DNA of 64,000 nt from Christensenellaceae bacterium OttesenSCG-928-K19 (GTDB lineage: Bacteria > Bacillota > Clostridia > Christensenellales > Christensenellaceae), in contig JAJDHD010000006.1 of the NCBI GenBank assembly GCA_030266015.1, forward strand, positions 17,928-81,927, given 5' to 3'. Position 1 is the first letter of the stretch. The number at the start of each line of letters is the position of its first letter. Positions 1 to 64,000 of the stretch are shown one piece after another. A program made the translations under genes and the position numbers. The notes under the pieces were generated by a model. That model made no database searches, had not been told where the DNA came from, and saw nothing but the letters and a program-made list of their open reading frames with translations.

Positions 1-2
1 TT

Positions 3-326
3 GTTGGAAGTGCTACATGGAGTAGCCTTGGTGGAGTATATAAAGCAAGCTCTAATCAGACTTCCGGAGCAACTTCTACATCCAATGTAAGCAAGTATAA
101 GCTGACGAGGATATTGAAATACTTATCCCCTTGCATGACCGGTAATGATGTGAAAGAACTTCAAAAGGTATTGGCGAAGTATACGACTTCCGTTGGAAAG
201 ATAGACGGCATCTTTGGGAGCAAGACAAGGGATGCAGTAAAATTCGTACAGAGAAAATTAAAAATAAAGGACGATGGAATCGTCGGTCAGAAAACCTGCG
301 AAGCGATTGGTTGGCAATGGAAATAG
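3..326 (+). CDS. C-terminal part of a phage-type endolysin / cell-wall hydrolase (peptidoglycan-binding domain), 5' end outside window
   Basis: The reading frame is open from the window edge, so this is the last 107 residues of a longer protein and the internal ATG at 114 is not the start. The first ~30 residues are a Ser/Thr/Gly-rich linker. The rest (from about KYLSPCMTGNDVKELQKVL) is one PG_binding_1 unit: a helix with V..LQ..L, then DGIFGSKTRDAVKFVQ, then DGIVGQKTCEAIGW at the end. This order, closing in 'GW.WK', is typical of the wall-binding tails of clostridial phage lysins. The catalytic domain (amidase or lysozyme) would lie upstream and is not visible. The terminator directly behind it and the repeat-bearing boundary suggest the right end of a prophage. 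That last point is inference. Confidence 0.72.
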   Translation, partial: VGSATWSSLGGVYKASSNQTSGATSTSNVSKYKLTRILKYLSPCMTGNDVKELQKVLAKYTTSVGKIDGIFGSKTRDAVKFVQRKLKIKDDGIVGQKTCEAIGWQWK

Positions 327-327
327 A

Positions 328-356
328 AAATGGTGCTTTCGAGCACCATTTTTTTT
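328..356 (+). terminator. intrinsic terminator after the endolysin-like gene
   Basis: AAATGGTGCT and AGCACCATTT form a 10-bp stem around a TTCG-type loop, followed by a run of T. It starts two bases behind the stop codon. Confidence 0.85.
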
Positions 357-519
357 GCTAGTGTTACGCTGATATCATTGTAGAATTTGACACCTTATTG
401 ACACCTTATCTTTCGATTTCAGACGATCTGAAACGGTTTTTTTCGGTGTTTTTGAGATGTAACCCTAAAATCAGATTACTTAGAAACCCGCTGTATAAAG
501 CTATTTCAACATCTTCCTA
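357..519. other. junction between prophage-like DNA and chromosome; tandem 11-bp repeat
   Basis: No gene is visible here. TGACACCTTAT is repeated head to tail at 388-398 and 399-409. On the minus strand this reads through codons for a short GV-rich peptide that could be the last codons of a tyrosine integrase, but a stop lies just upstream, so no integrase gene survives. The position between a phage-type lysin tail and a chromosomal response regulator makes it a candidate attachment-site region. No duplicated core is visible within the window, so this is only a candidate. Confidence 0.3.
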
Positions 520-1206
520 TTACTTCGCGGTAAAATAGTAGCCCACTCCCCATTTCGTCAATATATATTCTGGTTTTGCCGGGTTTTTCTCGATTTTCTC
601 GCGCAGCCTGCGAATGTGCACGTCAACCGTGCGCAGGTCGCCCTGATGCTTCCATACCAGGTCCAGCAGTGTGTTCCTGTCAAACACTTTCCCACGATTA
701 CTGATAAACAGATTAAGCAAATCAAATTCCTTTGCGGTGAGGTCAATCTCTTTGCCGTCAATCTCCACACTACGGTTAATCAAAAACACCTTCATGTCTT
801 TTATTTTTACCGTCTGGTTCTGCACAGGCGATTTACCTGCCGTTGCCCTGCGTAAAATCGTTTTAATGCGCGCTTTCAACTCCAGCATATTAAAAGGCTT
901 TGTCATATAGTCATCGGCGCCAAACTCCAACCCCATGATTTTGTCCATATCCTCGCCTTTTGCCGTCAACATAATAATGGGTACATCTGATATACTGCGA
1001 ATTTTCTGACACACTTCCATTCCATCCATTTTAGGAAGCATTACGTCCAAAAGGACAAGGTCGTGCTTTTCCGGGTCAAAAACCTCCATGGCTTCTTCTC
1101 CGTCATACGCCACATCGATTCCATATCCCTCCTGCTGCTCCAGGTTGAATCGCAATCCTTTTACCAATGTCGGTTCATCGTCCACAATCAAAATATTTTT
1201 TGACAT
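520..1206 (-). CDS. OmpR/PhoB-family response regulator (WalR/PhoP-like)
   Basis: DNA-binding output half of a two-component system, 228 aa. Residues 1-120 form the receiver, with the acidic pair DD at 9-10, the phospho-acceptor Asp54 in LLDVMLPKMDG, and the conserved Lys in YMTKPF. Residues ~135-228 form the winged helix, with DLTAKEFDLL, the recognition segment RTVDVHIRRLREKI and the wing GVGYYF. The closest family look is WalR/PhoP of Gram-positive bacteria. Such genes usually have the histidine kinase directly downstream, but here the downstream DNA (below 520) is the phage-like end, so the kinase is missing or displaced. RBS AGGAG lies 8 bases before ATG. Confidence 0.9.
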   Translation of the reverse strand: MSKNILIVDDEPTLVKGLRFNLEQQEGYGIDVAYDGEEAMEVFDPEKHDLVLLDVMLPKMDGMEVCQKIRSISDVPIIMLTAKGEDMDKIMGLEFGADDYMTKPFNMLELKARIKTILRRATAGKSPVQNQTVKIKDMKVFLINRSVEIDGKEIDLTAKEFDLLNLFISNRGKVFDRNTLLDLVWKHQGDLRTVDVHIRRLREKIEKNPAKPEYILTKWGVGYYFTAK

Positions 1207-1232
1207 AACACGCTCCTAACTGTTTATTTCAC

Positions 1233-1254
1233 AGTATAGTACTAAAACCAGTAC
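1233..1254 (-). promoter_or_regulatory. possible promoter -10 and overlapping inverted repeat for the response regulator
   Basis: Read on the minus strand there is a TATACT hexamer at 1238-1233, about 30 bases before the start codon. It overlaps an inverted repeat GTACT-N6-AGTAC (1238-1254). The -35 is poor, as expected for an activated or autoregulated promoter. The site assignment is inference. Confidence 0.35.
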
Positions 1255-1389
1255 CTGCTTTTGACGTATTCCCTTTCAATTCAGTTCCCACGCCCGCCTC
1301 TTTAAAAATATTATAGCACAATTCACTTGGAATGATAATACCCAGACTGTCGGCGGTTGCGCAGGGTCACCGCAGCACCCATAGGCAAA

Positions 1390-1418
1390 TTGCATTGCGT
1401 TATTTTTTGTTGTATACT
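1390..1418 (+). promoter_or_regulatory. sigma-A-type promoter for the amidohydrolase gene
   Basis: TTGCAT (1390-1395), a 17-bp spacer and TATACT (1413-1418), followed by the AGGAGG ribosome site at 1435-1440. Confidence 0.6.
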
Positions 1419-1446
1419 ATGTTTTGTTATTTTTAGGAGGAAAAAG

Positions 1447-2238
1447 ATGATCATAGACATGCATGTGCATATTTTTAAAGACAGTATTGCAAAAAAAGCC
1501 CACGCAAAGTTGACCGGCACGGCACAAATCCCCTGCTATACAGATCTTACAGAGCAAACAACACGACAAAAGCTGGACGAATGGGGTGTCGGCCTCGGCG
1601 TTGTTTTACCCATTGCAACAAAACCAAGCCAGCAGGCCGTCATCAACGATTGGGCAAAAACAGTACAGCACGGCAACCTGATTTGCTTTGGCACTGTACA
1701 TCCAAACGCGTCGGACGCGCTTTCTGTTCTTGATACTATAAAAGAATATGGTTTTTACGGAGTCAAGCTCCACCCAGATTATCAGGATTTTTTTCCAGAT
1801 GAGGAAAAGTATTTCCCGCTATATGAGAAGACGATAGCATTGGACCTGCCGGTGTCCTTCCACGCGGGTTTCGACCCGGTGTCTCCCGACGTAATCCACG
1901 CATCCCCCGAGCGTATCCGCAATGTCATAAAGACTTTTCCCGATCTGAAGCTGATTGCCGCACATCTGGGCGGCCATATGCAATATGACGAAGCGGAAAA
2001 ATATATCGTGGGCCTGGATACCTTTATTGATATTTCCATGGCTCCGCCTACCTGCCCGCAGGATCAGTTTGAACGCATTATTAAAAACCATGGGATCGAA
2101 AAAGTTTTATTCGGCTCTGATTGTCCGTGGACTTTCCCGGATATGGAACTTGATATGCTGCGAAAAGCACATCTCACGCAGGATGAGATGGACCAGATCC
2201 TTTACAAAAACGCGCAAAAGCTGCTGAAACTAGGTTAA
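1447..2238 (+). CDS. metal-dependent amidohydrolase (amidohydrolase_2 / TIM-barrel family)
   Basis: Protein of 263 aa. The N-terminal strand carries the metal motif MHVH (MIIDMHVHIF). FHAGF, IAAHLGG and a late FGSDCPW (Asp of the metal site) follow in the order seen in the decarboxylase/hydrolase group of this superfamily (ACMSD- or resorcylate-decarboxylase-like). The true substrate cannot be told. The start at 1447 is chosen because AGGAGG ends 6 bases before it. An in-frame ATG at 1357 lies upstream of the promoter. The gene overlaps the convergent ABC exporter by 4 bases at their 3' ends. Confidence 0.85.
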   Translation: MIIDMHVHIFKDSIAKKAHAKLTGTAQIPCYTDLTEQTTRQKLDEWGVGLGVVLPIATKPSQQAVINDWAKTVQHGNLICFGTVHPNASDALSVLDTIKEYGFYGVKLHPDYQDFFPDEEKYFPLYEKTIALDLPVSFHAGFDPVSPDVIHASPERIRNVIKTFPDLKLIAAHLGGHMQYDEAEKYIVGLDTFIDISMAPPTCPQDQFERIIKNHGIEKVLFGSDCPWTFPDMELDMLRKAHLTQDEMDQILYKNAQKLLKLG

Positions 2239-3977
2239 TCATTCAACCCTTCAAACTGCATATTGTAGTATTTGGCATACAGCCCATTCTTTTCCATCAG
2301 CTCAGCATGGGCGCCACGTTCCACAATCCCTTTTTCATTCATCACAACAATTTCATCCGCATTTCGAATGGTGGATAGCCGATGTGCTATCACAATTGTT
2401 GTCCGCCCTACGGAAAGTTTTTCCAGTGCATCCTGGATATGCAGTTCGCTTTCATTGTCCAGCGCAGATGTTGCTTCATCCAATATTAAAATTTTGGGGT
2501 TTTTCAAAAACACACGCGCAATAGCAATTCGTTGCTTTTGCCCACCGGAAAGACGCGCCCCGCGTTCCCCAACGTTCGTATTATACCCCTCGGGCAGGCT
2601 TACTATAAATTCATGGATATTTGCCTGCTTCGCAGCCTCTACAATCTCCCCATCTGTAGCATCCAGCTTACCATAAGCAATATTGTCACGCACCGTACCG
2701 CCAAACATATAAACATCCTGCTGCACAATGCCCATCGCGCTACGCAATGACTTTAATGTAGCACTACGCACATCTGTTCCGTCTATACTCACACTGCCCT
2801 CCGCCACATCATAAAAACGCGGCAACAGTGAACAGAATGTTGTCTTTCCTCCGCCGGAAGGCCCCACAAGCGCAACCGTTTTCCCCGCAGGAATCCCCAG
2901 CGTAACATCCTCCAGTACATTTGTGCTGTCATCGTCATAATGAAAAGACACATGGCTGTATACAATATTACCTTGCACATCTTCCAGCGGCCTCGCATCC
3001 GGTCTGTCCACGATTTCCGGTTCTGTATCCACTACTTCTTTAAAACGCTTAAATCCAGCAAACCCTTTTTGAAACTGCTCTGTAAAATTAATCAACACGT
3101 CAATCGGATTTACAAAAATCCCAATATACAGCGCATAAATTGCAAGCTCTGTCACTTTTAGTGTTCCGTTCGCAATAAACAGGCCACCCGCTACAAGCAC
3201 TGTGGCATACAGCATTCCGGTAAAAAACGTGTTGCCCGCATGGAAGTTAGCCATCACATGGTAGCTATCCTTCTTTGACTCCAGGAACAGGTCGTTGCTT
3301 TCGCGAAACTTTTCCCGCTCCCAGTCCTCATTAGCAAATGATTTCACTACGCGGATGCCAGCAAGGCTATCCTGCACCTGTGAGTTCACACCGGCAATTT
3401 TCTTGCGGTTATCTGTAAAAACCCGCTGCATTTTCTTATTTTTACTCAAACTGAAAAGAATCATGGTTACTGTAACCGCAAGCAATATCAACGTCATGGG
3501 CACATTAATCATCAGCAACAGCACAAACGACCCTATTATTTTTAAAGCGGATATCACATAGTTTTCCGGCCCGTGGTGCGCCAGCTCCGAAATATCAAAT
3601 AAATCGGAGACAATTTTAGACATCATGTCGCCCGTATTATTTTTGTCATAATAGGAAAAAGACAATCTCTGCATATGGTTAAACAAATCCTGTCGCATGT
3701 CGCTTTCCATATGCGCACCCATAATATGCCCCCAGGACGTAATATAATATTGACAACCATACCGTACCAGATACATTACCACCAGCCCGCACGCCACCCA
3801 AACAATCATCCGCAGTATTTCTGCCGGTGATTCTAAAAATAACCCATTCACAAGTATATTCAATATTTGCGGGAATGCCAGATCTATCACAGAAACAACA
3901 ATGGCACAAATCATATCCCAGACAAATATCTTTTTATATGGCTTATAATAAGCAAGAAAACTCTTCAGTAATTCCAT
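2235..3977 (-). CDS. ABC exporter half-transporter, fused membrane and ATPase domains (MdlB/MsbA type)
   Basis: 580 aa. Residues ~1-310 form a six-helix type IV exporter membrane domain (first helices KIFVWDMICAIVVSVIDLAF and MIVWVACGLVVMYLV). Residues ~335-575 form the nucleotide-binding domain with Walker A GPSGGGKTT, signature LSGGQKQR, Walker B ILILDEATSALD and the switch His in IVIAHRLST. With both domains in one chain it would work as a homodimer, since no second half-transporter is next to it. Substrates of this group are lipids, peptides or drugs and cannot be predicted here. The parvulin gene lies 36 bases upstream on the same strand, so the two may share a transcript. Confidence 0.92.
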   Translation of the reverse strand: MELLKSFLAYYKPYKKIFVWDMICAIVVSVIDLAFPQILNILVNGLFLESPAEILRMIVWVACGLVVMYLVRYGCQYYITSWGHIMGAHMESDMRQDLFNHMQRLSFSYYDKNNTGDMMSKIVSDLFDISELAHHGPENYVISALKIIGSFVLLLMINVPMTLILLAVTVTMILFSLSKNKKMQRVFTDNRKKIAGVNSQVQDSLAGIRVVKSFANEDWEREKFRESNDLFLESKKDSYHVMANFHAGNTFFTGMLYATVLVAGGLFIANGTLKVTELAIYALYIGIFVNPIDVLINFTEQFQKGFAGFKRFKEVVDTEPEIVDRPDARPLEDVQGNIVYSHVSFHYDDDSTNVLEDVTLGIPAGKTVALVGPSGGGKTTFCSLLPRFYDVAEGSVSIDGTDVRSATLKSLRSAMGIVQQDVYMFGGTVRDNIAYGKLDATDGEIVEAAKQANIHEFIVSLPEGYNTNVGERGARLSGGQKQRIAIARVFLKNPKILILDEATSALDNESELHIQDALEKLSVGRTTIVIAHRLSTIRNADEIVVMNEKGIVERGAHAELMEKNGLYAKYYNMQFEGLND

Positions 3978-4013
3978 ACTCTACATTAAACTCCGATATT
4001 AGTGATATATTCT

Positions 4014-5219
4014 TCACGACAACTCATGATAGACAATATCGGCAGCTTCTACCCATTCGTCAATCATGCTGTTCCAAAACTCCTCAGCACGCTGTTCACC
4101 AACCGTGGATAATATCTCTTCTTCTACATCCGCATATGGCACCGGCCCCGCTTCGGGTCTGGAAACCATTTTGATAATGTGATATCCATATTCAGACTCA
4201 ACCAAATCAGGCGTGACATCCCCAACATTTTTAAGAGCCAGGGAGGCTGCCTCAAAGCTTTCTACAAAGCCAGACCCTTCATATACAAAATATCCTTCCG
4301 GATAATAAGACATACCGGTATCCTCTCCATACTCTTCGATTAAAGCTTCAAAATCATCACCCTCCAACGCTTTTTTTAGCACCTCTTCTGCTCTTGGTCT
4401 GATTTCATCCAAGGCCTCCTGACGCAACGCATTCGCTTCTTCCGTCTTTCCATCCTGCTCCAACATAGAAATCTCGCTAAGCGTCTCGTCCGAGATTTTT
4501 ACCAGCACATGCTTCACGTACAGTGTGTCCTGTGCTACCAAAGAAGGTGTATAGATTGTGATCTCCTGCCCCCCATTGATGTAATTTTCAAATGCCGCCC
4601 GAGGATCTTCAACGTCTTGAGCCTCCAGCCGCTCCAGATTTTCATCATAATATAGCTTCACGTCTTTTTCCGTCATCTGGTAGCCTTCCATAATTGCAGC
4701 ATACAGCTTGTTTATGATCAGGCTTTTCTTTTGTTCTTCTATCATCGAATCCTTCGTTACACCAGACTCTTCTAAATATTCATTGTAACGTGTTCGTGTA
4801 ATTCCAGCGATATCCGCCCCCGGATCATCTTGTACTTCCGTTTCCACTTCTTCTTGCAGACTGCTCCAAAGGGAGGTAAAGGATGCTTCTACCGAATTTT
4901 CAATCTCCTGAATTTCCTCGGCGCTCAACTTTGCAATTCCCATTTCCTCAGCCTTTTGCATCACAACTTCTATCAGCACCAAATTTTCCACAACCGCGTT
5001 TTTATACTCATCGGCCTCTTCTTCCGTCATGCCTGCAGTCATCGTATCGGCCGTCAGATCATAATCGCTTAGCGATGCATTAAGCAAGTCAAGATATTCC
5101 TGTCTTGCAATAGCTACACCATTCACTTTTGCTACAACACCGCCGCCCGCGCAGCTTAAAACAGGCAAAACCACCAGTACACACAACGCCACCAAAATAA
5201 TCTTTTTATTAAATCTCAT
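4014..5219 (-). CDS. membrane-anchored parvulin-type peptidyl-prolyl isomerase (PrsA-like foldase lipoprotein)
   Basis: Extracellular folding factor, 401 aa. The N-terminus MRFNKKIILVALCVLVVLPV runs into the lipobox LSC-A-GG, so the mature protein would start with a lipid-modified Cys24. A SurA_N-like helical chaperone region follows (~30-200, acidic). A PPIC rotamase domain covers roughly 225-370, with VKHVLVKI at its start and YGYHIIKMVSR at its end. The start at 5219 is preferred because GGAGGAAAC stands before it and it opens with the signal peptide. An ATG 22 codons upstream lacks such a site. The promoter at 5257-5285 falls just upstream of the chosen start. Confidence 0.88.
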   Translation of the reverse strand: MRFNKKIILVALCVLVVLPVLSCAGGGVVAKVNGVAIARQEYLDLLNASLSDYDLTADTMTAGMTEEEADEYKNAVVENLVLIEVVMQKAEEMGIAKLSAEEIQEIENSVEASFTSLWSSLQEEVETEVQDDPGADIAGITRTRYNEYLEESGVTKDSMIEEQKKSLIINKLYAAIMEGYQMTEKDVKLYYDENLERLEAQDVEDPRAAFENYINGGQEITIYTPSLVAQDTLYVKHVLVKISDETLSEISMLEQDGKTEEANALRQEALDEIRPRAEEVLKKALEGDDFEALIEEYGEDTGMSYYPEGYFVYEGSGFVESFEAASLALKNVGDVTPDLVESEYGYHIIKMVSRPEAGPVPYADVEEEILSTVGEQRAEEFWNSMIDEWVEAADIVYHELS

Positions 5220-5256
5220 GTTTCCTCCAATGAAAATCAAATCCAATACCCATGTT

Positions 5257-5285
5257 ATTATCATCGATCTCGCCAAATATAGCAA
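5257..5285 (-). promoter_or_regulatory. promoter of the parvulin lipoprotein gene
   Basis: On the minus strand: TTGCTA (5285-5280), 17-bp spacer, GATAAT (5262-5257), about 37 bases before the ATG at 5219. Confidence 0.5.
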
Positions 5286-5384
5286 GCGGTTGACATCAAC
5301 ACCTCTATTAAAATATAGTAATCAGTATAATAGATTTTATATAGAAATGCGTAAATATTTCATAACAAACATTTTTAAAAATAA

Positions 5385-5413
5385 TTGCATTGCCCTTCTC
5401 ATTATGATAATAT
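5385..5413 (+). promoter_or_regulatory. promoter of tRNA-Leu
   Basis: TTGCAT (5385-5390), 17-bp spacer, TAATAT (5408-5413), ending 16 bases before the mature 5' end of the tRNA. Confidence 0.55.
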
Positions 5414-5429
5414 TAATTCCATCCGTTAC

Positions 5430-5518
5430 GCCGAAATGGCGGAATTGGCAGACGCACAGGACTTAAAATCCTGCGGAGGTTAAACTCCGTGTGGGTTCGA
5501 TTCCCACTTTCGGCACCA
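5430..5518 (+). tRNA. tRNA-Leu (anticodon TAA)
   Basis: 89 bases including an encoded CCA. The acceptor stem is GCCGAAA paired with TTTCGGC. The D-arm holds TGGCAGACGCA. The anticodon stem is CAGGA/TCCTG with loop CTTAAAA, giving anticodon TAA, which reads UUA. The long variable arm GCGGAGGTTAAACTCCGT marks a class II tRNA. The T-arm is GTGGG-TTCGATT-CCCAC. All parts fit tRNA-Leu. Confidence 0.97.
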
Positions 5519-5528
5519 AAAAGGAATT

Positions 5529-5556
5529 CGCATTATAGATGCGGGTTTCTTTTTTG
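5529..5556 (+). terminator. short terminator behind tRNA-Leu
   Basis: CGCAT-TATAG-ATGCG hairpin followed by GGTTTCTTTTTT. The stem has only 5 bp but is correctly placed 10 bases after the CCA end. Confidence 0.45.
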
Positions 5557-5622
5557 ATTCTGAGGTTAGTATCGAACCCACGTGGGTTCATGTGAACACA
5601 AGCCAAAGGCGCAGTGTGAACT

Positions 5623-5641
5623 TTCCCACTTTTGGCACCAA
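5623..5641 (+). repeat. partial copy of the tRNA-Leu 3' end
   Basis: TTCCCACTTTTGGCACCAA differs by one base from the tRNA-Leu 3' end at 5501-5519, and lies 122 bases downstream of it. The bases before it (GTGTGAAC) also resemble the tRNA T-arm. A duplicated tRNA 3' end is what integration at a tRNA gene leaves behind, but the ~100 bases between the copies hold no element. It is either a scar or a decayed tandem tRNA copy. The stretch 5642-5935 holds no further gene that I can see. Confidence 0.5.
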
Positions 5642-5935
5642 GAAAAAATTGATGTCGCAGGCATGGGCTTTTCCTTTATTCTAAATTCGATACAAAACAT
5701 ACGCGAATTTATGTAATTACGACAGAAATATACATTGCAGGTTTTTCTGCTTTTGGTCTAATAATTTGATTGTTCCTTTCTCTATTACTCTTTCTAAAAA
5801 TGGTCTAAATAACACAATAACAAAAAAATCGGTAATATCAGTTGTCCACCAATAAAAAATTACCCTCACTGTTTCGTAAATAGCTTAGAGTTTATATTTA
5901 TAGTACTAATCAAATTTTTCCAGGAGGTAACCCCC

Positions 5936-6181
5936 GTGTTTACAATTATCTTGACAAACGGAACACAGGTTTATGGCGACGTGATGGACAATACCGTAAA
6001 GGATTGTCCTAACACATATATGTCAACGTGTTCAAACAATGTTATTTCGCAACATCTTCGTGAAGTTAGCAATATGCATGGTTTTTTATTCATTCATGCC
6101 GATGATTCACCACGCAACCCCGCGGAGCTTCGGAATAAGGTCGTAAGCATAAACCCTCATCAAATTGAAATCATGTATTAA
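5936..6181 (+). CDS. small protein of unknown function, 81 aa
   Basis: Starts with GTG, supported by AGGAGG (5922-5927) eight bases upstream. The protein begins MFTIILTNGTQVYGDVMDNT and ends VVSINPHQIEIMY. It is short, without signal peptide or membrane segment. The alternating hydrophobic ends suggest a small beta-rich fold, superficially like an Sm-type barrel (I_LTNG..V.G at the front, I.P.QIE at the back), but this is only a resemblance. It stands alone between tRNA-Leu and a convergent gene. Confidence 0.6.
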   Translation: MFTIILTNGTQVYGDVMDNTVKDCPNTYMSTCSNNVISQHLREVSNMHGFLFIHADDSPRNPAELRNKVVSINPHQIEIMY

Positions 6182-6268
6182 AACATTTTATTTGCTGTTT
6201 TCCCCCTCTACAAATATAAAAAGCCGCCTGTATGGCGACCTTTTATATAAGATATTGTATAGGTTTAT

Positions 6269-6982
6269 TTATTCTTCTCCATTTTCCCAAGCATCAAAGC
6301 CAGTCATCACTGCATCATATGTTTTCTGGCTTATTTCCGGCATCTTGTCCCGTCCGCCAAACATATTTGCAACTTCATCAAATCCTTTAATAAATGCATT
6401 TTTTAGCACATCTATTTTGCTGGGATCTCCACCACTGATTGCTTTAGCAAAGTCAAGTATGTTCTGGCTGACCTGCTTTACACCAAGGGGGCCGTCTTCG
6501 CCAATCAAACCTGCGGCCTCGTCGCGAGTCGCCTGGTCTATCTCTACCATTCCACCGTTTGCGGAAATCTGCTCCATACTAAAGCTATAGGATTCATAAT
6601 TGAAGTTGAAATTAAATTCCGAATCCCCATTTGCGAAGCTGAAGTCAAACTTAAAAGAGAAAAACTCTTCTGAAATGTTTGTCAGACTGCTGCTTACATT
6701 GTTTTGGTTGCCCAAAAGCTTGTTCACCATGTTTTGCAGCGTAGTCAAATTTTGCTGTGTCACCTGTTTTAACGCATTTGCTTTTGCAGTGTCTCGTGTA
6801 TATATCTTGTTGTTTGGTGCTGCATCTTTTGCTGATTGGCTGCTAAGTTCCAATTCATCTGTAATCACAGTATCTGCAGAGTTCGTTTTGCCGTTAGTAT
6901 TGTTTGTAGAAGCCTGGTCTGGATTTGTTTTAGCCGCATAGGCATTATAGCCTTGATTTGATACACCATTAATGTTACTCAT
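6269..6982 (-). CDS. conserved clostridial protein of unknown function, 237 aa
   Basis: No signal peptide or membrane segment. Residues 1-60 are low-complexity Asn/Thr/Ser/Ala-rich. Residues ~65-100 are a Gln-rich helix (VTQQNLTTLQNMVNKLL). Residues ~105-140 are Phe/Asn/Ser-rich. The C-terminal part carries IGEDGPLGVKQVSQNILDFA and MPEISQKTYDAVMTGFDAW, a pattern I recognise from a family of uncharacterised proteins common in Clostridia (EDG-x2-GVKQTS...FA and LP-I-S). The function is not known to me. The RBS AGGAGGGAT is strong. The gene is single. Confidence 0.75.
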   Translation of the reverse strand: MSNINGVSNQGYNAYAAKTNPDQASTNNTNGKTNSADTVITDELELSSQSAKDAAPNNKIYTRDTAKANALKQVTQQNLTTLQNMVNKLLGNQNNVSSSLTNISEEFFSFKFDFSFANGDSEFNFNFNYESYSFSMEQISANGGMVEIDQATRDEAAGLIGEDGPLGVKQVSQNILDFAKAISGGDPSKIDVLKNAFIKGFDEVANMFGGRDKMPEISQKTYDAVMTGFDAWENGEE

Positions 6983-7004
6983 AAGGATCCCTCCTAAAAT
7001 AATT

Positions 7005-7017
7005 TGACATCATGTCA
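7005..7017. promoter_or_regulatory. 13-bp perfect palindrome upstream of the 237-aa gene
   Basis: TGACAT-C-ATGTCA, 22 bases before the start codon at 6982, positioned like an operator. No regulator can be named. The rest of 7018-7550 is AT-rich and shows no gene. Confidence 0.35.
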
Positions 7018-7551
7018 CGTATAACTATCGTAAAAATGTGTAACTACTTTAGCGTTTGTGTTTTTCCCTGCGCATATTTACAAGGAATTCATCGTCAATA
7101 CTTCCGAATCTGCAATATTCAACTCTACACCAGCTGAATACTGCTGTCCTCACATGTATTAAAGCATAATATTACCCGCAATGCAATCAGATATTTCCAC
7201 AATCAGCAATATAACCGCCTTCTATGATAAATTTATATCGCCATATTCACCCTTTCCGTTAATATATCCAAACACCTTCTTCAGCAAAAGCTTTCGATAA
7301 ATATAATTCTTATAGCACAATTCTACCAAGTTATTTGTTTGTTATTTCATTATTTTCGAGCGCATGTTAGTGTTTCGTGAATTTATACACATAATATTCA
7401 CGTCGCTTAGTTATGGCAGCCCCACGCTTTTCTCATATTTATTAAGCTATTTTAGTGGAAGGCATATTCTCCTACTTAGCGTTCTTAATAATACACCCAT
7501 ATTATTCCCAACCTCAGTCTTTCTTTGTTCATACACCTGACGATAAAAATA

Positions 7552-7583
7552 TAAAAAAAAAGAAAGCAACAGCTTTCTTTTTT
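7552..7583. terminator. bidirectional terminator at the end of the pyr operon
   Basis: AAAGAAAGC-AACA-GCTTTCTTT hairpin with A runs before and T runs after it, so it can work on both strands. It lies 11 bases beyond the pyrE stop codon. Confidence 0.8.
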
Positions 7584-7593
7584 CCTTTAAATG

Positions 7594-8172
7594 TTATTTT
7601 GTGTTTCTGCTTCCTGGCTTTATTGCAGGTATGCCTTCTTTACACAACGGGCATTCATCAGGTTCAAAAGAAACAACCTCCATGCTAAGCACCGAGCGAA
7701 ATGGCACACCAAAATTCACTTTTCCATTGCTTCTATCCACAACACTCCCCACACCAACAACCTTACCGCCCAGCTTTTGTATCAATTCAACTACTTCTTT
7801 TACCGACCCGCCTGTTGTAACAACATCTTCCGTAACAAGCACATTTGCGCCTTCTGGTATGTCAAACCCACGCCGAAACGTCATTTTCCCATTCTCACGT
7901 TCCGCGAATACATTTTTCACTCCAAGCTGCCTTCCCATTTCATACGCCATAATAATCCCGCCAATCGCAGGCCCAGCCACAAGGTCAATCTCTTCTTCGC
8001 GAAACTGATCCGCAAGCTGTTTACATATCCGTTCCGACACATCCGCATATTGGAACAGCTTTGCACATTGCATATATTTGTCGGAATGCTTGCCTGATGT
8101 TAGCAAAAAATGCCCCTCCAGCATCACTTCCTTGTCTTTAAAAATTGTTATAATCTCTTCCCTGCTCAGCAT
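7594..8172 (-). CDS. pyrE: orotate phosphoribosyltransferase
   Basis: Joins orotate and PRPP to give orotidine monophosphate, the fifth step of UMP synthesis. The protein has 192 aa. The PRPP-binding loop is [13 protein letters not shown] (residues ~109-121), preceded by the family stretch [10 protein letters not shown] and [13 protein letters not shown]. The late Cys pair in ECPLCKEG is seen in the clostridial form. It is the last gene of the minus-strand pyr operon, 4 bases after pyrD. Confidence 0.96.
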
Positions 8173-8176
8173 TTGT

Positions 8177-9094
8177 TTAATCCTCCAATTGTAGTGTTCC
8201 TGTCAATTCTGTTATATTTCCAATATCATTTGTTTTGGCAAATTGCTCCAGCTCATTTATAATATCAATGGTAGCCGCTGGGTTTCGCATTGTCGCCGTT
8301 CCCACCATCACAGCATCCGCACCAGCAATCATAAATTCTGCCGCATCTTCGCCTGTCATAATTCCTCCCATGCCAATAATGGGAAGACCTAAACCCGCCT
8401 GGTACACTTCATGCACCATTCTCAATGCAACAGGCTTTATCGCGGGACCCGATAATCCACCGGTAGTATTTTTGATAATCGGCTTCCGAGTATATGGGTC
8501 AATCGCCATACCTGTTAATGTATTGATAAGTGAAAGTGCGTCCGCGCCACCATTTTTTGCCGCTCGCGCCATTTCTTGTATGCTGGTTACATTTGGCGTT
8601 AGTTTAATAATTAGTGGTTTTTTAGCTACTTTTTTCACTTCACTCACTACATGTTCCAATATAGAAGCATCCGTACCAAAATTCACGCCACCATGCTTCA
8701 CATTAGGGCAGGATACATTAACTTCAAATAACGCAATCTCTGTATCATTCAGGCGCTCGGTTACATATACATAATCCTCCACCGCCGCGCCGGCAATATT
8801 TGCAATCTGCACCGTATCAATTCGTTTCACCCGGGAATATTGTTTCTCCAAAAATGCATCCACCCCGGGATTTTGCAACCCTACTGCATTCAAAACACCA
8901 CTGGCAGTTTCTGCAATTCTAACCGGCGGGTTTCCCAACCTTTTTTCTTTTGTCAACGCCTTCAGCGTAATTGCCCCCAAAGCAGCCACATCCATATACT
9001 GTGAATATTCCTCACCAAACGCAAGCGTCCCCGAAGCCGCAATTACCGGATTTTTTAGTTCCACTCCTGCAATACTCACTTTCATATCAACCAT
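8177..9094 (-). CDS. pyrD: dihydroorotate dehydrogenase B, catalytic (FMN) subunit
   Basis: Oxidises dihydroorotate to orotate. The class 1B enzyme passes electrons through PyrK to NAD. Visible parts are [16 protein letters not shown] at the N-terminus, the substrate loop [11 protein letters not shown] with the active-site Cys, and the FMN-phosphate region [22 protein letters not shown]. About 305 aa with the start at 9094; ATG at 9103 or 9085 is also possible. All overlap the 3' end of pyrK, and AAGGAGGTG lies just inside pyrK. Longer open sequence upstream belongs to the pyrK region in another frame. Confidence 0.94.
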
Positions 9095-9857
9095 AAAGCG
9101 CATCCACCTCCTTAATATCAAACACCGGACCTTCCAGGCACACACGCTTATTTTCACCACCAATACCACAAACACAAGTTGCACAGCCCCCTGTCCCGCA
9201 ACCCATATGCTGCTCCATGGAAACCTGCGTCGGAATATCTCCAACTATTGACGCAAGTGTTTTAAACAACGGCATCGGACCACACGCAAGAATCACATCC
9301 GGCGTATCTTTTGCCAATTCCTCCTTTAGCACATCCGTACAAAATCCACAACCCCCATAACTACCATCATCTGTTGTTACGCACGTCGCCGCGTATTCGC
9401 AAAAATCAGCTTCCTGATATACGGCATCTTCACACCGAAACCCAAGAAACGCCTTATATTCCCTATCCATATATTTTGAAAACATAGACTTTAACGGGGC
9501 ATTCCCAATCCCGCCGCCCACCAGCCAAATCTTTTGCATGGAGGACGTAATGGAAAATCCGTTCCCCAGAGGCATCAAAACATCCAAAATATCACCCGGA
9601 CGCACCTGCGACAATAAACGTGTACCCTTGCCCACAACATAATACGCAATATGAACCTGCCGTTTCTCGTAATCTACATAATTGATACTGATCGGCCTAC
9701 GCAACAATAGCTCATTTGCCGCCGGAATTTGAATGTGTACAAATTGTCCCGGGCGGAACCATTTTAAAAATTCATCCTCACAGGTTATTTTTAGCAAGTA
9801 TGTATTTTGTGCAATCAATTCATTCGACAATACTTTTTCACTGTAATGTTTTTTCAT
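9087..9857 (-). CDS. pyrK: dihydroorotate dehydrogenase B, electron-transfer (FAD/2Fe-2S) subunit
   Basis: Partner of PyrD that carries electrons from FMN to NAD. 256 aa. A ferredoxin-reductase-type FAD domain comes first (PGQFVHIQIP, then LLLRRPISI). The NAD domain follows (IWLVGGGIGNAPL, ILACGPMPLFKTL). The C-terminus carries the 2Fe-2S cysteines in GCGTGGCATCVCG and a later RVCLEGPVF. Its stop overlaps the pyrD start. A 156-bp gap without a clear terminator separates it from pyrF. Confidence 0.95.
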   Translation of the reverse strand: MKKHYSEKVLSNELIAQNTYLLKITCEDEFLKWFRPGQFVHIQIPAANELLLRRPISINYVDYEKRQVHIAYYVVGKGTRLLSQVRPGDILDVLMPLGNGFSITSSMQKIWLVGGGIGNAPLKSMFSKYMDREYKAFLGFRCEDAVYQEADFCEYAATCVTTDDGSYGGCGFCTDVLKEELAKDTPDVILACGPMPLFKTLASIVGDIPTQVSMEQHMGCGTGGCATCVCGIGGENKRVCLEGPVFDIKEVDALYG

Positions 9858-10013
9858 TCATTCCCTCGCAAATATATTCACAAAACATCCATTTATATCA
9901 TGCAGTCACTTTACTCTTAAAATACCGTTCTATCATTTTAAAAAACTCATCAAACAATATGTGTTACTACACTCCATATGCGTGATCATAACAATCTCGT
10001 TTTCAGAACACCC

Positions 10014-10937
10014 TCATTTATAGCTAATCCCATGTTTCCCAAACGTTTGCAAGATATCTCGCTTCATATCCAGCACAGCCTGCCGCGCCGCCTGCTCAAA
10101 TGTCAATTCTCTGTATTTTTCATTTAGATATGCCGTTAAAATCGCACGGGAATTATTCACAATTCCCCCCAGTCCATTTTTATCAAAATTGGGCAGCAGT
10201 CCTTCCGCGTTCCCACCTTGTGCACCATATCCCGGAATCAATACAAACATGTTAGGGTGTGCTTTCCTGATTTGCTTTGCCTGCTCTGGGTATGTCGCGC
10301 CTATCACCGCGCCAACGGAAGAATATCCATATTCCCCTATCAGTTCCTGTCCCCATTCATCTACCAAATCAGCCATATGCTCATAAATCGGTTTGCCTTC
10401 TGCCTCTAGATCTTGCAATTCCCCAGAAGAAGCGTTAGACGTTTTTACCAAAACAAAAATACCTTTTTTGTATTTCTTGCAATCTTCCACAAACGGTGCA
10501 ACCCCATCCGTTCCAAGATAACCGTTCACCGTTACAAAATCTGCTCCAAATGCAGTTTCCTGCTTCTGTGCCACCTGTGTTGTCCCTAAATATGCTGTAG
10601 AATATGCCGAAGCGGTTGCCCCAATATCATTGCGCTTAATATCGGCGATAACGATAAGGCCAACATTATGCGCATATTGGATTGTGTTTCGAAACGCGCG
10701 TACACCTTCAAATCCATACATTTCATAGTAAGCAGACTGCACCTTCACGCTTGGTATAAGATCAGCCATCGCATCGATCAATGCACAGTTATAACGGTAT
10801 ATATTGTTCGCAGCATATTCCAGCGTACCGCCTTCCCCCGTAAGAAAGTCTTCTGGAATATAATCAAACTTTGTATCCAAGCCAACACAAACAGGATTCT
10901 CCAGTGTTTTTATTTTAGAAATCAACTTATCAACCAT
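10014..10937 (-). CDS. pyrF: orotidine 5'-phosphate decarboxylase (type 2)
   Basis: Removes CO2 from OMP to give UMP. 307 aa, the longer 'type 2' form. It opens with PVCVGLDTKFDYIP, has the catalytic K-x-D-x-x-x-D stretch as ADIKRNDIG, and PGYGAQGG in the phosphate loop. The start at 10937 (MVDKLISKI) overlaps the last codons of pyrC, with GGGAGG upstream. An ATG 14 codons earlier would lie deeper inside pyrC. Confidence 0.95.
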   Translation of the reverse strand: MVDKLISKIKTLENPVCVGLDTKFDYIPEDFLTGEGGTLEYAANNIYRYNCALIDAMADLIPSVKVQSAYYEMYGFEGVRAFRNTIQYAHNVGLIVIADIKRNDIGATASAYSTAYLGTTQVAQKQETAFGADFVTVNGYLGTDGVAPFVEDCKKYKKGIFVLVKTSNASSGELQDLEAEGKPIYEHMADLVDEWGQELIGEYGYSSVGAVIGATYPEQAKQIRKAHPNMFVLIPGYGAQGGNAEGLLPNFDKNGLGGIVNNSRAILTAYLNEKYRELTFEQAARQAVLDMKRDILQTFGKHGISYK

Positions 10938-12204
10938 AAATAATTTTCCCTCCCGCAATAGTATACACCACTTTTCCAAATAATTCCCGTCCCAAAAAAG
11001 GGCTGTTCTTTGCTTTAGATACTATATGCTCTTTTTGATATGTATATTTTTCCTCAACATCACAAATTGCAATGTCCGCTCTCGCATTTTTTTTAAGCAC
11101 GCCCCCATCCACGCCGATAATCTCACAAGGAGTTTTACTCATCAGTCTGGCAATGCCTTGCAATTCCACTTTTCCCGCCTTAAACAGGTTTGTAACCGCC
11201 AACGAGAAAGCTGTTTCAAAACCGATTAATCCAAATGGGGCTTTTTCAAAATCAACCGCCTTTTCTTCTTCACTGTGTGGCGCATGATCTGTCGCAATCA
11301 CATCTATCGTACCATCTGCTATACCGGCAACCACCGCTTCCTTGTCTTTCTCTTCACGCAATGGCGGATTGACTTTTGTGTTTGCATTTTTTGATAATAT
11401 TTCTTCATCCGTAAGTGAAATATAATGTGGTCCTGTTTCGCATGTCACTTTTACACCGTTTTTCTTTGCACGACGCACCAGTTCCACACTGCCCTCTGTC
11501 GAAACATGGCAAATATGAATACGCGCGTCCAGTTTTTGTGCGTAGTAAAGATCCCGCGCCGTCATGCTATCCTCAATTGCAGCAGAAATTCCGGGGAGTC
11601 CGGCTTTTTCTGCATTCTCCCCCGCATTAGCAACCCCGCCGCCCCTATTTTGCAGGTCTTCCTCATGCAACATCAAAAGCACACCCAATTCTTTTGCAGT
11701 TTTCATCGCCTGCAAAATAACTTCATCATCCTGCACAGGTAGCCCATCATCCGAAAATGCAACCGCACCCGCATTCTTAAGCAAAGAAAAATCTGTCAAT
11801 TCTTTACCCGCCATCCCGCATGTGATGGCAGCAACCGGCAACACACGCGCCAGCCCTGTTTTTTTTGCTTTCTCAATGATATAGGCCACAGTTTCCGCAG
11901 AGTCGACCACAGGCTTCGTATTCGGCATACAACAAATTGTTGTAAAACCGCCTGCCGCTGCACTACAGGCTCCGGATAAAATATCTTCTTTATATGTGAG
12001 GCCAGGATCGCGCAAATGGCTATGCAAATCGCAAAAACCGGGAAAGGCATATAGCCCTTCCCCGTTTATGACCTTATCAGCTTGCGCAGATATGCCTTCA
12101 TCCATCTCCTCAATAATCCCGTTAGTAATAAGGATATCCTGGGCGTACAGTGTTTCATCCGCGTTTATTACTGTAACATTTTTAATTAATATTTTCTCCA
12201 TCAA
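10930..12204 (-). CDS. pyrC: dihydroorotase (class I)
   Basis: Closes carbamoyl-aspartate to dihydroorotate. 424 aa amidohydrolase with the binuclear-zinc motif DLHSHLRDPG (residues ~58-67), GGFTTICCMPNT, HICHVSTEGS and the catalytic Asp in IATDHAPHS. Either of the two initial Met codons may be used. It follows uraA by 7 bases. Confidence 0.96.
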   Translation of the reverse strand: MMEKILIKNVTVINADETLYAQDILITNGIIEEMDEGISAQADKVINGEGLYAFPGFCDLHSHLRDPGLTYKEDILSGACSAAAGGFTTICCMPNTKPVVDSAETVAYIIEKAKKTGLARVLPVAAITCGMAGKELTDFSLLKNAGAVAFSDDGLPVQDDEVILQAMKTAKELGVLLMLHEEDLQNRGGGVANAGENAEKAGLPGISAAIEDSMTARDLYYAQKLDARIHICHVSTEGSVELVRRAKKNGVKVTCETGPHYISLTDEEILSKNANTKVNPPLREEKDKEAVVAGIADGTIDVIATDHAPHSEEEKAVDFEKAPFGLIGFETAFSLAVTNLFKAGKVELQGIARLMSKTPCEIIGVDGGVLKKNARADIAICDVEEKYTYQKEHIVSKAKNSPFLGRELFGKVVYTIAGGKIIYG

Positions 12205-12211
12205 TACTCCG

Positions 12212-13510
12212 TTATATTTCTTTTGGCAATACCAGATTCAGCACAATACCCGCAATTGCACTCAAAAAGATATTTGACAAAGTGAATGTCTCAGAAAACT
12301 CTATCCCACCCGAGAGGCCAAGGCCAATCACCAGCATAATCGAAACGATAATTAAATTCCTGCTATGTGAAAAATCAAGATTAGCTTCGGACAGCGTACG
12401 CAGCCCAACCGTAGCAATCATGCCAAATAACAGGATCGACACGCCACCCATCACCGCACCCGGAATGGATCCGAGGAATACTGAAAATACTCCAAAAAAG
12501 CTGATGATGACAGCAAATACCGCCGCAATTCGAAGCGTTGTCGGGTTGTAGTTTTTAGTTACTGCCAGCACACCCGTATTCTCGCCATAGGTCGTGTTTG
12601 CCGGACCACCTAAAAATCCGGCCAGCATGGTCGCCACCCCATCACCCATTAGTGTTCGGTGCAGGCCGGGATCTTCCACAAAGTTTTTACCCACAACCGC
12701 GCCATTAGTGGTAATGTCCCCAATATGTTCCATGAATGTTACAATCGCCACAGGAGCTATAATCGCTATCGCTCTACCATCAAATTTCGGCAAAAAGAAT
12801 GCCGGCACTTGAAATCCAAGATTGGTGCCATCCTGAAATCCGGTAAAATCAACCTGCCCCATTAAAGCGGCAACAATATACCCCACCGCAATCGCCATGA
12901 TGATAGGCACCAGCTTAAAAAATCCTTTTGCAAATATTGAAATAACAACCATTGTTGCAATCACCACAAGTGCGATCACCCAACGCATCCACAGCACATC
13001 GGCGATCTCACCACCCGGTGCGCTTATAATATTGGTAAACGCTGTTGGCGCCAGCGTTAGCCCTATCACCATAATCATTGGTCCCACAACGATCGGTGGA
13101 AAAATTGACATAACTCTTTTTACCCCTACCAGTCTAACAATCAATGCTAGTAAAAGATAAACTGCACCTGCTACAATAATACCGCCAGTAACATAAGGCA
13201 ACGCATCCTGATATGCCTGGCTGCTCAACGCTCCTTCAACAGACGGATCCACCCCGCTAAACTGGGATGCTGTAATAATAATAACGCCAATAAACGCAAA
13301 GCTTGAGCCAAGGAATACTGGTACTTTTCCTTTTGTGACCAAATGAAAAACCAATGTTCCCACACCCGCGCAGAAAATCGCAACTGCCGGGTTAATGCCT
13401 GTAAGAAGCGGAACTAATACTGTCGCTCCAAACATGGCAAATAAATGCTGAAACCCAAGAATAATATTTTTACCAATTCCATATTTCTTATGTCCCAATT
13501 TCTCGTTCAT
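12212..13510 (-). CDS. uraA: uracil permease (NCS2 / UraA family)
   Basis: Proton-linked uracil importer in the membrane, 432 aa, with the alternating helices of the NCS2 family. It begins FGFQHLFAMFGATVLVPLL-like (here LGFQHLFAMFGATVLVPLL). It contains the substrate-site motif ITTNGAVVGKN preceded by FMEHIGD, and NTTYGENTGVLAVT. A place between pyrR and the biosynthetic genes matches salvage and synthesis under the same PyrR control. The name pyrP is also used. Confidence 0.95.
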   Translation of the reverse strand: MNEKLGHKKYGIGKNIILGFQHLFAMFGATVLVPLLTGINPAVAIFCAGVGTLVFHLVTKGKVPVFLGSSFAFIGVIIITASQFSGVDPSVEGALSSQAYQDALPYVTGGIIVAGAVYLLLALIVRLVGVKRVMSIFPPIVVGPMIMVIGLTLAPTAFTNIISAPGGEIADVLWMRWVIALVVIATMVVISIFAKGFFKLVPIIMAIAVGYIVAALMGQVDFTGFQDGTNLGFQVPAFFLPKFDGRAIAIIAPVAIVTFMEHIGDITTNGAVVGKNFVEDPGLHRTLMGDGVATMLAGFLGGPANTTYGENTGVLAVTKNYNPTTLRIAAVFAVIISFFGVFSVFLGSIPGAVMGGVSILLFGMIATVGLRTLSEANLDFSHSRNLIIVSIMLVIGLGLSGGIEFSETFTLSNIFLSAIAGIVLNLVLPKEI

Positions 13511-13585
13511 GCTCTACCTCCAACCATATATTTATCCCGCAAGCGCAAATCCCCTTTCACCTGCGCCCACAATAATAGAAGCAAG

Positions 13586-14131
13586 TCACTCTTTAACCCG
13601 CTCAAGATACACGCCCTGCCCTCCATCAAACTCAGGCATTTTTACAGTAATCCGCTCGTTAGGTGCGGTGGGGACATTCTTTCCAACAAAGTCAGCTTTT
13701 ATGGGCAACTCCCTATGCCCTCTGTCCACCAATACCGCAAACTTAATCCACGCCGGTCTCCCCATATCCATAATCGCATCCATAGCCGCCCGTGCTGTGC
13801 GCCCGGTATACAACACATCATCCACCAGCACCACATTCTTTCCTGTCACGTCAAAGTTAACGTTTGTATTATCAACCCGCAGTTTTTCAACCATTTCGTT
13901 CATATCATCACGATAAAATGTAACGTCTAATATCCCAACTGGAATTTTTGCGGCCGCAATGTTCTCTATCTGCTCTGCGATACACTCCGCCACACTTACG
14001 CCGCGTCTTCTAATTCCAATCAGCACAATATCCTTCGTATCTTTTGTGCGTTCCAATATCTGATGCGCGATCCGCTTTAACGTGCGCAACACCGTTTCCG
14101 AATCCATTATTTCCGTCATTCTTCTATCCAT
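13586..14131 (-). CDS. pyrR: bifunctional PyrR: pyr mRNA-binding attenuation protein / uracil phosphoribosyltransferase
   Basis: Senses UMP/UTP and binds pyr leader RNA to favour termination. 181 aa. The PRPP loop is VVLVDDVLYTGRTARAA (residues ~101-117). IGIRRRGVSVAE and the PTAPNERITVKM tail are characteristic of PyrR rather than of Upp. It is the first gene of the operon, right behind the leader at 14147-14230. Confidence 0.96.
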   Translation of the reverse strand: MDRRMTEIMDSETVLRTLKRIAHQILERTKDTKDIVLIGIRRRGVSVAECIAEQIENIAAAKIPVGILDVTFYRDDMNEMVEKLRVDNTNVNFDVTGKNVVLVDDVLYTGRTARAAMDAIMDMGRPAWIKFAVLVDRGHRELPIKADFVGKNVPTAPNERITVKMPEFDGGQGVYLERVKE

Positions 14132-14146
14132 GGCTCAACACCCCAC

Positions 14147-14230
14147 AAAAAAACCTTTGCACGCCACAAAACGCACAAAGGTATACAATCGCTTGCATGA
14201 ACCACCTTCCGGTCTCTCGTGGACTCGCTT
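14147..14230 (-). promoter_or_regulatory. PyrR-type attenuator leader of the pyr operon
   Basis: On the minus strand, positions 14230-14191 hold GAGTCCACGAGAGACCGG followed by AAGGTGGTTC. This is close to the PyrR-binding consensus (UCCA-GAGAGG-Y) in a stem-loop context. It is followed by an 11-bp intrinsic terminator, ACCTTTGTGCG paired with CGTGCAAAGGT (14182-14153, two G-U pairs), with seven U. The pyrR ATG is 15 bases beyond the U run. The layout equals the anti-antiterminator/terminator design known from Bacillus pyr operons. Confidence 0.8.
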
Positions 14231-14294
14231 AAAGGCATATATCTTGTTGTTAATAAAAGTATATCAAACTACAGCTTGTGTTTCAATAGCAAAT

Positions 14295-15209
14295 TTATAT
14301 TTCTTTTAAAGTATCCAACACCTTCTCAAAATACTGTGGCAGTGGTGCGGAAAATTCCATTTCCTGTCCCGTCGTCGGATGCCGTAGACGCAGCTTTTCC
14401 GCGTGTAACAATTGCCCATCCACACCAAATGGATTCCTCAGCTTCGTATACAGCGCATCACCCACTACCGGATGCCCCATATGCTTCATATGCACACGGA
14501 TTTGATGTGTTCTGCCTGTCTCAATCTCAACAGCAAGCAACGTGTATTGCCCATATCTCTTTAACACCTCATAATGAGACACCGCTTCCCGTCCCATTCT
14601 CGAAACCGCCATTTTCTTTCTATCTTTCGGATGACGGTCAATATTAGTTCGTATTGTTCCCGTATCCTCTTTCACATTACCATGGCACAATGCAATATAT
14701 GTTTTTTTTATGCTTCGGTCTTTTAATTGGTTGCTGAGCGACAAATGTGCGACGTCATTTTTTGCCGCCACAATCACACCTGATGTATCCTTATCCAGCC
14801 TGTGCACAATTCCCGGCCTAAGTTCACCGCCTATACCAGAAAGATCTCTGCAGTGGAATAGTAATGCGTTCACCAGTGTTCCATCCGGATTTCCCGCCGC
14901 CGGATGCACCACCATCCCCTGCGGTTTATTTATCACAATAATATCCTCATCCTCATAAACAATATCAAGCGGAATATCTTGTGCTTGCAGTCCCGTTTGC
15001 TCCGCCTGTGGTATATCTACAATAACCGTATCACCAGTTTTCAACATATATCCGGCTTTCACTTGCTTTCCATTTACCAGCACCATGCCTTGGGTAATCA
15101 ACGTTTTAATAAAAGAACGCGTATGTTCTTTTAGCTCACCTGCTAAATACGCGTCCAGCCTTTTTCCTGTATTCTCATTAATAATGAATTCAGTCCGCCT
15201 GCTGCTCAT
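14295..15209 (-). CDS. rluD: RluA/RluD-family 23S rRNA pseudouridine synthase
   Basis: 304 aa. The N-terminal S4 RNA-binding domain (~12-75, RLDAYLAGEL ... SFIKTLITQGMVLVNGK) is followed by the synthase domain with the catalytic Asp in the motif HRLDKDTSG (residues ~138-146). ETGRTHQIRVH lies near the C-terminus. It overlaps lspA by 20 bases, the usual lspA-rluD pairing. Exact target uridines cannot be read from sequence. Confidence 0.92.
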   Translation of the reverse strand: MSSRRTEFIINENTGKRLDAYLAGELKEHTRSFIKTLITQGMVLVNGKQVKAGYMLKTGDTVIVDIPQAEQTGLQAQDIPLDIVYEDEDIIVINKPQGMVVHPAAGNPDGTLVNALLFHCRDLSGIGGELRPGIVHRLDKDTSGVIVAAKNDVAHLSLSNQLKDRSIKKTYIALCHGNVKEDTGTIRTNIDRHPKDRKKMAVSRMGREAVSHYEVLKRYGQYTLLAVEIETGRTHQIRVHMKHMGHPVVGDALYTKLRNPFGVDGQLLHAEKLRLRHPTTGQEMEFSAPLPQYFEKVLDTLKEI

Positions 15210-15708
15210 CGCCTACTTCTTTCTTCTTTCCCTTGTCCCAGAACCATATCACAAAAATGCCAAGCAGCACCGCACCAATGCACACAAAGCTGTCTGCTAC
15301 ATTAAATACCGCGAAATTAAAATCAAATTCCAGCATATCCACAACATACCCCCGGAAAACACGGTCTATCAGGTTGCCAATAGCACCACCAATAATAAAG
15401 CTTAGGGACAACTTCAATAACCATGTTTTCATATCCCTGCACTTGTATAAGAGCCAGATCATTATAATAGCAAGCACACCCGACAAAAGCGCCAAAAGCC
15501 ATGTCATATTTGAAAGCATAGAAAACGCCATTCCTGTATTCTCAGCATAGGTAAAATTAAAGAACCCGGGGATAAATTCATATGTCTGCCCCGGCAGATA
15601 CTGCAACACCGTTTGCGCAAAATATTTCGCTACTTGGTCAAAAATAACAATACCAACAATAATAGCAATAACGACCCACTTTTGTTTTTTCCATTCCATC
15701 TCTTTCAT
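15190..15708 (-). CDS. lspA: lipoprotein signal peptidase II
   Basis: Membrane aspartyl protease that cuts signal peptides of lipoproteins such as the parvulin and the amino acid binding protein in this window. 172 aa with four membrane helices. The catalytic pair lies in GGAIGNLIDR and FNVADSFVCIG. The start may be 15708 or the Met three codons later (15699). The promoter at 15717-15745 sits so close that the message is almost leaderless. Confidence 0.94.
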   Translation of the reverse strand: MKEMEWKKQKWVVIAIIVGIVIFDQVAKYFAQTVLQYLPGQTYEFIPGFFNFTYAENTGMAFSMLSNMTWLLALLSGVLAIIMIWLLYKCRDMKTWLLKLSLSFIIGGAIGNLIDRVFRGYVVDMLEFDFNFAVFNVADSFVCIGAVLLGIFVIWFWDKGKKKEVGDEQQAD

Positions 15709-15716
15709 ACCTTGCC

Positions 15717-15745
15717 AGTATACCGTATCCCAAGAATAAACTCAA
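15717..15745 (-). promoter_or_regulatory. promoter of lspA-rluD
   Basis: Minus strand TTGAGT (15745-15740), 17-bp spacer, TATACT (15722-15717). The expected transcription start is within a few bases of the lspA ATG. Confidence 0.6.
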
Positions 15746-15770
15746 CAAGAAATTGACTAAACAGCGAACA

Positions 15771-15799
15771 TTGCGCAACCCACAAAAAGATGGTATGAT
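15771..15799 (+). promoter_or_regulatory. promoter of murG operon
   Basis: TTGCGC (15771-15776), 17-bp spacer, TATGAT (15794-15799), facing away from the lspA promoter. Confidence 0.5.
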
Positions 15800-15852
15800 T
15801 ATCACTGTTGTAGCGAAACAATATGGCAAATGAAAGAATTGATTGGATAGAT

Positions 15853-16908
15853 ATGAGTGGTATTATTGTATTAACGGGTGGCGGGTCTGCCGGGCATGTT
15901 ACGCCAAATCTCGCCTTGGTCGATGACCTCAAGCAACACGATTATGAGATTCATTATATTGGTACCGAGGATGGAATTGAACGCACCATCGTCCGCGACT
16001 TGCCTTATCACAGCATTGAGGCAGGCAAACTGCGCCGTTATTTAAGCAAAGAAAACATCAAAGACTTTTTTAAAATTTTCCGCGGTTACCGCCAGGCAAA
16101 AAAAATATTGAAAGATCTGAATCCAAGGCTCGTCTTCGCCAAAGGCGGCTTTGTTTCCGTTCCGGTGGTTTGGGCCGCTGCCAAGCTTGGTATCCCAACT
16201 GTGCTGCACGAGAGTGATTACTCTCCCGGGCTTGCTAATCGGCTGTGCGCTAGAAAAGCAAGGAAAATATGCCTTTCTTTCGATGTTCCCAACCAATATG
16301 GCAGTAAATCCGTTGTGACCGGCTCTCCCGTCCGCTCTTCCCTGCTTTCCGGCAATAAGGAAAAAGGATTGCAGTTTTTGGGGTTTAAAAGCGGGAAGCC
16401 TGTGTTATTAATAATGGGTGGATCGCTTGGAGCCAAAGCAATCAATGACGCTGTAGATGGCTGCATCGATTCGCTCACCAGCTCATATTGTGTGGTACAC
16501 CTGCGTGGCAAAGGCAATTTAAATGAATCGCTGTCTACCCACGAGAACTATCGACAATTTGAGTTTTTAGAAAAAGAGCTTGCGGATGTATTTTCCGCAA
16601 CAGACCTCGCGCTTTCCCGTGCGGGTGCAAACGCTGTGTTTGAATATCTGACGCTCTGTATCCCCCCGTTGCTTATCCCATTGCCCTTGTCTGCCAGCCG
16701 CGGCGATCAACTGCAAAACGCCGCTTATTTCAAAGAGCATGGCTATGCTCATGTGCTGCAGCAAGAGGAGCTGACAAGCGAAGCTTTACCAGCAGCCGTA
16801 GGCGCGCTTTTTAAGGATAAGGATAAGATCATCAAATCTATGAAAGCCAGCGGTGCGCTCGACGGGACGGCAAACGTCCTAAAAGTAATTTATGAGAGTG
16901 TGCGCTAA
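15853..16908 (+). CDS. murG: MurG: lipid II synthase (GlcNAc transferase)
   Basis: Adds GlcNAc to lipid I at the inner face of the membrane. About 351 aa. It has the N-terminal G-loop VLTGGGSAGHVTPNLAL, FAKGGFVSVPVVWAA, VLHESDYSPGLANR, the second G-loop IMGGSLGAKAIND and the UDP-GlcNAc site DLALSRAGANAVFE. The start at 15853 gives the canonical N-terminus. An ATG ten codons earlier (15823) is also open but lacks a ribosome site. Unlike most bacteria, it is not in a division/cell-wall cluster. Confidence 0.92.
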   Translation: MSGIIVLTGGGSAGHVTPNLALVDDLKQHDYEIHYIGTEDGIERTIVRDLPYHSIEAGKLRRYLSKENIKDFFKIFRGYRQAKKILKDLNPRLVFAKGGFVSVPVVWAAAKLGIPTVLHESDYSPGLANRLCARKARKICLSFDVPNQYGSKSVVTGSPVRSSLLSGNKEKGLQFLGFKSGKPVLLIMGGSLGAKAINDAVDGCIDSLTSSYCVVHLRGKGNLNESLSTHENYRQFEFLEKELADVFSATDLALSRAGANAVFEYLTLCIPPLLIPLPLSASRGDQLQNAAYFKEHGYAHVLQQEELTSEALPAAVGALFKDKDKIIKSMKASGALDGTANVLKVIYESVR

Positions 16909-18380
16909 TGGAAATTCAATATTTTGTAGAAAATTATAGCACTTTGCCTGTCGCCGACCGCAAATCCTATGTATCAGAGCTTACTAAAAGCAAGGAGCTT
17001 CACAAGCTATACCAGCTTACTAAAGGCGAGTACGCGCGTTCTGCCACCCGCATCCTTGCGGATATGGGCGCGCGCGTTGCTGATTTTGTAAAAGAAAATG
17101 CAGATGGTATCTTGCATCTTCTAAAATCCTCCGACCCGAAGGTGCGTATGCACGCCGCCCAAATTATTGGCAATACATGCGCAGTAGAATACCTTGATGA
17201 GCTTTTTTATTCGATCATGCATGAGGATACAATGTATGCTCTCCCCTCTTTTCTGCTAGCAATCGGCAGTTCAAAAGCCGAACGCGCAAAAAAATTCCTG
17301 GATGAATATACACTGCGGAGCGATATTGACAAGCATTTGGACGAAGAAAAAGCAGCACTTACAAAAGCGCTGGCAAATTTTGTATCGAAAAGTAAGGTTC
17401 GCGTGCGCATTACCTCAAATGACATTATTCTTTTATCAACATCAAATCCCAACGTCACATATTCTACGTTTCAGAAACTGGGAATGAAGCCAAAAAAGTT
17501 TGGTGATTACATTGCTGTCTCCAAATTGAATAGTTTTGAAGACATTTATCAAACACGTGCCTTTAACGAGGCCTATATCTATCTTGGAAAATGCACAATA
17601 CAGGAATTGCCGGAATTCATCGCAAAACGCGAAACCGCTATTTTGCAGCGTACCGGTGTAACGGGCTATCGGTTAGAGGTCAAAAGCGTTTCCCATGAGG
17701 TGCGGCTTGACATCATTAAAAAGTGCATCAACTCCTGTACAAAACTGATCAACACGCCATCGGCTTATTCCATTGAAATTGTGCTCGACATCAACGATGG
17801 AATGGTAGATGTTCTTTTGAATCCGCTTGCCGACAAGCGTTTTTCTTACCGAAAAAAAACAATTTCTGCCAGTATCAATCCTGGTGTAGCCGCCACTGTA
17901 TGCGCATATGCCAGCGAATTCTTTGACCCAGACGCACGAGTGTTGGATAATTTTTGTGGCAGCGGCACTTTGCTCTATGAACGTGGATTTTATCCCCACC
18001 ACACCCTTACAGGCGTAGATATCAACCGGCACGCGATTGATGCCGCAAACGAAAATAACCGATTTTCCAACCACCATCCACAGTTTCACCATATGGATGC
18101 GTTAAAATTCACTGCGAAAAAGTACGATGAAATTATTACCAACATGCCATTTGGCCTGCGCGTAAGCAACCATACGCAAAACGAACGGCTTTACAGGCAG
18201 TATTTTGCCATCTTACCCGAAATTCTCACTTCGGACGGCATAGCAATCCTGTATACACAAGAAAAACACCTGACCGAACGTCTGGTAAAAATGAGCAATA
18301 AATTCGAAATATTAAAACGGGCAACCTTCGAAGCTGGAGGCTTATTCCCCGCGGTTTATATTCTGGGCAAAACAAAATAA
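16908..18380 (+). CDS. HEAT-repeat / Rossmann methyltransferase fusion, probable RNA methyltransferase
   Basis: 490 aa. Residues ~1-160 are helical HEAT-like repeats (LKSSDPKVRMHAAQIIGN). A middle part (~180-310) resembles a THUMP-type RNA-binding region. Residues ~330-490 are a Rossmann methyltransferase with SAM motif I VLDNFCGSGTLLYERG, acidic loop GVDINRHAID and motif IV TNMPFGLR, where N-x-P-F marks RNA/DNA base-methylating enzymes of the TrmN/RlmL type. Its ATG overlaps the murG stop codon (TAATG), so translation is coupled. The target is unknown. Confidence 0.8.
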   Translation: MEIQYFVENYSTLPVADRKSYVSELTKSKELHKLYQLTKGEYARSATRILADMGARVADFVKENADGILHLLKSSDPKVRMHAAQIIGNTCAVEYLDELFYSIMHEDTMYALPSFLLAIGSSKAERAKKFLDEYTLRSDIDKHLDEEKAALTKALANFVSKSKVRVRITSNDIILLSTSNPNVTYSTFQKLGMKPKKFGDYIAVSKLNSFEDIYQTRAFNEAYIYLGKCTIQELPEFIAKRETAILQRTGVTGYRLEVKSVSHEVRLDIIKKCINSCTKLINTPSAYSIEIVLDINDGMVDVLLNPLADKRFSYRKKTISASINPGVAATVCAYASEFFDPDARVLDNFCGSGTLLYERGFYPHHTLTGVDINRHAIDAANENNRFSNHHPQFHHMDALKFTAKKYDEIITNMPFGLRVSNHTQNERLYRQYFAILPEILTSDGIAILYTQEKHLTERLVKMSNKFEILKRATFEAGGLFPAVYILGKTK

Positions 18381-18390
18381 AATGCATCAT

Positions 18391-18423
18391 AAAAAACACC
18401 CTGCAATCCGCAAGGTGTTTTTT
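18391..18423. terminator. shared terminator between convergent methyltransferase gene and glnA
   Basis: AAAACACC...GGTGTTTT stem with A and T runs on both sides. It lies 10 bases after one stop and about 15 before the other. Confidence 0.8.
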
Positions 18424-18437
18424 GGTCTTAGCATCAA

Positions 18438-19868
18438 TTAAAGATCATAATACATGTCATATTCAACTGGTTGCGGCATTTCATTGTATCTTGCGGATTC
18501 CGCACGCTTGTGCTCAATCCAGATTTCAATCAGCTTCTTGGGGAACACGCCACTTTCCGTCAAATATTTGTTATCCTTTTCCAGCGCATCCAGCGCTTCA
18601 TCCAAGCTTTGGGGCAATGATTTTATTTTAGCCTGTTCTTTCTTTGTAAGATTGTACAAATTAAAATCGTATGGCCCATACCCTTCCTTTTCCGGATCAA
18701 TTTTTTTCTTTATTCCATCTATTCCCGCCATTAATATTGCGGAATACGCATAATATGGATTGCATGTTCCATCCGGACAACGCAACTCAAATCGTTTGTC
18801 CGCCGGGGCCTTGGCATAAGCCGGTATACGGATAACCGCACTCCTGTTAGACGTGGCATATCCTATTGTCACTGGCGCTTCATACCCGGGGACAAGGCGC
18901 TTATAAGAATTTGTGCTTGGATTTGTAAAAGCACACAGTGACGGTGCGTGTTTTAGCAACCCGCCAATAAAATACAACGCAGTATCACTCAATTGCGAAT
19001 ACCCCTTCTTGTCATAAAAAACCGGCTTCCCTTTTTTGAAGAGGTGCATGTGCACATGCATTCCATTTCCCGCCTCGCCATAGATCGGCTTTGGCATAAA
19101 TGTCACTGTTTTGCCTTCCGCAACAGCAGCGTTCTTTATGATGTATTTTGTCATCATTGTCTTATCTGCCATCTCACGCATTCCGCCAAATTCCACTTCA
19201 ATTTCAAGCTGTCCGGGCCCGCCTACCTCATGGTGGTGGTATTTTACCGGGATTCCCTGCTTTTCCATCATCATAGATACCCGGCTTCTGAACCCGCTTA
19301 ATATATCCATTGGCGGTGCCATGTGATAACCGCCCTTTTTGGGCATTTTATAACCCAAATTGCTTGATTCAATACCTGTATTCCATTCTGCCTGCTGTGT
19401 ATCCACATGAAATTTAGATGTGTTTGGCGTAACGGCATAACTCACATGGTCAAACACATGAAATTCAAACTCCGGGCCAATACGCATTTCATCAGCAATC
19501 CCCGTATTTTTCAGGTATTCTTCCGCATGAAACGCAACATTGCGTGGGTCTTGGTCAAAACGCCTGTTGCTTGGCAAATCAATCACATAAACGTCGCCAA
19601 TCATTGCCAGCGTTGGCACCTCGGCAAACAGATCAGTGTACGCTGTTGAAAGATCAGGAATAAACACCATATCGCTTGCTTCTATAGGAGCAAAGCTATA
19701 ATTCGATCCATCAAAGCCAATTCCATCTTCCATGGTCGCTTGTGTTAGCCTATCTACTGGCATCGTAAGATGGCGCCATCGGCCATTTAGGTCAATCATC
19801 ATGAAATCCACCATCATAATTTCATTTTTCTTGCAATACTCTTTTGCTTCCGACAATGTTTTGAACAT
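18438..19868 (-). CDS. glnA: glutamine synthetase type I
   Basis: Forms glutamine from glutamate, ammonia and ATP. 476 aa. The beta-Grasp N-domain holds GIGFDGSNYSFAPIEASDM. The catalytic domain holds GPEFEFHVFD (metal Glu), HHHEVGGPGQLEIEVEFG, GNGMHVHMH, NPSTNSYKRLVPGYEAP and NRSAVIRIP. Near the C-terminus, FNLYNLTKKE lies where GSI-beta enzymes carry their adenylylation Tyr (NLYDLP); no GlnE is in view. It is a single gene between terminators. Confidence 0.95.
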   Translation of the reverse strand: MFKTLSEAKEYCKKNEIMMVDFMMIDLNGRWRHLTMPVDRLTQATMEDGIGFDGSNYSFAPIEASDMVFIPDLSTAYTDLFAEVPTLAMIGDVYVIDLPSNRRFDQDPRNVAFHAEEYLKNTGIADEMRIGPEFEFHVFDHVSYAVTPNTSKFHVDTQQAEWNTGIESSNLGYKMPKKGGYHMAPPMDILSGFRSRVSMMMEKQGIPVKYHHHEVGGPGQLEIEVEFGGMREMADKTMMTKYIIKNAAVAEGKTVTFMPKPIYGEAGNGMHVHMHLFKKGKPVFYDKKGYSQLSDTALYFIGGLLKHAPSLCAFTNPSTNSYKRLVPGYEAPVTIGYATSNRSAVIRIPAYAKAPADKRFELRCPDGTCNPYYAYSAILMAGIDGIKKKIDPEKEGYGPYDFNLYNLTKKEQAKIKSLPQSLDEALDALEKDNKYLTESGVFPKKLIEIWIEHKRAESARYNEMPQPVEYDMYYDL

Positions 19869-19902
19869 GCAAAACCTCCACTTTTTTTGTATATTACCTT
19901 TT

Positions 19903-19930
19903 ATTGTAACAATCTCACACTAAATAGCAA
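19903..19930 (-). promoter_or_regulatory. promoter of glnA
   Basis: Minus strand TTGCTA (19930-19925), 16-bp spacer, TACAAT (19908-19903). A GGAGG ribosome site precedes the ATG. No clear GlnR box is seen. Confidence 0.45.
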
Positions 19931-19960
19931 TGTATTTTTCGTAATTTTATAGATAAAACT

Positions 19961-19986
19961 AAAAAACAGCCCGGTAAAAACCAGGC
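19961..19986 (-). terminator. terminator of uvrB-uvrA
   Basis: Minus strand GCCTGGT-TTTT-ACCGGGC stem followed by TGTTTTTTAG, 14 bases past the uvrA stop. Confidence 0.75.
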
Positions 19987-19999
19987 CATCTTCATCTTC

Positions 20000-22858
20000 T
20001 CAATCAAATTTGGGAATCAGGTAACTCTCTGGCGTCGCATTTTCAAAAATTCGGCGCAGGTATTCGCCCGTGTGGCTAAGAGGCGTTTTAGAAACCTGCT
20101 CCGGAGTGCCCTGTGCCACGATTGTACCACCATTATCACCACCATCCGGACCTAGATCGATGATATAATCCGCACTTTTAATTACGTCCAGGTTATGCTC
20201 TATCACAATCACTGTATTCCCTTTGTTTGCCAGTCTGTTTAAAACCTTCACCAGCTTCTTTGTATCGTCCATGTGCAAACCGGTTGTCGGTTCATCCAAT
20301 ATAAAAAGTGTATTCCCCGTCTGCTTTTTGGCAAGATGCGTTGCCAGCTTTACGCGCTGCGCCTCCCCGCCCGAGAGCGTGGTAGAGGGCTGCCCCAGCT
20401 TGACATATGTAAGCCCCACATCCATCAGCACCTTTAGCTTACTCTCCAATCTGGGCAGGTTTTCAAAAAACTTATACGCTTCTTCCACTGTCATGTCCAG
20501 CACTTCAAATATATTTTTGCCTTTATACCGCACCTCCAGCGTTTCGCGGTTATACCGCTGCCCTTTGCACACCTCGCAAGGCACATATACATCGGGCAAA
20601 AAGTGCATTTCTATTTTTATAATACCATCGCCTTTGCACGCTTCGCAGCGCCCACCTTTTACATTAAAGGAAAAACGGCCCTTCTGATAACCAGCGGCTT
20701 TTGCATGGTTTGTCATGGCAAAAAGATCACGTATCAAATCGAACAACCCCGTGTAGGTTGCCGGGTTGCTTCGTGGTGTGCGCCCAATTGGTGATTGGTC
20801 GATATCCACAATCTTATCCAGATACTCCAGCCCTTCTATTGTGTCATGCGCTCCTGGCTTGTCCTTAGAATGGTAAAACCGCTGCATAGCCGCCCTTCGC
20901 AGTATCTGGTTCACCAGCGTGCTTTTACCACTGCCGGACACTCCCGTCACCGCGGTGATCACACCCGTAGGAAACCTTACATCAATATTCTTCAGATTGT
21001 TTTCCCGCGCGCCCTTCACTGTCACCCAGTGCTTTGGCTTGCGCAGCTTGGAAGGAATTTTTATCTGTTTCTTGCCAGAGAGGTATTGCCCCGTGATACT
21101 CTTTTTGTTGTCCATAATCTCCCTGGGTGTGCCTTCCGCAACAATCTTTCCACCATGTGCGCCCGCACCAGGCCCAATGTCCACAATATGATCCGCAGCA
21201 AGCATTGTCTCCTCATCATGCTCCACCACGATCAGCGTATTACCGAGATCCCGCAGCCCTTTCAGCGTTTTCAGCAGCTTTGCATTGTCTTTTTGATGAA
21301 GTCCAATGCTTGGCTCGTCAAGAATGTATAGCACGCCCATCAACCCACTGCCAATTTGCGTCGCCAAGCGGATACGCTGTGCTTCCCCCCCGGACAATGT
21401 TCCGGCTGCACGCGAAAGCGTTAAATATTCAAGTCCAACGTTTAATAAAAAATCAAATCGTGCATTTAGTTCCTTTAATACACGTCCCGCGACCGCCGCT
21501 TGCTTCGAATCCAGCTTTACGGTATTGATATAATCGCGCGCCGCACGGATGGAAAGATCGGAAAGCTCCGCAATGTTCATATCGCCAATTTTTACAGACA
21601 ATGTTTCTGGCTTATAACGCTGTCCACCGCACGCCTCGCAGGGCACTTCAACCATATAGGCTTCTATTTCGCCTTTTGCATAGTCTGAAGTCGTTTCTAC
21701 ATAACGGCGCTCCATGTTATGCACCAGTCCTTCGTAGCTTGCCATATAATAGCCTTTGCCACCCGCGTCGTCATAATACACCTTCAGCTTTTCGCCGTCC
21801 GTGCCATAAAGGAGCACATGCTGCACCACATCCGGCAAATCCTTATATGGCGTATCCATGTCAAAATGATATTTCTTCATCAACGCGTCAAGATAATTTT
21901 TTGCAATTGTGCCCGGCTGGCCAAAATTCCAACCAGTCACCTTCAGGGCACCCTCACGCAATGTTTTGGTCCGGTCATTCACCAGCAAATCCGGGTCTAC
22001 GCGAAGTATCATGCCCAGCCCTGTACATTCCGGACAGGCACCAAATGGGCTGTTAAAAGAAAACATACGTGGTTCCAACGCGTCTATGCTGATACCACAA
22101 TCCGCGCAAGCGAAATTCTCATTCATCAGGTAATCAACACCCGTATCCATATCATGCAGGATCACAAGACCACCAGCCATTTTGAGTGCGGTTTCAATCG
22201 AATCCGCCAACCTGCGTGCGCTATCCGGCTTCAAAATGACTCTGTCCACAACAGCCTCTATTGTATGCTTTTGCTGCCGCTCCAGCGTTATCTCTTCCTC
22301 AAGCTCGTGTATCGCGCCATCCACCCTAGCCCGCGTAAAACCGTCCTTTGCCAAGCCTTCCAACACTTTCTTATGCTCGCCCTTCTTTGCGCGTATCACA
22401 GGCGCAAGTATCATCACCTTTGCCCCGTCACCCTTGGACATTGCCGTATCCACCATCTGGTCTATTGTTTGCCGAGTAATCTTTTTTCCGCATTTTGTGC
22501 AATACACCTCGCCGGCGCGCGCGTACAAAAGCCGCAGGTAATCATGTATTTCTGTAACCGTACCCACAGTAGAGCGCGGATTCTTCGCTGTTGTTTTCTG
22601 GTCAATGGAGATTGCAGGTGAAAGTCCCTCGATCAGATCAACATCCGGCTTTTCCATCTGACCCAAAAACTGCCGCGCGTAAGACGAAAGCGACTCCACA
22701 TAACGCCGCTGTCCTTCCGCATATATTGTGTCAAATGCAAGCGATGACTTACCACTTCCCGAAAGTCCCGTCACCACGATAAATTTATCACGCGGTAGTA
22801 CAATATCAATATTTTTTAGATTATGCTCCCGCGCACCTTTAATGTGTAGCTCATCCAT
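20000..22858 (-). CDS. uvrA: excinuclease ABC subunit A
   Basis: Damage-recognition ATPase of nucleotide excision repair. 952 aa, the full family length. It has two ABC modules: Walker [15 protein letters not shown] at the N-terminus and [13 protein letters not shown] in the second half. It has two LSGGEAQR signatures and zinc-finger cysteines in [19 protein letters not shown] and [11 protein letters not shown]. It follows uvrB by 31 bases. Confidence 0.98.
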
Positions 22859-22889
22859 GTAATTCTTATGTTCCTTTCCTGCGATTTCG

Positions 22890-24872
22890 CTATTTCTTTT
22901 TTCCCCGTTCTTCCAGGTCAGTAATCATATCCCGGAGCTTGGCTGCCACTTCAAATTCTAGCTCCACGGCAGCCTGCTTCATTTGCTGTGTCAGCAGGTC
23001 TATGCGCATTTTACGCTCGTCTTCCGGCATTTTAGCCACCTGCTTTGTTTCATCCACCTTTTGCGAAATGGCAAACCCATCTGTAATCTCTTTGCTGATA
23101 GAGGTTGGCGTAATCCCATGCTCGTCATTGTAAGCCTGCTGCAACGCACGGCGGCGGTCTGTCTCACCCACGGCCGCTTTAATTGATTTTGTCATTACAT
23201 CCGCATACAAAATTACCCTGCCCTGCGCATTCCTTGCGGCGCGCCCGATTGTTTGAATCAGCGAAGTTTCATTCCGCAAAAAGCCTTCCTTATCCGCGTC
23301 CAGTATGGCAACAAGCTCCACCTCCGGAATATCCAACCCTTCACGCAACAAGTTAATACCCACAAGAACGTCAAACTCGCCCAACCGCAGCCCGCGGATG
23401 ATCTCAATCCGTTCCAATGTTTCAATATCAGAGTGCATATATTTTACCCGCACGCCCATCTCTGTATAATATTCTGTCAGGCGTTCAGCCAGCTTCTTCG
23501 TAAGTGTGGTCACGAGCACGCGCTTTTTCCGCTGGGCAATATCGCGTATTTCATCCAACAGGTCATCAAGCTGCCCTTCTGTTTTGCGAATTTCCACGGC
23601 AGGGTCGAGAAGCCCGGTGGGACGCACAATCTGCTCCACCACCTTACCCTTCGCAAGCGTACGTTCATATTCCGCCGGCGTTGCCGATACATAAACCGCC
23701 TGGTTCAGCCGCGTGTTGAATTCATCAAATTTGAGCGGGCGGTTGTCAAAAGCGGCCGGCAACCGGAACCCATAATTCACCAGCATTTCCTTACGAGAGC
23801 GGTCTCCATTAAACATCGCCCTTACCTGTGGCAGCGTCGCGTGCGATTCATCCACAAAGAGAAGATAGTCATCTGGGAAGAAATCAAGCAGCGTATACGG
23901 CGGCTCACCTGCATTACGGCCATCAAAATAACGGGAATAGTTCTCAATTCCAGAGCAATAGCCAAGCTCCTTCAGCATTTCCATGTCATATACCGTGCGT
24001 TGGGTCAGGCGTTCCGCTTCAAGCAGCTTTCCTTCATCCTTGAACGTTGTCACTTGTGCCGCAAGATCTGCCTTAATTTGTGGCAGCACCGCTTCCACCT
24101 TGCCCGGCTCCACAGCGTAATGCGTCGCCGGGAAAATTAGCGTATAGCTAATCGCATTGACCTTTTTGCCCGTCAGCGCATCCACCTCATAAAGCTCCTC
24201 AATCTCATCTCCAAAATATTGCACCCGCACGGCCAATTCAAATTGACTGGCAGGTATGATTTCCACAATATCGCCTCGTACACGGAATGTGCCACGTGTC
24301 ATATCCATGTCGTTGCGCACGAAATTGATAGACACCAGCTTTTCCAAAAGCTGCTCACGTGGAAAAACCGCTCCTTTACGCAGCGCCACCGCAAGGTTAG
24401 CATAATCATCCGGCGCGCCAATACCATAGATGCAAGATACGCTTGCCACCACAATCACATCCCGCCGTTCCAGCAGGGAGGATGTCGCCGAATGCCGCAT
24501 CTTATCAATCTCGTCATTAACACTGGAGTCTTTTTCAATGTAAAGGTCACGCCCAGGGATATACGCCTCTGGCTGGTAATAATCGTAATACGATACAAAA
24601 AATTCTACTGCGTTATTAGGAAAAAATTCCTTAAATTCGCTGCATAGCTGTGCCGCCAAGGTTTTATTATGCGCCAAAACAAGCGCCGGACGACCAGTGC
24701 GCGCAATCACATTTGCCATGGTAAACGTTTTACCGCTGCCTGTAACACCAAGAAGCACCTGCGCGCGTTTTCCCTCTTCCACCCCCTGCACAAGTGCGTC
24801 AATCGCCGCTGGTTGATCCCCGGCAGGCGCATATCTCGAATGTAATTCAAATGGCCTTTCTTCCATATTCAC
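22890..24872 (-). CDS. uvrB: excinuclease ABC subunit B
   Basis: Helicase-like loader that opens DNA at lesions. 660 aa. It has Walker [15 protein letters not shown], the damage-verifying beta-hairpin in [16 protein letters not shown], helicase motif V/VI region [17 protein letters not shown] and QTIGRAARN, and the C-terminal UVR motif ([19 protein letters not shown]) that contacts UvrA/UvrC. It is the first gene of the uvrBA operon. No LexA box is evident upstream. Confidence 0.98.
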
Positions 24873-24975
24873 CTTTCCTTAAATCCATAGTATCATTCGT
24901 GGCTGTCAAAAAACGTAAAAACAGATAAAAATTTAATCATTATCCGTCATCCCAACGCAAATAATGCATCCTTAT

Positions 24976-24981
24976 ATTATA
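24976..24981 (-). promoter_or_regulatory. -10 element upstream of uvrB
   Basis: TATAAT on the minus strand about 105 bases before the uvrB ATG. The -35 region is weak. Confidence 0.35.
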
Positions 24982-25027
24982 CCATTTTTTTTGCGGAATG
25001 TGTGAATATTATATTAACTTGCCTACA

Positions 25028-25058
25028 TCAAAAAACCACCGGATCATCCAGTGGTTTT
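25028..25058 (-). terminator. terminator of the mutY-fkbM-fucU operon
   Basis: Minus strand AAAACCAC-TGGATGATCCG-GTGGTTTT with a following T run, 23 bases after the fucU-like stop. Confidence 0.75.
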
Positions 25059-25080
25059 CCTTACATCAACTAAAAATCAG

Positions 25081-25512
25081 TTATTTGAAAATAACGCCCT
25101 TTGTTAGAATGATATTGGAATAGCCCTCATGCTCACTCGTCGCCACAACCGCAAAACAACGCCTGGCTCTTTCGTAAAACGCAAACCGTTCCATTTTTTC
25201 AAACTCTGTGTGCGCCCCAGCAAAATCATGTTTTCTGATCACTTTTTCAAATGTTTCCCACACCCGTGGCTGTGTATCTGGCGGGGCTTCCATCAACACC
25301 ACAGGCTTTTCCACAAATGTGTCAAGCGGCATAAATTCCAGCACTGCCTCCAAAAGCTCCGGTACCGTGTGCCCATCCGCGCGCACAACGCGTTGCCCCA
25401 TCGTTTCCGATGGAAAATTTACGTCGCCAAAGCAAATCTCATCGCCGTGTCCCATCTCCATAATCGTTTTCATCAGGTCTGGCGAGAAAATTTCCGGTAT
25501 ATTCCTAAGCAT
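25081..25512 (-). CDS. RbsD/FucU family sugar mutarotase (FucU-like)
   Basis: Interconverts the anomers of a sugar such as fucose or ribose. 143 aa, the FucU length. It contains MGHGDEICFGDVNFP near the N-terminus with the catalytic His, RADGHTVPELLEAVLEFMPLD in the middle and an aromatic stretch FAFYERARRCFAVVAT near the end. No fucose catabolic genes are next to it. It lies 72 bases after the FkbM-like gene on the same strand. Confidence 0.88.
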   Translation of the reverse strand: MLRNIPEIFSPDLMKTIMEMGHGDEICFGDVNFPSETMGQRVVRADGHTVPELLEAVLEFMPLDTFVEKPVVLMEAPPDTQPRVWETFEKVIRKHDFAGAHTEFEKMERFAFYERARRCFAVVATSEHEGYSNIILTKGVIFK

Positions 25513-25584
25513 AATTTTTTACTCTCCTTATTTTAATAATATGAAATCATTATATCATTTCCCACAACAAATTCTACTGGAAAT

Positions 25585-26637
25585 TCAAACAAAATAATAA
25601 ATCAAATCCCATGCCGGCACCGCAGGAAAACGGCGCAGGTATACCCGGTAATCTTGCCTTTGTTCAAAAACCTGGAGCGGCAGGGCGTATAAATCTTCAT
25701 TTCGGTGATAAGCGGAAACCAACATCTTCGGTTTATTCTTACTTATTACTTCACACGCACCAATAATAGCGCGGCGCTCATTCCCCTCCACATCCAGTTT
25801 TATGAGCGTCGCATCGGGCGCAATCCCATCAATTTTACATGTTTGCACCGCCTGTCCCACATCACCGTTCAGCGCCGACTGTCTGCCAGCGTTTGCCGCA
25901 AACAATGCATTGCCATTCGCATCATCAGCCGCACTATTGAAACAAACACAATTATCAAACTCTTTTGTGTTTTTAAGCAACTTTTTAAAATTTTTCGCAT
26001 CCGGCTCCAGCGCATAGATTTTTTTGTAATTACCCACTCGTTTCGCAAAAGCCTGTACCGTATCGCCATCATACGCGCCCGCATCAACATAAATTTCATC
26101 TTCTGATAAATTCAAAAACTCTTGTGAGAACAATCCATCATCCGAAGTATATTCCATCAATCTGGAAATCTCACCACCAATTTTATAGTTTAACATACTG
26201 GTATAAAGCTCTCTTGACTCTTTATCTGCCAGCAACTCATATGCCTGTTCAAATTCGCTTTTATGTGCTTCAAAAAAACTTTCAGTAAACGCCACACTGC
26301 CTGCCACCTCCACATCCGGCACGTATACCTCCTGCTCCCCGGAAATACGCAGTATGTTCTGCATCACATCCTGGCGGTGTGTGCCAAACGCGACCAATAC
26401 AACCATATCGCCAAATTTCTCTTTTGCCTGCGCATATGTTGTAACCGTATGCTCCCAAAACACCTGTCCACGCACAAACCCGTCGCTTGCAAACACTCCT
26501 TCAAATGGTATACCGCACGCCTCCAATTCACAGATTATTTTATCCGCACCATTCCCCATTCCATACAGCACAATCGGTTTGTTTGCGTGTGCCAACCGCT
26601 CCCAGAGCGGCATGGCATCTACCTTCAATTTATCCAT
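25585..26637 (-). CDS. FkbM-family methyltransferase
   Basis: 350 aa. The N-terminal ~140 residues contain an NAD-like Rossmann start (PIVLYGMGNGADKIICEL) of the kind fused to FkbM enzymes in surface-sugar clusters. The C-terminal half is the SAM-dependent methyltransferase with EIYVDAGAYDGDTV, IYALEPD and the FkbM mark LIKLDVEGNERRAI. The start at 26637 overlaps the mutY stop by 8 bases, with an AAAGGT site. The substrate is unknown, perhaps a glycan. Confidence 0.85.
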   Translation of the reverse strand: MDKLKVDAMPLWERLAHANKPIVLYGMGNGADKIICELEACGIPFEGVFASDGFVRGQVFWEHTVTTYAQAKEKFGDMVVLVAFGTHRQDVMQNILRISGEQEVYVPDVEVAGSVAFTESFFEAHKSEFEQAYELLADKESRELYTSMLNYKIGGEISRLMEYTSDDGLFSQEFLNLSEDEIYVDAGAYDGDTVQAFAKRVGNYKKIYALEPDAKNFKKLLKNTKEFDNCVCFNSAADDANGNALFAANAGRQSALNGDVGQAVQTCKIDGIAPDATLIKLDVEGNERRAIIGACEVISKNKPKMLVSAYHRNEDLYALPLQVFEQRQDYRVYLRRFPAVPAWDLIYYFV

Positions 26638-27691
26638 TACCTTTACCACCCATAAAAAACGGCATATATGCCGCAAACGCAGACGGCACAGCATATTTTT
26701 CCAAGATCTCCACCCTGCTCGGCCATATAAACCCTGCGTGCTTTCCCTTTTTTACTTTTACATAAAAACCCTGCATCAGCCATTCCACATGGGTGAAAAT
26801 GTGTTTTGTCGCACCCACCGGAGCAATGGATTCCACCTGCAATCCCCGATCCATAGCCCACCTTCGCACTTCTTCGTTATCGCAGAACCCATCCATTGAC
26901 GGCAGCTCCCACAACCCGGCAAGCAGTCCTTTATCCTGCCGTTTTTGCAGTGCCAGCCTTTGCCCGTCCGTAATCAGCAATATTGTACGTTTCACTTTCC
27001 GCCGTTTTGCTTTTGGCTTCTTTACAGGCAGTTCCAGTTGAATTCCAGCCGCCTTTGCCTCACATATGTGGATTAACGGGCACACACCACAAAGTGGTGC
27101 GCCGTTAGGCAAGCACACCATAGCACCCAGCTCCATCAATGCCTGTGTAAAATCCCCCGCCTGGCCTTTGGGCATCATTTGCCTTACTTCATCCTCCACT
27201 TGCTTCTTTGTGCCCGGCAATGCAATATCGCAATTATCTGCCTTCAGCCGCGCAAAAACGCGCAACACATTACCGTCTACAGCAGGATGTGGCAATCCAA
27301 ACGCTATGGAAGCGATTGCCCCTGCTGTGTAAGCACCAATTCCGGGAAGCTTTTCAAGCTCAGAAGGTGATGATGGCAATTCTCCCCCATGCTCCAGCTC
27401 CACAATACACGCTGCTTTTTGCATATTACGCACGCGGTTGTAATAGCCAAGCCCTTCCCAAAGCTTCAAAATCTGACTCTCCGTTGCGTTCGCCAAAGCG
27501 TGAATATTGGGCAGTTCCCGCATAAACCTGTCAAAATATGGCCTCACTGTTTTCACACGCGTTTGTTGCAGCATGATCTCAGATACCCACACGCGATACG
27601 GCGTAGGATCATCGCGCCAAGGCAAGCTTCGTGCGTTTCTTTCATACCAATCCAGCAATGGTTTTATAATCCCATCAAGATAATCCATCAT
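26630..27691 (-). CDS. mutY: A/G-specific adenine glycosylase
   Basis: Removes adenine mispaired with 8-oxoguanine. 353 aa. Catalytic Glu is in VSEIMLQQTRV, the helix-hairpin-helix is LPGIGAYTAGAI, the catalytic Asp is in HPAVDGNVLRV, and the iron-sulfur cysteines are CLPNGAPLCGVCPLIHIC (first spacing seven residues, as in several clostridial MutY). A C-terminal NUDIX-like domain (~230-345) recognises the oxidised base. It is the first gene of a three-gene set. Confidence 0.95.
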   Translation of the reverse strand: MMDYLDGIIKPLLDWYERNARSLPWRDDPTPYRVWVSEIMLQQTRVKTVRPYFDRFMRELPNIHALANATESQILKLWEGLGYYNRVRNMQKAACIVELEHGGELPSSPSELEKLPGIGAYTAGAIASIAFGLPHPAVDGNVLRVFARLKADNCDIALPGTKKQVEDEVRQMMPKGQAGDFTQALMELGAMVCLPNGAPLCGVCPLIHICEAKAAGIQLELPVKKPKAKRRKVKRTILLITDGQRLALQKRQDKGLLAGLWELPSMDGFCDNEEVRRWAMDRGLQVESIAPVGATKHIFTHVEWLMQGFYVKVKKGKHAGFIWPSRVEILEKYAVPSAFAAYMPFFMGGKGNG

Positions 27692-27856
27692 TGTCCATCC
27701 TCTTCACTGTTTCTATTTTACTATAGTTATACCACAAAACAAATACCTTGCTTACAAACATAGATACTATTAATAATCGGCGATATTAATTTCTATATCA
27801 TCATTTTTTAGCACACGCACATATAACAAAATCAATTCGGACTGGTCAATAATGTA

Positions 27857-27885
27857 TTGAGTGAAGATGTTTTATCTGCTATGAT
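27857..27885 (+). promoter_or_regulatory. promoter of the 5'-nucleotidase gene
   Basis: TTGAGT (27857-27862), 17-bp spacer, TATGAT (27880-27885), about 48 bases before the ATG. Confidence 0.6.
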
Positions 27886-27933
27886 AGGTATACTAACAAT
27901 GCATGCTCATTCAATATCAGTTGGAGGAACCTG

Positions 27934-29691
27934 ATGAAACTTAAACTTAGATTGACCACATTTGTGCTCCTCGTTGTCTTTTTTTGCATACAAATGCCTG
28001 TGTTCGCCGCCGGACTACCGTGGCAGAACAGCGATCTTTCCGGCAATACTGTAATTATCCATACAAACGATTCTCACGGGCATGTAGATGACAACATGGG
28101 ATTTGCAGCGATAAGCGCGCTCAAACAAGAGTATGAAGACGCAGGGGCTGCCGTATTGTTACTTGACGCAGGTGATACCTTCCATGGTATGCCCACTGCC
28201 ACCCTTACAGAGGGCAGGGACATCGTCCCTTTGTTAAACGAACTCGGATACGCGGCCACAACCCCTGGAAACCATGATTTTAATTACGGTTACAAGCATT
28301 TGGCCGAGCTTGCCGATATGCTTGATTTCCCGATCATCTCAGCCAATATCCTTCTGAATGGCGAATTGATGTTTGAGCCAAATATCATAATTGAGAAAAA
28401 CGGAGTCAGGTTTGGCGTTTTCGGGCTAACCACACCGGATACCGATTTCCAGACAAGCCCGCAGCATATGGAAGGCGTCTCCTTTGATGCCCCTGCCAAG
28501 GCCGCAACAGAACAAGTTGACCTCTTACAGGAGCAAGGAGTTGATTATATCATTGCGCTGACGCATATTGGCGTGGATCACACCAGCGAATATACAACCG
28601 ACCGCCTTGCCGCCGAGGTAAAGGGTATCGATATCATTATCGATGGACACAGTCACACACAAATGCAGGATGGTCTTGCTGTTGATTCCTACACCACGCT
28701 TGAGCCCCACGGTGATACACTGATCGCTTCCACTGGAGCACATATTGAAAATATTGGCGTAATCACGTTTCCAGCGGAGGGCAAAATCACCGCAAAACTT
28801 TATAATGAAGAAGATTTCCCTGATCAGGACAGTACTGTTATAGATTTGGTCGATGAGATCAAATCTCGTCAAAGCCCCGAGCTTCAAGCAGTCATTGGTT
28901 ACACCCCCGTGAACCTAAACGGCGAACGCGAGGATGTACGCACCAGCGAGACAAACCTTGGCGATCTCTCTGCCGATTCCCTCCTAGACGCAACCGGGGC
29001 TGATCTTTCCTTTATGAACGGAGGCAACATCCGCGCCACCATAGCTCAAGGAGACATCACGCGCGAAGATATTATTACTGTATTTCCATTTGGAAATTTC
29101 ATCCTAACAAAGGAAGTTACGGGCAAGACCATCATAGATGCTCTTGAATTGAGTGTATCCGGTTACCCCGGCGAGTTTGGCGGATTCTTACAGGTAGCTG
29201 GTATATCTTTTCAATTTGACCCAAATCAACCAAAAGGAAGCCGCATATTTGACGTACAAATAAATGGGGATGAAATAAACCCTGACGATTCCTATGTTCT
29301 TGCAACAAACGACTATCTGGCAGCCGGCGGCGACGGTTATACCATGCTGGCAGATGCACCAGAAATCAGCTATTATTCTTCGCTGGAGGAAGTTTTTACC
29401 AGCTACCTCCAAAAAATCGCTGAATTTCCCGCCAGCACACAAGGGCGAATCACAATGGGAGCAAACGCATCAAATTCTACGGAAGAGCAGACAGATGCTG
29501 CTGATACGGAAGCAACAATTGCTGATGCAGGCACTTACACCGTTCAAAAAGGAGATTCCCTCTGGGCAATTGCAAAAAGCCAGCTTGGCGACGCATACCG
29601 CTGGCCCGAAATCTACCAGCTTAATAAAGAGCAAATTGCCGACCCTGACTTAATCGACATCGGCTGGCAGTTGGAACTGCCAGCAGCTTAG
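27934..29691 (+). CDS. secreted 5'-nucleotidase / cyclic phosphodiesterase with C-terminal LysM
   Basis: 585 aa. A signal peptide (residues 1-25, ending VFAAG) is followed by a metallophosphatase domain with IHTNDSHGH, LLDAGDTFHG, TPGNHDFNYG, LTHIGVDH and IDGHSHTQ, all metal ligands of the UshA family. The substrate domain then has NGGNIRATI and TNDYLAAGGDGYT. An acidic Ser/Thr linker (~510-530) leads to one LysM unit (YTVQKGDSLWAIAKSQLG ... QLNKEQIADPDLI), which should hold the enzyme on peptidoglycan. The usual anchor in Gram-positives is LPXTG, so LysM here is notable. Confidence 0.93.
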   Translation: MKLKLRLTTFVLLVVFFCIQMPVFAAGLPWQNSDLSGNTVIIHTNDSHGHVDDNMGFAAISALKQEYEDAGAAVLLLDAGDTFHGMPTATLTEGRDIVPLLNELGYAATTPGNHDFNYGYKHLAELADMLDFPIISANILLNGELMFEPNIIIEKNGVRFGVFGLTTPDTDFQTSPQHMEGVSFDAPAKAATEQVDLLQEQGVDYIIALTHIGVDHTSEYTTDRLAAEVKGIDIIIDGHSHTQMQDGLAVDSYTTLEPHGDTLIASTGAHIENIGVITFPAEGKITAKLYNEEDFPDQDSTVIDLVDEIKSRQSPELQAVIGYTPVNLNGEREDVRTSETNLGDLSADSLLDATGADLSFMNGGNIRATIAQGDITREDIITVFPFGNFILTKEVTGKTIIDALELSVSGYPGEFGGFLQVAGISFQFDPNQPKGSRIFDVQINGDEINPDDSYVLATNDYLAAGGDGYTMLADAPEISYYSSLEEVFTSYLQKIAEFPASTQGRITMGANASNSTEEQTDAADTEATIADAGTYTVQKGDSLWAIAKSQLGDAYRWPEIYQLNKEQIADPDLIDIGWQLELPAA

Positions 29692-29715
29692 GCTTACAAC
29701 AAGAAAGGAGCCATT

Positions 29716-30249
29716 ATGAACATTTGGCATGAACTATCCGATGACAGGATAAAAAGTGACAACTTTATAAGTGTTATCGAAATCCAAAAAGGTGGAAAAT
29801 CAAAATATGAGCTTGACAAGGACACAGGCTTTTTGAAGCTGGATCGCGTATTATTTACCTCCACGGTTTATCCTGCTAATTACGGCTTCATCCCACGCAC
29901 ATATGCCGAGGATAACGACCCATTAGACGTACTTGTAATCTGCTCTGAGCCAATTATTCCGTTAACGCTGGTTCAATGCTACCCTATTGGTGTTATCATC
30001 ATGACGGACGATGAGCAACAGGATGAAAAAATAATCGCCATACCGTTTGGCGATCCAATGTATAACGGATATCGCGACGTGACTGCATTACCCAGCCATG
30101 TGCTAGATGAAATGACACACTTTTTCGAAGTATACAAAATGTTGGAGCATAAAAAAACGACCGTGCACGAAGTGCGCGGCCGTGATGATGCCATAAAGGT
30201 TATCGACAAGTGCATCGGGCGTTACCACGACTACTTCCCGGGACTGTAA
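29716..30249 (+). CDS. ppa: inorganic pyrophosphatase (family I)
   Basis: Splits pyrophosphate and so drives biosynthetic reactions. 177 aa soluble enzyme with the family signature DNDPLDVLVI, YPANYGFIPRTYA and the late Lys/Tyr of the active site. RBS AAAGGAG. It follows the nucleotidase by 24 bases, possibly on the same transcript. The 3' end is convergent with the aldo/keto reductase, with only 5 bases between. Confidence 0.94.
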   Translation: MNIWHELSDDRIKSDNFISVIEIQKGGKSKYELDKDTGFLKLDRVLFTSTVYPANYGFIPRTYAEDNDPLDVLVICSEPIIPLTLVQCYPIGVIIMTDDEQQDEKIIAIPFGDPMYNGYRDVTALPSHVLDEMTHFFEVYKMLEHKKTTVHEVRGRDDAIKVIDKCIGRYHDYFPGL

Positions 30250-30254
30250 TCTGG

Positions 30255-31394
30255 TTATTCCCCAAAAACGGCAGCTGCCGTTTCCATGCGTTGCGTAACA
30301 GGAACGGAAAACGGACAACGGCCCTCGCAGCTTCCGCACCTGATGCAATCTGATCCATGGGCCTTGAGCGAAGAATAATGCTGCACAATGCTCTTTGGAA
30401 TGTTGTTTTTATCCAGTAATGCAATATCAAGATAGCGATTTACCGAAGCTATATCAATATCCACCGGGCAAGGCAGGCAGTGGTTGCAATAAACACAGCT
30501 GCCTTGGAAGTTCCCTTCCGTGTTGCTGATGATTTCAGAGTAATCTTTCTCTTCATCGTTCAAATCAAAATATGACACAGCATGGCGCACTTCTTCGGCA
30601 GACTTACAACCCAGCAACGTGCTCACCACCGCCGGACGCTCCAGCGCGTAGTGAATGCACTGCCCTACGCTAAGCGCATCACCAAAAGGTGAATGTTCCT
30701 TTGACAGCAGCTTTCCCGCGCCCAACGTCTTCATCACAGAAATGGACACCCCCTGCCGCTCGCACGCCTGGTATAGCGCTGCGCGCGCAGGCTCAATCCC
30801 GGAAGCGCTCGCTACAGATTCCACCATATCATCCAATATCATATCCGCGCCCATCATGTCAAAAGCCGGATTAATGCTGAACATTAATAGGTCGATCTCC
30901 CCTGTTTCCACAATCCTGCGCGCCGTGACAGGGTTGTGCGAGCTTGCACCCAGCCTGCGAACCACTCCCTGCCGCTTCAAATCCTGCGCGTAGCGCAAAA
31001 TCTCTGTTTCAAACACATCTTTAAAGTTTTCTTCTGTATCAATAAAAAACAGCATCCCAAAATCGATATAATCCGTATCAAGATGGCGAAGCAGATTTTC
31101 AAAATAACGCTTAACGGTGTCAAGATCACGGCTGATATCATATTGCTCATTGATATCGGTGGAGCAAATATGCCCCTGTATCAAAAATTTTTCCCTGTTC
31201 CCGGCAATGGCCCGCCCAATATTTTTACGCACCTCATCGCCCGGCATAAACAAATCCATCATATTAATGCCTTGCTTCATCGCCTCGTGGATCGTTTCTT
31301 CCACCGTTTCATACGGTTTGCCATCCAAATGTTCCGTGCCAAGCCCAATCACACTTGCCTTCCATCCGGTATCAGCAATTTCCCTATATTCCAT
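30255..31394 (-). CDS. aldo/keto reductase with C-terminal 2[4Fe-4S] ferredoxin domain
   Basis: 379 aa. TIM-barrel oxidoreductase (YREIADTGWKASVIGLGTEH; DTDYIDFGMLFF) followed by two ferredoxin cluster motifs, CVYCNHCLPCP and CIRCGSCEGRCPF. Members of this group are common in strict anaerobes and likely link a carbonyl substrate to ferredoxin or NAD(P)H; the substrate is unknown. The start at 31394 has AGGAGGG before it. It lies 19 bases behind the MFS gene, probably co-transcribed. Confidence 0.9.
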   Translation of the reverse strand: MEYREIADTGWKASVIGLGTEHLDGKPYETVEETIHEAMKQGINMMDLFMPGDEVRKNIGRAIAGNREKFLIQGHICSTDINEQYDISRDLDTVKRYFENLLRHLDTDYIDFGMLFFIDTEENFKDVFETEILRYAQDLKRQGVVRRLGASSHNPVTARRIVETGEIDLLMFSINPAFDMMGADMILDDMVESVASASGIEPARAALYQACERQGVSISVMKTLGAGKLLSKEHSPFGDALSVGQCIHYALERPAVVSTLLGCKSAEEVRHAVSYFDLNDEEKDYSEIISNTEGNFQGSCVYCNHCLPCPVDIDIASVNRYLDIALLDKNNIPKSIVQHYSSLKAHGSDCIRCGSCEGRCPFSVPVTQRMETAAAVFGE

Positions 31395-31413
31395 GTCTTT
31401 GCCCTCCTGCCTG

Positions 31414-32661
31414 TTATTGTGTTGCCTCTTTTTTTGCAAGTTTACGCATTACAAGTATTCCAGCTAACATAATCAATGGAAATACTATCGCAACCAGCAA
31501 GCCAATCTTCAAACCTGCCTGTTCCGCATCATACCCCATTTTCGCCCCCCACGCAAGCACTGTGTCCGAGCGCTGCGCCACATCTGAAACAATCCCTGTG
31601 ATCCACGGGCCAAGCGAACATCCAATATCGCCACACATAGCAAGTACACCAAACATAGCAGTCCCTCCCTTAGGATAACTTGCGGAGGTAAAGCTGAGCA
31701 TTCCCGGCCACATTAGGCTGACGGAAAGCCCGCAAAGTGCACATCCTATGAGGGAAATGAATGGATTGTGGAACAATGTAGCCATCAGGTAGCACGCCAC
31801 GCACAGCACTGAGCTGCCGATCAGCGCACCTGCAAGATTGATTTTATTTCCTTTAATCCCATATACCGTACGGCCAATTCCCATAAACACGGCAAACAAA
31901 CAAGGTCCCAGCAGATCTCCCACAACCTTGGGCACTTGCAGACCTTTTTCCGCAAATAGCGACGCCCATTGTGACATCGCCTGCTCTGCCGCGCCGGCAC
32001 AAATCATCATAAGCATCGCCAAAATAAATATTTTTGCCAGCATCAGCTTTTTGAGGGGAATCCGTTCATGTTCCTCTACCGTTGGAGCCAGTGGCACTTT
32101 ACGGAACAAGAAAAAATTATAAAGCGGTATTGCCGCCCACGCTATGGGCAAGACAAACCAAAGTGAAAGGCCAATCAGATAAAGCACCAAAGTGGTAACC
32201 AGGACAACCAATACCTGTCCCCAGCTATAAAACGAATGCAGCAGGCTCATTGCCGCAGCCTTTGCATCGCCGGGAATTGCATCCACAATAGGACTAATAA
32301 GCACCTCTATCATACCGCCGCCAATGGAATAAATCACTGTGGCGATTAAAATACCCGCATAAGCGTTCCCCATTGTATTTGGCAATACACTTAACATAAC
32401 AAACCCAGTTACGCAAAAAACGTGCGCAATAAGCACTGCCCGCCGGTGACCAATCCTGTCCGCAAATTTTATCATGAACATATCTGTCAAAAGCTGCGTG
32501 CCAAACCCAACAAGCACCAGCCTGCCCAGCATTTCAAACGAAACATTAAAATCTGTTTGGAAAATAACAAAAAAAAGCGGTGCCAGGTTGACAATGATCG
32601 CTGAAGTTATATACCCCAAATAACAGGCATGTACTGTATTCTTGTATGTATATTGCCTCAT
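31414..32661 (-). CDS. major facilitator superfamily transporter
   Basis: 415 aa with about twelve membrane helices. The loop 2-3 mark is FADRIGHRRAVL, and LAMCGDIGCSLGPWITGI lies late in the chain. It resembles the sugar-permease-like branch of the superfamily (FucP-type layout). The substrate is not predictable. Pairing with the aldo/keto reductase suggests uptake of the reductase's substrate, which is inference. Confidence 0.88.
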   Translation of the reverse strand: MRQYTYKNTVHACYLGYITSAIIVNLAPLFFVIFQTDFNVSFEMLGRLVLVGFGTQLLTDMFMIKFADRIGHRRAVLIAHVFCVTGFVMLSVLPNTMGNAYAGILIATVIYSIGGGMIEVLISPIVDAIPGDAKAAAMSLLHSFYSWGQVLVVLVTTLVLYLIGLSLWFVLPIAWAAIPLYNFFLFRKVPLAPTVEEHERIPLKKLMLAKIFILAMLMMICAGAAEQAMSQWASLFAEKGLQVPKVVGDLLGPCLFAVFMGIGRTVYGIKGNKINLAGALIGSSVLCVACYLMATLFHNPFISLIGCALCGLSVSLMWPGMLSFTSASYPKGGTAMFGVLAMCGDIGCSLGPWITGIVSDVAQRSDTVLAWGAKMGYDAEQAGLKIGLLVAIVFPLIMLAGILVMRKLAKKEATQ

Positions 32662-32693
32662 GTTATTCTCTTCTGTTTTTTGGCAAATGGAGT

Positions 32694-32727
32694 ATAAAAA
32701 AATGAAGCCTCAAAAAACGAAGCTTCA
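32694..32727 (-). terminator. terminator of the cyclophilin gene, overlapping its stop codon
   Basis: Minus strand TGAAGC ... GCTTCA stem with a T7 run behind it. The first stem bases are the TGA stop codon itself. Confidence 0.75.
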
Positions 32728-33201
32728 CTTTTCTTCTATTGTAACGCTTTCCATAATGATATCTGCAAGTGGTGCATCATTATAGTCTGTTTTCATATTC
32801 GCAATCTCATCCACAACTTCCATGCCCTCTACCACTTTTCCAAAGGCGGCATACTGGCCGTCAAGATGCGGCGCATCCGCGTGGACGATAAAAAATTGTG
32901 AGCCTGCGGAATCCGGATCCATGCTGCGTGCCATGGAAACCACACCCCGTTTATGCGTCAATGGGTTATCCACACCATTTGAGGAAAATTCCCCGATTAT
33001 TGTATGGCCTGGGCCACCTGTACCATTTCCCTTTGGACAACCACCCTGTATCATAAACCCCTTGATTACCCTGTGAAATTTCAGCCCGTCATAAAAACCT
33101 TCTTTTACCAGCTTCTCAAAATTCGCAACCGTGTTCGGCGCTGCTTTCTCATTCAGCTTAAGCTTAATTACGCCGCCATCCTGCATTTTGATCACAACCA
33201 T
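32725..33201 (-). CDS. cyclophilin-type peptidyl-prolyl isomerase
   Basis: 158 aa cytoplasmic rotamase. It has [15 protein letters not shown] with the catalytic Arg, [34 protein letters not shown], and the conserved NTVANFEKL near the start. It lies 90 bases downstream of hydF with no terminator between, so it may be read from the hydG promoter as well. Confidence 0.94.
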
Positions 33202-33291
33202 AAAATCACCTCCCCGGCCTCCACCTTGATATTGGTGAGAACCGTTTGCAAGTGTTTATTATATACCAATTCAATTGCACTGTCCAGAAAA

Positions 33292-34464
33292 CTAAACCGT
33301 CACCCTTTGCAGCATTCCGTTCATAAAAGCAATTGCCACACCAAAATTCGTAATAGGCACACCTTTTTCCTTCGCTTTTCCGATTTTTGACATCATATTT
33401 TGCCTGTTGATCATGCACGCGCCGCAATGGAGAATCATTTTGTATTGGCCAATATCCTCTGGAAATCCATGTCCAGAAGTTGTTTCATATTGCAGCGCCC
33501 CGCCTACATATTCATCCATCCATCCGGGCAGCTTTTCCCGCGCAATATCACCCTTCATTGCATGGTGGGCGCACGATTCCGCAATAAGCACCTTGTCCCC
33601 TGGGCACAAGCTGGCTATAGCGCGCGCCCCGTTCATAAATTCCCTTATATCCCCTTTCTGCTTTGCCATCAGCATAGAGAATGAAGTAAGCGGAATTGTT
33701 TTATCCAGATTATCGTTCACATATTTAAACACTTGCGAATCTGTGATTACCAGCTTAGGCGGGTCAGTCAACTTTCTTAACATAGGGAGCATATCTTCTG
33801 TTTTAACAGACACCACCTTACAACCGTTGTCCAGCAAATCACGCATCACCTGCACCTGTGGCAAAATCAACCTCCCTTTGGGCGCTTGAACATCCTGTGG
33901 CATCACAAGCATCACAACATCACCCTTTTGCACAAGGTTTCCGGTTATGCTTTCGTCCCCGGCATCTGCCACCTGCTCTGTAATCAGTTTTTTCAGCCTG
34001 TCAATCCCCTGCCCTGTTTTTGCGTTAATCAGCACTTCATTTTGTCCCGTGGCTTGCTGTTTTATACTCCTATCAAACTGGTTCCACGCAATGATTACAG
34101 GAACGTCTTTTTCCCGGAGCAGCTTCATAATTTCTGTTTCAGTTGCAAAGTCCGTGTCCCCACCACGAATGACAAAAACGGCAATATCCGTTTTGCCCGC
34201 CACTTCCCTTGTTTTTTTAACGCGTGCCCTACCCAGTTCCGACTCATCGTCAAGACCTGCCGTATCAATAAATACCACCGGGCCTATAGGCAAAAGCTCC
34301 ATCGATTTATAAACAGGGTCTGTCGTTGTGCCGGCAACATCCGACACAAGCGCAATCTCGCTACCCACGATTCGGTTTATCAAGCTGGATTTTCCAGCGT
34401 TTGTTTTTCCAAAAAAAGTAATATGGACGCGGTTTGCCCGCGGTGTATCACTTAATGTTCCCAT
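33292..34464 (-). CDS. hydF: [FeFe]-hydrogenase H-cluster maturation GTPase HydF
   Basis: Scaffold on which the 2Fe sub-cluster is assembled before transfer to the hydrogenase. 390 aa. The GTPase domain has GKTNAGKSSLINRI, the G3 motif DTAGLDD and an AWNQFD G4 variant. The C-terminal metal site is CAHHAM followed by HCGACM. It follows hydG by 15 bases. HydE and the hydrogenase itself are not in the window. Confidence 0.96.
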   Translation of the reverse strand: MGTLSDTPRANRVHITFFGKTNAGKSSLINRIVGSEIALVSDVAGTTTDPVYKSMELLPIGPVVFIDTAGLDDESELGRARVKKTREVAGKTDIAVFVIRGGDTDFATETEIMKLLREKDVPVIIAWNQFDRSIKQQATGQNEVLINAKTGQGIDRLKKLITEQVADAGDESITGNLVQKGDVVMLVMPQDVQAPKGRLILPQVQVMRDLLDNGCKVVSVKTEDMLPMLRKLTDPPKLVITDSQVFKYVNDNLDKTIPLTSFSMLMAKQKGDIREFMNGARAIASLCPGDKVLIAESCAHHAMKGDIAREKLPGWMDEYVGGALQYETTSGHGFPEDIGQYKMILHCGACMINRQNMMSKIGKAKEKGVPITNFGVAIAFMNGMLQRVTV

Positions 34465-34479
34465 AATACCCTCCTACGG

Positions 34480-35886
34480 TTAAAACCGGAAATCCCTTTC
34501 GCCTGCCTTGATGCGCGCAATATAATCCATTGCTTTGCCGCGCACCTTGTCGTCCGGAATCCCGCTTATTTGCTCCGTCACCACTTTGTCCGCCAGCGCT
34601 TTGAACTCTTCATCGCCATAATCCTCCGCGTATTCCGTCAATGTCAACAGTGCATTTGCCCCACAAATATTAGCAATCTGTCCGTTTTTGGCAAGCTTCA
34701 TAAAACGGTCGCCCGTGCGCCCTTCCCTATAGCAAGCAGTACAAAAGCTTGGAATATAGCCGCTTTTTAAAAGCTCCTTCGTCATCTCTATCGGTGTCCT
34801 ATGGTCTTCTATCTCAAACTGTGGCTTTTGCGTACCCATGGTGTAACCACCCACACCTGTCGCGCTGCCCGCGCTCACTTGTGAGATTCCCAGCTTTATC
34901 ACGCTGTCCCGGTATTCGCCACCCTCCCGCGTGGAGAGAATCATGCCCGTATATGGCACCGCCATGCGAATGATCGCGACGATCTTTTTATAGTCATCAT
35001 CCGATACCGCGTGCTCAAAATCATTCTTTTTCACATCACCCGCATCGCGTATACGCAACATGGAAATCGTATGCGGCCCCACGCCGAATTTTGCCTCCAA
35101 ATGCTCAGCGTGCATGATTTGTCCTACAAGGTCATAATGCCAATCATATAACCCATAAAGCACACCCAGGCCCACATCGTCAATTCCCGCCTGCATGGCA
35201 CGATCATGCGCCGTCGTGTGATATTCATAATTTGCCTTTGGCCCTTTAGGGTGCATATATTCATAAGTTGGCAAATGATACGTTTCCTGGAACAATATAT
35301 ATGTTCCAATGCCCGCTTCCTTCAGCCGCTTGTAATTTTCTACGGTTGTCGCCGCAATATTGATATTTACGCGCCGTATGGCGCCATTGTCAAATTTTAT
35401 AGAATAAATAGTTTTGATACTTTCCAATAGGTATTCCATCGTGTTGTTCTTGGGATCTTCTCCCGTCTCCAGCGCCAAACGTTTGTGTCCCATTTTCTCC
35501 AGCGCACGTACTTCCTGCACAATCTCCTGCTGCGTCAGCTTTTTCCGCTCCATGCAGGATGATGCGTGATATCCGCAATAACGGCATTCATTTACACAAT
35601 AATCCGAAAGATAAAGCGGTGCGAACATCACAATACGATTGCCATAGATATGCTGCTTTATTTGCGCGGCAGCAGCAAACATCTCTTCTTTCAGTTTGCC
35701 GTCCTCCACATAGGAGAGCACTGCTGCCTCGGTGTAGGAAAGCCCTTTAAAGGAGCGCGCCTTCTGAATAATCTCTTTCACATCCTGTTGGTCTTCCGCC
35801 CGCTTTTGTGCCTGCCACAATGTCTTCACAATCTCTTCATCATTGATGAATTCTTTTGCCATCTCTGACATTTTGTCATATTTCAT
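34480..35886 (-). CDS. hydG: [FeFe]-hydrogenase maturase HydG (radical SAM tyrosine lyase)
   Basis: Cleaves tyrosine to supply CO and CN for the H-cluster. 468 aa. The radical-SAM cluster motif is CVNECRYC (C-x3-C-x2-C). The second cluster near the C-terminus is CTAC followed 22 residues later by C in ICGANA, which distinguishes HydG from ThiH. The start at 35886 has GAGGAGGG before it. An ATG 21 codons upstream lies inside the leader. Confidence 0.96.
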   Translation of the reverse strand: MKYDKMSEMAKEFINDEEIVKTLWQAQKRAEDQQDVKEIIQKARSFKGLSYTEAAVLSYVEDGKLKEEMFAAAAQIKQHIYGNRIVMFAPLYLSDYCVNECRYCGYHASSCMERKKLTQQEIVQEVRALEKMGHKRLALETGEDPKNNTMEYLLESIKTIYSIKFDNGAIRRVNINIAATTVENYKRLKEAGIGTYILFQETYHLPTYEYMHPKGPKANYEYHTTAHDRAMQAGIDDVGLGVLYGLYDWHYDLVGQIMHAEHLEAKFGVGPHTISMLRIRDAGDVKKNDFEHAVSDDDYKKIVAIIRMAVPYTGMILSTREGGEYRDSVIKLGISQVSAGSATGVGGYTMGTQKPQFEIEDHRTPIEMTKELLKSGYIPSFCTACYREGRTGDRFMKLAKNGQIANICGANALLTLTEYAEDYGDEEFKALADKVVTEQISGIPDDKVRGKAMDYIARIKAGERDFRF

Positions 35887-35918
35887 AATACCCTCCTCGT
35901 ATATGCCTATCCACAAAC

Positions 35919-36011
35919 CAAAAAGTGCCGTCCCAAAAGGACAGCACAAAAAATCAACCTCAGATTATGCCATCCTCCCGCTCAGATTTCTCCTTGCGGT
36001 CAGAAACTATA
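35919..36011 (-). promoter_or_regulatory. attenuator-like 5' leader of hydG-hydF
   Basis: The leader between the hydG promoter and gene is ~125 bases. It contains a strong intrinsic terminator on the minus strand: GTGCTGTCC (35947-35939) pairs with GGACGGCAC (35933-35925), followed by TTTTTGG. About 60 bases precede it. In these, GCATAAUC could pair with GAUU..UGUGC, which uses the first bases of the terminator stem. This makes a competing antiterminator. ATCTGAG occurs twice. I recognise no known riboswitch class or T-box. Confidence 0.6.
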
Positions 36012-36016
36012 CCTTA

Positions 36017-36045
36017 ATAGTAATATAAACCGTTTCCCGCGTCAA
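36017..36045 (-). promoter_or_regulatory. promoter of hydG-hydF
   Basis: Minus strand TTGACG (36045-36040), 17-bp spacer, TACTAT (36022-36017). Confidence 0.7.
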
Positions 36046-36060
36046 TAACCAATATTCATC

Positions 36061-37323
36061 CTACCGGGAAAGCCCGGCAATCGCACATCCTTTTAAAACG
36101 GCATGGTCAATAGAAATAATATCCGGCTCATACCCACGCCCCCGCAAATATGCCATTAATACCTGATGCAGCTCCTCCTTAAGCCCAGGCATTTTTTCAT
36201 AGGTTGTCCCTTCTATTGTCATGCAGAGCTTATTGTTGGTTTTAAACGATTTTTCCGCCACAGCCGCCATTTGCAACGCAGCAACCCGTGCAGCACGCAA
36301 AACTATATTTTGCAGCAATTCCCTGGCGTTTTCATCATCCTCATCGCTTAACATATGTTCCGCAATAATACCGCTTCCATCCATCAGGTATTCCGACACA
36401 TCACGAGTTGTGAGGTTCGTAATCTCCTTCACTCCCCTTGTGCGAAAAACGCCCTCATCCGCAGCCGTATCCAGCGTATATTCACAAAGCGCCCCCAGAT
36501 AAGCACCGCTTGTCATCTTCTCCGCGATCCCTATTTCTGGATGGATTGTGGTAGCGTCATATCCAAAATCTATATCCGAGCGTGGCAGGCGGCTGTAACT
36601 ACCTGCCTCTGTATTAATTACCATTACCCCATCCTTGGGATACCCGGAAATTTTGCCGATTTTCGCATTGCTTTCCAAATAGCAACTGTTGCTTCCAGTA
36701 CCAAGAATTGTGCCTGTAAACGCGCCATACCCATAATTCAATCGCTCTGCCTTGCCTGCAAGCGCTGTTGCCACGCTATCATTGATAATGATAACCTTTA
36801 CACCCGGCACGCCCATTTTTTCCAGCGACTTTTTTATTTCCGCCCCCAACTGTTTCCCTTTCTCACCCTTTACCTGAACTTCTTTTGTGATTTCTATAAG
36901 CTCGGCGTCTATCTCTGGCGTTGATTTTGCACGATAGGCAAATGACATAACAATCTCTTTTGATTTTGCACAATAATGCGCAATGTAACCTGCCAGTGCA
37001 TCAAAAAACTGCTGGGCGTCCAGGGCTTCTTTCACACCGGGCATAATCTGTCGCTCCAACTTTCCCATCTGGAAATTGCCCTCATCATCAAAATGCGTAA
37101 GGGCTATCCTCAAGTTGGTGCCGCCTGCGTCTATGCAAATCACTTTTTTGTTTTTCTGTACATCTTCGCGCAGTTGTAAATAGCTAGGAAGCATCAAAAG
37201 CGAGCTTTCCTGCCCGTCCAGCCCTTTTTGCATTTCATCCAGATACGTTGCGATTTGCTCTTCTATTTTAATCGCATTGTATTCCATTCCATGCTTTTGT
37301 ATGAATTCCTTTGCTTTTGACAT
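36061..37323 (-). CDS. eukaryotic-type hexokinase family sugar kinase
   Basis: 420 aa. The phosphate-1 loop is VICIDAGGTNLRIAL. The sugar/phosphate-2 parts are INDSVATALAGK, GTILGTGSNSCYLE and VINTEAGSYSRLP, and the adenosine region is MTIEGTTYEKMPG. These are the marks of the eukaryotic hexokinase fold rather than the ROK or Glk glucokinases typical of bacteria. It likely phosphorylates glucose or a related hexose at the head of glycolysis. The start at 37323 has GCGAGGGAT upstream. Longer open sequence upstream runs through the promoter. Confidence 0.88.
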   Translation of the reverse strand: MSKAKEFIQKHGMEYNAIKIEEQIATYLDEMQKGLDGQESSLLMLPSYLQLREDVQKNKKVICIDAGGTNLRIALTHFDDEGNFQMGKLERQIMPGVKEALDAQQFFDALAGYIAHYCAKSKEIVMSFAYRAKSTPEIDAELIEITKEVQVKGEKGKQLGAEIKKSLEKMGVPGVKVIIINDSVATALAGKAERLNYGYGAFTGTILGTGSNSCYLESNAKIGKISGYPKDGVMVINTEAGSYSRLPRSDIDFGYDATTIHPEIGIAEKMTSGAYLGALCEYTLDTAADEGVFRTRGVKEITNLTTRDVSEYLMDGSGIIAEHMLSDEDDENARELLQNIVLRAARVAALQMAAVAEKSFKTNNKLCMTIEGTTYEKMPGLKEELHQVLMAYLRGRGYEPDIISIDHAVLKGCAIAGLSR

Positions 37324-37372
37324 TTCTATCCCTCGCCATTTCTTTTTGTTATCACCCTTTTGTTTCATTTTA

Positions 37373-37401
37373 ATTATATAATGCCACTGTGTATTACGCA
37401 A
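37373..37401 (-). promoter_or_regulatory. promoter of the hexokinase gene
   Basis: Minus strand TTGCGT (37401-37396), 17-bp spacer, TATAAT (37378-37373). Confidence 0.7.
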
Positions 37402-37409
37402 TTTTTAAT

Positions 37410-37438
37410 TTGACGCTTTATAGCAATTGGCATACAAT
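37410..37438 (+). promoter_or_regulatory. promoter of the glycerol-1-phosphate dehydrogenase gene
   Basis: TTGACG (37410-37415), 17-bp spacer, TACAAT (37433-37438). Its -35 is only 8 bases from the -35 of the divergent hexokinase promoter, so the two polymerase sites cannot be used at once. Confidence 0.7.
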
Positions 37439-37483
37439 GTGAATGGAATCATGGCAGCTATTATATTCTGATGGAGGATACCA

Positions 37484-38770
37484 ATGTTTGAGCACCTGTT
37501 AGACGTCAATCACTGCGAATGCGGCAAGAACCACTCTCTGACCACACGCGACTATATTGTGGAAAAAGATGCGTTGGAAAAGCTACCGCAACTGTTGCAA
37601 AAATTAAAGGTACAACAAAAGCCGCTCGCCATATATGATCAAAACACCTATCACGCCGCATTTGAAAAGCTTGATCGTTTTCTGCCGGACGTGGATACCC
37701 TTATTTTGCAGGGGGATGTCATCCATGCGGATGAGACGCAAGTGGAAGCGATCGCTCATGCCGCGCCCGGCCACAGTGTATTGCTTGCCGTAGGCTCCGG
37801 AGTAATTAACGACACTGTGCGCTATGTTGGATTTGAGCAGAACATCCCGACTGTGTCCGTTCCCACTGCCGCAAGCGCGGATGGTTTTGTGTCAAATTCC
37901 TCCGTCATGACATTTAACGGTGCAAAGCGAACAATCCCCACCGTTCCTCCTACTGCAGTCGTGGCCGATCTGGAAATCATCGCTGCCGCCCCACAAAAGC
38001 TTACAGCCGCAGGCGTTGGCGATATGCTCAGCAAATATATTAGCGTTGCCGACTGGCATGTGGGGCATCTGATTGCCGGGGAATACTATTGCCCGTTTGT
38101 AGCCAATCTGGAAATCTCCGCACTGGATCTCATAGTGAAGCAGATAAACGGGATTGCCCAACGCGATATACCAAGTATGGGCAGTCTTGTGGAAGGGCTG
38201 CTGCTCTCTGGTCTTGCCATGCAAATGGTGCAAATTACACGCCCGGCCTCCAGCTTCGAGCATCATTTTTCTCATTTTTTGGACGTTGTGCCTATGGGGG
38301 ATAACATTGATTGCAGTGCGTTGCACGGCGAAAAGGTAGGGATTGGTTCTATCATAGCCGCAAAATATTATCCTGTTTTTGCCGCTTCGCTGGAACGCAT
38401 CTTCAAAGAAAACCTCTCCAATCAATTTAGTCTTGAGCGCGTTCATGAATATTACAAGACCTTTCCACAGGGTGTAGTTGACCTTGTTTTAAAAGAAAAT
38501 GCTTCAACTGCAACAAACACGCTCGATGCATCTTTGTTGCAAAAAAACTTTGCCAGGGTAATGGATATTGCAAATGGAATTCCCTCCCCCAAAGTAATGC
38601 GCGATGCGCTGCTTCGCGTGCACGGGTATACGGATTACCGCGAGATTGGCATCACACCGAATCAGTTCCGGCATATCATGAAGATATGCAGCTATATTCG
38701 CAACCGATTCACCATGCTTCGTCTCATCAGCGATTATGAATTGTTTGATTTCAGTACGATGGATGATTGA
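37484..38770 (+). CDS. egsA: sn-glycerol-1-phosphate dehydrogenase (AraM/EgsA family)
   Basis: Reduces dihydroxyacetone phosphate to glycerol-1-phosphate, the archaeal-type stereoisomer. Some Bacillota use it for prenyl-glycerol lipids. 428 aa. The NAD-binding part is VLLAVGSGVINDTVRY with SVPTAASADGFVSN. The metal ligands are expected in GVGDMLSKY, FEHHFSHFLD and LHGEKVGIG. A separate C-terminal helical domain follows. No prenyltransferase partner (PcrB-like) is adjacent. Confidence 0.9.
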   Translation: MFEHLLDVNHCECGKNHSLTTRDYIVEKDALEKLPQLLQKLKVQQKPLAIYDQNTYHAAFEKLDRFLPDVDTLILQGDVIHADETQVEAIAHAAPGHSVLLAVGSGVINDTVRYVGFEQNIPTVSVPTAASADGFVSNSSVMTFNGAKRTIPTVPPTAVVADLEIIAAAPQKLTAAGVGDMLSKYISVADWHVGHLIAGEYYCPFVANLEISALDLIVKQINGIAQRDIPSMGSLVEGLLLSGLAMQMVQITRPASSFEHHFSHFLDVVPMGDNIDCSALHGEKVGIGSIIAAKYYPVFAASLERIFKENLSNQFSLERVHEYYKTFPQGVVDLVLKENASTATNTLDASLLQKNFARVMDIANGIPSPKVMRDALLRVHGYTDYREIGITPNQFRHIMKICSYIRNRFTMLRLISDYELFDFSTMDD

Positions 38771-38790
38771 TAAAAAGACAGATGGACTGG

Positions 38791-38822
38791 GAATGGGGTA
38801 ACTATTTCTCCATTCTTTTTTC
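38791..38822 (+). terminator. terminator behind the glycerol-1-phosphate dehydrogenase gene
   Basis: GAATGG-N13-CCATTC stem followed by seven T. Confidence 0.65.
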
Positions 38823-38898
38823 TTGTATATTAATCAAAACTCAATCCGAACATCTCACATTTTTAGTTAGAAAATATTCGAATTTCAAAATATTTTTA

Positions 38899-38927
38899 TT
38901 GTTCTCCCTGCCTTCATTTGTTATTAT
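38899..38927 (+). promoter_or_regulatory. promoter of the F420-ligase-like gene
   Basis: TTGTTC (38899-38904), 17-bp spacer, TATTAT (38922-38927). Confidence 0.6.
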
Positions 38928-38968
38928 ATAGCGTGGGTCAAAAATAAGAAACCAGAGGTAAGTATAAT

Positions 38969-40159
38969 ATGTCAAGATATGTAGGCACAGTTTCCCGCGG
39001 AATAAGGGCGCCCATCATCCGGGAAGGCGACAACCTGCCCGCTATTGTTGTGGATAGCGTAATGCAGGCTTCCGAAGGTGAAAACTTTGCGTTACGTGAT
39101 AAAGATATCGTTGCCGTAACCGAGGCCGTGGTTGCACGTGCACAGGGTAATTACGCCACAGTTGACCAAATTGCCACCGACGTCAAATCAAAATTTGGCG
39201 ACGATACCATTGGCGTGATCTTCCCTATTCTGAGCCGCAACCGGTTTGCCATTTGCCTGCGCGGGATTGCACGCGGCGCAAAAAAAATTGTCTTGATGCT
39301 AAGCTATCCGTCGGATGAAGTAGGCAACCACCTGATATCACGCGACCAAGTGGAGGCAGCCGGCGTTAACCCATGGCGGGATGTGCTGTCTCTAGAAAAA
39401 TACCGCGAATTATTCGGTGTAAACCTCCATCCGTTTACCGGCATGGATTATGTAGCTTATTATGGCGATTTGATTCAGGAAGAAGGTGCGGAGGTAGAAA
39501 TTATCTTCGCAAATGAAGCTGTTGCTATTCTTCCTTATACAAAAAATGTCCTTTGCTGTGACATACACACACGGGAACATTCCAAACGCAAGCTAAAAGA
39601 TGCCGGCGCACAAAAAATTTATGGCATGGATGATCTCCTGACTGTTTCTGTGGACGGCAGCGGCTATAATCCCGATTATGGCTTGCTCGGCTCTAACAAA
39701 TCCACAGAAACCGGCGTAAAGCTTTTCCCCCGGGATTGCGAAAAATTTGTGGATGAAGTCCAAAAACTATTGCATATCCGCACGGGAAAACAGATTGAAG
39801 TTATGGTATACGGTGACGGCGCTTTTAAAGACCCTGTGGGGAAAATATGGGAGCTTGCTGACCCTGTTGTGTCTCCCGCCCACACGATTGGCCTCACAGG
39901 CACACCAAACGAGCTGAAGCTGAAGTATCTTGCGGATAACCAGTTTGCAGGCCTTGCGGGCGAAGAATTGCGCACCGCTATTACAGATTATATAAAGGAA
40001 AAGGACGGCAACCTGAAAGGCTCTATGGAATCACAGGGCACCACGCCACGCCGCCTCACCGATCTCATTGGCTCACTTTGTGACCTTACATCCGGCAGTG
40101 GAGACAAAGGCACGCCTATCATACTGGTACAAGGCTATTTCGACACCTATGCCGATTAA
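38969..40159 (+). CDS. coenzyme F420-0:L-glutamate ligase-like (CofE-family) protein
   Basis: 396 aa. N-terminal beta strands RGIRAPIIREGDNL and the segment LRDKDIVAVTEAVVARAQGNY match the CofE fold that adds glutamate to F420. The middle and C-terminal parts (CCDIHTREHSKRKLKD, YGDGAFKDPVGKIWEL, DLIGSLCDLTSGSGDKGTP) are longer than in CofE and belong to a bacterial branch of unknown substrate. No other F420 genes are here and most Clostridia do not make F420, so the true acceptor is open; amide-bond formation is inference from the family. Confidence 0.8.
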   Translation: MSRYVGTVSRGIRAPIIREGDNLPAIVVDSVMQASEGENFALRDKDIVAVTEAVVARAQGNYATVDQIATDVKSKFGDDTIGVIFPILSRNRFAICLRGIARGAKKIVLMLSYPSDEVGNHLISRDQVEAAGVNPWRDVLSLEKYRELFGVNLHPFTGMDYVAYYGDLIQEEGAEVEIIFANEAVAILPYTKNVLCCDIHTREHSKRKLKDAGAQKIYGMDDLLTVSVDGSGYNPDYGLLGSNKSTETGVKLFPRDCEKFVDEVQKLLHIRTGKQIEVMVYGDGAFKDPVGKIWELADPVVSPAHTIGLTGTPNELKLKYLADNQFAGLAGEELRTAITDYIKEKDGNLKGSMESQGTTPRRLTDLIGSLCDLTSGSGDKGTPIILVQGYFDTYAD

Positions 40160-40182
40160 TCTTGCTTCAATGTAATTGTATA

Positions 40183-40212
40183 AGAGCCGCCCATGCGGGA
40201 GGCTCTTTTTTA
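40183..40212 (+). terminator. terminator behind the F420-ligase-like gene
   Basis: AGAGCC-GCCCATGCGGGA-GGCTCT with inner pairing, followed by TTTTTTA. Confidence 0.85.
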
Positions 40213-40255
40213 CGCAAAATATTCGATTAAAATGATGCTGCCTTGTCAAAAACGC

Positions 40256-40284
40256 TTTACTAATGTAGCACAATAAACTATAAT
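40256..40284 (+). promoter_or_regulatory. promoter of the amino acid ABC importer operon
   Basis: TTTACT (40256-40261), 17-bp spacer, consensus TATAAT (40279-40284). Confidence 0.7.
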
Positions 40285-40287
40285 ACT

Positions 40288-40308
40288 ACTGTTGCTATTC
40301 GCAACAGT
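40288..40308 (+). promoter_or_regulatory. 8-bp perfect inverted repeat at the transcription start of the importer operon
   Basis: ACTGTTGC-TATTC-GCAACAGT. It starts 4 bases after the -10, so it covers the expected transcription start. It could be an operator or a protective 5' stem-loop; the sequence alone does not decide. No T run follows, so it is not a terminator. Confidence 0.55.
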
Positions 40309-40343
40309 AACTTGACAACAATTTTGAAAGGATACACGAGGAA

Positions 40344-41279
40344 ATGAAGAAAGTATTATTAATCGCACTAATAGTTGTAATGGCTGTCTTTGCTTTTGCA
40401 GGCTGCTCGCCCGCATCCGGAAACACTGCAGCAGAAGAAGACGCTACCACACCTGCAGAGGAGCCTGTAGCAGCAGAAGATCCTGCAACAGAGGATGCAT
40501 CTGAGGAGCCAGCAGCGGAAACTGCAGATGCCGCGTCTGAAGAGACTGCAGCGGATGATTCCTGGCAAAAGATACAGGACAAAGGCTCCTTTATAATGGG
40601 CTTGGATGACAAATTCCCACCTATGGGTTTTCGCGACGAAGCGGGTGAACTTGTCGGCTTTGACATTGATCTCGCGCGCCTCATTGCCGAGCAAATGGGC
40701 GTGGAAGTGCAGCTACAGCCCATTGACTGGACTGCAAAAGAAATGGAGCTTGACAGTGGCAATATTGACGTGATCTGGAATGGCTACACCATCACAGATG
40801 AGCGCAAAGAGAAAGTACTGATGAGTGATCCTTACATGAAAAACGAACAGGTAATGCTCGTACTTGCCGATTCCGACATTACCACACTTGAGGATCTGGC
40901 AGGCCAAAAGATTGCTGTGCAGGAAGGGTCTTCCGCACAAAGTATGCTGGAAAAAAGTATGCCCGAGCTACTCGAAACATTTGACGAATTGGTTGGTTTT
41001 AAGGATTACACCACCGCCCTGCTTGACGTGGATTCCGGGCAGGTGGCAGCCCTTGCCGTAGACCTTGTTGTAGCCGACTATTATATGGCGCAAAAGGAAG
41101 GCTCTTATGTTCTGCTTGACGAGCGCCTCGACAAGGAAGAATATGGCATTGGTTTCCGCAAAGGCGACCAGAGTTTCCATGATGCGCTTATGGCCGCATT
41201 TGAAGAGCTGAAGGCAAACGGAGCCGCCGCTGAGCTGAGCAATGAATGGTTTGGCCGTGACGTAACTGCTGATTTTTAA
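40344..41279 (+). CDS. polar amino acid ABC transporter, substrate-binding lipoprotein
   Basis: Extracytoplasmic receptor of family 3 (glutamine/cystine/arginine type). 311 aa. Signal peptide with lipobox FAGC (Cys21). An unusually long Ala/Glu/Thr-rich acidic tether (~22-72) follows. The binding domain holds IMGLDDKFPPMGFRDEAGEL, VGFDIDLARLIAEQMGVE and WNGYTITDERKEKV. The ligand cannot be named with certainty. The downstream permease and ATPase complete the system. Confidence 0.92.
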   Translation: MKKVLLIALIVVMAVFAFAGCSPASGNTAAEEDATTPAEEPVAAEDPATEDASEEPAAETADAASEETAADDSWQKIQDKGSFIMGLDDKFPPMGFRDEAGELVGFDIDLARLIAEQMGVEVQLQPIDWTAKEMELDSGNIDVIWNGYTITDERKEKVLMSDPYMKNEQVMLVLADSDITTLEDLAGQKIAVQEGSSAQSMLEKSMPELLETFDELVGFKDYTTALLDVDSGQVAALAVDLVVADYYMAQKEGSYVLLDERLDKEEYGIGFRKGDQSFHDALMAAFEELKANGAAAELSNEWFGRDVTADF

Positions 41280-41297
41280 TTTTGTATACAGTTTTGG

Positions 41298-41328
41298 GCA
41301 GTGTGCCCTGTGCACACTGCCTTTTTTC
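41298..41328 (+). terminator. intercistronic terminator between binding protein and permease
   Basis: GCAGTGTG-CCCTGTG-CACACTGC followed by CTTTTTT. It lies inside the operon, 18 bases after the binding-protein stop and 30 before the permease. Partial read-through would give more binding protein than membrane parts. Confidence 0.85.
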
Positions 41329-41357
41329 TTAAATGAAGAAACAGGAAGTATCATTCT

Positions 41358-42020
41358 ATGGAAGAATTTGCAAGATTATTTTTGGAGCTGGGCAAAGGCC
41401 TTGGGATCACGCTTTCCTTATTCGGACTTACGCTCGCTTGCTCTATCCCTCTTGGATTTTTGGGATCACAGGTCAGTCTTTCCAAAAATAAGCCTATAAA
41501 ATTTATTTACACCATTTACCTGACTGTAATCCGTGGCACGCCCCTTATTTTGCAGGTTGTTTTTATGTATTTCGGTATCAACATTATCCTTATCAAGCTG
41601 GGCGTTGATCCGCGCATTGACAGATACCCTGCTGCCCTGTTGGCTTTTATCATCAACTATACGGCATATTTCAGCGAAATTTTCCGTGGGGGTATACAAA
41701 GCATTAACAAGGGACAATACGAAGCGGCATCTGTACTGGGACTAACCAAACGTGCCACAACAATGAAAATTGTGATTCCGCAAGTGTTTAAGATTGTCAT
41801 GCCTTCCCTTGGTAACGAGGTAATCACACTTGTAAAAGATACGGCACTTGTTAATATTATCGCGGTTACTGACCTGATGTACCTCACCTATTCCGCGGTA
41901 TCGCGGGATGTCAGTATCATGCCGCTTTTTGTCGCAGGAATCTTCTACCTTGCTATCAATTCCCTTGTATCTGCCGTTCTAAAGAGAATTGAAAAACGTA
42001 TGAATTATTACAGGATTTAG
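41358..42020 (+). CDS. polar amino acid ABC transporter, permease (HisM/GlnP type)
   Basis: 220 aa membrane protein with about five helices. The family starts with LGKGLGITLSLFGLTLACSIPLG. It holds YLTVIRGTPLILQV and the coupling-helix EAA loop YEAASVLGLTKRATTMKIVIPQ. It would act as a homodimer. It belongs to the operon of the binding protein and the ATPase. Confidence 0.94.
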   Translation: MEEFARLFLELGKGLGITLSLFGLTLACSIPLGFLGSQVSLSKNKPIKFIYTIYLTVIRGTPLILQVVFMYFGINIILIKLGVDPRIDRYPAALLAFIINYTAYFSEIFRGGIQSINKGQYEAASVLGLTKRATTMKIVIPQVFKIVMPSLGNEVITLVKDTALVNIIAVTDLMYLTYSAVSRDVSIMPLFVAGIFYLAINSLVSAVLKRIEKRMNYYRI

Positions 42021-42032
42021 GCGGTGAATGGG

Positions 42033-42794
42033 ATGAATATGCTGGAAGTAAAACATTTATATAAAAGCTTTGGCACAACCGACGTTTTAAAGGACGTGAA
42101 TCTGACACTGGAAAAAGGAGAGGTCCTCGCCATCATCGGCCCGTCCGGCAGCGGCAAATCCACGCTGCTTCGCTGTATCAACTGCCTGGAACGCGCCGAA
42201 AAGGGTGATATCATATTGGACAACATTCCCATTGCAACCGAAAAAGACGGGCATACGGAATATTTAAAGGAAGATGAGCTGCGAACAGCTCGTCTGCACC
42301 TTGGTATGGTTTTCCAAAATTTCAATCTGTTTCCCCACTTGTCGGTACTCCAAAACCTGACACTTGCCCCCATCAATGTGGATAAAAAAGACCCTGAACA
42401 GGCAAAATCAGAAGCCCTTATCCTGCTTGAAAAAGTGGGACTCTCTGAAAAAGCGGATTCTTACCCGTTTGAGCTCTCCGGCGGCCAGGCGCAACGTGTA
42501 GCAATTGCACGCGCGCTTGCAATGGATCCCGATATGCTGTGCTTTGACGAACCTACATCTGCCCTCGACCCTGAGCTAACCGGCGAGGTGCTTGCCGTAA
42601 TTAAAGACCTTGCCAAAGAACATATGACCATGCTGATCGTAACGCATGAAATGGGCTTTGCCAAGGAGGTCGCCACAGAGGTTTGCTTTATGGACAACGG
42701 CATCATACTGGAGCGCGGCAAACCACAAGAGCTGCTTGTAAACCCAAAAGAAGAACGTATTCGTTCCTTCCTCAATAAATTACTGAGCGTCTGA
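42033..42794 (+). CDS. polar amino acid ABC transporter, ATPase (GlnQ type)
   Basis: 253 aa. Walker [13 protein letters not shown]-loop MVFQNFNLFPHLSVLQN, signature LSGGQAQRVAIARAL, Walker B MLCFDEPTSALDPEL and switch His IVTHEMGFA. The start at 42033 has GGCGGTGA upstream. A GTG at 42024 or ATG at 42039 are alternatives. It follows the permease by 12 bases. Confidence 0.95.
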   Translation: MNMLEVKHLYKSFGTTDVLKDVNLTLEKGEVLAIIGPSGSGKSTLLRCINCLERAEKGDIILDNIPIATEKDGHTEYLKEDELRTARLHLGMVFQNFNLFPHLSVLQNLTLAPINVDKKDPEQAKSEALILLEKVGLSEKADSYPFELSGGQAQRVAIARALAMDPDMLCFDEPTSALDPELTGEVLAVIKDLAKEHMTMLIVTHEMGFAKEVATEVCFMDNGIILERGKPQELLVNPKEERIRSFLNKLLSV

Positions 42795-42814
42795 CCTTTT
42801 TCATTTTAAAGCCC

Positions 42815-42843
42815 TTTCCCTCTTTGCACAAAAGTGGTAGAAT
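42815..42843 (+). promoter_or_regulatory. promoter of the acyl-ACP thioesterase gene
   Basis: TTTCCC (42815-42820), 17-bp spacer, TAGAAT (42838-42843), 29 bases before the ATG. Confidence 0.45.
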
Positions 42844-42872
42844 AAACCGTACCAAAAAATACGGAGGCTGCC

Positions 42873-43598
42873 ATGACAACAAGACTGGAACGCGAACATT
42901 ATCTACGTGCGGCAGACGTGGACATCAACGGAAAATGGATGCCCTCTGCTGTTTTTGTGCGTATGCAGGAGCTGGCGGAAGACCACGCAACAAAGGTTGG
43001 CGCTGGACGCATTTATCTTGGTGAGACCATGGGGCTTGCATGGGTGTTGACACGCGTATATCTAAAGATGTATCGGTACCCCTGCCTGGGCGACACCATA
43101 ACCGTGGCAACCTGGCCGCTAAAGCCCACAAAGCTAACATTCCTGCGTCATTTCAAGATGACAGACAGCACTGGCGACACACTCGGCGTTGCGTCCAGCC
43201 AGTGGGTTTTGTTTGATATTAACGACCGCATACTTCGGCGAACCGCAATAATTGGGGATTACCCCTATGACCCAGACGCACCCACCATGCTGGAAGAACC
43301 AGGCAAAATAAAGCTACCGCCCGATATGGAGTTTAAAGAAACTCGAAAAGTGCGTTACAGCGATGTAGACATGAACGGACACATGAACAACACAAAGTAC
43401 CTAAATTGGATTTGTGAGCTTTTCCCCTCTGAGCACCTGAAAACAAAGCGTATTGATGAAATAAAATTAAACTATATTGCAGAGCCTTATCTGGACCAGA
43501 ACGTCGATCTTTTCTATAAGGAAGCAGATGGCGGCTGGTTTGTTTGCGGAAAAACCGAAGAAAAGACTATTTTTGATTCATTTGTAACCTGGATCTGA
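42873..43598 (+). CDS. acyl-ACP thioesterase (FatA/FatB-like, double hotdog)
   Basis: Releases fatty acids from acyl carrier protein. 241 aa with two hotdog folds. The first runs from AADVDINGKWMPSAVFVRMQ (~10-130). The second holds the active-site helix region VRYSDVDMNGHMNNTKYLNW (~160-180), with the Asn/His pair known from plant and bacterial enzymes. RBS GGAGG. It precedes pfkA by 12 bases. A link to the LuxE/LuxC pair 20 kb away is conceivable but unproven. Confidence 0.9.
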   Translation: MTTRLEREHYLRAADVDINGKWMPSAVFVRMQELAEDHATKVGAGRIYLGETMGLAWVLTRVYLKMYRYPCLGDTITVATWPLKPTKLTFLRHFKMTDSTGDTLGVASSQWVLFDINDRILRRTAIIGDYPYDPDAPTMLEEPGKIKLPPDMEFKETRKVRYSDVDMNGHMNNTKYLNWICELFPSEHLKTKRIDEIKLNYIAEPYLDQNVDLFYKEADGGWFVCGKTEEKTIFDSFVTWI

Positions 43599-43610
43599 GA
43601 AGGAGAAATT

Positions 43611-44687
43611 ATGGCGAAAAGAATTGGTATTTTGACAAGTGGCGGCGATTGCCCCGGGCTGAACGCAACAATCCGCGGTGTTGCAAAAGCAGCATATGAA
43701 CAAATGGAAGGTGTGGAGATTGTTGGCATTGCTGGCGGTTTTTCCGGCTTGATCAAAGGGGAATACCGAGAAATGAAGCCCAGCGAGTTTTCTGGCATAT
43801 TAAATGTCGGCGGCACCATACTTGGCACTGTGCGCACTCCCTTTAAAAACATGCGAAAAATAGAGGACGACAAAATTGACAAGGTTGCAAACATGGTTCA
43901 CAATTACGAAAAGATGAAGCTGGATTGCTTGTGTACCCTCGGCGGAAACGGCACACACAAAACAGCCAACCTGCTCTCCGAAGAAGGCCTGAACATCGTT
44001 GGCTTGCCCAAGACGATCGACAATGATATTTGGGGAACAGACGTGACATTTGGGTTCCATACAGCCGTTGATATCGCCACAGATGTCATTGACAGGCTGC
44101 ACACAACAGCCGCCAGCCATGGACGCGTAATGATAGCTGAACTCATGGGCAACAAGGCCGGATGGCTGACGCTTTATGCAGGCCTTGCCGGCGGCGCTGA
44201 CGTTGTCATTATTCCGGAAATCCCGTATAGCCAGGATGCAGTGCTTGAGTCAGTGTATAAGCGCGCTGAGGGGGGCAAGGCGTTTTCCATCATTGCAATT
44301 GCCGAAGGCGCCCTGCGCAAGGACGAGGCCGGCATGAAGAAAAAGGAAATTCGTAGTCTCCGCGCGGCAGAAGGTGTTTCCAGCGCTGCCGAACGGCTGA
44401 CAAAAACCATTGAAACAGAAACCGGCATAGAAACACGGCTTGTTGTTCCCGGCCATATGCAGCGCGGCGGTTCCCCCAGCGCCTATGATCGTATTTTAGC
44501 TACAAAATTTGGCGTACATGCCGCCCAATTAATCAACCATGGTAAATTTGGGTATACCGTTGCCCTCCAAAGTAATAAACTGACCGAAAACAAATTGAAA
44601 GACATCGCCGGTAAAACTAAATATGTTTCCCCTGCGTCCGACATTGTAAAGGTCGCACGCAGCATGGGTATGTCGCTTGGCGATTAA
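43611..44687 (+). CDS. pfkA: 6-phosphofructokinase (group III / mixed-substrate type)
   Basis: Phosphorylates fructose-6-phosphate in glycolysis. 358 aa. N-terminal ILTSGGDCPGLNATIRG, CLCTLGGNGTHK and VGLPKTIDNDIWGTD, plus RMGG-equivalent IAELMGNKAGW and PGHMQRGGSPSA. By E. coli numbering residue 104 is Gly (ATP type) while 124 is Lys (PKTIDND, pyrophosphate-enzyme-like). This mixed pattern is found in group III enzymes, mostly ATP-using. The Asp before Gly104 is Asn here, which is unusual. Donor specificity should not be assumed. Confidence 0.92.
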   Translation: MAKRIGILTSGGDCPGLNATIRGVAKAAYEQMEGVEIVGIAGGFSGLIKGEYREMKPSEFSGILNVGGTILGTVRTPFKNMRKIEDDKIDKVANMVHNYEKMKLDCLCTLGGNGTHKTANLLSEEGLNIVGLPKTIDNDIWGTDVTFGFHTAVDIATDVIDRLHTTAASHGRVMIAELMGNKAGWLTLYAGLAGGADVVIIPEIPYSQDAVLESVYKRAEGGKAFSIIAIAEGALRKDEAGMKKKEIRSLRAAEGVSSAAERLTKTIETETGIETRLVVPGHMQRGGSPSAYDRILATKFGVHAAQLINHGKFGYTVALQSNKLTENKLKDIAGKTKYVSPASDIVKVARSMGMSLGD

Positions 44688-44851
44688 CCTGCTCCCGAAA
44701 AGCAGTCATGCCACAAGTATCTCACTGTAATGCAACCATCAAATCGTGCATGTTCTCTGTCGATTCATGCTGCTATTATGGTAGAATTTTCTTTTTTTAG
44801 ATTTCATATTAAGTAAACGCTCCTTTGTTACGATATGCTACTATCATAAGA

Positions 44852-44884
44852 GTGCTGCAAACATAAAGCATCTGTAGCACTTTG
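44852..44884 (+). terminator. weak stem-loop in the pfkA-44939 gap
   Basis: GTGCTGCA ... TGTAGCAC (one G-U pair) followed by only TTTG. It could end pfkA transcription poorly, or be part of the leader of the next gene. The rest of 44688-44938 shows no gene. Confidence 0.3.
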
Positions 44885-44938
44885 TTTCCGGGTTGCTCTT
44901 ATCATTTGGTTTTCCGGAACAGATTTTAAGGAGGAACT

Positions 44939-45439
44939 ATGAACAACATTTCAACAGGAACTTCTATTCCCAATGAAAAACATGCGCCATATACCGCTGA
45001 CGGAAAAGCATACGTTGCATCCGCTGCCACTGATTTGGTTACGACAGGTACATTTGACAAAACGGTTTATGGTTGGGTCACCTGCACTCCAGAAAAAGAA
45101 CAATCCACAAATTTCGCTTCATATACAATGAATTATAATATCGCATCGGGTATCCCAGAAGAAATGAAGAACTATATGGTGTCCATGATCGACCGTTTTT
45201 CTACCTTTGGCTCCACCACCATGTTTAACGCATTTTCCAAGCATGGCCTTGAACCAAACGACATTACGCTGTCCTTCACAGGAAAAGGATTAAAATACAG
45301 CTTTTCTGGCTTTAATACAAAGACGTTGGATGTTGTAGAGTTAGTGCGGCATACCATGGATGAAATTAACTTCATTAACAAAATGGAGCAGAACGCACAG
45401 AACGAACAATGGCTGGGCTTACTGAAAAAATACTGCTAA
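44939..45439 (+). CDS. protein of unknown function, 166 aa
   Basis: Strong ribosome site AAGGAGG six bases before ATG and a terminator behind it make this a real single gene. No signal peptide, membrane segment or known motif is seen. The N-terminal 40 residues are Thr/Ala/Ser-rich, the middle (ITLSFTGKGLKYSFSGFNT) looks beta-stranded, and the C-terminal 35 residues are helical (VVELVRHTMDEINFINKMEQN). I do not recognise a family. Confidence 0.7.
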   Translation: MNNISTGTSIPNEKHAPYTADGKAYVASAATDLVTTGTFDKTVYGWVTCTPEKEQSTNFASYTMNYNIASGIPEEMKNYMVSMIDRFSTFGSTTMFNAFSKHGLEPNDITLSFTGKGLKYSFSGFNTKTLDVVELVRHTMDEINFINKMEQNAQNEQWLGLLKKYC

Positions 45440-45467
45440 ATTCTACTTGATAAAAATATGCTGTTAT

Positions 45468-45499
45468 AAAACACCAGGGACACAGCCTTGGTGTTTTTT
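45468..45499 (+). terminator. terminator behind the 166-aa gene
   Basis: AAACACCA ... TTGGTGTTTTTT with a mismatch in the upper stem. It may serve the convergent cardiolipin synthase gene too. Confidence 0.7.
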
Positions 45500-45524
45500 G
45501 TATTCCCGGTCAACATCATTTATA

Positions 45525-47090
45525 TTACATCATAGGGCCTATAATACGCAAAATTGCCTGCATAAACCGCTGGTACCAACGCACATTTTGCGTATCCGCA
45601 AAACCAATCTCCCTACTTACTTCCACGGTATCCAGATAATCCTGCTTCATATGCGCAAGACAGGATGCATTATGCAGCCACACACCACATTCAAAATGAA
45701 GGTAAAGGCTCCTGAAATCTAAATTTACCGTGCTGACCATTCCGGTCGTATCATCACAAAGAATTGTTTTGGAATGAATGAACCCCGGCGTATATTCATA
45801 AATTTTCACTCCCGCTTTTATGAGTGGCGCATAATGTGCCTTTGTAATCAAGAATACTAATTTTTTATCTGGAATATGCGGCACAGTGATGCGCACATCT
45901 ACACCGCTCATTGCGGCATTCTCCAGCAGCATTGAAAGCTCGTTCCCTAAAATAAGGTATGGCGTATTAATGTATAGATATTTCTGTGCACGGGAAATCA
46001 TATTTGCAATAATCCCTTCGCTTAAACAGATATCATCCAACGGCATATCCGAGAATGGCTGCACCAACCCGTCCGATAATTCTGTCCTGTCATATTGCTT
46101 ATAAGGCGTATAGCTATCAAAGTCAATTTCTTCCCGTTCGCTAAACGCCCATAAATGCAAAAACATCATAAGCAGCGACCACACACCCTCACCCTTCAGC
46201 ATAATTGAAGCGTCCTTCCATACCCCAAATCGTTTCTTTTCATTGATATACTCATCCGACAGGTTCGCACCACCGCAAAAACCTGTACAACCGTCGATTA
46301 CTGTGATTTTCCTGTGATCGCGGTTGTTAAACATAGAGTTTAAAATTGGTCGCAACGGATTAAACACAACACATTTAATCCCCTTTGCCTCCATACGCTT
46401 TTTATAGCCTGCCGGCAGTGTATGCATACAGCCAATATCGTCATACATCAGCCGCACATCCAGCCCCTGAACAGCTTTTTGCTCCAGGATATGCAGAATG
46501 CTGTTCCACATGCGTCCCTCACGTATGATAAAATACTCCATATAGATAAAATGCTCTGCCTTTTTTAGTTCTACCAGTAAATCCTCAAAAAAATCCTCCC
46601 CCATCGGATAGTATTTTGTAGAAGTATTTTCATACGGAGGATAAATCGACGCCTTGCTAATATAGTTTGACTGTCCCCTTGCGCATGGTTCCATGCTTTG
46701 TAATGTCATCTTTGTTTTCTCATCTGTCATCAGTGTTTTGTGCGTTTTCTCATAAAGCCCCAATGCCATCCTTCGTTCTTTGGGGTTCAGCTTTCGCTGA
46801 CTGAAAAAGAAATACATGGTCATTCCAAAAACAGGCAATGCAAGTACTAATATAATCCATGCAATTTTATAGGATGGATTCTGTTTTTTGCTTACTATCC
46901 AAATCACAAGGAAGATGCTGCCTATCTGAAGCGCCAATTGGATCCATTCGCTATAAGCCTCTACCTCAGATAGCAACACAACGATAACCCAAACCTGCAA
47001 TGCAATGAGGGCAAAGAAAACAAACATACGGCTTGCCAGATAGCTAAAAAACTTTTTTATCTGTCCTTTTATCATAGCATTTCTCCCCAT
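45525..47090 (-). CDS. cls: cardiolipin synthase (phospholipase D family)
   Basis: Joins two phosphatidylglycerols to cardiolipin at the membrane. 521 aa. Two or three N-terminal helices (MFVFFALIALQVWVIVVLL; IAWIILVLALPVFGMTMYFF) come first. The two PLD catalytic HKD motifs follow: HRKITVIDG...GGANLSDEY at ~240 and HSKTILCDD...STVNLDFRS at ~440. Length and layout fit bacterial Cls. It is a single gene. The true start may be the sixth codon (MIKGQ). Confidence 0.93.
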   Translation of the reverse strand: MGRNAMIKGQIKKFFSYLASRMFVFFALIALQVWVIVVLLSEVEAYSEWIQLALQIGSIFLVIWIVSKKQNPSYKIAWIILVLALPVFGMTMYFFFSQRKLNPKERRMALGLYEKTHKTLMTDEKTKMTLQSMEPCARGQSNYISKASIYPPYENTSTKYYPMGEDFFEDLLVELKKAEHFIYMEYFIIREGRMWNSILHILEQKAVQGLDVRLMYDDIGCMHTLPAGYKKRMEAKGIKCVVFNPLRPILNSMFNNRDHRKITVIDGCTGFCGGANLSDEYINEKKRFGVWKDASIMLKGEGVWSLLMMFLHLWAFSEREEIDFDSYTPYKQYDRTELSDGLVQPFSDMPLDDICLSEGIIANMISRAQKYLYINTPYLILGNELSMLLENAAMSGVDVRITVPHIPDKKLVFLITKAHYAPLIKAGVKIYEYTPGFIHSKTILCDDTTGMVSTVNLDFRSLYLHFECGVWLHNASCLAHMKQDYLDTVEVSREIGFADTQNVRWYQRFMQAILRIIGPMM

Positions 47091-47256
47091 TTATTATAAC
47101 ACAATCCTTCCCAAGTAAAGCCACAAACGAATTCTCTTATTTATCATTCATACATAAAATTGTATTCAGCGAATAGATATTTTGGCAATATTATCCAGGA
47201 GTAAGATAAAATATGGTGCCAGCCCATTATGTGGATACAGGTGACAATACGGCAAA

Positions 47257-47282
47257 TAAAAACAGGCTTATGCCTGTTTTTA
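47257..47282. terminator. bidirectional terminator between cls and the ThuA-like gene
   Basis: Perfect 11-bp stem TAAAAACAGGC-TTAT-GCCTGTTTTTA, with A/T runs on both sides. It lies about 50 bases beyond the stop of the ThuA-like gene. Confidence 0.8.
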
Positions 47283-47332
47283 CTTACCACACCATTCAAA
47301 TGAATCATGCCATCAGTTTTCGCAAGTATCTC

Positions 47333-48076
47333 TTACCGTGCAGCCCACAATATCCCCCGCCGCATAAGCGTTTGCACCGGTTCTTGTGAAAAATCATCCG
47401 CTATATGACCCAATGAATTATAAAACACACGACCATGCCCAAATGTTTTTGTCCACATAACCGGCATATCAACAACACCATTTAATACATGTGGCCCGCT
47501 TTGAGCGTCCTTCTCATCAAAATCATATGCACACAGTGCGCTATCCGAATTAAATTGAATTTTTCCGTCATACAAATACGGTGGTTTCCCCACCGGAAAC
47601 CTTGTTGCAGCTAACACCCGCACAGCAGGGTCTACATGCATATAATACTGCTCGGATTCCATATAAAAATCCTCTATTCCTTCTGTGATCGGATTACTGT
47701 GGTCTGTAATATTCACCTTGAATTTCAGTGTTTGCCCGCCCGGATGTGCCACCCATTGGCCACCCGTCATAAACTGCCAGTCGACATTGTCCCTAAAGGT
47801 GTCACACAGCCCTGCATGGCAGCCCGCAATTCCCACACCGCCTGCCACAGCTTCGATAACAGGAAACAACTGATCCGGGGCAAGCGTCCCCATTGTCCAG
47901 TGCGGAATGATAATATCCTTTTCCTTTACTTTCTTTTCATCGGATAATACTTCCAGCTTATCCGCCATTTCGACTTCAAAGTTCTCTTCCTCAAGTATCT
48001 TTTGATATAGCTTTGCTATTTTTTCCGGGTCATGACCATCCCATCCCCCATAAACCACAAGTGCTTTTTTCATCAT
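47333..48076 (-). CDS. ThuA-like domain protein
   Basis: 247 aa, glutamine-amidotransferase-like fold of the trehalose-utilisation (ThuA) family. It has VVYGGWDGHDPEKIAKLY at the start, GVGIAGCHAGLCDTFRDN with the small-residue loop, FMTGGQWVAHPGG, and GHGRVFYNSLGH at the end. The biochemical role is not established. Such genes usually sit with sugar oxidoreductases and carriers. Here the only sugar-related neighbour is the ROK regulator 370 bases upstream. Confidence 0.85.
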   Translation of the reverse strand: MMKKALVVYGGWDGHDPEKIAKLYQKILEEENFEVEMADKLEVLSDEKKVKEKDIIIPHWTMGTLAPDQLFPVIEAVAGGVGIAGCHAGLCDTFRDNVDWQFMTGGQWVAHPGGQTLKFKVNITDHSNPITEGIEDFYMESEQYYMHVDPAVRVLAATRFPVGKPPYLYDGKIQFNSDSALCAYDFDEKDAQSGPHVLNGVVDMPVMWTKTFGHGRVFYNSLGHIADDFSQEPVQTLMRRGILWAAR

Positions 48077-48338
48077 TTCTCTCCTTTCTTTTTAAACCCG
48101 TTTTATTATCTGAATAATCTTATTGAATTTTTTATAGTTGCAACATTCGAAAACCTAAAATTATCCAAATTTGACTTTTATTATGCCTGAATCAATATCA
48201 TCTTCCAAAACTTCTTCTTTTGCATAGACATGCTTTTATTTATCTGCCAAACAATACAAGCATACTATACAAAGCGCAATGTGTCAATCCACTTTATATA
48301 TTCCCTTTATTTATTTGAGAGTGTCTGTTTGAAAACAT

Positions 48339-48388
48339 CAAAAATGCAGCATCGCAAACAGTTACCTATAACTAATTTATGATGCTGC
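48339..48388 (-). terminator. branched hairpin, probable terminator of the ROK regulator gene
   Basis: GCAGCATC (48388-48381, minus strand) pairs with GATGCTGC (48353-48346). Nested inside is AGTTA-TAGG-TAACT. An ATTTTTG tract follows on the minus strand. The rest of 48077-48338 is AT-rich and holds no visible gene, only the upstream region of the ThuA-like gene. Confidence 0.6.
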
Positions 48389-48446
48389 TAAATATTACCT
48401 TCTACCCATGCTGCACTTTATATTTAAATAATTTACCACGCACAGT

Positions 48447-49628
48447 TTAAATTGTATAAACCGCTTCCACATCCATGAATTTCCCCAGCGGAATGAGCGC
48501 TGCCCCCAAAACCGAAGCGTCTTCCTTCAGCTCTGACACAAGGATGCACACATCTTTTTCCGAATAGTATTTTGTATCATCAAATACTCTGCTTTTTAGT
48601 TCATCCAAAAGAATATCCGCATAATTTGCCATTTCCCCGCCCAAAACAATATAGTGAGGGTCAAAAATATGTATAATACTTTGAATACCAACACTCATGT
48701 TCTCAATATACTCTTTCCACAGCTTAACAGCAGCCGTATCCCCTTGCTTACGTTGCTGGAAAAACTCTCGCAATGTGGCGATCTTCTCCCCCGCTTCCTT
48801 GTTGTATGCATTAATTAGTGCCCCACCGGAAACATAGGCATTCCAGCAACCCAGCCGGCCACAGACACATTTATTACCACCGCGCCGGATAATCATGTGC
48901 CCCAGTTCCCCCGCGCGTTTGCTGTGTCCTTTATAAATTTTGTTGTCTGCGACGACGCCCGCGCCAATTCCCTCATTTACAGAAATATATACCATATCGC
49001 TGTCATTTTTACATACGCCCATTTTATATTCCGCATAAGCTGCCACATTCGACTCATTCTCCACATAAATCGGAAAATCGAACATAATCTGGTAATTATT
49101 AAAGTCAACATTGGTAAGCGACAAGTTTGGCGCAATCTCCAGCACTTTTGTTTCTTCATTCACCGTGCCCGGAACAGAAAAGCCTATCCCCAATATTTTC
49201 GACTTGTTGATTGCCATGGTAGAAAGAATCTTCTGCACCTCTATGCTAATCCTCTCCATCAGTTCACTGAATTCATATTCCCCATCAAAATCAAATGAAC
49301 GGTCGCATATCACCTCATAGTTCAGGTTCAAAAGCACAATGCGCACTTTCTTCCCTGTCATCAGGTCTACACCAAACGCATACCTTGCGTTTTTCAGAAA
49401 CCGGAGCACCACTGGCTTGCGGCCTCCTGTGGACGTTGCCACGCCCGCTTCCTCTATGATTCCATCCTTAATCAGCTCATTTGTATTGGAAATCACCGTA
49501 GGCACACTGACACCCAGTTCCTTGGAAAGCTCCCGTTTAACCATGACTTCCTTTTGCCGAAGCAGGCTCAATATTTGTTTTTTATTAAATTCCTTGATCG
49601 TACTTTGATCTACTTTATTATTCTCCAT
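48447..49628 (-). CDS. ROK-family transcriptional regulator (NagC/XylR-like)
   Basis: 393 aa. The N-terminal winged helix (~12-70: ILSLLRQKEVMVKRELSKEL, SVPTVISNTNELIKDG) is followed by a ROK sugar-kinase-like domain with GVDLMTGKKVRIVLL, VSVNEGIGAGVV and the zinc motif HMIIRRGGNKCVCGRLGCWN. The family represses sugar-use genes until a sugar binds. The ThuA-like gene is the only neighbour that could be its target. Confidence 0.93.
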   Translation of the reverse strand: MENNKVDQSTIKEFNKKQILSLLRQKEVMVKRELSKELGVSVPTVISNTNELIKDGIIEEAGVATSTGGRKPVVLRFLKNARYAFGVDLMTGKKVRIVLLNLNYEVICDRSFDFDGEYEFSELMERISIEVQKILSTMAINKSKILGIGFSVPGTVNEETKVLEIAPNLSLTNVDFNNYQIMFDFPIYVENESNVAAYAEYKMGVCKNDSDMVYISVNEGIGAGVVADNKIYKGHSKRAGELGHMIIRRGGNKCVCGRLGCWNAYVSGGALINAYNKEAGEKIATLREFFQQRKQGDTAAVKLWKEYIENMSVGIQSIIHIFDPHYIVLGGEMANYADILLDELKSRVFDDTKYYSEKDVCILVSELKEDASVLGAALIPLGKFMDVEAVYTI

Positions 49629-49761
49629 TTTTACCCCACAAAGTTCCTAAAATCAGTTTATAATGATATTTTAATAATAGTACATCTTTTTACAAAACAC
49701 AAGCATACAACCAAATGCATCTCTTTCTCATTGTAAAATCCAAATATATTTTTTGTTACAT

Positions 49762-49792
49762 AAAAAGGCAGTCTGCGCAAGACTGCCTTTTT
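49762..49792. terminator. terminator behind trpB
   Basis: Perfect 12-bp stem AAAAAGGCAGTC-TGCGCAA-GACTGCCTTTTT, usable on both strands, 15 bases beyond the trpB stop. Confidence 0.85.
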
Positions 49793-49806
49793 TCGCTTTT
49801 CTGTAA

Positions 49807-51024
49807 TCAATCCATGTATTGCTCTCCTGTGCCATAATGCTCCACAACATAATCGATGTCTTTATCTCCCCTGCCGCTCAGGTTCACCAGAATAGAGCCT
49901 GTCTTCATTTCCTTTGCGAGTTTCATTGCATATGCTACCGCATGCGCACTCTCTAATGCTGGAATGATCCCTTCCATACGTGACAGCTTGAAAAATGCCT
50001 CAATCGCCTCTTCATCCGTGACTGACGCGTAGTTCACACGTCCCTGCTGATGCAAATACGCGTGCTCTGGCCCTACCGACGGGTAATCAAGCCCGCTGGC
50101 CACCGAATACACCGGTGCCGCCTCGCCCGCTTCATCCTGCAAAAGCAGGCTTTCAAAGCCATGCAGTACGCCTTTGGATCCAAATGTAATGGTCGCCGCG
50201 TTATCTCCTATCTTTTCCCCTCGGCCCATGGGTTCCACGCCGTAAATTTCCACAGGATCGGCCACAAACGGCGTAAACATACCCGCGGAATTGCTACCAC
50301 CGCCCACACAAGCACAAACCGCATCCGGCAGATTGCCCGTCATCTCAATAAACTGCTCACGCGCTTCCACGCCCACCACCATCTGGAAATCACGTACCAT
50401 CAGCGGAAACGGGTGCGGCCCTACAGCAGAACCAATGCAATATATAGAATTTTCATAATCCGCGGCATATGCCTCAAAGGCTGAATCCACCGCTTCTTTC
50501 AATGTTGCCGCGCCATGCGATACGGGCACAACCTTCGCCCCCAGTATTTCCATGCGCGTAACATTCGGCGCCTGCTTCTCTATATCCACAATTCCCATAT
50601 GTACTTCGCATTCTAACCCAAAAAACGCCGCCGCAGTCGCCAGCGCAACACCATGCTGCCCCGCGCCCGTTTCTGCAATCAGCTTCTTTTTGCCCATATA
50701 ATTGGCAAGCAATCCCTCGCCCATGCAATGGTTTAATTTATGCGCACCCGTGTGGTTCAAATCTTCGCGCTTTAAATAGATTTGCGCCATACCACAATAT
50801 TGGGAAAGCCGTTCACAGTGATACACCGGCGTAGGCCGGCCCTGGAATTCCTTACGGATGCGGCGCAGTTCGCTTATAAATTTAGAGGAATGGCAAATCG
50901 TTTGGTATGCTTCCGCAATCTCCTCAAACGCTGGCATCAGGACATCTGGAATAACCATACCGCCGTATTCACCAAAATACCCTTTTTCATTCGGATAGTT
51001 TTTTAAGTAAGTTGTAAAATCCAT
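49807..51024 (-). CDS. trpB: stand-alone tryptophan synthase beta chain
   Basis: Condenses indole and serine with PLP. 405 aa. It has [12 protein letters not shown], the PLP-lysine motif [26 protein letters not shown], the phosphate-binding loop [18 protein letters not shown] and LSGRGDKD. Some positions differ from the usual TrpB1 ([11 protein letters not shown] where KINNALGQ is common). No trpA or other trp gene is adjacent, so it may salvage indole. The start at 51024 has AGGAAGTGG upstream. Open sequence further upstream is not typical of the family. Confidence 0.92.
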
Positions 51025-51251
51025 GTGTTTTCCACTTCCTTTTTTACTGAAATGCCCTTCACCACATACTATTACACTTAGAAGAGCCTGACCATCTTTA
51101 CTCATTATACACATGCCGTTAACGGCTGTAAACCCTTCCCCACGCACTACTTCACTTCCCCACCACGGCCTGCATCAACCTCTGATTCCATTTTTATGTG
51201 ATTTAGGAATTTATTTCATGGATTAAAAGGCTAAACACAGCCGTTTTCGTA

Positions 51252-51280
51252 TTGTCGCACAATATCTTATGTGATAAACT
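51252..51280 (+). promoter_or_regulatory. promoter of the butyrate operon
   Basis: TTGTCG (51252-51257), 17-bp spacer, TAAACT (51275-51280). The Rex-type box begins at its -10. Confidence 0.5.
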
Positions 51281-51296
51281 GTTAAAAAGTTAACAA
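51279..51296 (+). promoter_or_regulatory. Rex-type redox operator
   Basis: CTGTTAAAAAGTTAACAA matches the clostridial Rex consensus TTGTTAA-N4-TTAACAA except for the first base. It covers the expected transcription start of the CoA-transferase/bcd/etf operon, where a bound repressor would block polymerase. Rex responds to NADH/NAD and is known to control butyrate genes in Clostridia. The ~220-base leader that follows holds a small hairpin (TAGAGC...GCTCTA, ~51369-51397) and no other clear feature. Confidence 0.75.
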
Positions 51297-51520
51297 TCTT
51301 TTGATTGAGTGCACTAGCTATATGGTCTGGAACAGAAATCAGCTTATGCTTTTGTCAAAATCAATGTGGTAGAGCATTCGTTCGCTCTATAGTCTAGATC
51401 TGTAAGTTATAAGTTTTATTTTTGAAGATAGAGTGTTTCATTTTGTATCAAACTTAAAATGATTCACTTTTATATGGCAATTAGGTATATTTGCTTATCA
51501 CCATGCGAAAGGAAAATATT

Positions 51521-52858
51521 ATGGCTGACTGGAAAGAAAAATATAAATCCAAGTTGATGACTGCCGAGGAATCCGTAACCCATATCCATTCTGGCGAGCG
51601 GGCCGTAATTGCACATGCACTAGGAGCACCCGTGCTGGTAATTGAGGCAATGGTTGCAAACAAAGAGGCTTACCGCGATGTGGAAATTGTACATATGCTC
51701 ACATTCGGCGGCACCCCTTATGTTGGCGAGGGTATGGAAAAGCATTTCCGCAACAATTCCCTGTTTGCAGGCGCAACTAACCGAAACGCAATAAACGAAG
51801 GTGCGGCAGACTTCACTCCCGCACACTTTTCAAGGATTCCAGATTTAATCCGTACAAATTTAAAACCGGACGTCCTGCTTTGCCAAGTGTCACCACCTGA
51901 TGAAAACGGCTATGTCAGCCTGGGGCTGACAAGCGATTACACCATGCCTGCGGCAACCGTTGCGCGGACAATCATCGCAGAAGTGAACCCCAAATGTCCG
52001 CGCGTATTTGGCGATACTTTTTTGCATGTATCACAGCTTGAGTGCATGGTATATACTGAGCGGGACATCATTAGCCTGCCACAAACCGAGCTTACCGACG
52101 TGGAAAAAGCAATTGGCAAAAACTGTGCAGAGCTGGTACAGGACGGCGATACATTACAGCTCGGCATTGGCGCCATCCCGGATTCTGTATTATTTTTCCT
52201 GAGGAATAAAAAGGATTTGGGAATTCATTCGGAGATTGTCGCCGATGGAGTACAATACCTGATTGAGCACGGCGTAATTAATGGCAGTAAAAAGACACAG
52301 CACGTGGGCAAGGTTGTGGCAACCGGAATCTATGGCACATCCAACTTCCACAAGTTTGTGAATAACCATCCAATGTTTGAATTGTATCCATCTGATTACA
52401 CCAACGATGTGCGTGTGATTGCTTCGCACGACAATCTTGTATCCATCAACTCATGTATCCAGGTCGATTTTGCCGGTGAGATCAGCTCCGATACCATTGG
52501 CACAAGGCAATACAGCGGCATTGGCGGGCAAGCCGATTTTGTGCGGGGCGCCAATCTCTCCAAAGGTGGCCGCTCCATTATGGCGTGCTATTCAACCGCA
52601 AAAAATGGCACCGTATCCAGAATTGTCCCTGTATTAACACCGGGGGCGGCTGTTGCCACCATGCGAGAGGATGTTGACTATTTTGTGACAGAACACGGCA
52701 TCGCGCACCTTAAAGGGCGCACGCTGTATGACCGGGCAAAACAGCTCATTGGCATAGCCCATCCCAAATTCCGTGACGAATTGCTGGATCAGGCAGAAAA
52801 GCGTTATAACCGAAAGGTTTATTTACAGGTGCCAGAGCTGGAAACAAGAGCAGAATAA
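51521..52858 (+). CDS. acetyl-CoA hydrolase/transferase family CoA-transferase (butyryl-CoA:acetate or 4-hydroxybutyrate CoA-transferase type)
   Basis: Moves CoA between acids. 445 aa. It contains QLGIGAIPDSVL, GIHSEIVADGV with the probable catalytic Glu, GIGGQADFVRGA and VTEHGIAHLKGRT. Next to bcd-etfBA, the most likely role is the last step of butyrate formation, butyryl-CoA + acetate to butyrate + acetyl-CoA. The family also holds 4-hydroxybutyrate CoA-transferases, and sequence inspection alone does not separate them. The start at 51521 has AAAGGA upstream. Confidence 0.88.
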   Translation: MADWKEKYKSKLMTAEESVTHIHSGERAVIAHALGAPVLVIEAMVANKEAYRDVEIVHMLTFGGTPYVGEGMEKHFRNNSLFAGATNRNAINEGAADFTPAHFSRIPDLIRTNLKPDVLLCQVSPPDENGYVSLGLTSDYTMPAATVARTIIAEVNPKCPRVFGDTFLHVSQLECMVYTERDIISLPQTELTDVEKAIGKNCAELVQDGDTLQLGIGAIPDSVLFFLRNKKDLGIHSEIVADGVQYLIEHGVINGSKKTQHVGKVVATGIYGTSNFHKFVNNHPMFELYPSDYTNDVRVIASHDNLVSINSCIQVDFAGEISSDTIGTRQYSGIGGQADFVRGANLSKGGRSIMACYSTAKNGTVSRIVPVLTPGAAVATMREDVDYFVTEHGIAHLKGRTLYDRAKQLIGIAHPKFRDELLDQAEKRYNRKVYLQVPELETRAE

Positions 52859-52937
52859 CCGAAATAAGATTAGATTCGCGAAACGCCTGGCTGTTCCACC
52901 TGTCTGGCGTCAATGCAAATAGAGTTTGGAGGAAAAC

Positions 52938-54077
52938 ATGGACTTCACATTAAGCAAAGAACATCAAATGCTGCAAAAACTATATCAGGATTTTGCAGAG
53001 CGGGAGGTAAAACCACTCGCGGCAGAATTGGATGAAGAAGAGCGTTTCCCGGACGAAACGCTGGTAAAGCTCCGTCAAAACGGTATGATGGGTGTTTCCT
53101 ACCCCAAAGAATATGGTGGTCAGGGTTGCGACATGCTTGCCAATGTACTGCTCATCGAAGAGATTGCCAAGGTATGCGCCACCACCGCCGTTATCTTAGC
53201 TGTGCACAGTTCTCTTGTGCCCAGCATTTTGCTGAAGCATGGCTCTGAGGAACAAAAACAAAAATACCTTACCCCACTTATGAAAGGCGATTATTTGGGT
53301 GCATTCGCCATCACCGAGGCAAACGCTGGCACAGACGCGGCAGCACAACAAACCAAGGCAGACCGCGACGGCGACTATTATATCCTGAACGGCAGCAAAT
53401 TATTTATCACTAATGCAGGGAAAGCCGACGTTTACCTTGTCCTCGCCGTAACGGACAAAACCAAGCGTTCCCGGGGTATTTCAGCATTTGTCATCGAAAA
53501 AGGCATGGAGGGATTTACCATAGGGCCAAAGGAAAAGAAGATGGGGCTGCGCGGTTCTTCCACCTGTGAAATCATTTTCGAAAATTGCAAAGTGCCAAAA
53601 GAAAACCGGATCGGTGCAGAAGGAAAAGGCTACAGCATAGCATTGGGGGCACTGGATATCGGCCGCATCGGCATTGCCGCGCAAGCGCTGGGCATTGCGG
53701 AGGGTGCGTTTGACGAAACAGTGCAATATGTGAAAGAGCGCAAGCAATTTGGCAAGCCATTAGCCGCATTCCAGAACACACAGTTTACCCTTGCTGCGAT
53801 GAAAGCGAAAATAGACGCGGCAAAGCTGCTCGTGTATCGCGCCGCACTTGCAAAGGATAACCAGAAAGTATTTTCGCTGGAGGCTGCGACCGCCAAGCTT
53901 TTTGCTTCAGAAACAGCCATGGAAGTGACTACCCAGTTCCTGCAGCTTTTCGGCGGATATGGCTATATGCGCGACTACCCTATCGAGCGGATGATGCGCG
54001 ATGCTAAAATCACCCAAATTTACGAAGGAACCAGCGAGGTACAAAAAATGGTGATTTCCTCGACTGTTTTGAAATGA
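52938..54077 (+). CDS. bcd: butyryl-CoA dehydrogenase (short-chain acyl-CoA dehydrogenase)
   Basis: FAD enzyme reducing crotonyl-CoA to butyryl-CoA with electrons from Etf. 379 aa. It has AFAITEANAGTDA (FAD/substrate site), FITNAGKADVYLV, and catalytic Glu in QIYEGTSEVQKMVI near the end. TTTGGAGGA lies before the ATG at 52938. It is followed by etfB after 10 bases. This bcd-etfB-etfA order is the electron-bifurcating unit of butyrate producers. Confidence 0.93.
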   Translation: MDFTLSKEHQMLQKLYQDFAEREVKPLAAELDEEERFPDETLVKLRQNGMMGVSYPKEYGGQGCDMLANVLLIEEIAKVCATTAVILAVHSSLVPSILLKHGSEEQKQKYLTPLMKGDYLGAFAITEANAGTDAAAQQTKADRDGDYYILNGSKLFITNAGKADVYLVLAVTDKTKRSRGISAFVIEKGMEGFTIGPKEKKMGLRGSSTCEIIFENCKVPKENRIGAEGKGYSIALGALDIGRIGIAAQALGIAEGAFDETVQYVKERKQFGKPLAAFQNTQFTLAAMKAKIDAAKLLVYRAALAKDNQKVFSLEAATAKLFASETAMEVTTQFLQLFGGYGYMRDYPIERMMRDAKITQIYEGTSEVQKMVISSTVLK

Positions 54078-54087
54078 GGAGGAAATT

Positions 54088-54873
54088 ATGTTGAATATTG
54101 TAGTATGCATCAAACAGGTACCGGATACCAATGAGGTTAAGCTGAATCCCGAAACGGGCACGCTGATTCGCGATGGCATCCCCAACATCATTAATCCGGA
54201 TGATAAATCGGCGCTGGAAGCCGCATTGCAATTGAAGGACAAGCACGGCGCAAAAGTCACCGTGATCTCCATGGGGCCAGCACAGGCAGATGATGTCTTG
54301 CGCGAGGCGCTGGCAATGGGTGCGGATGAAACATTCCTTGTGACAGATCGCGCGTTTGGCGGCGCAGACACATGGGCAACCTCTTCCACTCTTGCTTCTG
54401 CCATCAGCAAAGTACCCTACGACCTAATTATTACAGGACGTCAGGCAATTGACGGGGACACGGCCCAAGTGGGACCACAGATCGCGGAGCATCTCGGCAT
54501 TCCCAATATCAGCTATGCGGAAGCAATAGAACTGGATGGCGATTCTGTTATCGTAAAAAGGATGTATGAAGATCGTTACCATATGGTCAAGGCAAAGATG
54601 CCCTGCCTCATCACAGCGCTTGCAGAACTGGCTGAGCCTCGTTATATGACGCCGGGTGGTGTTTTTGACGCCTACCGCGAGAAAGAGGTCACCATCTGGG
54701 GACGCGACGATCTGGATGTTGCAACAGAAAACATCGGTCTTAAAGGATCGCCCACGCGCGTTGTCAAATCCTTTACCAAGGAACTAAAGGGAAAAGGAAC
54801 TGTCGTCAATCTGGATACACAGGAATCAGTGGACTTTTTGATTGAAAAACTCCAGGAAAAGTTTGTGCTGTAA
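54088..54873 (+). CDS. etfB: electron transfer flavoprotein, beta subunit
   Basis: 261 aa. It has VVCIKQVPDTNEVKLN at the N-terminus, NPDDKSALEAALQL and GRQAIDGDTAQVGPQIAEHL with the nucleotide/FAD site. In bcd-linked systems the beta-subunit FAD takes electrons from NADH and bifurcates them to ferredoxin and Bcd. Bifurcation is inferred from gene order. Confidence 0.95.
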   Translation: MLNIVVCIKQVPDTNEVKLNPETGTLIRDGIPNIINPDDKSALEAALQLKDKHGAKVTVISMGPAQADDVLREALAMGADETFLVTDRAFGGADTWATSSTLASAISKVPYDLIITGRQAIDGDTAQVGPQIAEHLGIPNISYAEAIELDGDSVIVKRMYEDRYHMVKAKMPCLITALAELAEPRYMTPGGVFDAYREKEVTIWGRDDLDVATENIGLKGSPTRVVKSFTKELKGKGTVVNLDTQESVDFLIEKLQEKFVL

Positions 54874-54884
54874 AGGGGAAAACT

Positions 54885-55895
54885 ATGAATATAGCAGAAT
54901 ATAAAGGAATTCACGTTTTTGTCCAGCAGGTAGACGGAAAAATTACTTCCGTATCTTACGAGCTGTTGGGAAAAGGAAAAGAGCTGGCACAGGATTTGGG
55001 CTGTGACGTCACTGCCGTGGTTTTAGGCAGCAACATCAGCCATTTGAGCAAGCCTCTTGCTAAATATGGCGCAGACCACATCATCATGGCAGACGACCCA
55101 GCGCTTGAGGTTTACACTACAGAACCTTATACACAGGCAATGTATGAGATTATACAGGCAAAAACGCCAGAAATTGTCCTGTGCGGTGCAACTGCCATTG
55201 GCAGGGATCTTGCCCCAAGGCTTTCCGCACGCCTACACACGGGTCTTACAGCTGACTGTACAAAGCTCGAGATCGACGCGGAAACAAAGAATCTTAGGAT
55301 GACTCGCCCAGCCTTTGGTGGCAATATTATGGCCACAATCATCTGCGCAAACCATCGCCCGCAAATGGCGACCGTGCGCCCGGGAGTTATGCAAAAAACC
55401 GAACCGGATGATAATGCGCAAGCAGACGTGGAACAATTTGCAGTAAGTAACCTAAGCGAATGCCAAAATGTCGAGATTATGGAGATCGTCAAAAAGACAG
55501 GTGCAAAAATCGATATCCAGGATGCTAAGATTCTCATATCTGGCGGGCGGGGTATGAATGCGCCGGAAAACTTTTCTTTGCTGCAACAGCTTGCGGATGA
55601 AATCGGCGGTACAGTGTCCTGCTCCAGAGCAGCAGTGGATGCTGGCTGGACAGACAAGGAACAGCAGGTGGGCCAAACCGGAAAAACAGTGCGCCCCAAT
55701 CTGTATGTTGCATGTGGCATATCCGGTGCCATCCAGCATCTTGCCGGCATGGAGGAATCGGACATCATTATCGCTATCAACAAAGATCCTGATGCGCCCA
55801 TTTTTGAGGTAGCTGATTATGGCGTTGTGGGTGATGCGCTTAAAATCGTTCCCCTGCTTGCGCAAGAGATTAAAAAGCTTTTGGCAGCGCAATAA
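54885..55895 (+). CDS. etfA: electron transfer flavoprotein, alpha subunit
   Basis: 336 aa. N-terminal alpha/beta domain (VLCGATAIGRDLAPRLSARL; LTADCTKLEID), then the FAD-binding C-terminal domain with ILISGGRGMN, GQTGKTVRPNLYVACGISG and INKDPDAPIFEVADYGVVGD. It is the last gene of the operon. Thiolase, crotonase and hydroxybutyryl-CoA dehydrogenase genes are not nearby. Confidence 0.95.
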   Translation: MNIAEYKGIHVFVQQVDGKITSVSYELLGKGKELAQDLGCDVTAVVLGSNISHLSKPLAKYGADHIIMADDPALEVYTTEPYTQAMYEIIQAKTPEIVLCGATAIGRDLAPRLSARLHTGLTADCTKLEIDAETKNLRMTRPAFGGNIMATIICANHRPQMATVRPGVMQKTEPDDNAQADVEQFAVSNLSECQNVEIMEIVKKTGAKIDIQDAKILISGGRGMNAPENFSLLQQLADEIGGTVSCSRAAVDAGWTDKEQQVGQTGKTVRPNLYVACGISGAIQHLAGMEESDIIIAINKDPDAPIFEVADYGVVGDALKIVPLLAQEIKKLLAAQ

Positions 55896-55913
55896 CTTTC
55901 GTATGAATATACA

Positions 55914-55943
55914 ACAAAAAAACCGCCCACGGCGGTTTTTTTG
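55914..55943 (+). terminator. terminator of the butyrate operon
   Basis: AAAAAACCGCC-CAC-GGCGGTTTTTTT, 19 bases after the etfA stop. Confidence 0.9.
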
Positions 55944-56069
55944 TGTCCATGAAATACTTGCAGAACATATCCGCCACCATATTATATATTATTTTTTTCT
56001 ATTACACGGTAAATTTACCTGTTCGTCTGATATAATCTATCTAATACAAATTCAAAGGAGTACTCTATA

Positions 56070-56489
56070 ATGGATCAGTTGCAAAAATTTTGGGACAGTG
56101 TAAAAAACGAAGACACCGCCATACTAGCAACATCGGCAAACAATAACGTTACCATGAGAACAATCAGCCCAGTTTATTACAAAGACGCCATACTGATATT
56201 TACGAGCCCGGAATCGCAAAAATATAAACAACTAAAAGAAAACTCGGCCTGCTGCGTTGCTATTGGCGGATGCTTTCTGGAGGCAAATGCCGAGCTTTTA
56301 GGCCCAACTATGCAAAATAAAAATACACACCTGAGGGATGTATACACGAAAAAATTTAATGACGCTTTTGATGAAACTGTTGAACACGGAGGATGTGAAT
56401 CAGATTTTGTGCTTTTAAACCCGCTCCGAATAACCGGCTGGGTTTTTGAAAGCGGAATGCCAACAAGCCCGCTTGAATATACATTCTAA
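56070..56489 (+). CDS. pyridoxamine 5'-phosphate oxidase-like flavin-binding protein
   Basis: 139 aa split-barrel protein. It starts with DTAILATSANNNVTMRTISPV and continues with ILIFTSPESQKYKQLKEN, the order of the PNPOx-like family in Clostridia, likely binding FMN. The substrate is unknown. RBS AAAGGAG. A TATAAT hexamer lies about 35 bases upstream with no clear -35. Confidence 0.8.
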   Translation: MDQLQKFWDSVKNEDTAILATSANNNVTMRTISPVYYKDAILIFTSPESQKYKQLKENSACCVAIGGCFLEANAELLGPTMQNKNTHLRDVYTKKFNDAFDETVEHGGCESDFVLLNPLRITGWVFESGMPTSPLEYTF

Positions 56490-56562
56490 CCCACCTCCCC
56501 ACACTTTCGAGGAGCATATTCAAGCATTACTAATAGCACGCAAACCATTATTGTGGTAACCC

Positions 56563-56603
56563 AAAACCATCATATAGTGTTTCTCTAACTATATGATGGT
56601 TTT
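56563..56603. terminator. long bidirectional terminator between convergent genes
   Basis: Perfect 16-bp inverted repeat AAAACCATCATATAGT-N9-ACTATATGATGGTTTT, followed by TAATTTTT on the plus strand. Confidence 0.8.
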
Positions 56604-56637
56604 AATTTTTACGTACTACTGCAGATAGGATTTCGTT

Positions 56638-57858
56638 TCACCTGCGGTTACGTCCTCCACGTCGTACATTAATGCTGTGGAAAGAATTACCACTTACTCG
56701 CCCATATGATTTTTGCCTGGTTGGTTCGGGAAGGCTTAGCGTATTCTCAGTCGGCATAATATCTGTCTTCAGGTTTTTTATCATCTTCCGCAACAAATCA
56801 GCTTCGTCTTGATGAATCAGGGTATAGGCAATCCCTTCTTGCTGAGCACGACCCGTCCGCCCAATGCGATGCACATAGCTTTCATTATCCAAGGGCGCAT
56901 CATAATTAATAACAGCATCAATATTCTTAACATCAATCCCCCGGGCAGCAATATCCGTGGCGACAAGTGTATCAAGCTTGCCCAACCGATATTGCTTCAT
57001 CACTCGATCCCGTTGATTCTGATTCATATCGCCGTGCAAGGCCGCAGCCCTAAACCCTTTTTTCCGCAATTGAAACGCAAGTTTATCCGCCCTGTGCTTC
57101 ATATTCACAAAGATAAGCGTTAGGGGATAATTATTATCTTGCAGCAATGAAAGCAAGGCGTCGTTTTTGCCACCGGGATAAACGGCCGTATAGTATTGCT
57201 TTACCGTTTCCACTGCTAAGGATTCTTGTTTTACACGAATTTCCTGCGCATCTCTTTTCAAAAACTGGCTTGCGATCATATAGATTTCTTGCGGCATAGT
57301 TGCAGAGAAAAGTACAGTTTGCCTGTCCTTTGGCGTAGCCTTTAATATCTTTTCCATATCCCTTCGAAAACCCATATCCAACATACGGTCAGCTTCATCC
57401 AATACCACGGTACGAATAGCCGATATCTTAACAGTCTTTCGTTGCATATGGTCCATCAGGCGGCCAGGAGTGGCTACGATAATATGCGGTGTTGTTTTGA
57501 GCCAATCAATTTGCTTATTGATTTTTTCGCCGCCATATATTGTAGCAATGCGTATTCCAGGTTTGTTTTTAGAAAGGCTTCGCAGCACACCCGAAACTTG
57601 CACTGCTAACTCCCTGGTCGGGCACAGTATAAGTGCTTGTGTGGTTCGTTGCGCCCTATCAATCTGCTGAACGATAGGCATACCAAACGCACCAGTCTTA
57701 CCTGTTCCTGTTGGCGCTTGCACCAATAGATCATCCCCCGCCAAAAAGTTTCCAATCGTCAACTCCTGTACGGGCGTAGGCTTTTCAAAATTCATTCTAC
57801 AAAGGCTCGTCCTGATATCATCTGAGATACCAAGTTCTTTAAAGGGTATTGCTTGCAT
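56638..57858 (-). CDS. DEAD-box RNA helicase (RhlE/CshA-like)
   Basis: 406 aa. Q-motif FEKPTPVQELTI, motif I APTGTGKTGAF, Ia PTRELAVQ, II DEADRMLD, III FSATMP, V ATDIAARGID and VI HRIGRTGRA. The C-terminus is a short basic tail (NSFHSINVRRGGRNRR), so it is a core-type enzyme. Such helicases help RNA folding, decay and cold adaptation. AGGAG lies 7 bases before the ATG. The long leader contains a terminator, so expression is probably controlled by transcript folding. Confidence 0.94.
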   Translation of the reverse strand: MQAIPFKELGISDDIRTSLCRMNFEKPTPVQELTIGNFLAGDDLLVQAPTGTGKTGAFGMPIVQQIDRAQRTTQALILCPTRELAVQVSGVLRSLSKNKPGIRIATIYGGEKINKQIDWLKTTPHIIVATPGRLMDHMQRKTVKISAIRTVVLDEADRMLDMGFRRDMEKILKATPKDRQTVLFSATMPQEIYMIASQFLKRDAQEIRVKQESLAVETVKQYYTAVYPGGKNDALLSLLQDNNYPLTLIFVNMKHRADKLAFQLRKKGFRAAALHGDMNQNQRDRVMKQYRLGKLDTLVATDIAARGIDVKNIDAVINYDAPLDNESYVHRIGRTGRAQQEGIAYTLIHQDEADLLRKMIKNLKTDIMPTENTLSLPEPTRQKSYGRVSGNSFHSINVRRGGRNRR

Positions 57859-57890
57859 TTAATGTCTCCTGTTTTCTTTAAATTGATAGG

Positions 57891-58008
57891 CCGCACGGAA
57901 AACAACAAAATGAAACAAATCCCTAACAGCCCACATATCTTTTCACAAACAAAAACGCATATTTTTGCAAACCATACTGGACTTACAAAAATATGCGAGA
58001 CAGTGCGG
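57891..58008 (-). promoter_or_regulatory. attenuator-like 5' leader of the DEAD-box helicase gene
   Basis: The leader is ~155 bases. CGCATATTTTTG (57997-57986, minus strand) pairs perfectly over 12 bp with CAAAAATATGCG (57967-57956), followed by TTTTTG, an intrinsic terminator inside the leader. Outside it, CCGCAC (58008-58003) can pair with GTGCGG (57896-57891), closing the whole leader into one domain. This design allows premature stop versus read-through. The trigger is unknown. Confidence 0.6.
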
Positions 58009-58024
58009 AATCAGATATACTAGT

Positions 58025-58053
58025 ATTCTAACACACCAAGGCAATTCTGTCAA
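58025..58053 (-). promoter_or_regulatory. promoter of the DEAD-box helicase gene
   Basis: Minus strand TTGACA (58053-58048), 17-bp spacer, TAGAAT (58030-58025): near-consensus. The rest of 58054-58300 shows no gene. Confidence 0.75.
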
Positions 58054-58302
58054 AATTAGCCTTTTGATGATACACTCCCCTTTGAAAATGTAGTCATCTT
58101 GCCTTTGCTTGAAATTTTTTACGCATTTTTTCGAATCACAACTCCGATATTTTCAGTTTCCCACCACAATCGGACTCCTAGGTTCAAAACCCAAAAATAT
58201 TTATGCGCGCCCAATGATTCTCAAGGATAATCCTGAATGAAACAAAAGAGAGTTCGCAAACCCATGCAATTGCACAATTTTTCCAGATAAACTAATTCAT
58301 CC

Positions 58303-58332
58303 TTGCTATTTCACGCCTTTTTTTGTTATCAT
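58303..58332 (+). promoter_or_regulatory. promoter of the AEC transporter gene
   Basis: TTGCTA (58303-58308), 18-bp spacer, TATCAT (58327-58332), 36 bases before the ATG. Confidence 0.5.
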
Positions 58333-58367
58333 AAGCTAGGTTGTAATCGCGCAGAAAGGAAATCGTA

Positions 58368-59294
58368 ATGAGCGATGTTTTTGACGTATTAGTTATTGTA
58401 CTGCCTGTAGTTGCAGCACTATTTCTCGGCTATTTGTCCAAGCGCAAACAATTGCTGAAACCATCGGGCATCGATGGACTCAAAGCTCTTGTTATGAATT
58501 TCACCCTTCCCGCCACATTGTTTGGCGCTTTTTATAATACGGAATTCAACTTGCACATCACACTCATTGTTTTAGTTATTTTCGGTTGTTCCATTGCTGG
58601 ATTATTGCTGGGCAAGCTGCTTCTAAAAATATTCAGTAAGCAGCATTCGTTACTCCCCTTTATCACTACCGGGTTCGAAGCAGGAATGATGGGCTACGGC
58701 TTTTATATAATGCTGTTTTCCCAACAACAGGTTTCCAATTTCGCTATTGTAGACATTGGTCAAGTGATCTTTGTCTTCACAATCTATATGGCATTGCTGA
58801 ATGCGCGCAAGGGCATTTCTCGCCAAGAGACCATTGTCGCCATGTTCAAATCTCCTGTACTTATTTCCATTATCGGTGGTATTATCATTGGAGTCACTGG
58901 ACTGGGCGCAATGATAGACCGTTCGCCCGTTGGCGAAACTGTCGCATCTATATTTAACTACATTAGTGCGCCAACCGGTATGTTGATGATATTTGTAGTT
59001 GGTTATGGGCTGGAACTTTCCGCAAACGGTTTCCGGCGCGCAATGGGTGCAGTGGTTTCACGAATTGCCATTATGGCTGTTCTTTGTATATTGGCTTTGT
59101 TTATAATTGGACTAATCATGCCTCTCACCTATCATTTATATTGGGCGATTATCCTGATGTTCACATTGCCCGCGCCCTATGTCTTGCCTATTTTTTCTGA
59201 TGACCAAAAAGACAGTGCGTATATTTCTACTAGCCTATCTCTGTATACGATTGTCTCTGTTGCGTTGTTTGCGGTAATTGCCATTTTAAAATAG
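58368..59294 (+). CDS. AEC-family transporter (auxin efflux carrier fold)
   Basis: 308 aa with about ten membrane helices. It starts FDVLVIVLPVVAALFLGYLSKRK and has the conserved broken-helix stretch LVMNFTLPATLFGAFYNTE. The second half repeats the pattern (PTGMLMIFVVGYGLEL). Bacterial members move small organic acids such as malate. The exact cargo is unknown. RBS AAAGGAAAT. It is the last core-type gene before the accessory stretch. Confidence 0.9.
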   Translation: MSDVFDVLVIVLPVVAALFLGYLSKRKQLLKPSGIDGLKALVMNFTLPATLFGAFYNTEFNLHITLIVLVIFGCSIAGLLLGKLLLKIFSKQHSLLPFITTGFEAGMMGYGFYIMLFSQQQVSNFAIVDIGQVIFVFTIYMALLNARKGISRQETIVAMFKSPVLISIIGGIIIGVTGLGAMIDRSPVGETVASIFNYISAPTGMLMIFVVGYGLELSANGFRRAMGAVVSRIAIMAVLCILALFIIGLIMPLTYHLYWAIILMFTLPAPYVLPIFSDDQKDSAYISTSLSLYTIVSVALFAVIAILK

Positions 59295-59426
59295 CAGTAC
59301 GCCTTATAGATGCGACAAGGTGTATTTATGTTGTTTCATTTGATACAACCATATCAATCCCAAAAACAAAAATAAGGGCATTTTTTTAGTTGCTCCTAGA
59401 TGTTCACCATCTTTCTGCACACATAA

Positions 59427-59516
59427 AACGACGGGGTAAAAACTGGGGTAAAAACCAATATGTCGATCATGACAAAAACCGCGCAACAGCGCGGTTTTTG
59501 TCATGTTTTTCGATGA
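59427..59516 (+). pseudogene. short relic that may be the tail of an integrase
   Basis: A 29-codon frame bounded by a stop at 59424 and ending at 59514-59516 reads NDGVKTGVKTNMSIMTKTAQ and on. The doubled GVKT at the end of a frame, next to a strong hairpin, recalls C-termini of tyrosine integrases at element borders. No catalytic region is present and I could not verify homology. The surrounding 59295-59620 otherwise holds no gene. Confidence 0.25.
59468..59505. terminator. 17-bp perfect hairpin at the edge of the accessory region
   Basis: CATGACAAAAACCGCGC-AACA-GCGCGGTTTTTGTCATG. The GC core with the T run makes it a terminator on both strands. The arms are longer than termination needs. 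Confidence 0.75.
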
Positions 59517-59620
59517 TCACAGTGGTCACAAAGGAACACGCACAAAAACATGATTAAATAAAGGTTTTTTGGTGGTCAATAGTGGCGTTTAACAAAAAGT
59601 CTAATACAATTTTATATTAT

Positions 59621-60328
59621 CTAGGGCCATTGCTTTTGACATGACAAAAGATAGTTTTTGTGCCATTCATAAATCTGAATCACTCTTAAGTTATTTTCTT
59701 CTTTAATTTTTTTATCTATATCGACTAACGCTTCGGTAACAATGGTTCTTATTCCCTTATCATCAGGAAAATTTAAATAATCAAAAAAATAGATTCCATC
59801 AAAATCCATTTTCATGTTGTTCATCTCCAACACATCCCTTGATTCATCGTCCAAAACTAACAGGTTTGCTATCTTTTTAACTTTTAGGTCTATCACTACC
59901 CTGGGATAACCTGCGATATTGTTTTCCAAATTATATGAATCTAATAAAGCTTTTCCCCACACTAATGTATCATCAATATATAACTTGTCATGTGTAACGC
60001 CACCTCTCGTTAAGAACCCAGCCTCAAGAAACATTCTTTGTAAAGACCCCACGATTGTCCCTATTCTATTTAAGGATATTACTGGATGATGGTCATCTGT
60101 CATATGAAAATCACTAGGTATTGCAAAAATCATATTATCTGAAAAGATTTTTATTTTAATATTGTCGCACCCCGGTACATTCATCATTATTTTTGCTTGT
60201 TCTATCGCCGCATTCATACAATTGTATATCTTATTCAAATAGTAATCTTTATCATCATTTTCTATCATTTTTTTTATTCCTAAAATGTCAATATATGCAA
60301 CAAAATAATTTTCTGTTTTTAACATCAT
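59621..60328 (-). CDS. class III nucleotide-cyclase-like protein
   Basis: 235 aa, soluble. The opening YFVAYIDILGIKKMI carries Asp14 where class III cyclases have metal ligand 1. IKIFSDNMIFAIP carries Asp64 where they have metal ligand 2. FLTRGGVTHDKLYIDDTLVWG and AGYPRVVID match a bacterial family usually annotated as hypothetical or cyclase-like, related in layout to phage-defence (Pycsar-type) cyclases. Both metal Asp are kept, so activity is plausible. AAAGGAGC precedes the ATG. Codon use is AT-rich compared with genes before 59 kb. Product and role are inference. Confidence 0.65.
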   Translation of the reverse strand: MMLKTENYFVAYIDILGIKKMIENDDKDYYLNKIYNCMNAAIEQAKIMMNVPGCDNIKIKIFSDNMIFAIPSDFHMTDDHHPVISLNRIGTIVGSLQRMFLEAGFLTRGGVTHDKLYIDDTLVWGKALLDSYNLENNIAGYPRVVIDLKVKKIANLLVLDDESRDVLEMNNMKMDFDGIYFFDYLNFPDDKGIRTIVTEALVDIDKKIKEENNLRVIQIYEWHKNYLLSCQKQWP

Positions 60329-60516
60329 TAGCTCCTTTGTTTAACAATGTTTACAATGAATGAACTATTCCTACAGAAACAATATATCACAGACCAAAGA
60401 ATAAACTCAAGACTATAGAAGACCGAACCGCACTCCACTATTATGCACGCATTATGTAAAAACAAAAGAATTACAAGAAATATTTGTAAAAGCAATTCCT
60501 TTATGACCACCGTCAC
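60328..60516 (-). CDS. possible 62-aa hydrophobic membrane peptide overlapping the cyclase-like gene
   Basis: GTG-started frame whose TAA stop overlaps the cyclase ATG (TAATG). It reads as two hydrophobic stretches (LLLQIFLVILLFLHNACIIV and YSLEFILWSVIYCF) with a basic end. No good ribosome site is seen before the GTG, and AT-rich DNA often gives such frames by chance. The coupling to a cyclase-like gene is the only reason to list it. Confidence 0.2.
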   Translation of the reverse strand: MTVVIKELLLQIFLVILLFLHNACIIVECGSVFYSLEFILWSVIYCFCRNSSFIVNIVKQRS

Positions 60517-60563
60517 ACTATTTTATAGACAATAAAACAGTGGAGAAAAATCGCTCAAATAAA

Positions 60564-60590
60564 GCAAAAAACGCATCAAAGATGCGTCTT
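60564..60590 (-). terminator. terminator of the luxE-luxC-like operon
   Basis: Minus strand ACGCATC-TTT-GATGCGT followed by TTTTTGC. It lies immediately behind the direct repeat copy R1, so R1 would be in the 3' end of the operon transcript. Confidence 0.75.
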
Positions 60591-60593
60591 TAC

Positions 60594-60673
60594 GTGGTCT
60601 GAATGGCGATACAGCATCCTTTGAAAAAAGGCTTAGCAGGAGAGATTGTCAGTAACCAAAAGCAGTATTTACT
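60594..60673. repeat. 80-bp direct repeat, copy R1
   Basis: The first 42 bases (GTGGTCTGAATGGCGATACA...) and the last 19 (ACCAAAAGCAGTATTTACT) are identical to R2. The 19 between agree at about 10 positions. It contains a CCTTT-GAAA-AAAGG hairpin. It lies about 46 bases beyond the luxC-like stop. Confidence 0.95.
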
Positions 60674-60719
60674 TATAAAGCACTCCTATATAAAATTTCT
60701 TCACAGTCGACAATAACAA

Positions 60720-62012
60720 TTAAATCATCCTCTCGATGGAAACAACACGCATATATTTTCTGAGCGGGTAATAGCCATCATGTGTGGCTCCACGATAAAT
60801 CTTTGACATATTTGCCCCATCTGTTATTCTGACTACGCCGGCCTTCAGTAATTGATTTGTAATGTGATTCCTCTCTATGTCGCCGCATAGCAACGCCGCT
60901 GTTTGCAGATGATTTTTGTTGGGCTGCAATATTTTAACAATATCGTGGCTAGGCAGCCGTTTTACCCAACAGTTCCCATGCATAATAGAAATATCCAACT
61001 TATTGTTTTCATAGGCGACGATACTGGTATGAGCGCCTTTAAATACTTTGCAGGGTGTTTCTATAGATTCCAATGATTCCGTGTAAATCTGAATGGAGTT
61101 TTGTGCTCGAATCTCCATTGGAAGTTCAAGTCGCTGGTTTTTTCGACAGTCATCGAGTATTGGAAGAAAATAATCACAAAAATCGTATATATCGTCCATA
61201 GACTCCGTATCAAGATAAATGCCTTGGCAAGAACTGCACAACAATTGATTGGTTTGCACAATATTTTGTGCAAGCCCGGTCAGGCTTTCCTTGGTCATTC
61301 CTGGTTTGGTAGCATAGGCAAAGCTGATCTTATGCCCCCATTCAATAATTTGTGTTAAGGGAGAAGTCATTTTCCGTACGGCTTGCACGGCCCTATCGCC
61401 TCCCCAGACAATAATCGCGTTTGAGACATCAATCAACTTGCCTATTGCCTTGGTATCTGTCGAAGGGTAATCAAACAGATAAATATAATCTGCCAATAGG
61501 GGTTCCATGTGTATCAATTCCTGTAGCGCGAAACCGGATAAACCGTCGTCGTCACTGGAGAGTTTCACAATATTAATATTGCCCGTTAACAAGCCTTCAA
61601 TAACGCTGTAGAGTGCAAGCCCGTATTGATTGCCGGCTGTGATATGCAACAAAACGCCCAACGGATAAAGCTTTTCCGTCACCGCAAGCGTTTCGTCGCC
61701 CGTCGTAAAATTGTTTTCTTCCATATAGCTTGGCCCCAGTTCTTTTTCCAAGCGGAATAACAAATAATCCCGGTTCAACATTGTTTTGGCTTCTTCCAGG
61801 TATTGGATGCCCTGCTTTTTTGGAATGCCCAAGGAAAGCAGAAGCTCGATATGTTCCGTGCCGATGGAGCGGGCCAACCTATCACAGGCATTTATCACAA
61901 TGGATGGGACCAAAGTTTTCTGCGACAATGTCTTTGAAGTAAACATGTCCAATGCACCGACGATTTCCGCTCGTTCTTTTTGATCAATGATTTTTCCAAA
62001 TGCCAGATTCAT
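60720..62012 (-). CDS. LuxC-like acyl-CoA/acyl-protein reductase
   Basis: Aldehyde-dehydrogenase-type enzyme that reduces an activated acyl group to aldehyde. 430 aa. It has PLGVLLHITAGNQYGLALYS (nucleotide-binding region), IIVWGGDRAVQAVR, and the nucleophile motif NQLLCSSCQG with Cys259 matching the ACSS-PQ Cys of LuxC. The C-terminus is DGYYPLRKYMRVVSIE. Its start overlaps the stop of the LuxE-like gene by 4 bases (ATGA). No luciferase (luxAB) is present, so the aldehyde must serve another purpose. Confidence 0.88.
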   Translation of the reverse strand: MNLAFGKIIDQKERAEIVGALDMFTSKTLSQKTLVPSIVINACDRLARSIGTEHIELLLSLGIPKKQGIQYLEEAKTMLNRDYLLFRLEKELGPSYMEENNFTTGDETLAVTEKLYPLGVLLHITAGNQYGLALYSVIEGLLTGNINIVKLSSDDDGLSGFALQELIHMEPLLADYIYLFDYPSTDTKAIGKLIDVSNAIIVWGGDRAVQAVRKMTSPLTQIIEWGHKISFAYATKPGMTKESLTGLAQNIVQTNQLLCSSCQGIYLDTESMDDIYDFCDYFLPILDDCRKNQRLELPMEIRAQNSIQIYTESLESIETPCKVFKGAHTSIVAYENNKLDISIMHGNCWVKRLPSHDIVKILQPNKNHLQTAALLCGDIERNHITNQLLKAGVVRITDGANMSKIYRGATHDGYYPLRKYMRVVSIERMI

Positions 62013-63124
62013 TTCAGTTCCTCCAGCATACTGCCCGCACCGGCGGCGCAGGTTTTAATGCCTTGCAATCCAGCACGTCCCAATACTTCAAAATAGGGAG
62101 CGGAGATTCCACATCCGCATTCTTCACCTCTGTGCAAAACTGCGATGTCATCCGTTAGTATGCTGGTGAGCGGCATACTCTTAAGCAGCGGCGTAATCAG
62201 ATTTAGTAGCCCCGGTTTGCCATAGGGCAAAGGCTCCAAACTATGGATATCACGGATCAATACCCTACTGTATACCGGAACATGGAAGTGATGGTTTTTA
62301 CAATCGCAGTAAGGCACATTATGCTCCACTACACCGAAAAACTCGTGAAATCGTTGTTCGGCAATTCCCAGTTGCTCTTCCGCCATTTTGTACAAAGTTT
62401 GTTTGTCAACTTTTTGTGCGGCAAATTTTTTCCATCCTCCACCCAAAAAAATCAAAGATTTTGGATGTAACGACAATCTGATCTTTTCTTGCTTTAGCTT
62501 TTCCACCAAAAAATACAGATAGGCTGGAAAACCGTTGATCCTCACGGGAAACGGCTTTTTGCTGTAGGTGATAAGCGCATTCAAAACACCTTCCTCATTT
62601 AAAACGTATTCTGTGCCCGTATCCTTTAATGCGTATTCCCGATGCAACGGAGGCGCCAGGAGGGTAGCTGCATACGCTGTTCTGACAGCACCCATATGAT
62701 TGTGCGTGCTTGGCTCGTATCCTAGCACAATATAATTTGTAGGAACAGCTGAAATCATTTTATGATAAAAAAACGTTTTGCGAAGCATATTCAATCCCAA
62801 AAGCATGGCGGATTTATCAAACCCTACCTTTACGGGGGTGCCGGAAGTTCCGGAGGTTGTGGATTGCATGTGGATTTTTTGAAGCGGCATAGAAAACAGT
62901 TCGTGTTTCTTCAAAAACAATGTGGGAATTGGCGGTAATCGATAGATGTCTTCATAGCTTTTTAATTTCTGCAACGTGAAACCCTGGGTTTCTAATAGTC
63001 TCGCATATTTTACGCAGTGCGAAATATGCCATTCTATGTTCTCGCGCACTGCCCCAAAAAATATGTCGTCAGTATTTTTACTATAAACATTTTTATGCAA
63101 AAACAGCTTTGTTCTGTTATACAT
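62009..63124 (-). CDS. LuxE-like acyl-protein synthetase
   Basis: Activates a fatty acid as acyl-AMP and holds it on a Cys for the reductase. 371 aa. The ATP motif STTSGTSGTPVKV is at 88-100. The conserved region LLNLITPLLKSMPLTSILTD is followed by HRGEECGCGISAPYFEVLGRAG. Cys359 near the C-terminus (IKTCAAGAG) stands where LuxE carries its acyl-accepting Cys. AAGGA lies before the ATG. It is the first gene of the pair and is bracketed with luxC by the direct repeats. Confidence 0.88.
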   Translation of the reverse strand: MYNRTKLFLHKNVYSKNTDDIFFGAVRENIEWHISHCVKYARLLETQGFTLQKLKSYEDIYRLPPIPTLFLKKHELFSMPLQKIHMQSTTSGTSGTPVKVGFDKSAMLLGLNMLRKTFFYHKMISAVPTNYIVLGYEPSTHNHMGAVRTAYAATLLAPPLHREYALKDTGTEYVLNEEGVLNALITYSKKPFPVRINGFPAYLYFLVEKLKQEKIRLSLHPKSLIFLGGGWKKFAAQKVDKQTLYKMAEEQLGIAEQRFHEFFGVVEHNVPYCDCKNHHFHVPVYSRVLIRDIHSLEPLPYGKPGLLNLITPLLKSMPLTSILTDDIAVLHRGEECGCGISAPYFEVLGRAGLQGIKTCAAGAGSMLEELK

Positions 63125-63180
63125 TCCATAATCCTTATTTGTATTTTATCCATGGCACGATATGAGTAAAACTATAGCAT

Positions 63181-63209
63181 ATTATAACATAATAAATTTC
63201 AAGTTGAAA
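63181..63209 (-). promoter_or_regulatory. promoter of the luxE-luxC-like operon
   Basis: Minus strand TTTCAA (63209-63204), 17-bp spacer, consensus TATAAT (63186-63181), about 57 bases before the ATG. Confidence 0.6.
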
Positions 63210-63299
63210 ATTAACCAACGGCATCCTGTCTTCTAAGATTAAGGTGCAAGTGTTATTACAGCACTTTTCCAATTAAAACTGCATAAAATAACAGAAAAC

Positions 63300-63331
63300 A
63301 CAAAAGAAATAGCCAGGTTTGACTATTTCTC
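63300..63331 (-). terminator. terminator next to repeat copy R2
   Basis: Minus strand AGAAATAG-N10-CTATTTCT followed by TTTGTG. It stands to R2 exactly as the 60564-60590 hairpin stands to R1, though the stems differ in sequence. Confidence 0.7.
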
Positions 63332-63333
63332 TT

Positions 63334-63413
63334 GTGGTCTGAATGGCGATACAGCATCCTTTGAAAAAAGGCTTAACAAAAGGATTTGCAAGCAACCAAA
63401 AGCAGTATTTACT
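63334..63413. repeat. 80-bp direct repeat, copy R2
   Basis: Second copy, same orientation as R1, 2,740 bases away, about 89% identical overall with all differences in the central 19 bases. No gene of at least 60 codons lies in 63125-63534. Confidence 0.95.
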
Positions 63414-63482
63414 CAATATATGATGTGATTTAAAATATAACAGCCAACTAAAAACGATAATTTGTTTTGTTTTTTAGTATGG

Positions 63483-63511
63483 TTGATTCTAGATTTTATA
63501 AGTGCTATTAT
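63483..63511 (+). promoter_or_regulatory. promoter of the sce7726-like gene
   Basis: TTGATT (63483-63488), 17-bp spacer, TATTAT (63506-63511), 24 bases before the ATG. Confidence 0.65.
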
Positions 63512-63534
63512 ATAATTTGGGAGGGAGGATTCAT

Positions 63535-64000
63535 ATGAATAGTGATAATTACCCTATACTTTCTAGAGTTTTCACCCGCTCAGTACTGAAAAGTTTTACT
63601 ACCGGAAAAACTTTTAGTGAAATGTATAATCTTGCAGTAAAACTCTTTATATCACATCCGGAAAACAATACTAACAGTGATAATTTTGAATTATTGTATC
63701 GAGTTCTAAAAGATGAATATCGTAATGAATATTATTATAAAAACACATTGTTAAACAAGTTGTTGCTCGGTGTCCATAGCGTTAATACTACTACTGCATT
63801 AACAGAATTGCCTATTGCGGAATCGAAGGCGGATTTTTTATTAATAAACGGAAAGGCTATAGTATATGAAATAAAGACTGAACTTGATAACCTTGATCGG
63901 CTTGATGGCCAAATCTCGAGCTATTACAAGGCATTTAATCATGTTTGTGTTTTATCATACGAAAACAATGCAGATGCAATATTGAGTAAATATAAAGATA
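63535..64000 (+). CDS. sce7726-like protein, PD-(D/E)XK nuclease fold (3' end outside window)
   Basis: Starts with ATG behind GGGAGGGAGGA and stays open for 155 codons to the window edge. The N-terminal ~85 residues are helical (LSRVFTRSVLKSF). Then comes the family core TALTELPIAESKADFLLING followed by AIVYEIKTELDNLDRL, in which Asp and E-I-K form a PD-(D/E)XK active site. This is the layout I know from proteins called sce7726, found in accessory and phage-related regions. A role in defence or mobile-element biology is inference. It is AT-rich like the cyclase-like gene. Confidence 0.75.
   Translation, partial: MNSDNYPILSRVFTRSVLKSFTTGKTFSEMYNLAVKLFISHPENNTNSDNFELLYRVLKDEYRNEYYYKNTLLNKLLLGVHSVNTTTALTELPIAESKADFLLINGKAIVYEIKTELDNLDRLDGQISSYYKAFNHVCVLSYENNADAILSKYKD

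What the first reader, a model, noticed from the sequence alone, without database searches (positions are those of the whole stretch)
60594..63413. LuxE-LuxC fatty-acid-reductase pair without luciferase, bracketed by 80-bp direct repeats
Two translationally coupled genes carry the key residues of the luminous-bacterial acyl-protein synthetase (STTSGTSGTP loop, C-terminal Cys359) and acyl reductase (CSSCQ, Cys259). No luxAB or luxD is present. A promoter lies at one end, a terminator at the other, and an 80-bp direct repeat on each side, so the whole looks like a self-contained cassette in an anaerobe. The aldehyde product and its use are unknown; a signal lipid, a membrane modification or an alcohol precursor are options. 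The repeats suggest the cassette entered or duplicated as a unit.
Basis: partly seen in the sequence, partly recalled or inferred. Interest (0 to 1): 0.8.

Follow-up and report, generated by a model that had tools for sequence, protein, structure and literature searches.

The report
Fatty-aldehyde genes stranded in island remnant
Two neighbouring genes predicted to make a fatty aldehyde sit, in a relative of the gut bacterium Christensenella, between two copies of an 80-base sequence that in related genomes likely marks one end of mobile DNA islands, several of them downstream of tRNA genes, so the pair is likely leftover island cargo rather than a cassette with two matching ends.

Summary
In detail: luxE (62009-63124, minus) and luxC (60720-62012, minus) match PF04443 and PF05893, overlap by 4 bp, keep both catalytic cysteines, and lie between 80-bp direct repeats R1 and R2 (89% identical, 2740 bp apart).

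The repeats are not the two ends of one cassette. A profile built from them and relatives finds 13 copies in 10 of 396 genomes of the order. All 13 stop at a tRNA-like end (ACCA in 12), next to a hairpin. Six of the 13 lie downstream of a same-strand tRNA gene (Pro or Leu). Two of those islands start with a large serine recombinase beside the tRNA; four hold one or two genes and no recombinase that I could see. So the repeat is likely the right end of an integrative-element family. R1 and R2 are two right ends in tandem: luxEC lies inside the R1 element and outside the R2 element, whose visible cargo is an sce7726-family gene.

luxEC also occurs in C. intestinihominis without bracketing repeats and has ordinary base composition and divergence, so it may be an old resident. 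Serine-recombinase islands at tRNA ends are called rare in print. Substrate and use of the aldehyde stay unknown.

The parts
62009..63124 (-). luxE-like gene, 371 aa, predicted acyl-protein synthetase (PF04443)
   Evidence: (118.9 bits), match to LuxE of 7xc6 E 1.6e-15, Cys359 in 13 of 13 aligned rows
60720..62012 (-). luxC-like gene, 430 aa, predicted acyl-protein thioester reductase (PF05893), start overlaps luxE stop
   Evidence: (184.2 bits), match to LuxC of 7xc6 E 4.3e-12, Cys259 in 13 of 13 aligned rows
60594..60673 (-). R1: likely right-end sequence of the integrative-element family; element interior is the luxEC side, outside is the 59621-60328 side
   Evidence: profile score 90.6 bits, among the sequences that built the profile; context comparison
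63334..63413 (-). R2: second likely right end, interior on the sce7726 side, outside on the luxE side
   Evidence: profile score 103 bits, among the sequences that built the profile; context comparison
60567..60591 (-). terminator-like hairpin directly outside R1, after the ...CAGACCA end; would also end the luxEC transcript
   Evidence: hairpin directly after the copy in 12 of 13 predicted folds
63299..63336 (-). terminator-like hairpin directly outside R2; would shield luxE from upstream transcription
63181..63210 (-). promoter-like site upstream of luxE (TTTTCA-18-TATAAT, TG before the second hexamer)
   Evidence: the region as a whole is not clearly above the shuffle count
63535..63999 (+). 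start of an sce7726-family gene (cut by the contig end), visible cargo of the R2 element
   Evidence: NF033832 118 bits over cut-off 70, PADLOC cll 3.3e-14
59621..60328 (-). AT-rich (31% G+C) gene of unknown family just outside R1
   Evidence: no Pfam match at 0.001, no PADLOC or NCBIfam match at 0.01; G+C

Best explanation
luxE and luxC, predicted to encode a fatty-acid reductase, lie between two same-facing copies of an 80-bp sequence that in related genomes likely forms the right end of integrative elements, so the pair is likely the remaining cargo of a decayed island in a tandem array rather than a cassette with two matching ends. Shown: 13 copies end in a tRNA-like terminus (ACCA in 12), with a hairpin directly after it in 12 of 13 predicted folds; six of 13 copies have a same-strand tRNA gene (Pro x5, Leu x1) upstream; two of those six islands have a large serine recombinase directly beside the tRNA. 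Inferred: the recombinase inserts elements at the CCA end of the tRNA gene; one element brought luxEC (or captured it) and left R1; a later element inserted on the tRNA side, left R2 and the sce7726 gene, and pushed luxEC outward; the recombinases were lost. Inferred from the enzyme families: LuxE adenylates a fatty acid with ATP, carries it on Cys359, passes it to Cys259 of LuxC, and NADPH reduces it to an aldehyde. The aldehyde's use is not known; I would bet on conversion to an alcohol or a lipid ether by unlinked host enzymes.
For: Repeat confirmed. Profile of 7 copies finds 13 copies in 10 of 396 order genomes, bits 35 to 103. ICE- or IME-like genes on the AGTAAATAC side in G003 (ParB- and TraG-like), G312b (RepA-like) and G192 (MobC-like) (labels recalled from their sequences), and a RepA-like gene at the copy in viral contig L242. 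tRNA-Pro(GGG) upstream of the copy in G002, G004 and G006 and tRNA-Pro(CGG) in G175, tRNA-Pro(GGG) 107.5 kb upstream in G003 and tRNA-Leu(CAG) 10.5 kb upstream of the second G003 copy. Distances 1754, 1616, 1727, 4567, 107547 and 10460 bp. G002 and G004 are 89% alike over the 240 bp that end at the tRNA CCA and show no similarity after it. Large serine recombinases beside the tRNA in both G003 islands, Resolvase + Recombinase + zinc-ribbon + DUF4368, 58% identical. The left end of the tRNA-Leu island resembles an inverted copy of its right end, 0 of 500 shuffles as good. Own genome: tRNA-Pro(GGG) on contig C95 carries an 8-kb element with a tyrosine integrase and a 45-bp tRNA copy. Enzyme residues.
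Against: No tRNA gene is seen beside R1 or R2: the contig ends 587 bp past R2, and the one good tRNA-Pro(GGG) match in the assembly lies on another contig with its own island. In seven of 13 copies no tRNA was found: two in the window, three near contig ends (G034, G312a, G192), and two with long reach (26 kb in G312b, 66 kb in G051). The neighbours of the G051 copy are insertion-sequence-type genes, which say nothing for an ICE. The left ends of the small islands (luxEC, G002, G004, G006) do not match right ends (shuffle p 0.33 to 0.97; the G003 tRNA-Pro island p 0.07). In G175 the copy ends CTCGCACCA but the tRNA ends CTCGACCA; in G006 the copy ends CAGATCCA and the tRNA CAGACCA. The 107-kb G003 stretch holds several recombinase-like genes, so which one made the junction is open. 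luxEC has ordinary G+C (43%; window 44%) and ordinary divergence to C. intestinihominis (LuxE 77%, LuxC 66%, putP 74%; AEC transporter 55%), which fits an old resident as well as cargo.
Confidence: 0.6

Rival explanations
1. R1-luxEC-R2 is a mobile two-gene unit of its own: a recombinase supplied in trans, or plain recombination between the 89% identical repeats, excises and inserts the 2.74-kb segment.
For: Direct repeats of 80 bp flank exactly two genes with promoter-like and terminator-like sites. Small islands of 1.6 to 4.6 kb without a recombinase that I could see recur at tRNA-Pro in G002, G004, G006 and G175. A recombinase-free mobile island with direct repeats is in print for E. coli (PMC5426353, abstract seen).
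Against: Both repeats face the same way and read as right ends; the left end after R2 shows no match to a right end (p 0.89 and 0.97). R1 and R2 differ at 9 of 80 sites, so they are not fresh copies. In the nearest relative that holds both (G002) the gene pair is not bracketed.
Confidence: 0.15
2. luxEC is ordinary chromosomal DNA of the family; the R elements inserted on either side by chance or captured it when host DNA between two insertions was left behind.
For: Ordinary G+C, divergence like that of putP, and luxEC beyond an R end and on the same strand in C. intestinihominis too.
Against: Full-length LuxE was found in only 3 of 18 genomes of the family, some of them incomplete (G000, G002, G010), and G010 has quite different neighbours. 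By geometry luxEC lies on the interior side of R1.
Confidence: 0.18
3. The 80-bp repeat is a structured RNA or a 3' untranslated element with its own terminator, and has nothing to do with insertion.
For: A hairpin with variable sequence follows the copies (12 of 13 predicted folds); a short helix can be drawn in the minus-strand RNA with one pair changed on both sides.
Against: The helix is not clearly better than shuffled columns (76 of 500 as good); no Rfam family reaches its gathering score here (two weak sub-threshold matches); copies sit beside ICE-like genes and downstream of tRNA genes, where the hairpin can be explained as a terminator behind a tRNA end.
Confidence: 0.05

Closest known systems
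Fatty-acid reductase LuxC-LuxE of luminous bacteria (PDB 7xc6)
   Same: Both proteins match by sequence; the catalytic Cys of LuxC lines up; adjacent, overlapping genes.
   Different: No luciferase or luxD beside it; far below the NCBIfam scores for the luminous enzymes (69.2 against 750 and 74.8 against 550).
Stand-alone LuxE-LuxC pairs of anaerobic Clostridia
   Same: Nine of the 19 loci that I could read in the neighbour listing have a pair of this subgroup (LuxE 41-77% identical) with no neighbour common to all nine.
   Different: Only in the window is the pair known to be bracketed by the R sequences. In G482 (one of the nine) and G698 LuxC is fused to AMP-binding-type sequence.
CIME, cis-mobilizable element (decayed ICE or IME that keeps attL and attR), as defined in PMC5704250 (passages read)
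   Same: No recombinase, beside another element's end.
   Different: Two right ends and no recognisable left end, so cis mobilisation is doubtful.
Serine-recombinase elements at tRNA genes: mycobacterial AICEs in tRNA-Leu and phage phiRSM1 in tRNA-Ser, both as described in PMC3218068 (passages read)
   Same: Recombinase class and tRNA target as inferred for the G003 islands.
   Different: Different phyla; here tRNA-Pro and tRNA-Leu, a shared 80-bp right end, and small islands without a visible recombinase at tRNA-Pro.

Membership tests
LuxE / LuxC protein families (PF04443, PF05893) | Score above the curated Pfam cut-off | tested here: met
   118.9 against 24.9 and 184.2 against 21 bits
LuxE / LuxC protein families (PF04443, PF05893) | Acyl-carrying Cys in each protein | tested here: met
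   Cys359 and Cys259 in 13 of 13 aligned rows (window plus 12 of 22 loci, chosen by me); their roles are recalled
Luminous-bacterial fatty-acid reductase (NCBIfam equivalogs) | Score above the equivalog cut-off | tested here: not met
   69.2 against 750 (NF052251), 74.8 against 550 (NF052244)
Luminous-bacterial fatty-acid reductase (NCBIfam equivalogs) | luxD and luxAB in the genome | not tested
   none between the repeats; whole genome not searched for them
Right end of the tRNA-associated element family described here | Match to the end profile, hairpin directly after it | tested here: met
   R1 90.6 and R2 103 bits, both among the sequences that built the model; hairpins
Right end of the tRNA-associated element family described here | tRNA gene at the other end of the element | tested here: inconclusive
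   contig ends 587 bp past R2; no tRNA in L006 nor elsewhere in the window except a tRNA-Leu at 5430
Serine-recombinase integrative element | Recombinase gene inside the element | tested here: not met
   only luxE and luxC between R1 and R2; so it is not itself such an element
CIME | attL and attR kept, recombinase and transfer genes lost | tested here: inconclusive
   no recombinase, right end present, left-end match absent (p 0.89 and 0.97)
CIME | Mobilised in cis by a neighbouring element | not testable with these tools
   needs excision and mating assays
Structured RNA family | Covarying helix, Rfam match | tested here: not met
   76 of 500 shuffles as good for the one helix that I named; no Rfam match of the repeats at gathering score

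The most novel reading that the evidence does not exclude
Gut Clostridia carry an undescribed family of large-serine-recombinase islands that insert at the CCA end of several tRNA genes through a shared 80-bp right end, and the same tRNA sites accumulate one- or two-gene remnants (antiphage-type genes, a surface protein, a fatty-aldehyde operon), so that tRNA-Pro works as a stacking site that keeps useful cargo after the recombinases are gone.
Probability: 0.4. Interest if true: 0.62.

Novelty: new variant of a known kind. Interest (0 to 1): 0.45.

Why it matters
It turns an odd cassette into a testable insertion system in a host-associated gut family: a right-end sequence, tRNA targets and candidate recombinases are named. 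Serine recombinases at tRNA genes are called rare (PMC3218068) or not known (PMC4383910), and site-specific ones that act at tRNA ends would be useful tools. The small remnants give a list of genes that hosts kept, among them a LuxE-LuxC aldehyde operon whose product in gut bacteria is, as far as I know, undetermined.

Tried and rejected
Transposon or insertion-sequence ends: nothing but luxE and luxC between the repeats and no inverted repeat that joins their outer edges. Plasmid or phage origin: R2 has no match in 72,556 plasmid or 50,697 phage records, and two end patterns gave 0 and 5 viral contigs, the 5 not followed up. Loose pattern with up to 2 mismatches: 29 of 396 genomes, but only G000, G002, G003 and G004 without mismatch, and the backwards control also hit many genomes. 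Exact pattern in genome contigs: 3 stretches, two Christensenella and one Sphingomonas that looks like chance and was not followed up. Structured RNA: helix not clearly above shuffles. A shared promoter upstream of the copies: none seen by eye. Shared site with pirin and nucleoside hydrolase genes: first looked like the anchor; the tRNA-Pro gene behind them explains it better. Weak copies from the first profile (E up to 1, in 15 of 18 genomes) were set aside except those in G003 and G006; two G014 hits look like unrelated terminators and a G001 hit covers only the middle. Linking contigs C95 and C84 into one island was dropped: C95 13-24 kb carries housekeeping-type genes (labels recalled). 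A motif search for recombinases in the other loci is weak evidence, since it missed the tyrosine integrase on C95 that Pfam found; the 1285-aa gene of the G175 island was not scanned. Left-end pattern in viral contigs: 1 of 8 matches (L248) has the recombinase (76% identical) beside it, the other 7 look like chance; right-end pattern: 1 of 2 (L242) is a true copy. No structure prediction was run. Literature, listings only unless said: searches (15 of 25 papers listed; 4 of 4; 8 of 194; 5 of 5) showed nothing on LuxE-LuxC in gut Clostridia; (15 of 863) nothing on Christensenella islands; others (12 of 167; 10 of 111; 10 of 57; 3 of 3; 12 of 73) on mobile elements, led to PMC5704250, PMC3218068, PMC4383910 and PMC11476347 (passages read) and PMC5426353 (abstract). 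The listing was cut: L151, most of L152 and part of L150 were not seen. One search was also cut; L025 and L026 were listed again.
Full report
What is there. The window lies on contig C84 of a 2.63-Mb, 72% complete assembly and ends with that contig. The pair luxE (62009-63124) and luxC (60720-62012) is on the minus strand with a 4-bp overlap. Both match Pfam well, and the only solved relatives found are chains of 7xc6. They score far below the NCBIfam models for the luminous enzymes.

What the repeat is. DNA search of 18 family genomes found single copies in G002, G003 and G004 and two in the window genome. A sequence-only profile added diverged copies in G003 and G006, which I checked by eye. 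A second profile from seven copies, run over 396 genomes of the order, gave 13 copies in 10 genomes at E up to 0.01, six of them in other families. The seven founding copies match by construction; the six new ones score 35 to 63 bits.

Anatomy of the 13 copies. Read on the window's minus strand, each copy runs from about AGTAAATAC to a tRNA-like end (ACCA in 12, ATCCA in G006). In 12 of 13 the predicted fold of the next 75 nt opens with a hairpin; in G002 the fold pairs the bases otherwise although a hairpin can be read there. In 11 of 13 a run of at least four T lies in or just after the 3' side of that hairpin; in G002 and the second G003 copy a second hairpin carries the T run. On the AGTAAATAC side lie ICE- or IME-like genes in G003, G312b and G192 (labels recalled), insertion-sequence-type genes in G051, or one or two cargo genes: DUF5343 plus TIGR02391 in G002 (both with PADLOC matches), SLFN_AlbA_2 in G006, a protein without a family in G004, a 1285-aa protein in G175 (not scanned), luxEC at R1, and the sce7726-family gene at R2. 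The second G003 copy has a 751-aa protein without a clear family beside it.

The other end. tRNA genes of the same strand lie upstream of six copies: tRNA-Pro(GGG) in G002, G004, G006 (1754, 1616, 1727 bp) and G003 (107.5 kb), tRNA-Pro(CGG) in G175 (4.6 kb), tRNA-Leu(CAG), the last of a tRNA row, for the second G003 copy (10.5 kb). Seven copies have none: R1 is preceded by R2; R2, G034 and G312a are 0.6, 0.3 and about 4.6 kb from a contig end; G192 shows none in 11 kb to its contig end, G312b none in 26 kb and G051 none in 66 kb. G002 and G004 are 89% identical over the 240 bp that end at the tRNA CCA, without similarity afterwards, which marks a precise junction. The CAGACCA that ends R1 and R2 is also the 3' end of tRNA-Pro(GGG) in G002 and in the window's own genome. 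The match between copy end and tRNA end is imperfect in G175 and G006.

The enzyme. In both G003 islands the first gene after the tRNA is a large serine recombinase, the two 58% identical. The left end of the tRNA-Leu island resembles its right end as an inverted copy (0 of 500 shuffles as good); for the tRNA-Pro island this is weak (p 0.07), and for four small islands, luxEC among them, it is absent (p 0.33 to 0.97). A viral contig (L248) has the same left-end motif beside a 76% identical recombinase, without a recognised tRNA. So the recombinase link rests on two islands plus one contig and is inferred; the larger G003 island holds further recombinase-like genes.

What follows for the window. 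If the element body lies on the AGTAAATAC side, R2 closes an element that extends off the contig and includes the sce7726 gene, and R1 closes an element whose only remaining content is luxEC. This is a tandem of right ends. Tandem stacking with decayed elements is described for integrative elements generally (PMC5704250, passages). R2 is nearer to the Christensenella copies than R1, whose middle has changed, so the two are not a fresh duplication. The window itself shows no tRNA beside the array; that part is inference.

How old is luxEC. LuxE is 77% and LuxC 66% identical to C. intestinihominis, while putP is 74% and the nearest AEC transporter 55%. luxEC has 43% G+C, near the window's 44%, whereas the sce7726 end and the 59621 gene have 30% and 31%. 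Full-length LuxE occurs in 3 of 18 family genomes and, at E up to 1e-15, in 28 of 393 sampled genomes of the class, the window's included. In C. intestinihominis luxEC stands 5.6 kb outside the R copy, same strand, without a second copy. The pair thus looks like a long-kept accessory trait around the tRNA-Pro zone.

What the pair does. Of the 22 loci in the neighbour comparison, I could read 19 fully. Nine (G002 and G010 included) hold a pair of the window's subgroup (LuxE 41-77%) with no neighbour common to all nine, though loci of one genus share some flanking genes. Of the more distant ones (LuxE 25-28%), most sit in operons with a ligase-like protein of one cluster, some with a carrier-like protein or sugar-type genes (labels recalled). 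In G482 and G698 LuxC is fused to AMP-binding-type sequence. The reaction order acyl-AMP, acyl-LuxE, acyl-LuxC, aldehyde is established knowledge of the family, not tested here. The use of the aldehyde is open.

Novelty. A review of mobilizable elements names tRNA ends as targets of tyrosine recombinases, and gene disruption for serine recombinases, in the passages that I read (PMC5704250); Islander states that serine recombinases are not known to target tRNA genes (PMC4383910); a survey of actinobacterial elements calls it rare and gives two cases (PMC3218068). The listings of my searches showed no clostridial case; they cover open-access papers only and were capped.

Noticed in passing
L214 (G000:C95:52000-71000), tRNA-Pro(GGG) at C95:66987-67063: The window genome's tRNA-Pro(GGG) carries an 8-kb element with a tyrosine integrase and mobilisation-type genes (the latter label recalled), closed by a 45-bp copy of the tRNA 3' end that is followed by the left-end motif of the serine-recombinase islands.
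   Followed up: partly
L160:6485-8950 and L162:6750-9389: LuxC fused to AMP-binding-type sequence in two Clostridia genomes (G482, G698), with LuxE next door; G482 also has a MatE transporter and an acetyltransferase-like gene downstream.
   Followed up: partly
L183 (G006:C2), 4273-6001: A 1.7-kb stretch from tRNA-Pro(GGG) to an R-type end holds one SLFN_AlbA_2 plus HATPase_c_4 gene.
   Followed up: partly
G003:C1:44490-152113 (L217-L222): A 107-kb region between tRNA-Pro and an R-type end with several serine-recombinase-like genes, conjugation-type genes and a gene that looks like a ribosome-protection tetracycline resistance gene (labels recalled, except the tRNA-side recombinase).
   Followed up: no
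L248 (IMGVR_UViG_3300028494_000060): A viral-collection contig with the left-end motif after ...CCGCACCA and a recombinase 76% identical to that of the G003 tRNA-Leu island, next to a second recombinase-like gene.
   Followed up: partly
window 51491-55895: Row of genes that look like a CoA-transferase, an acyl-CoA dehydrogenase and two electron-transfer flavoprotein subunits (labels recalled from sequence), in the left part of the same contig.
   Followed up: no
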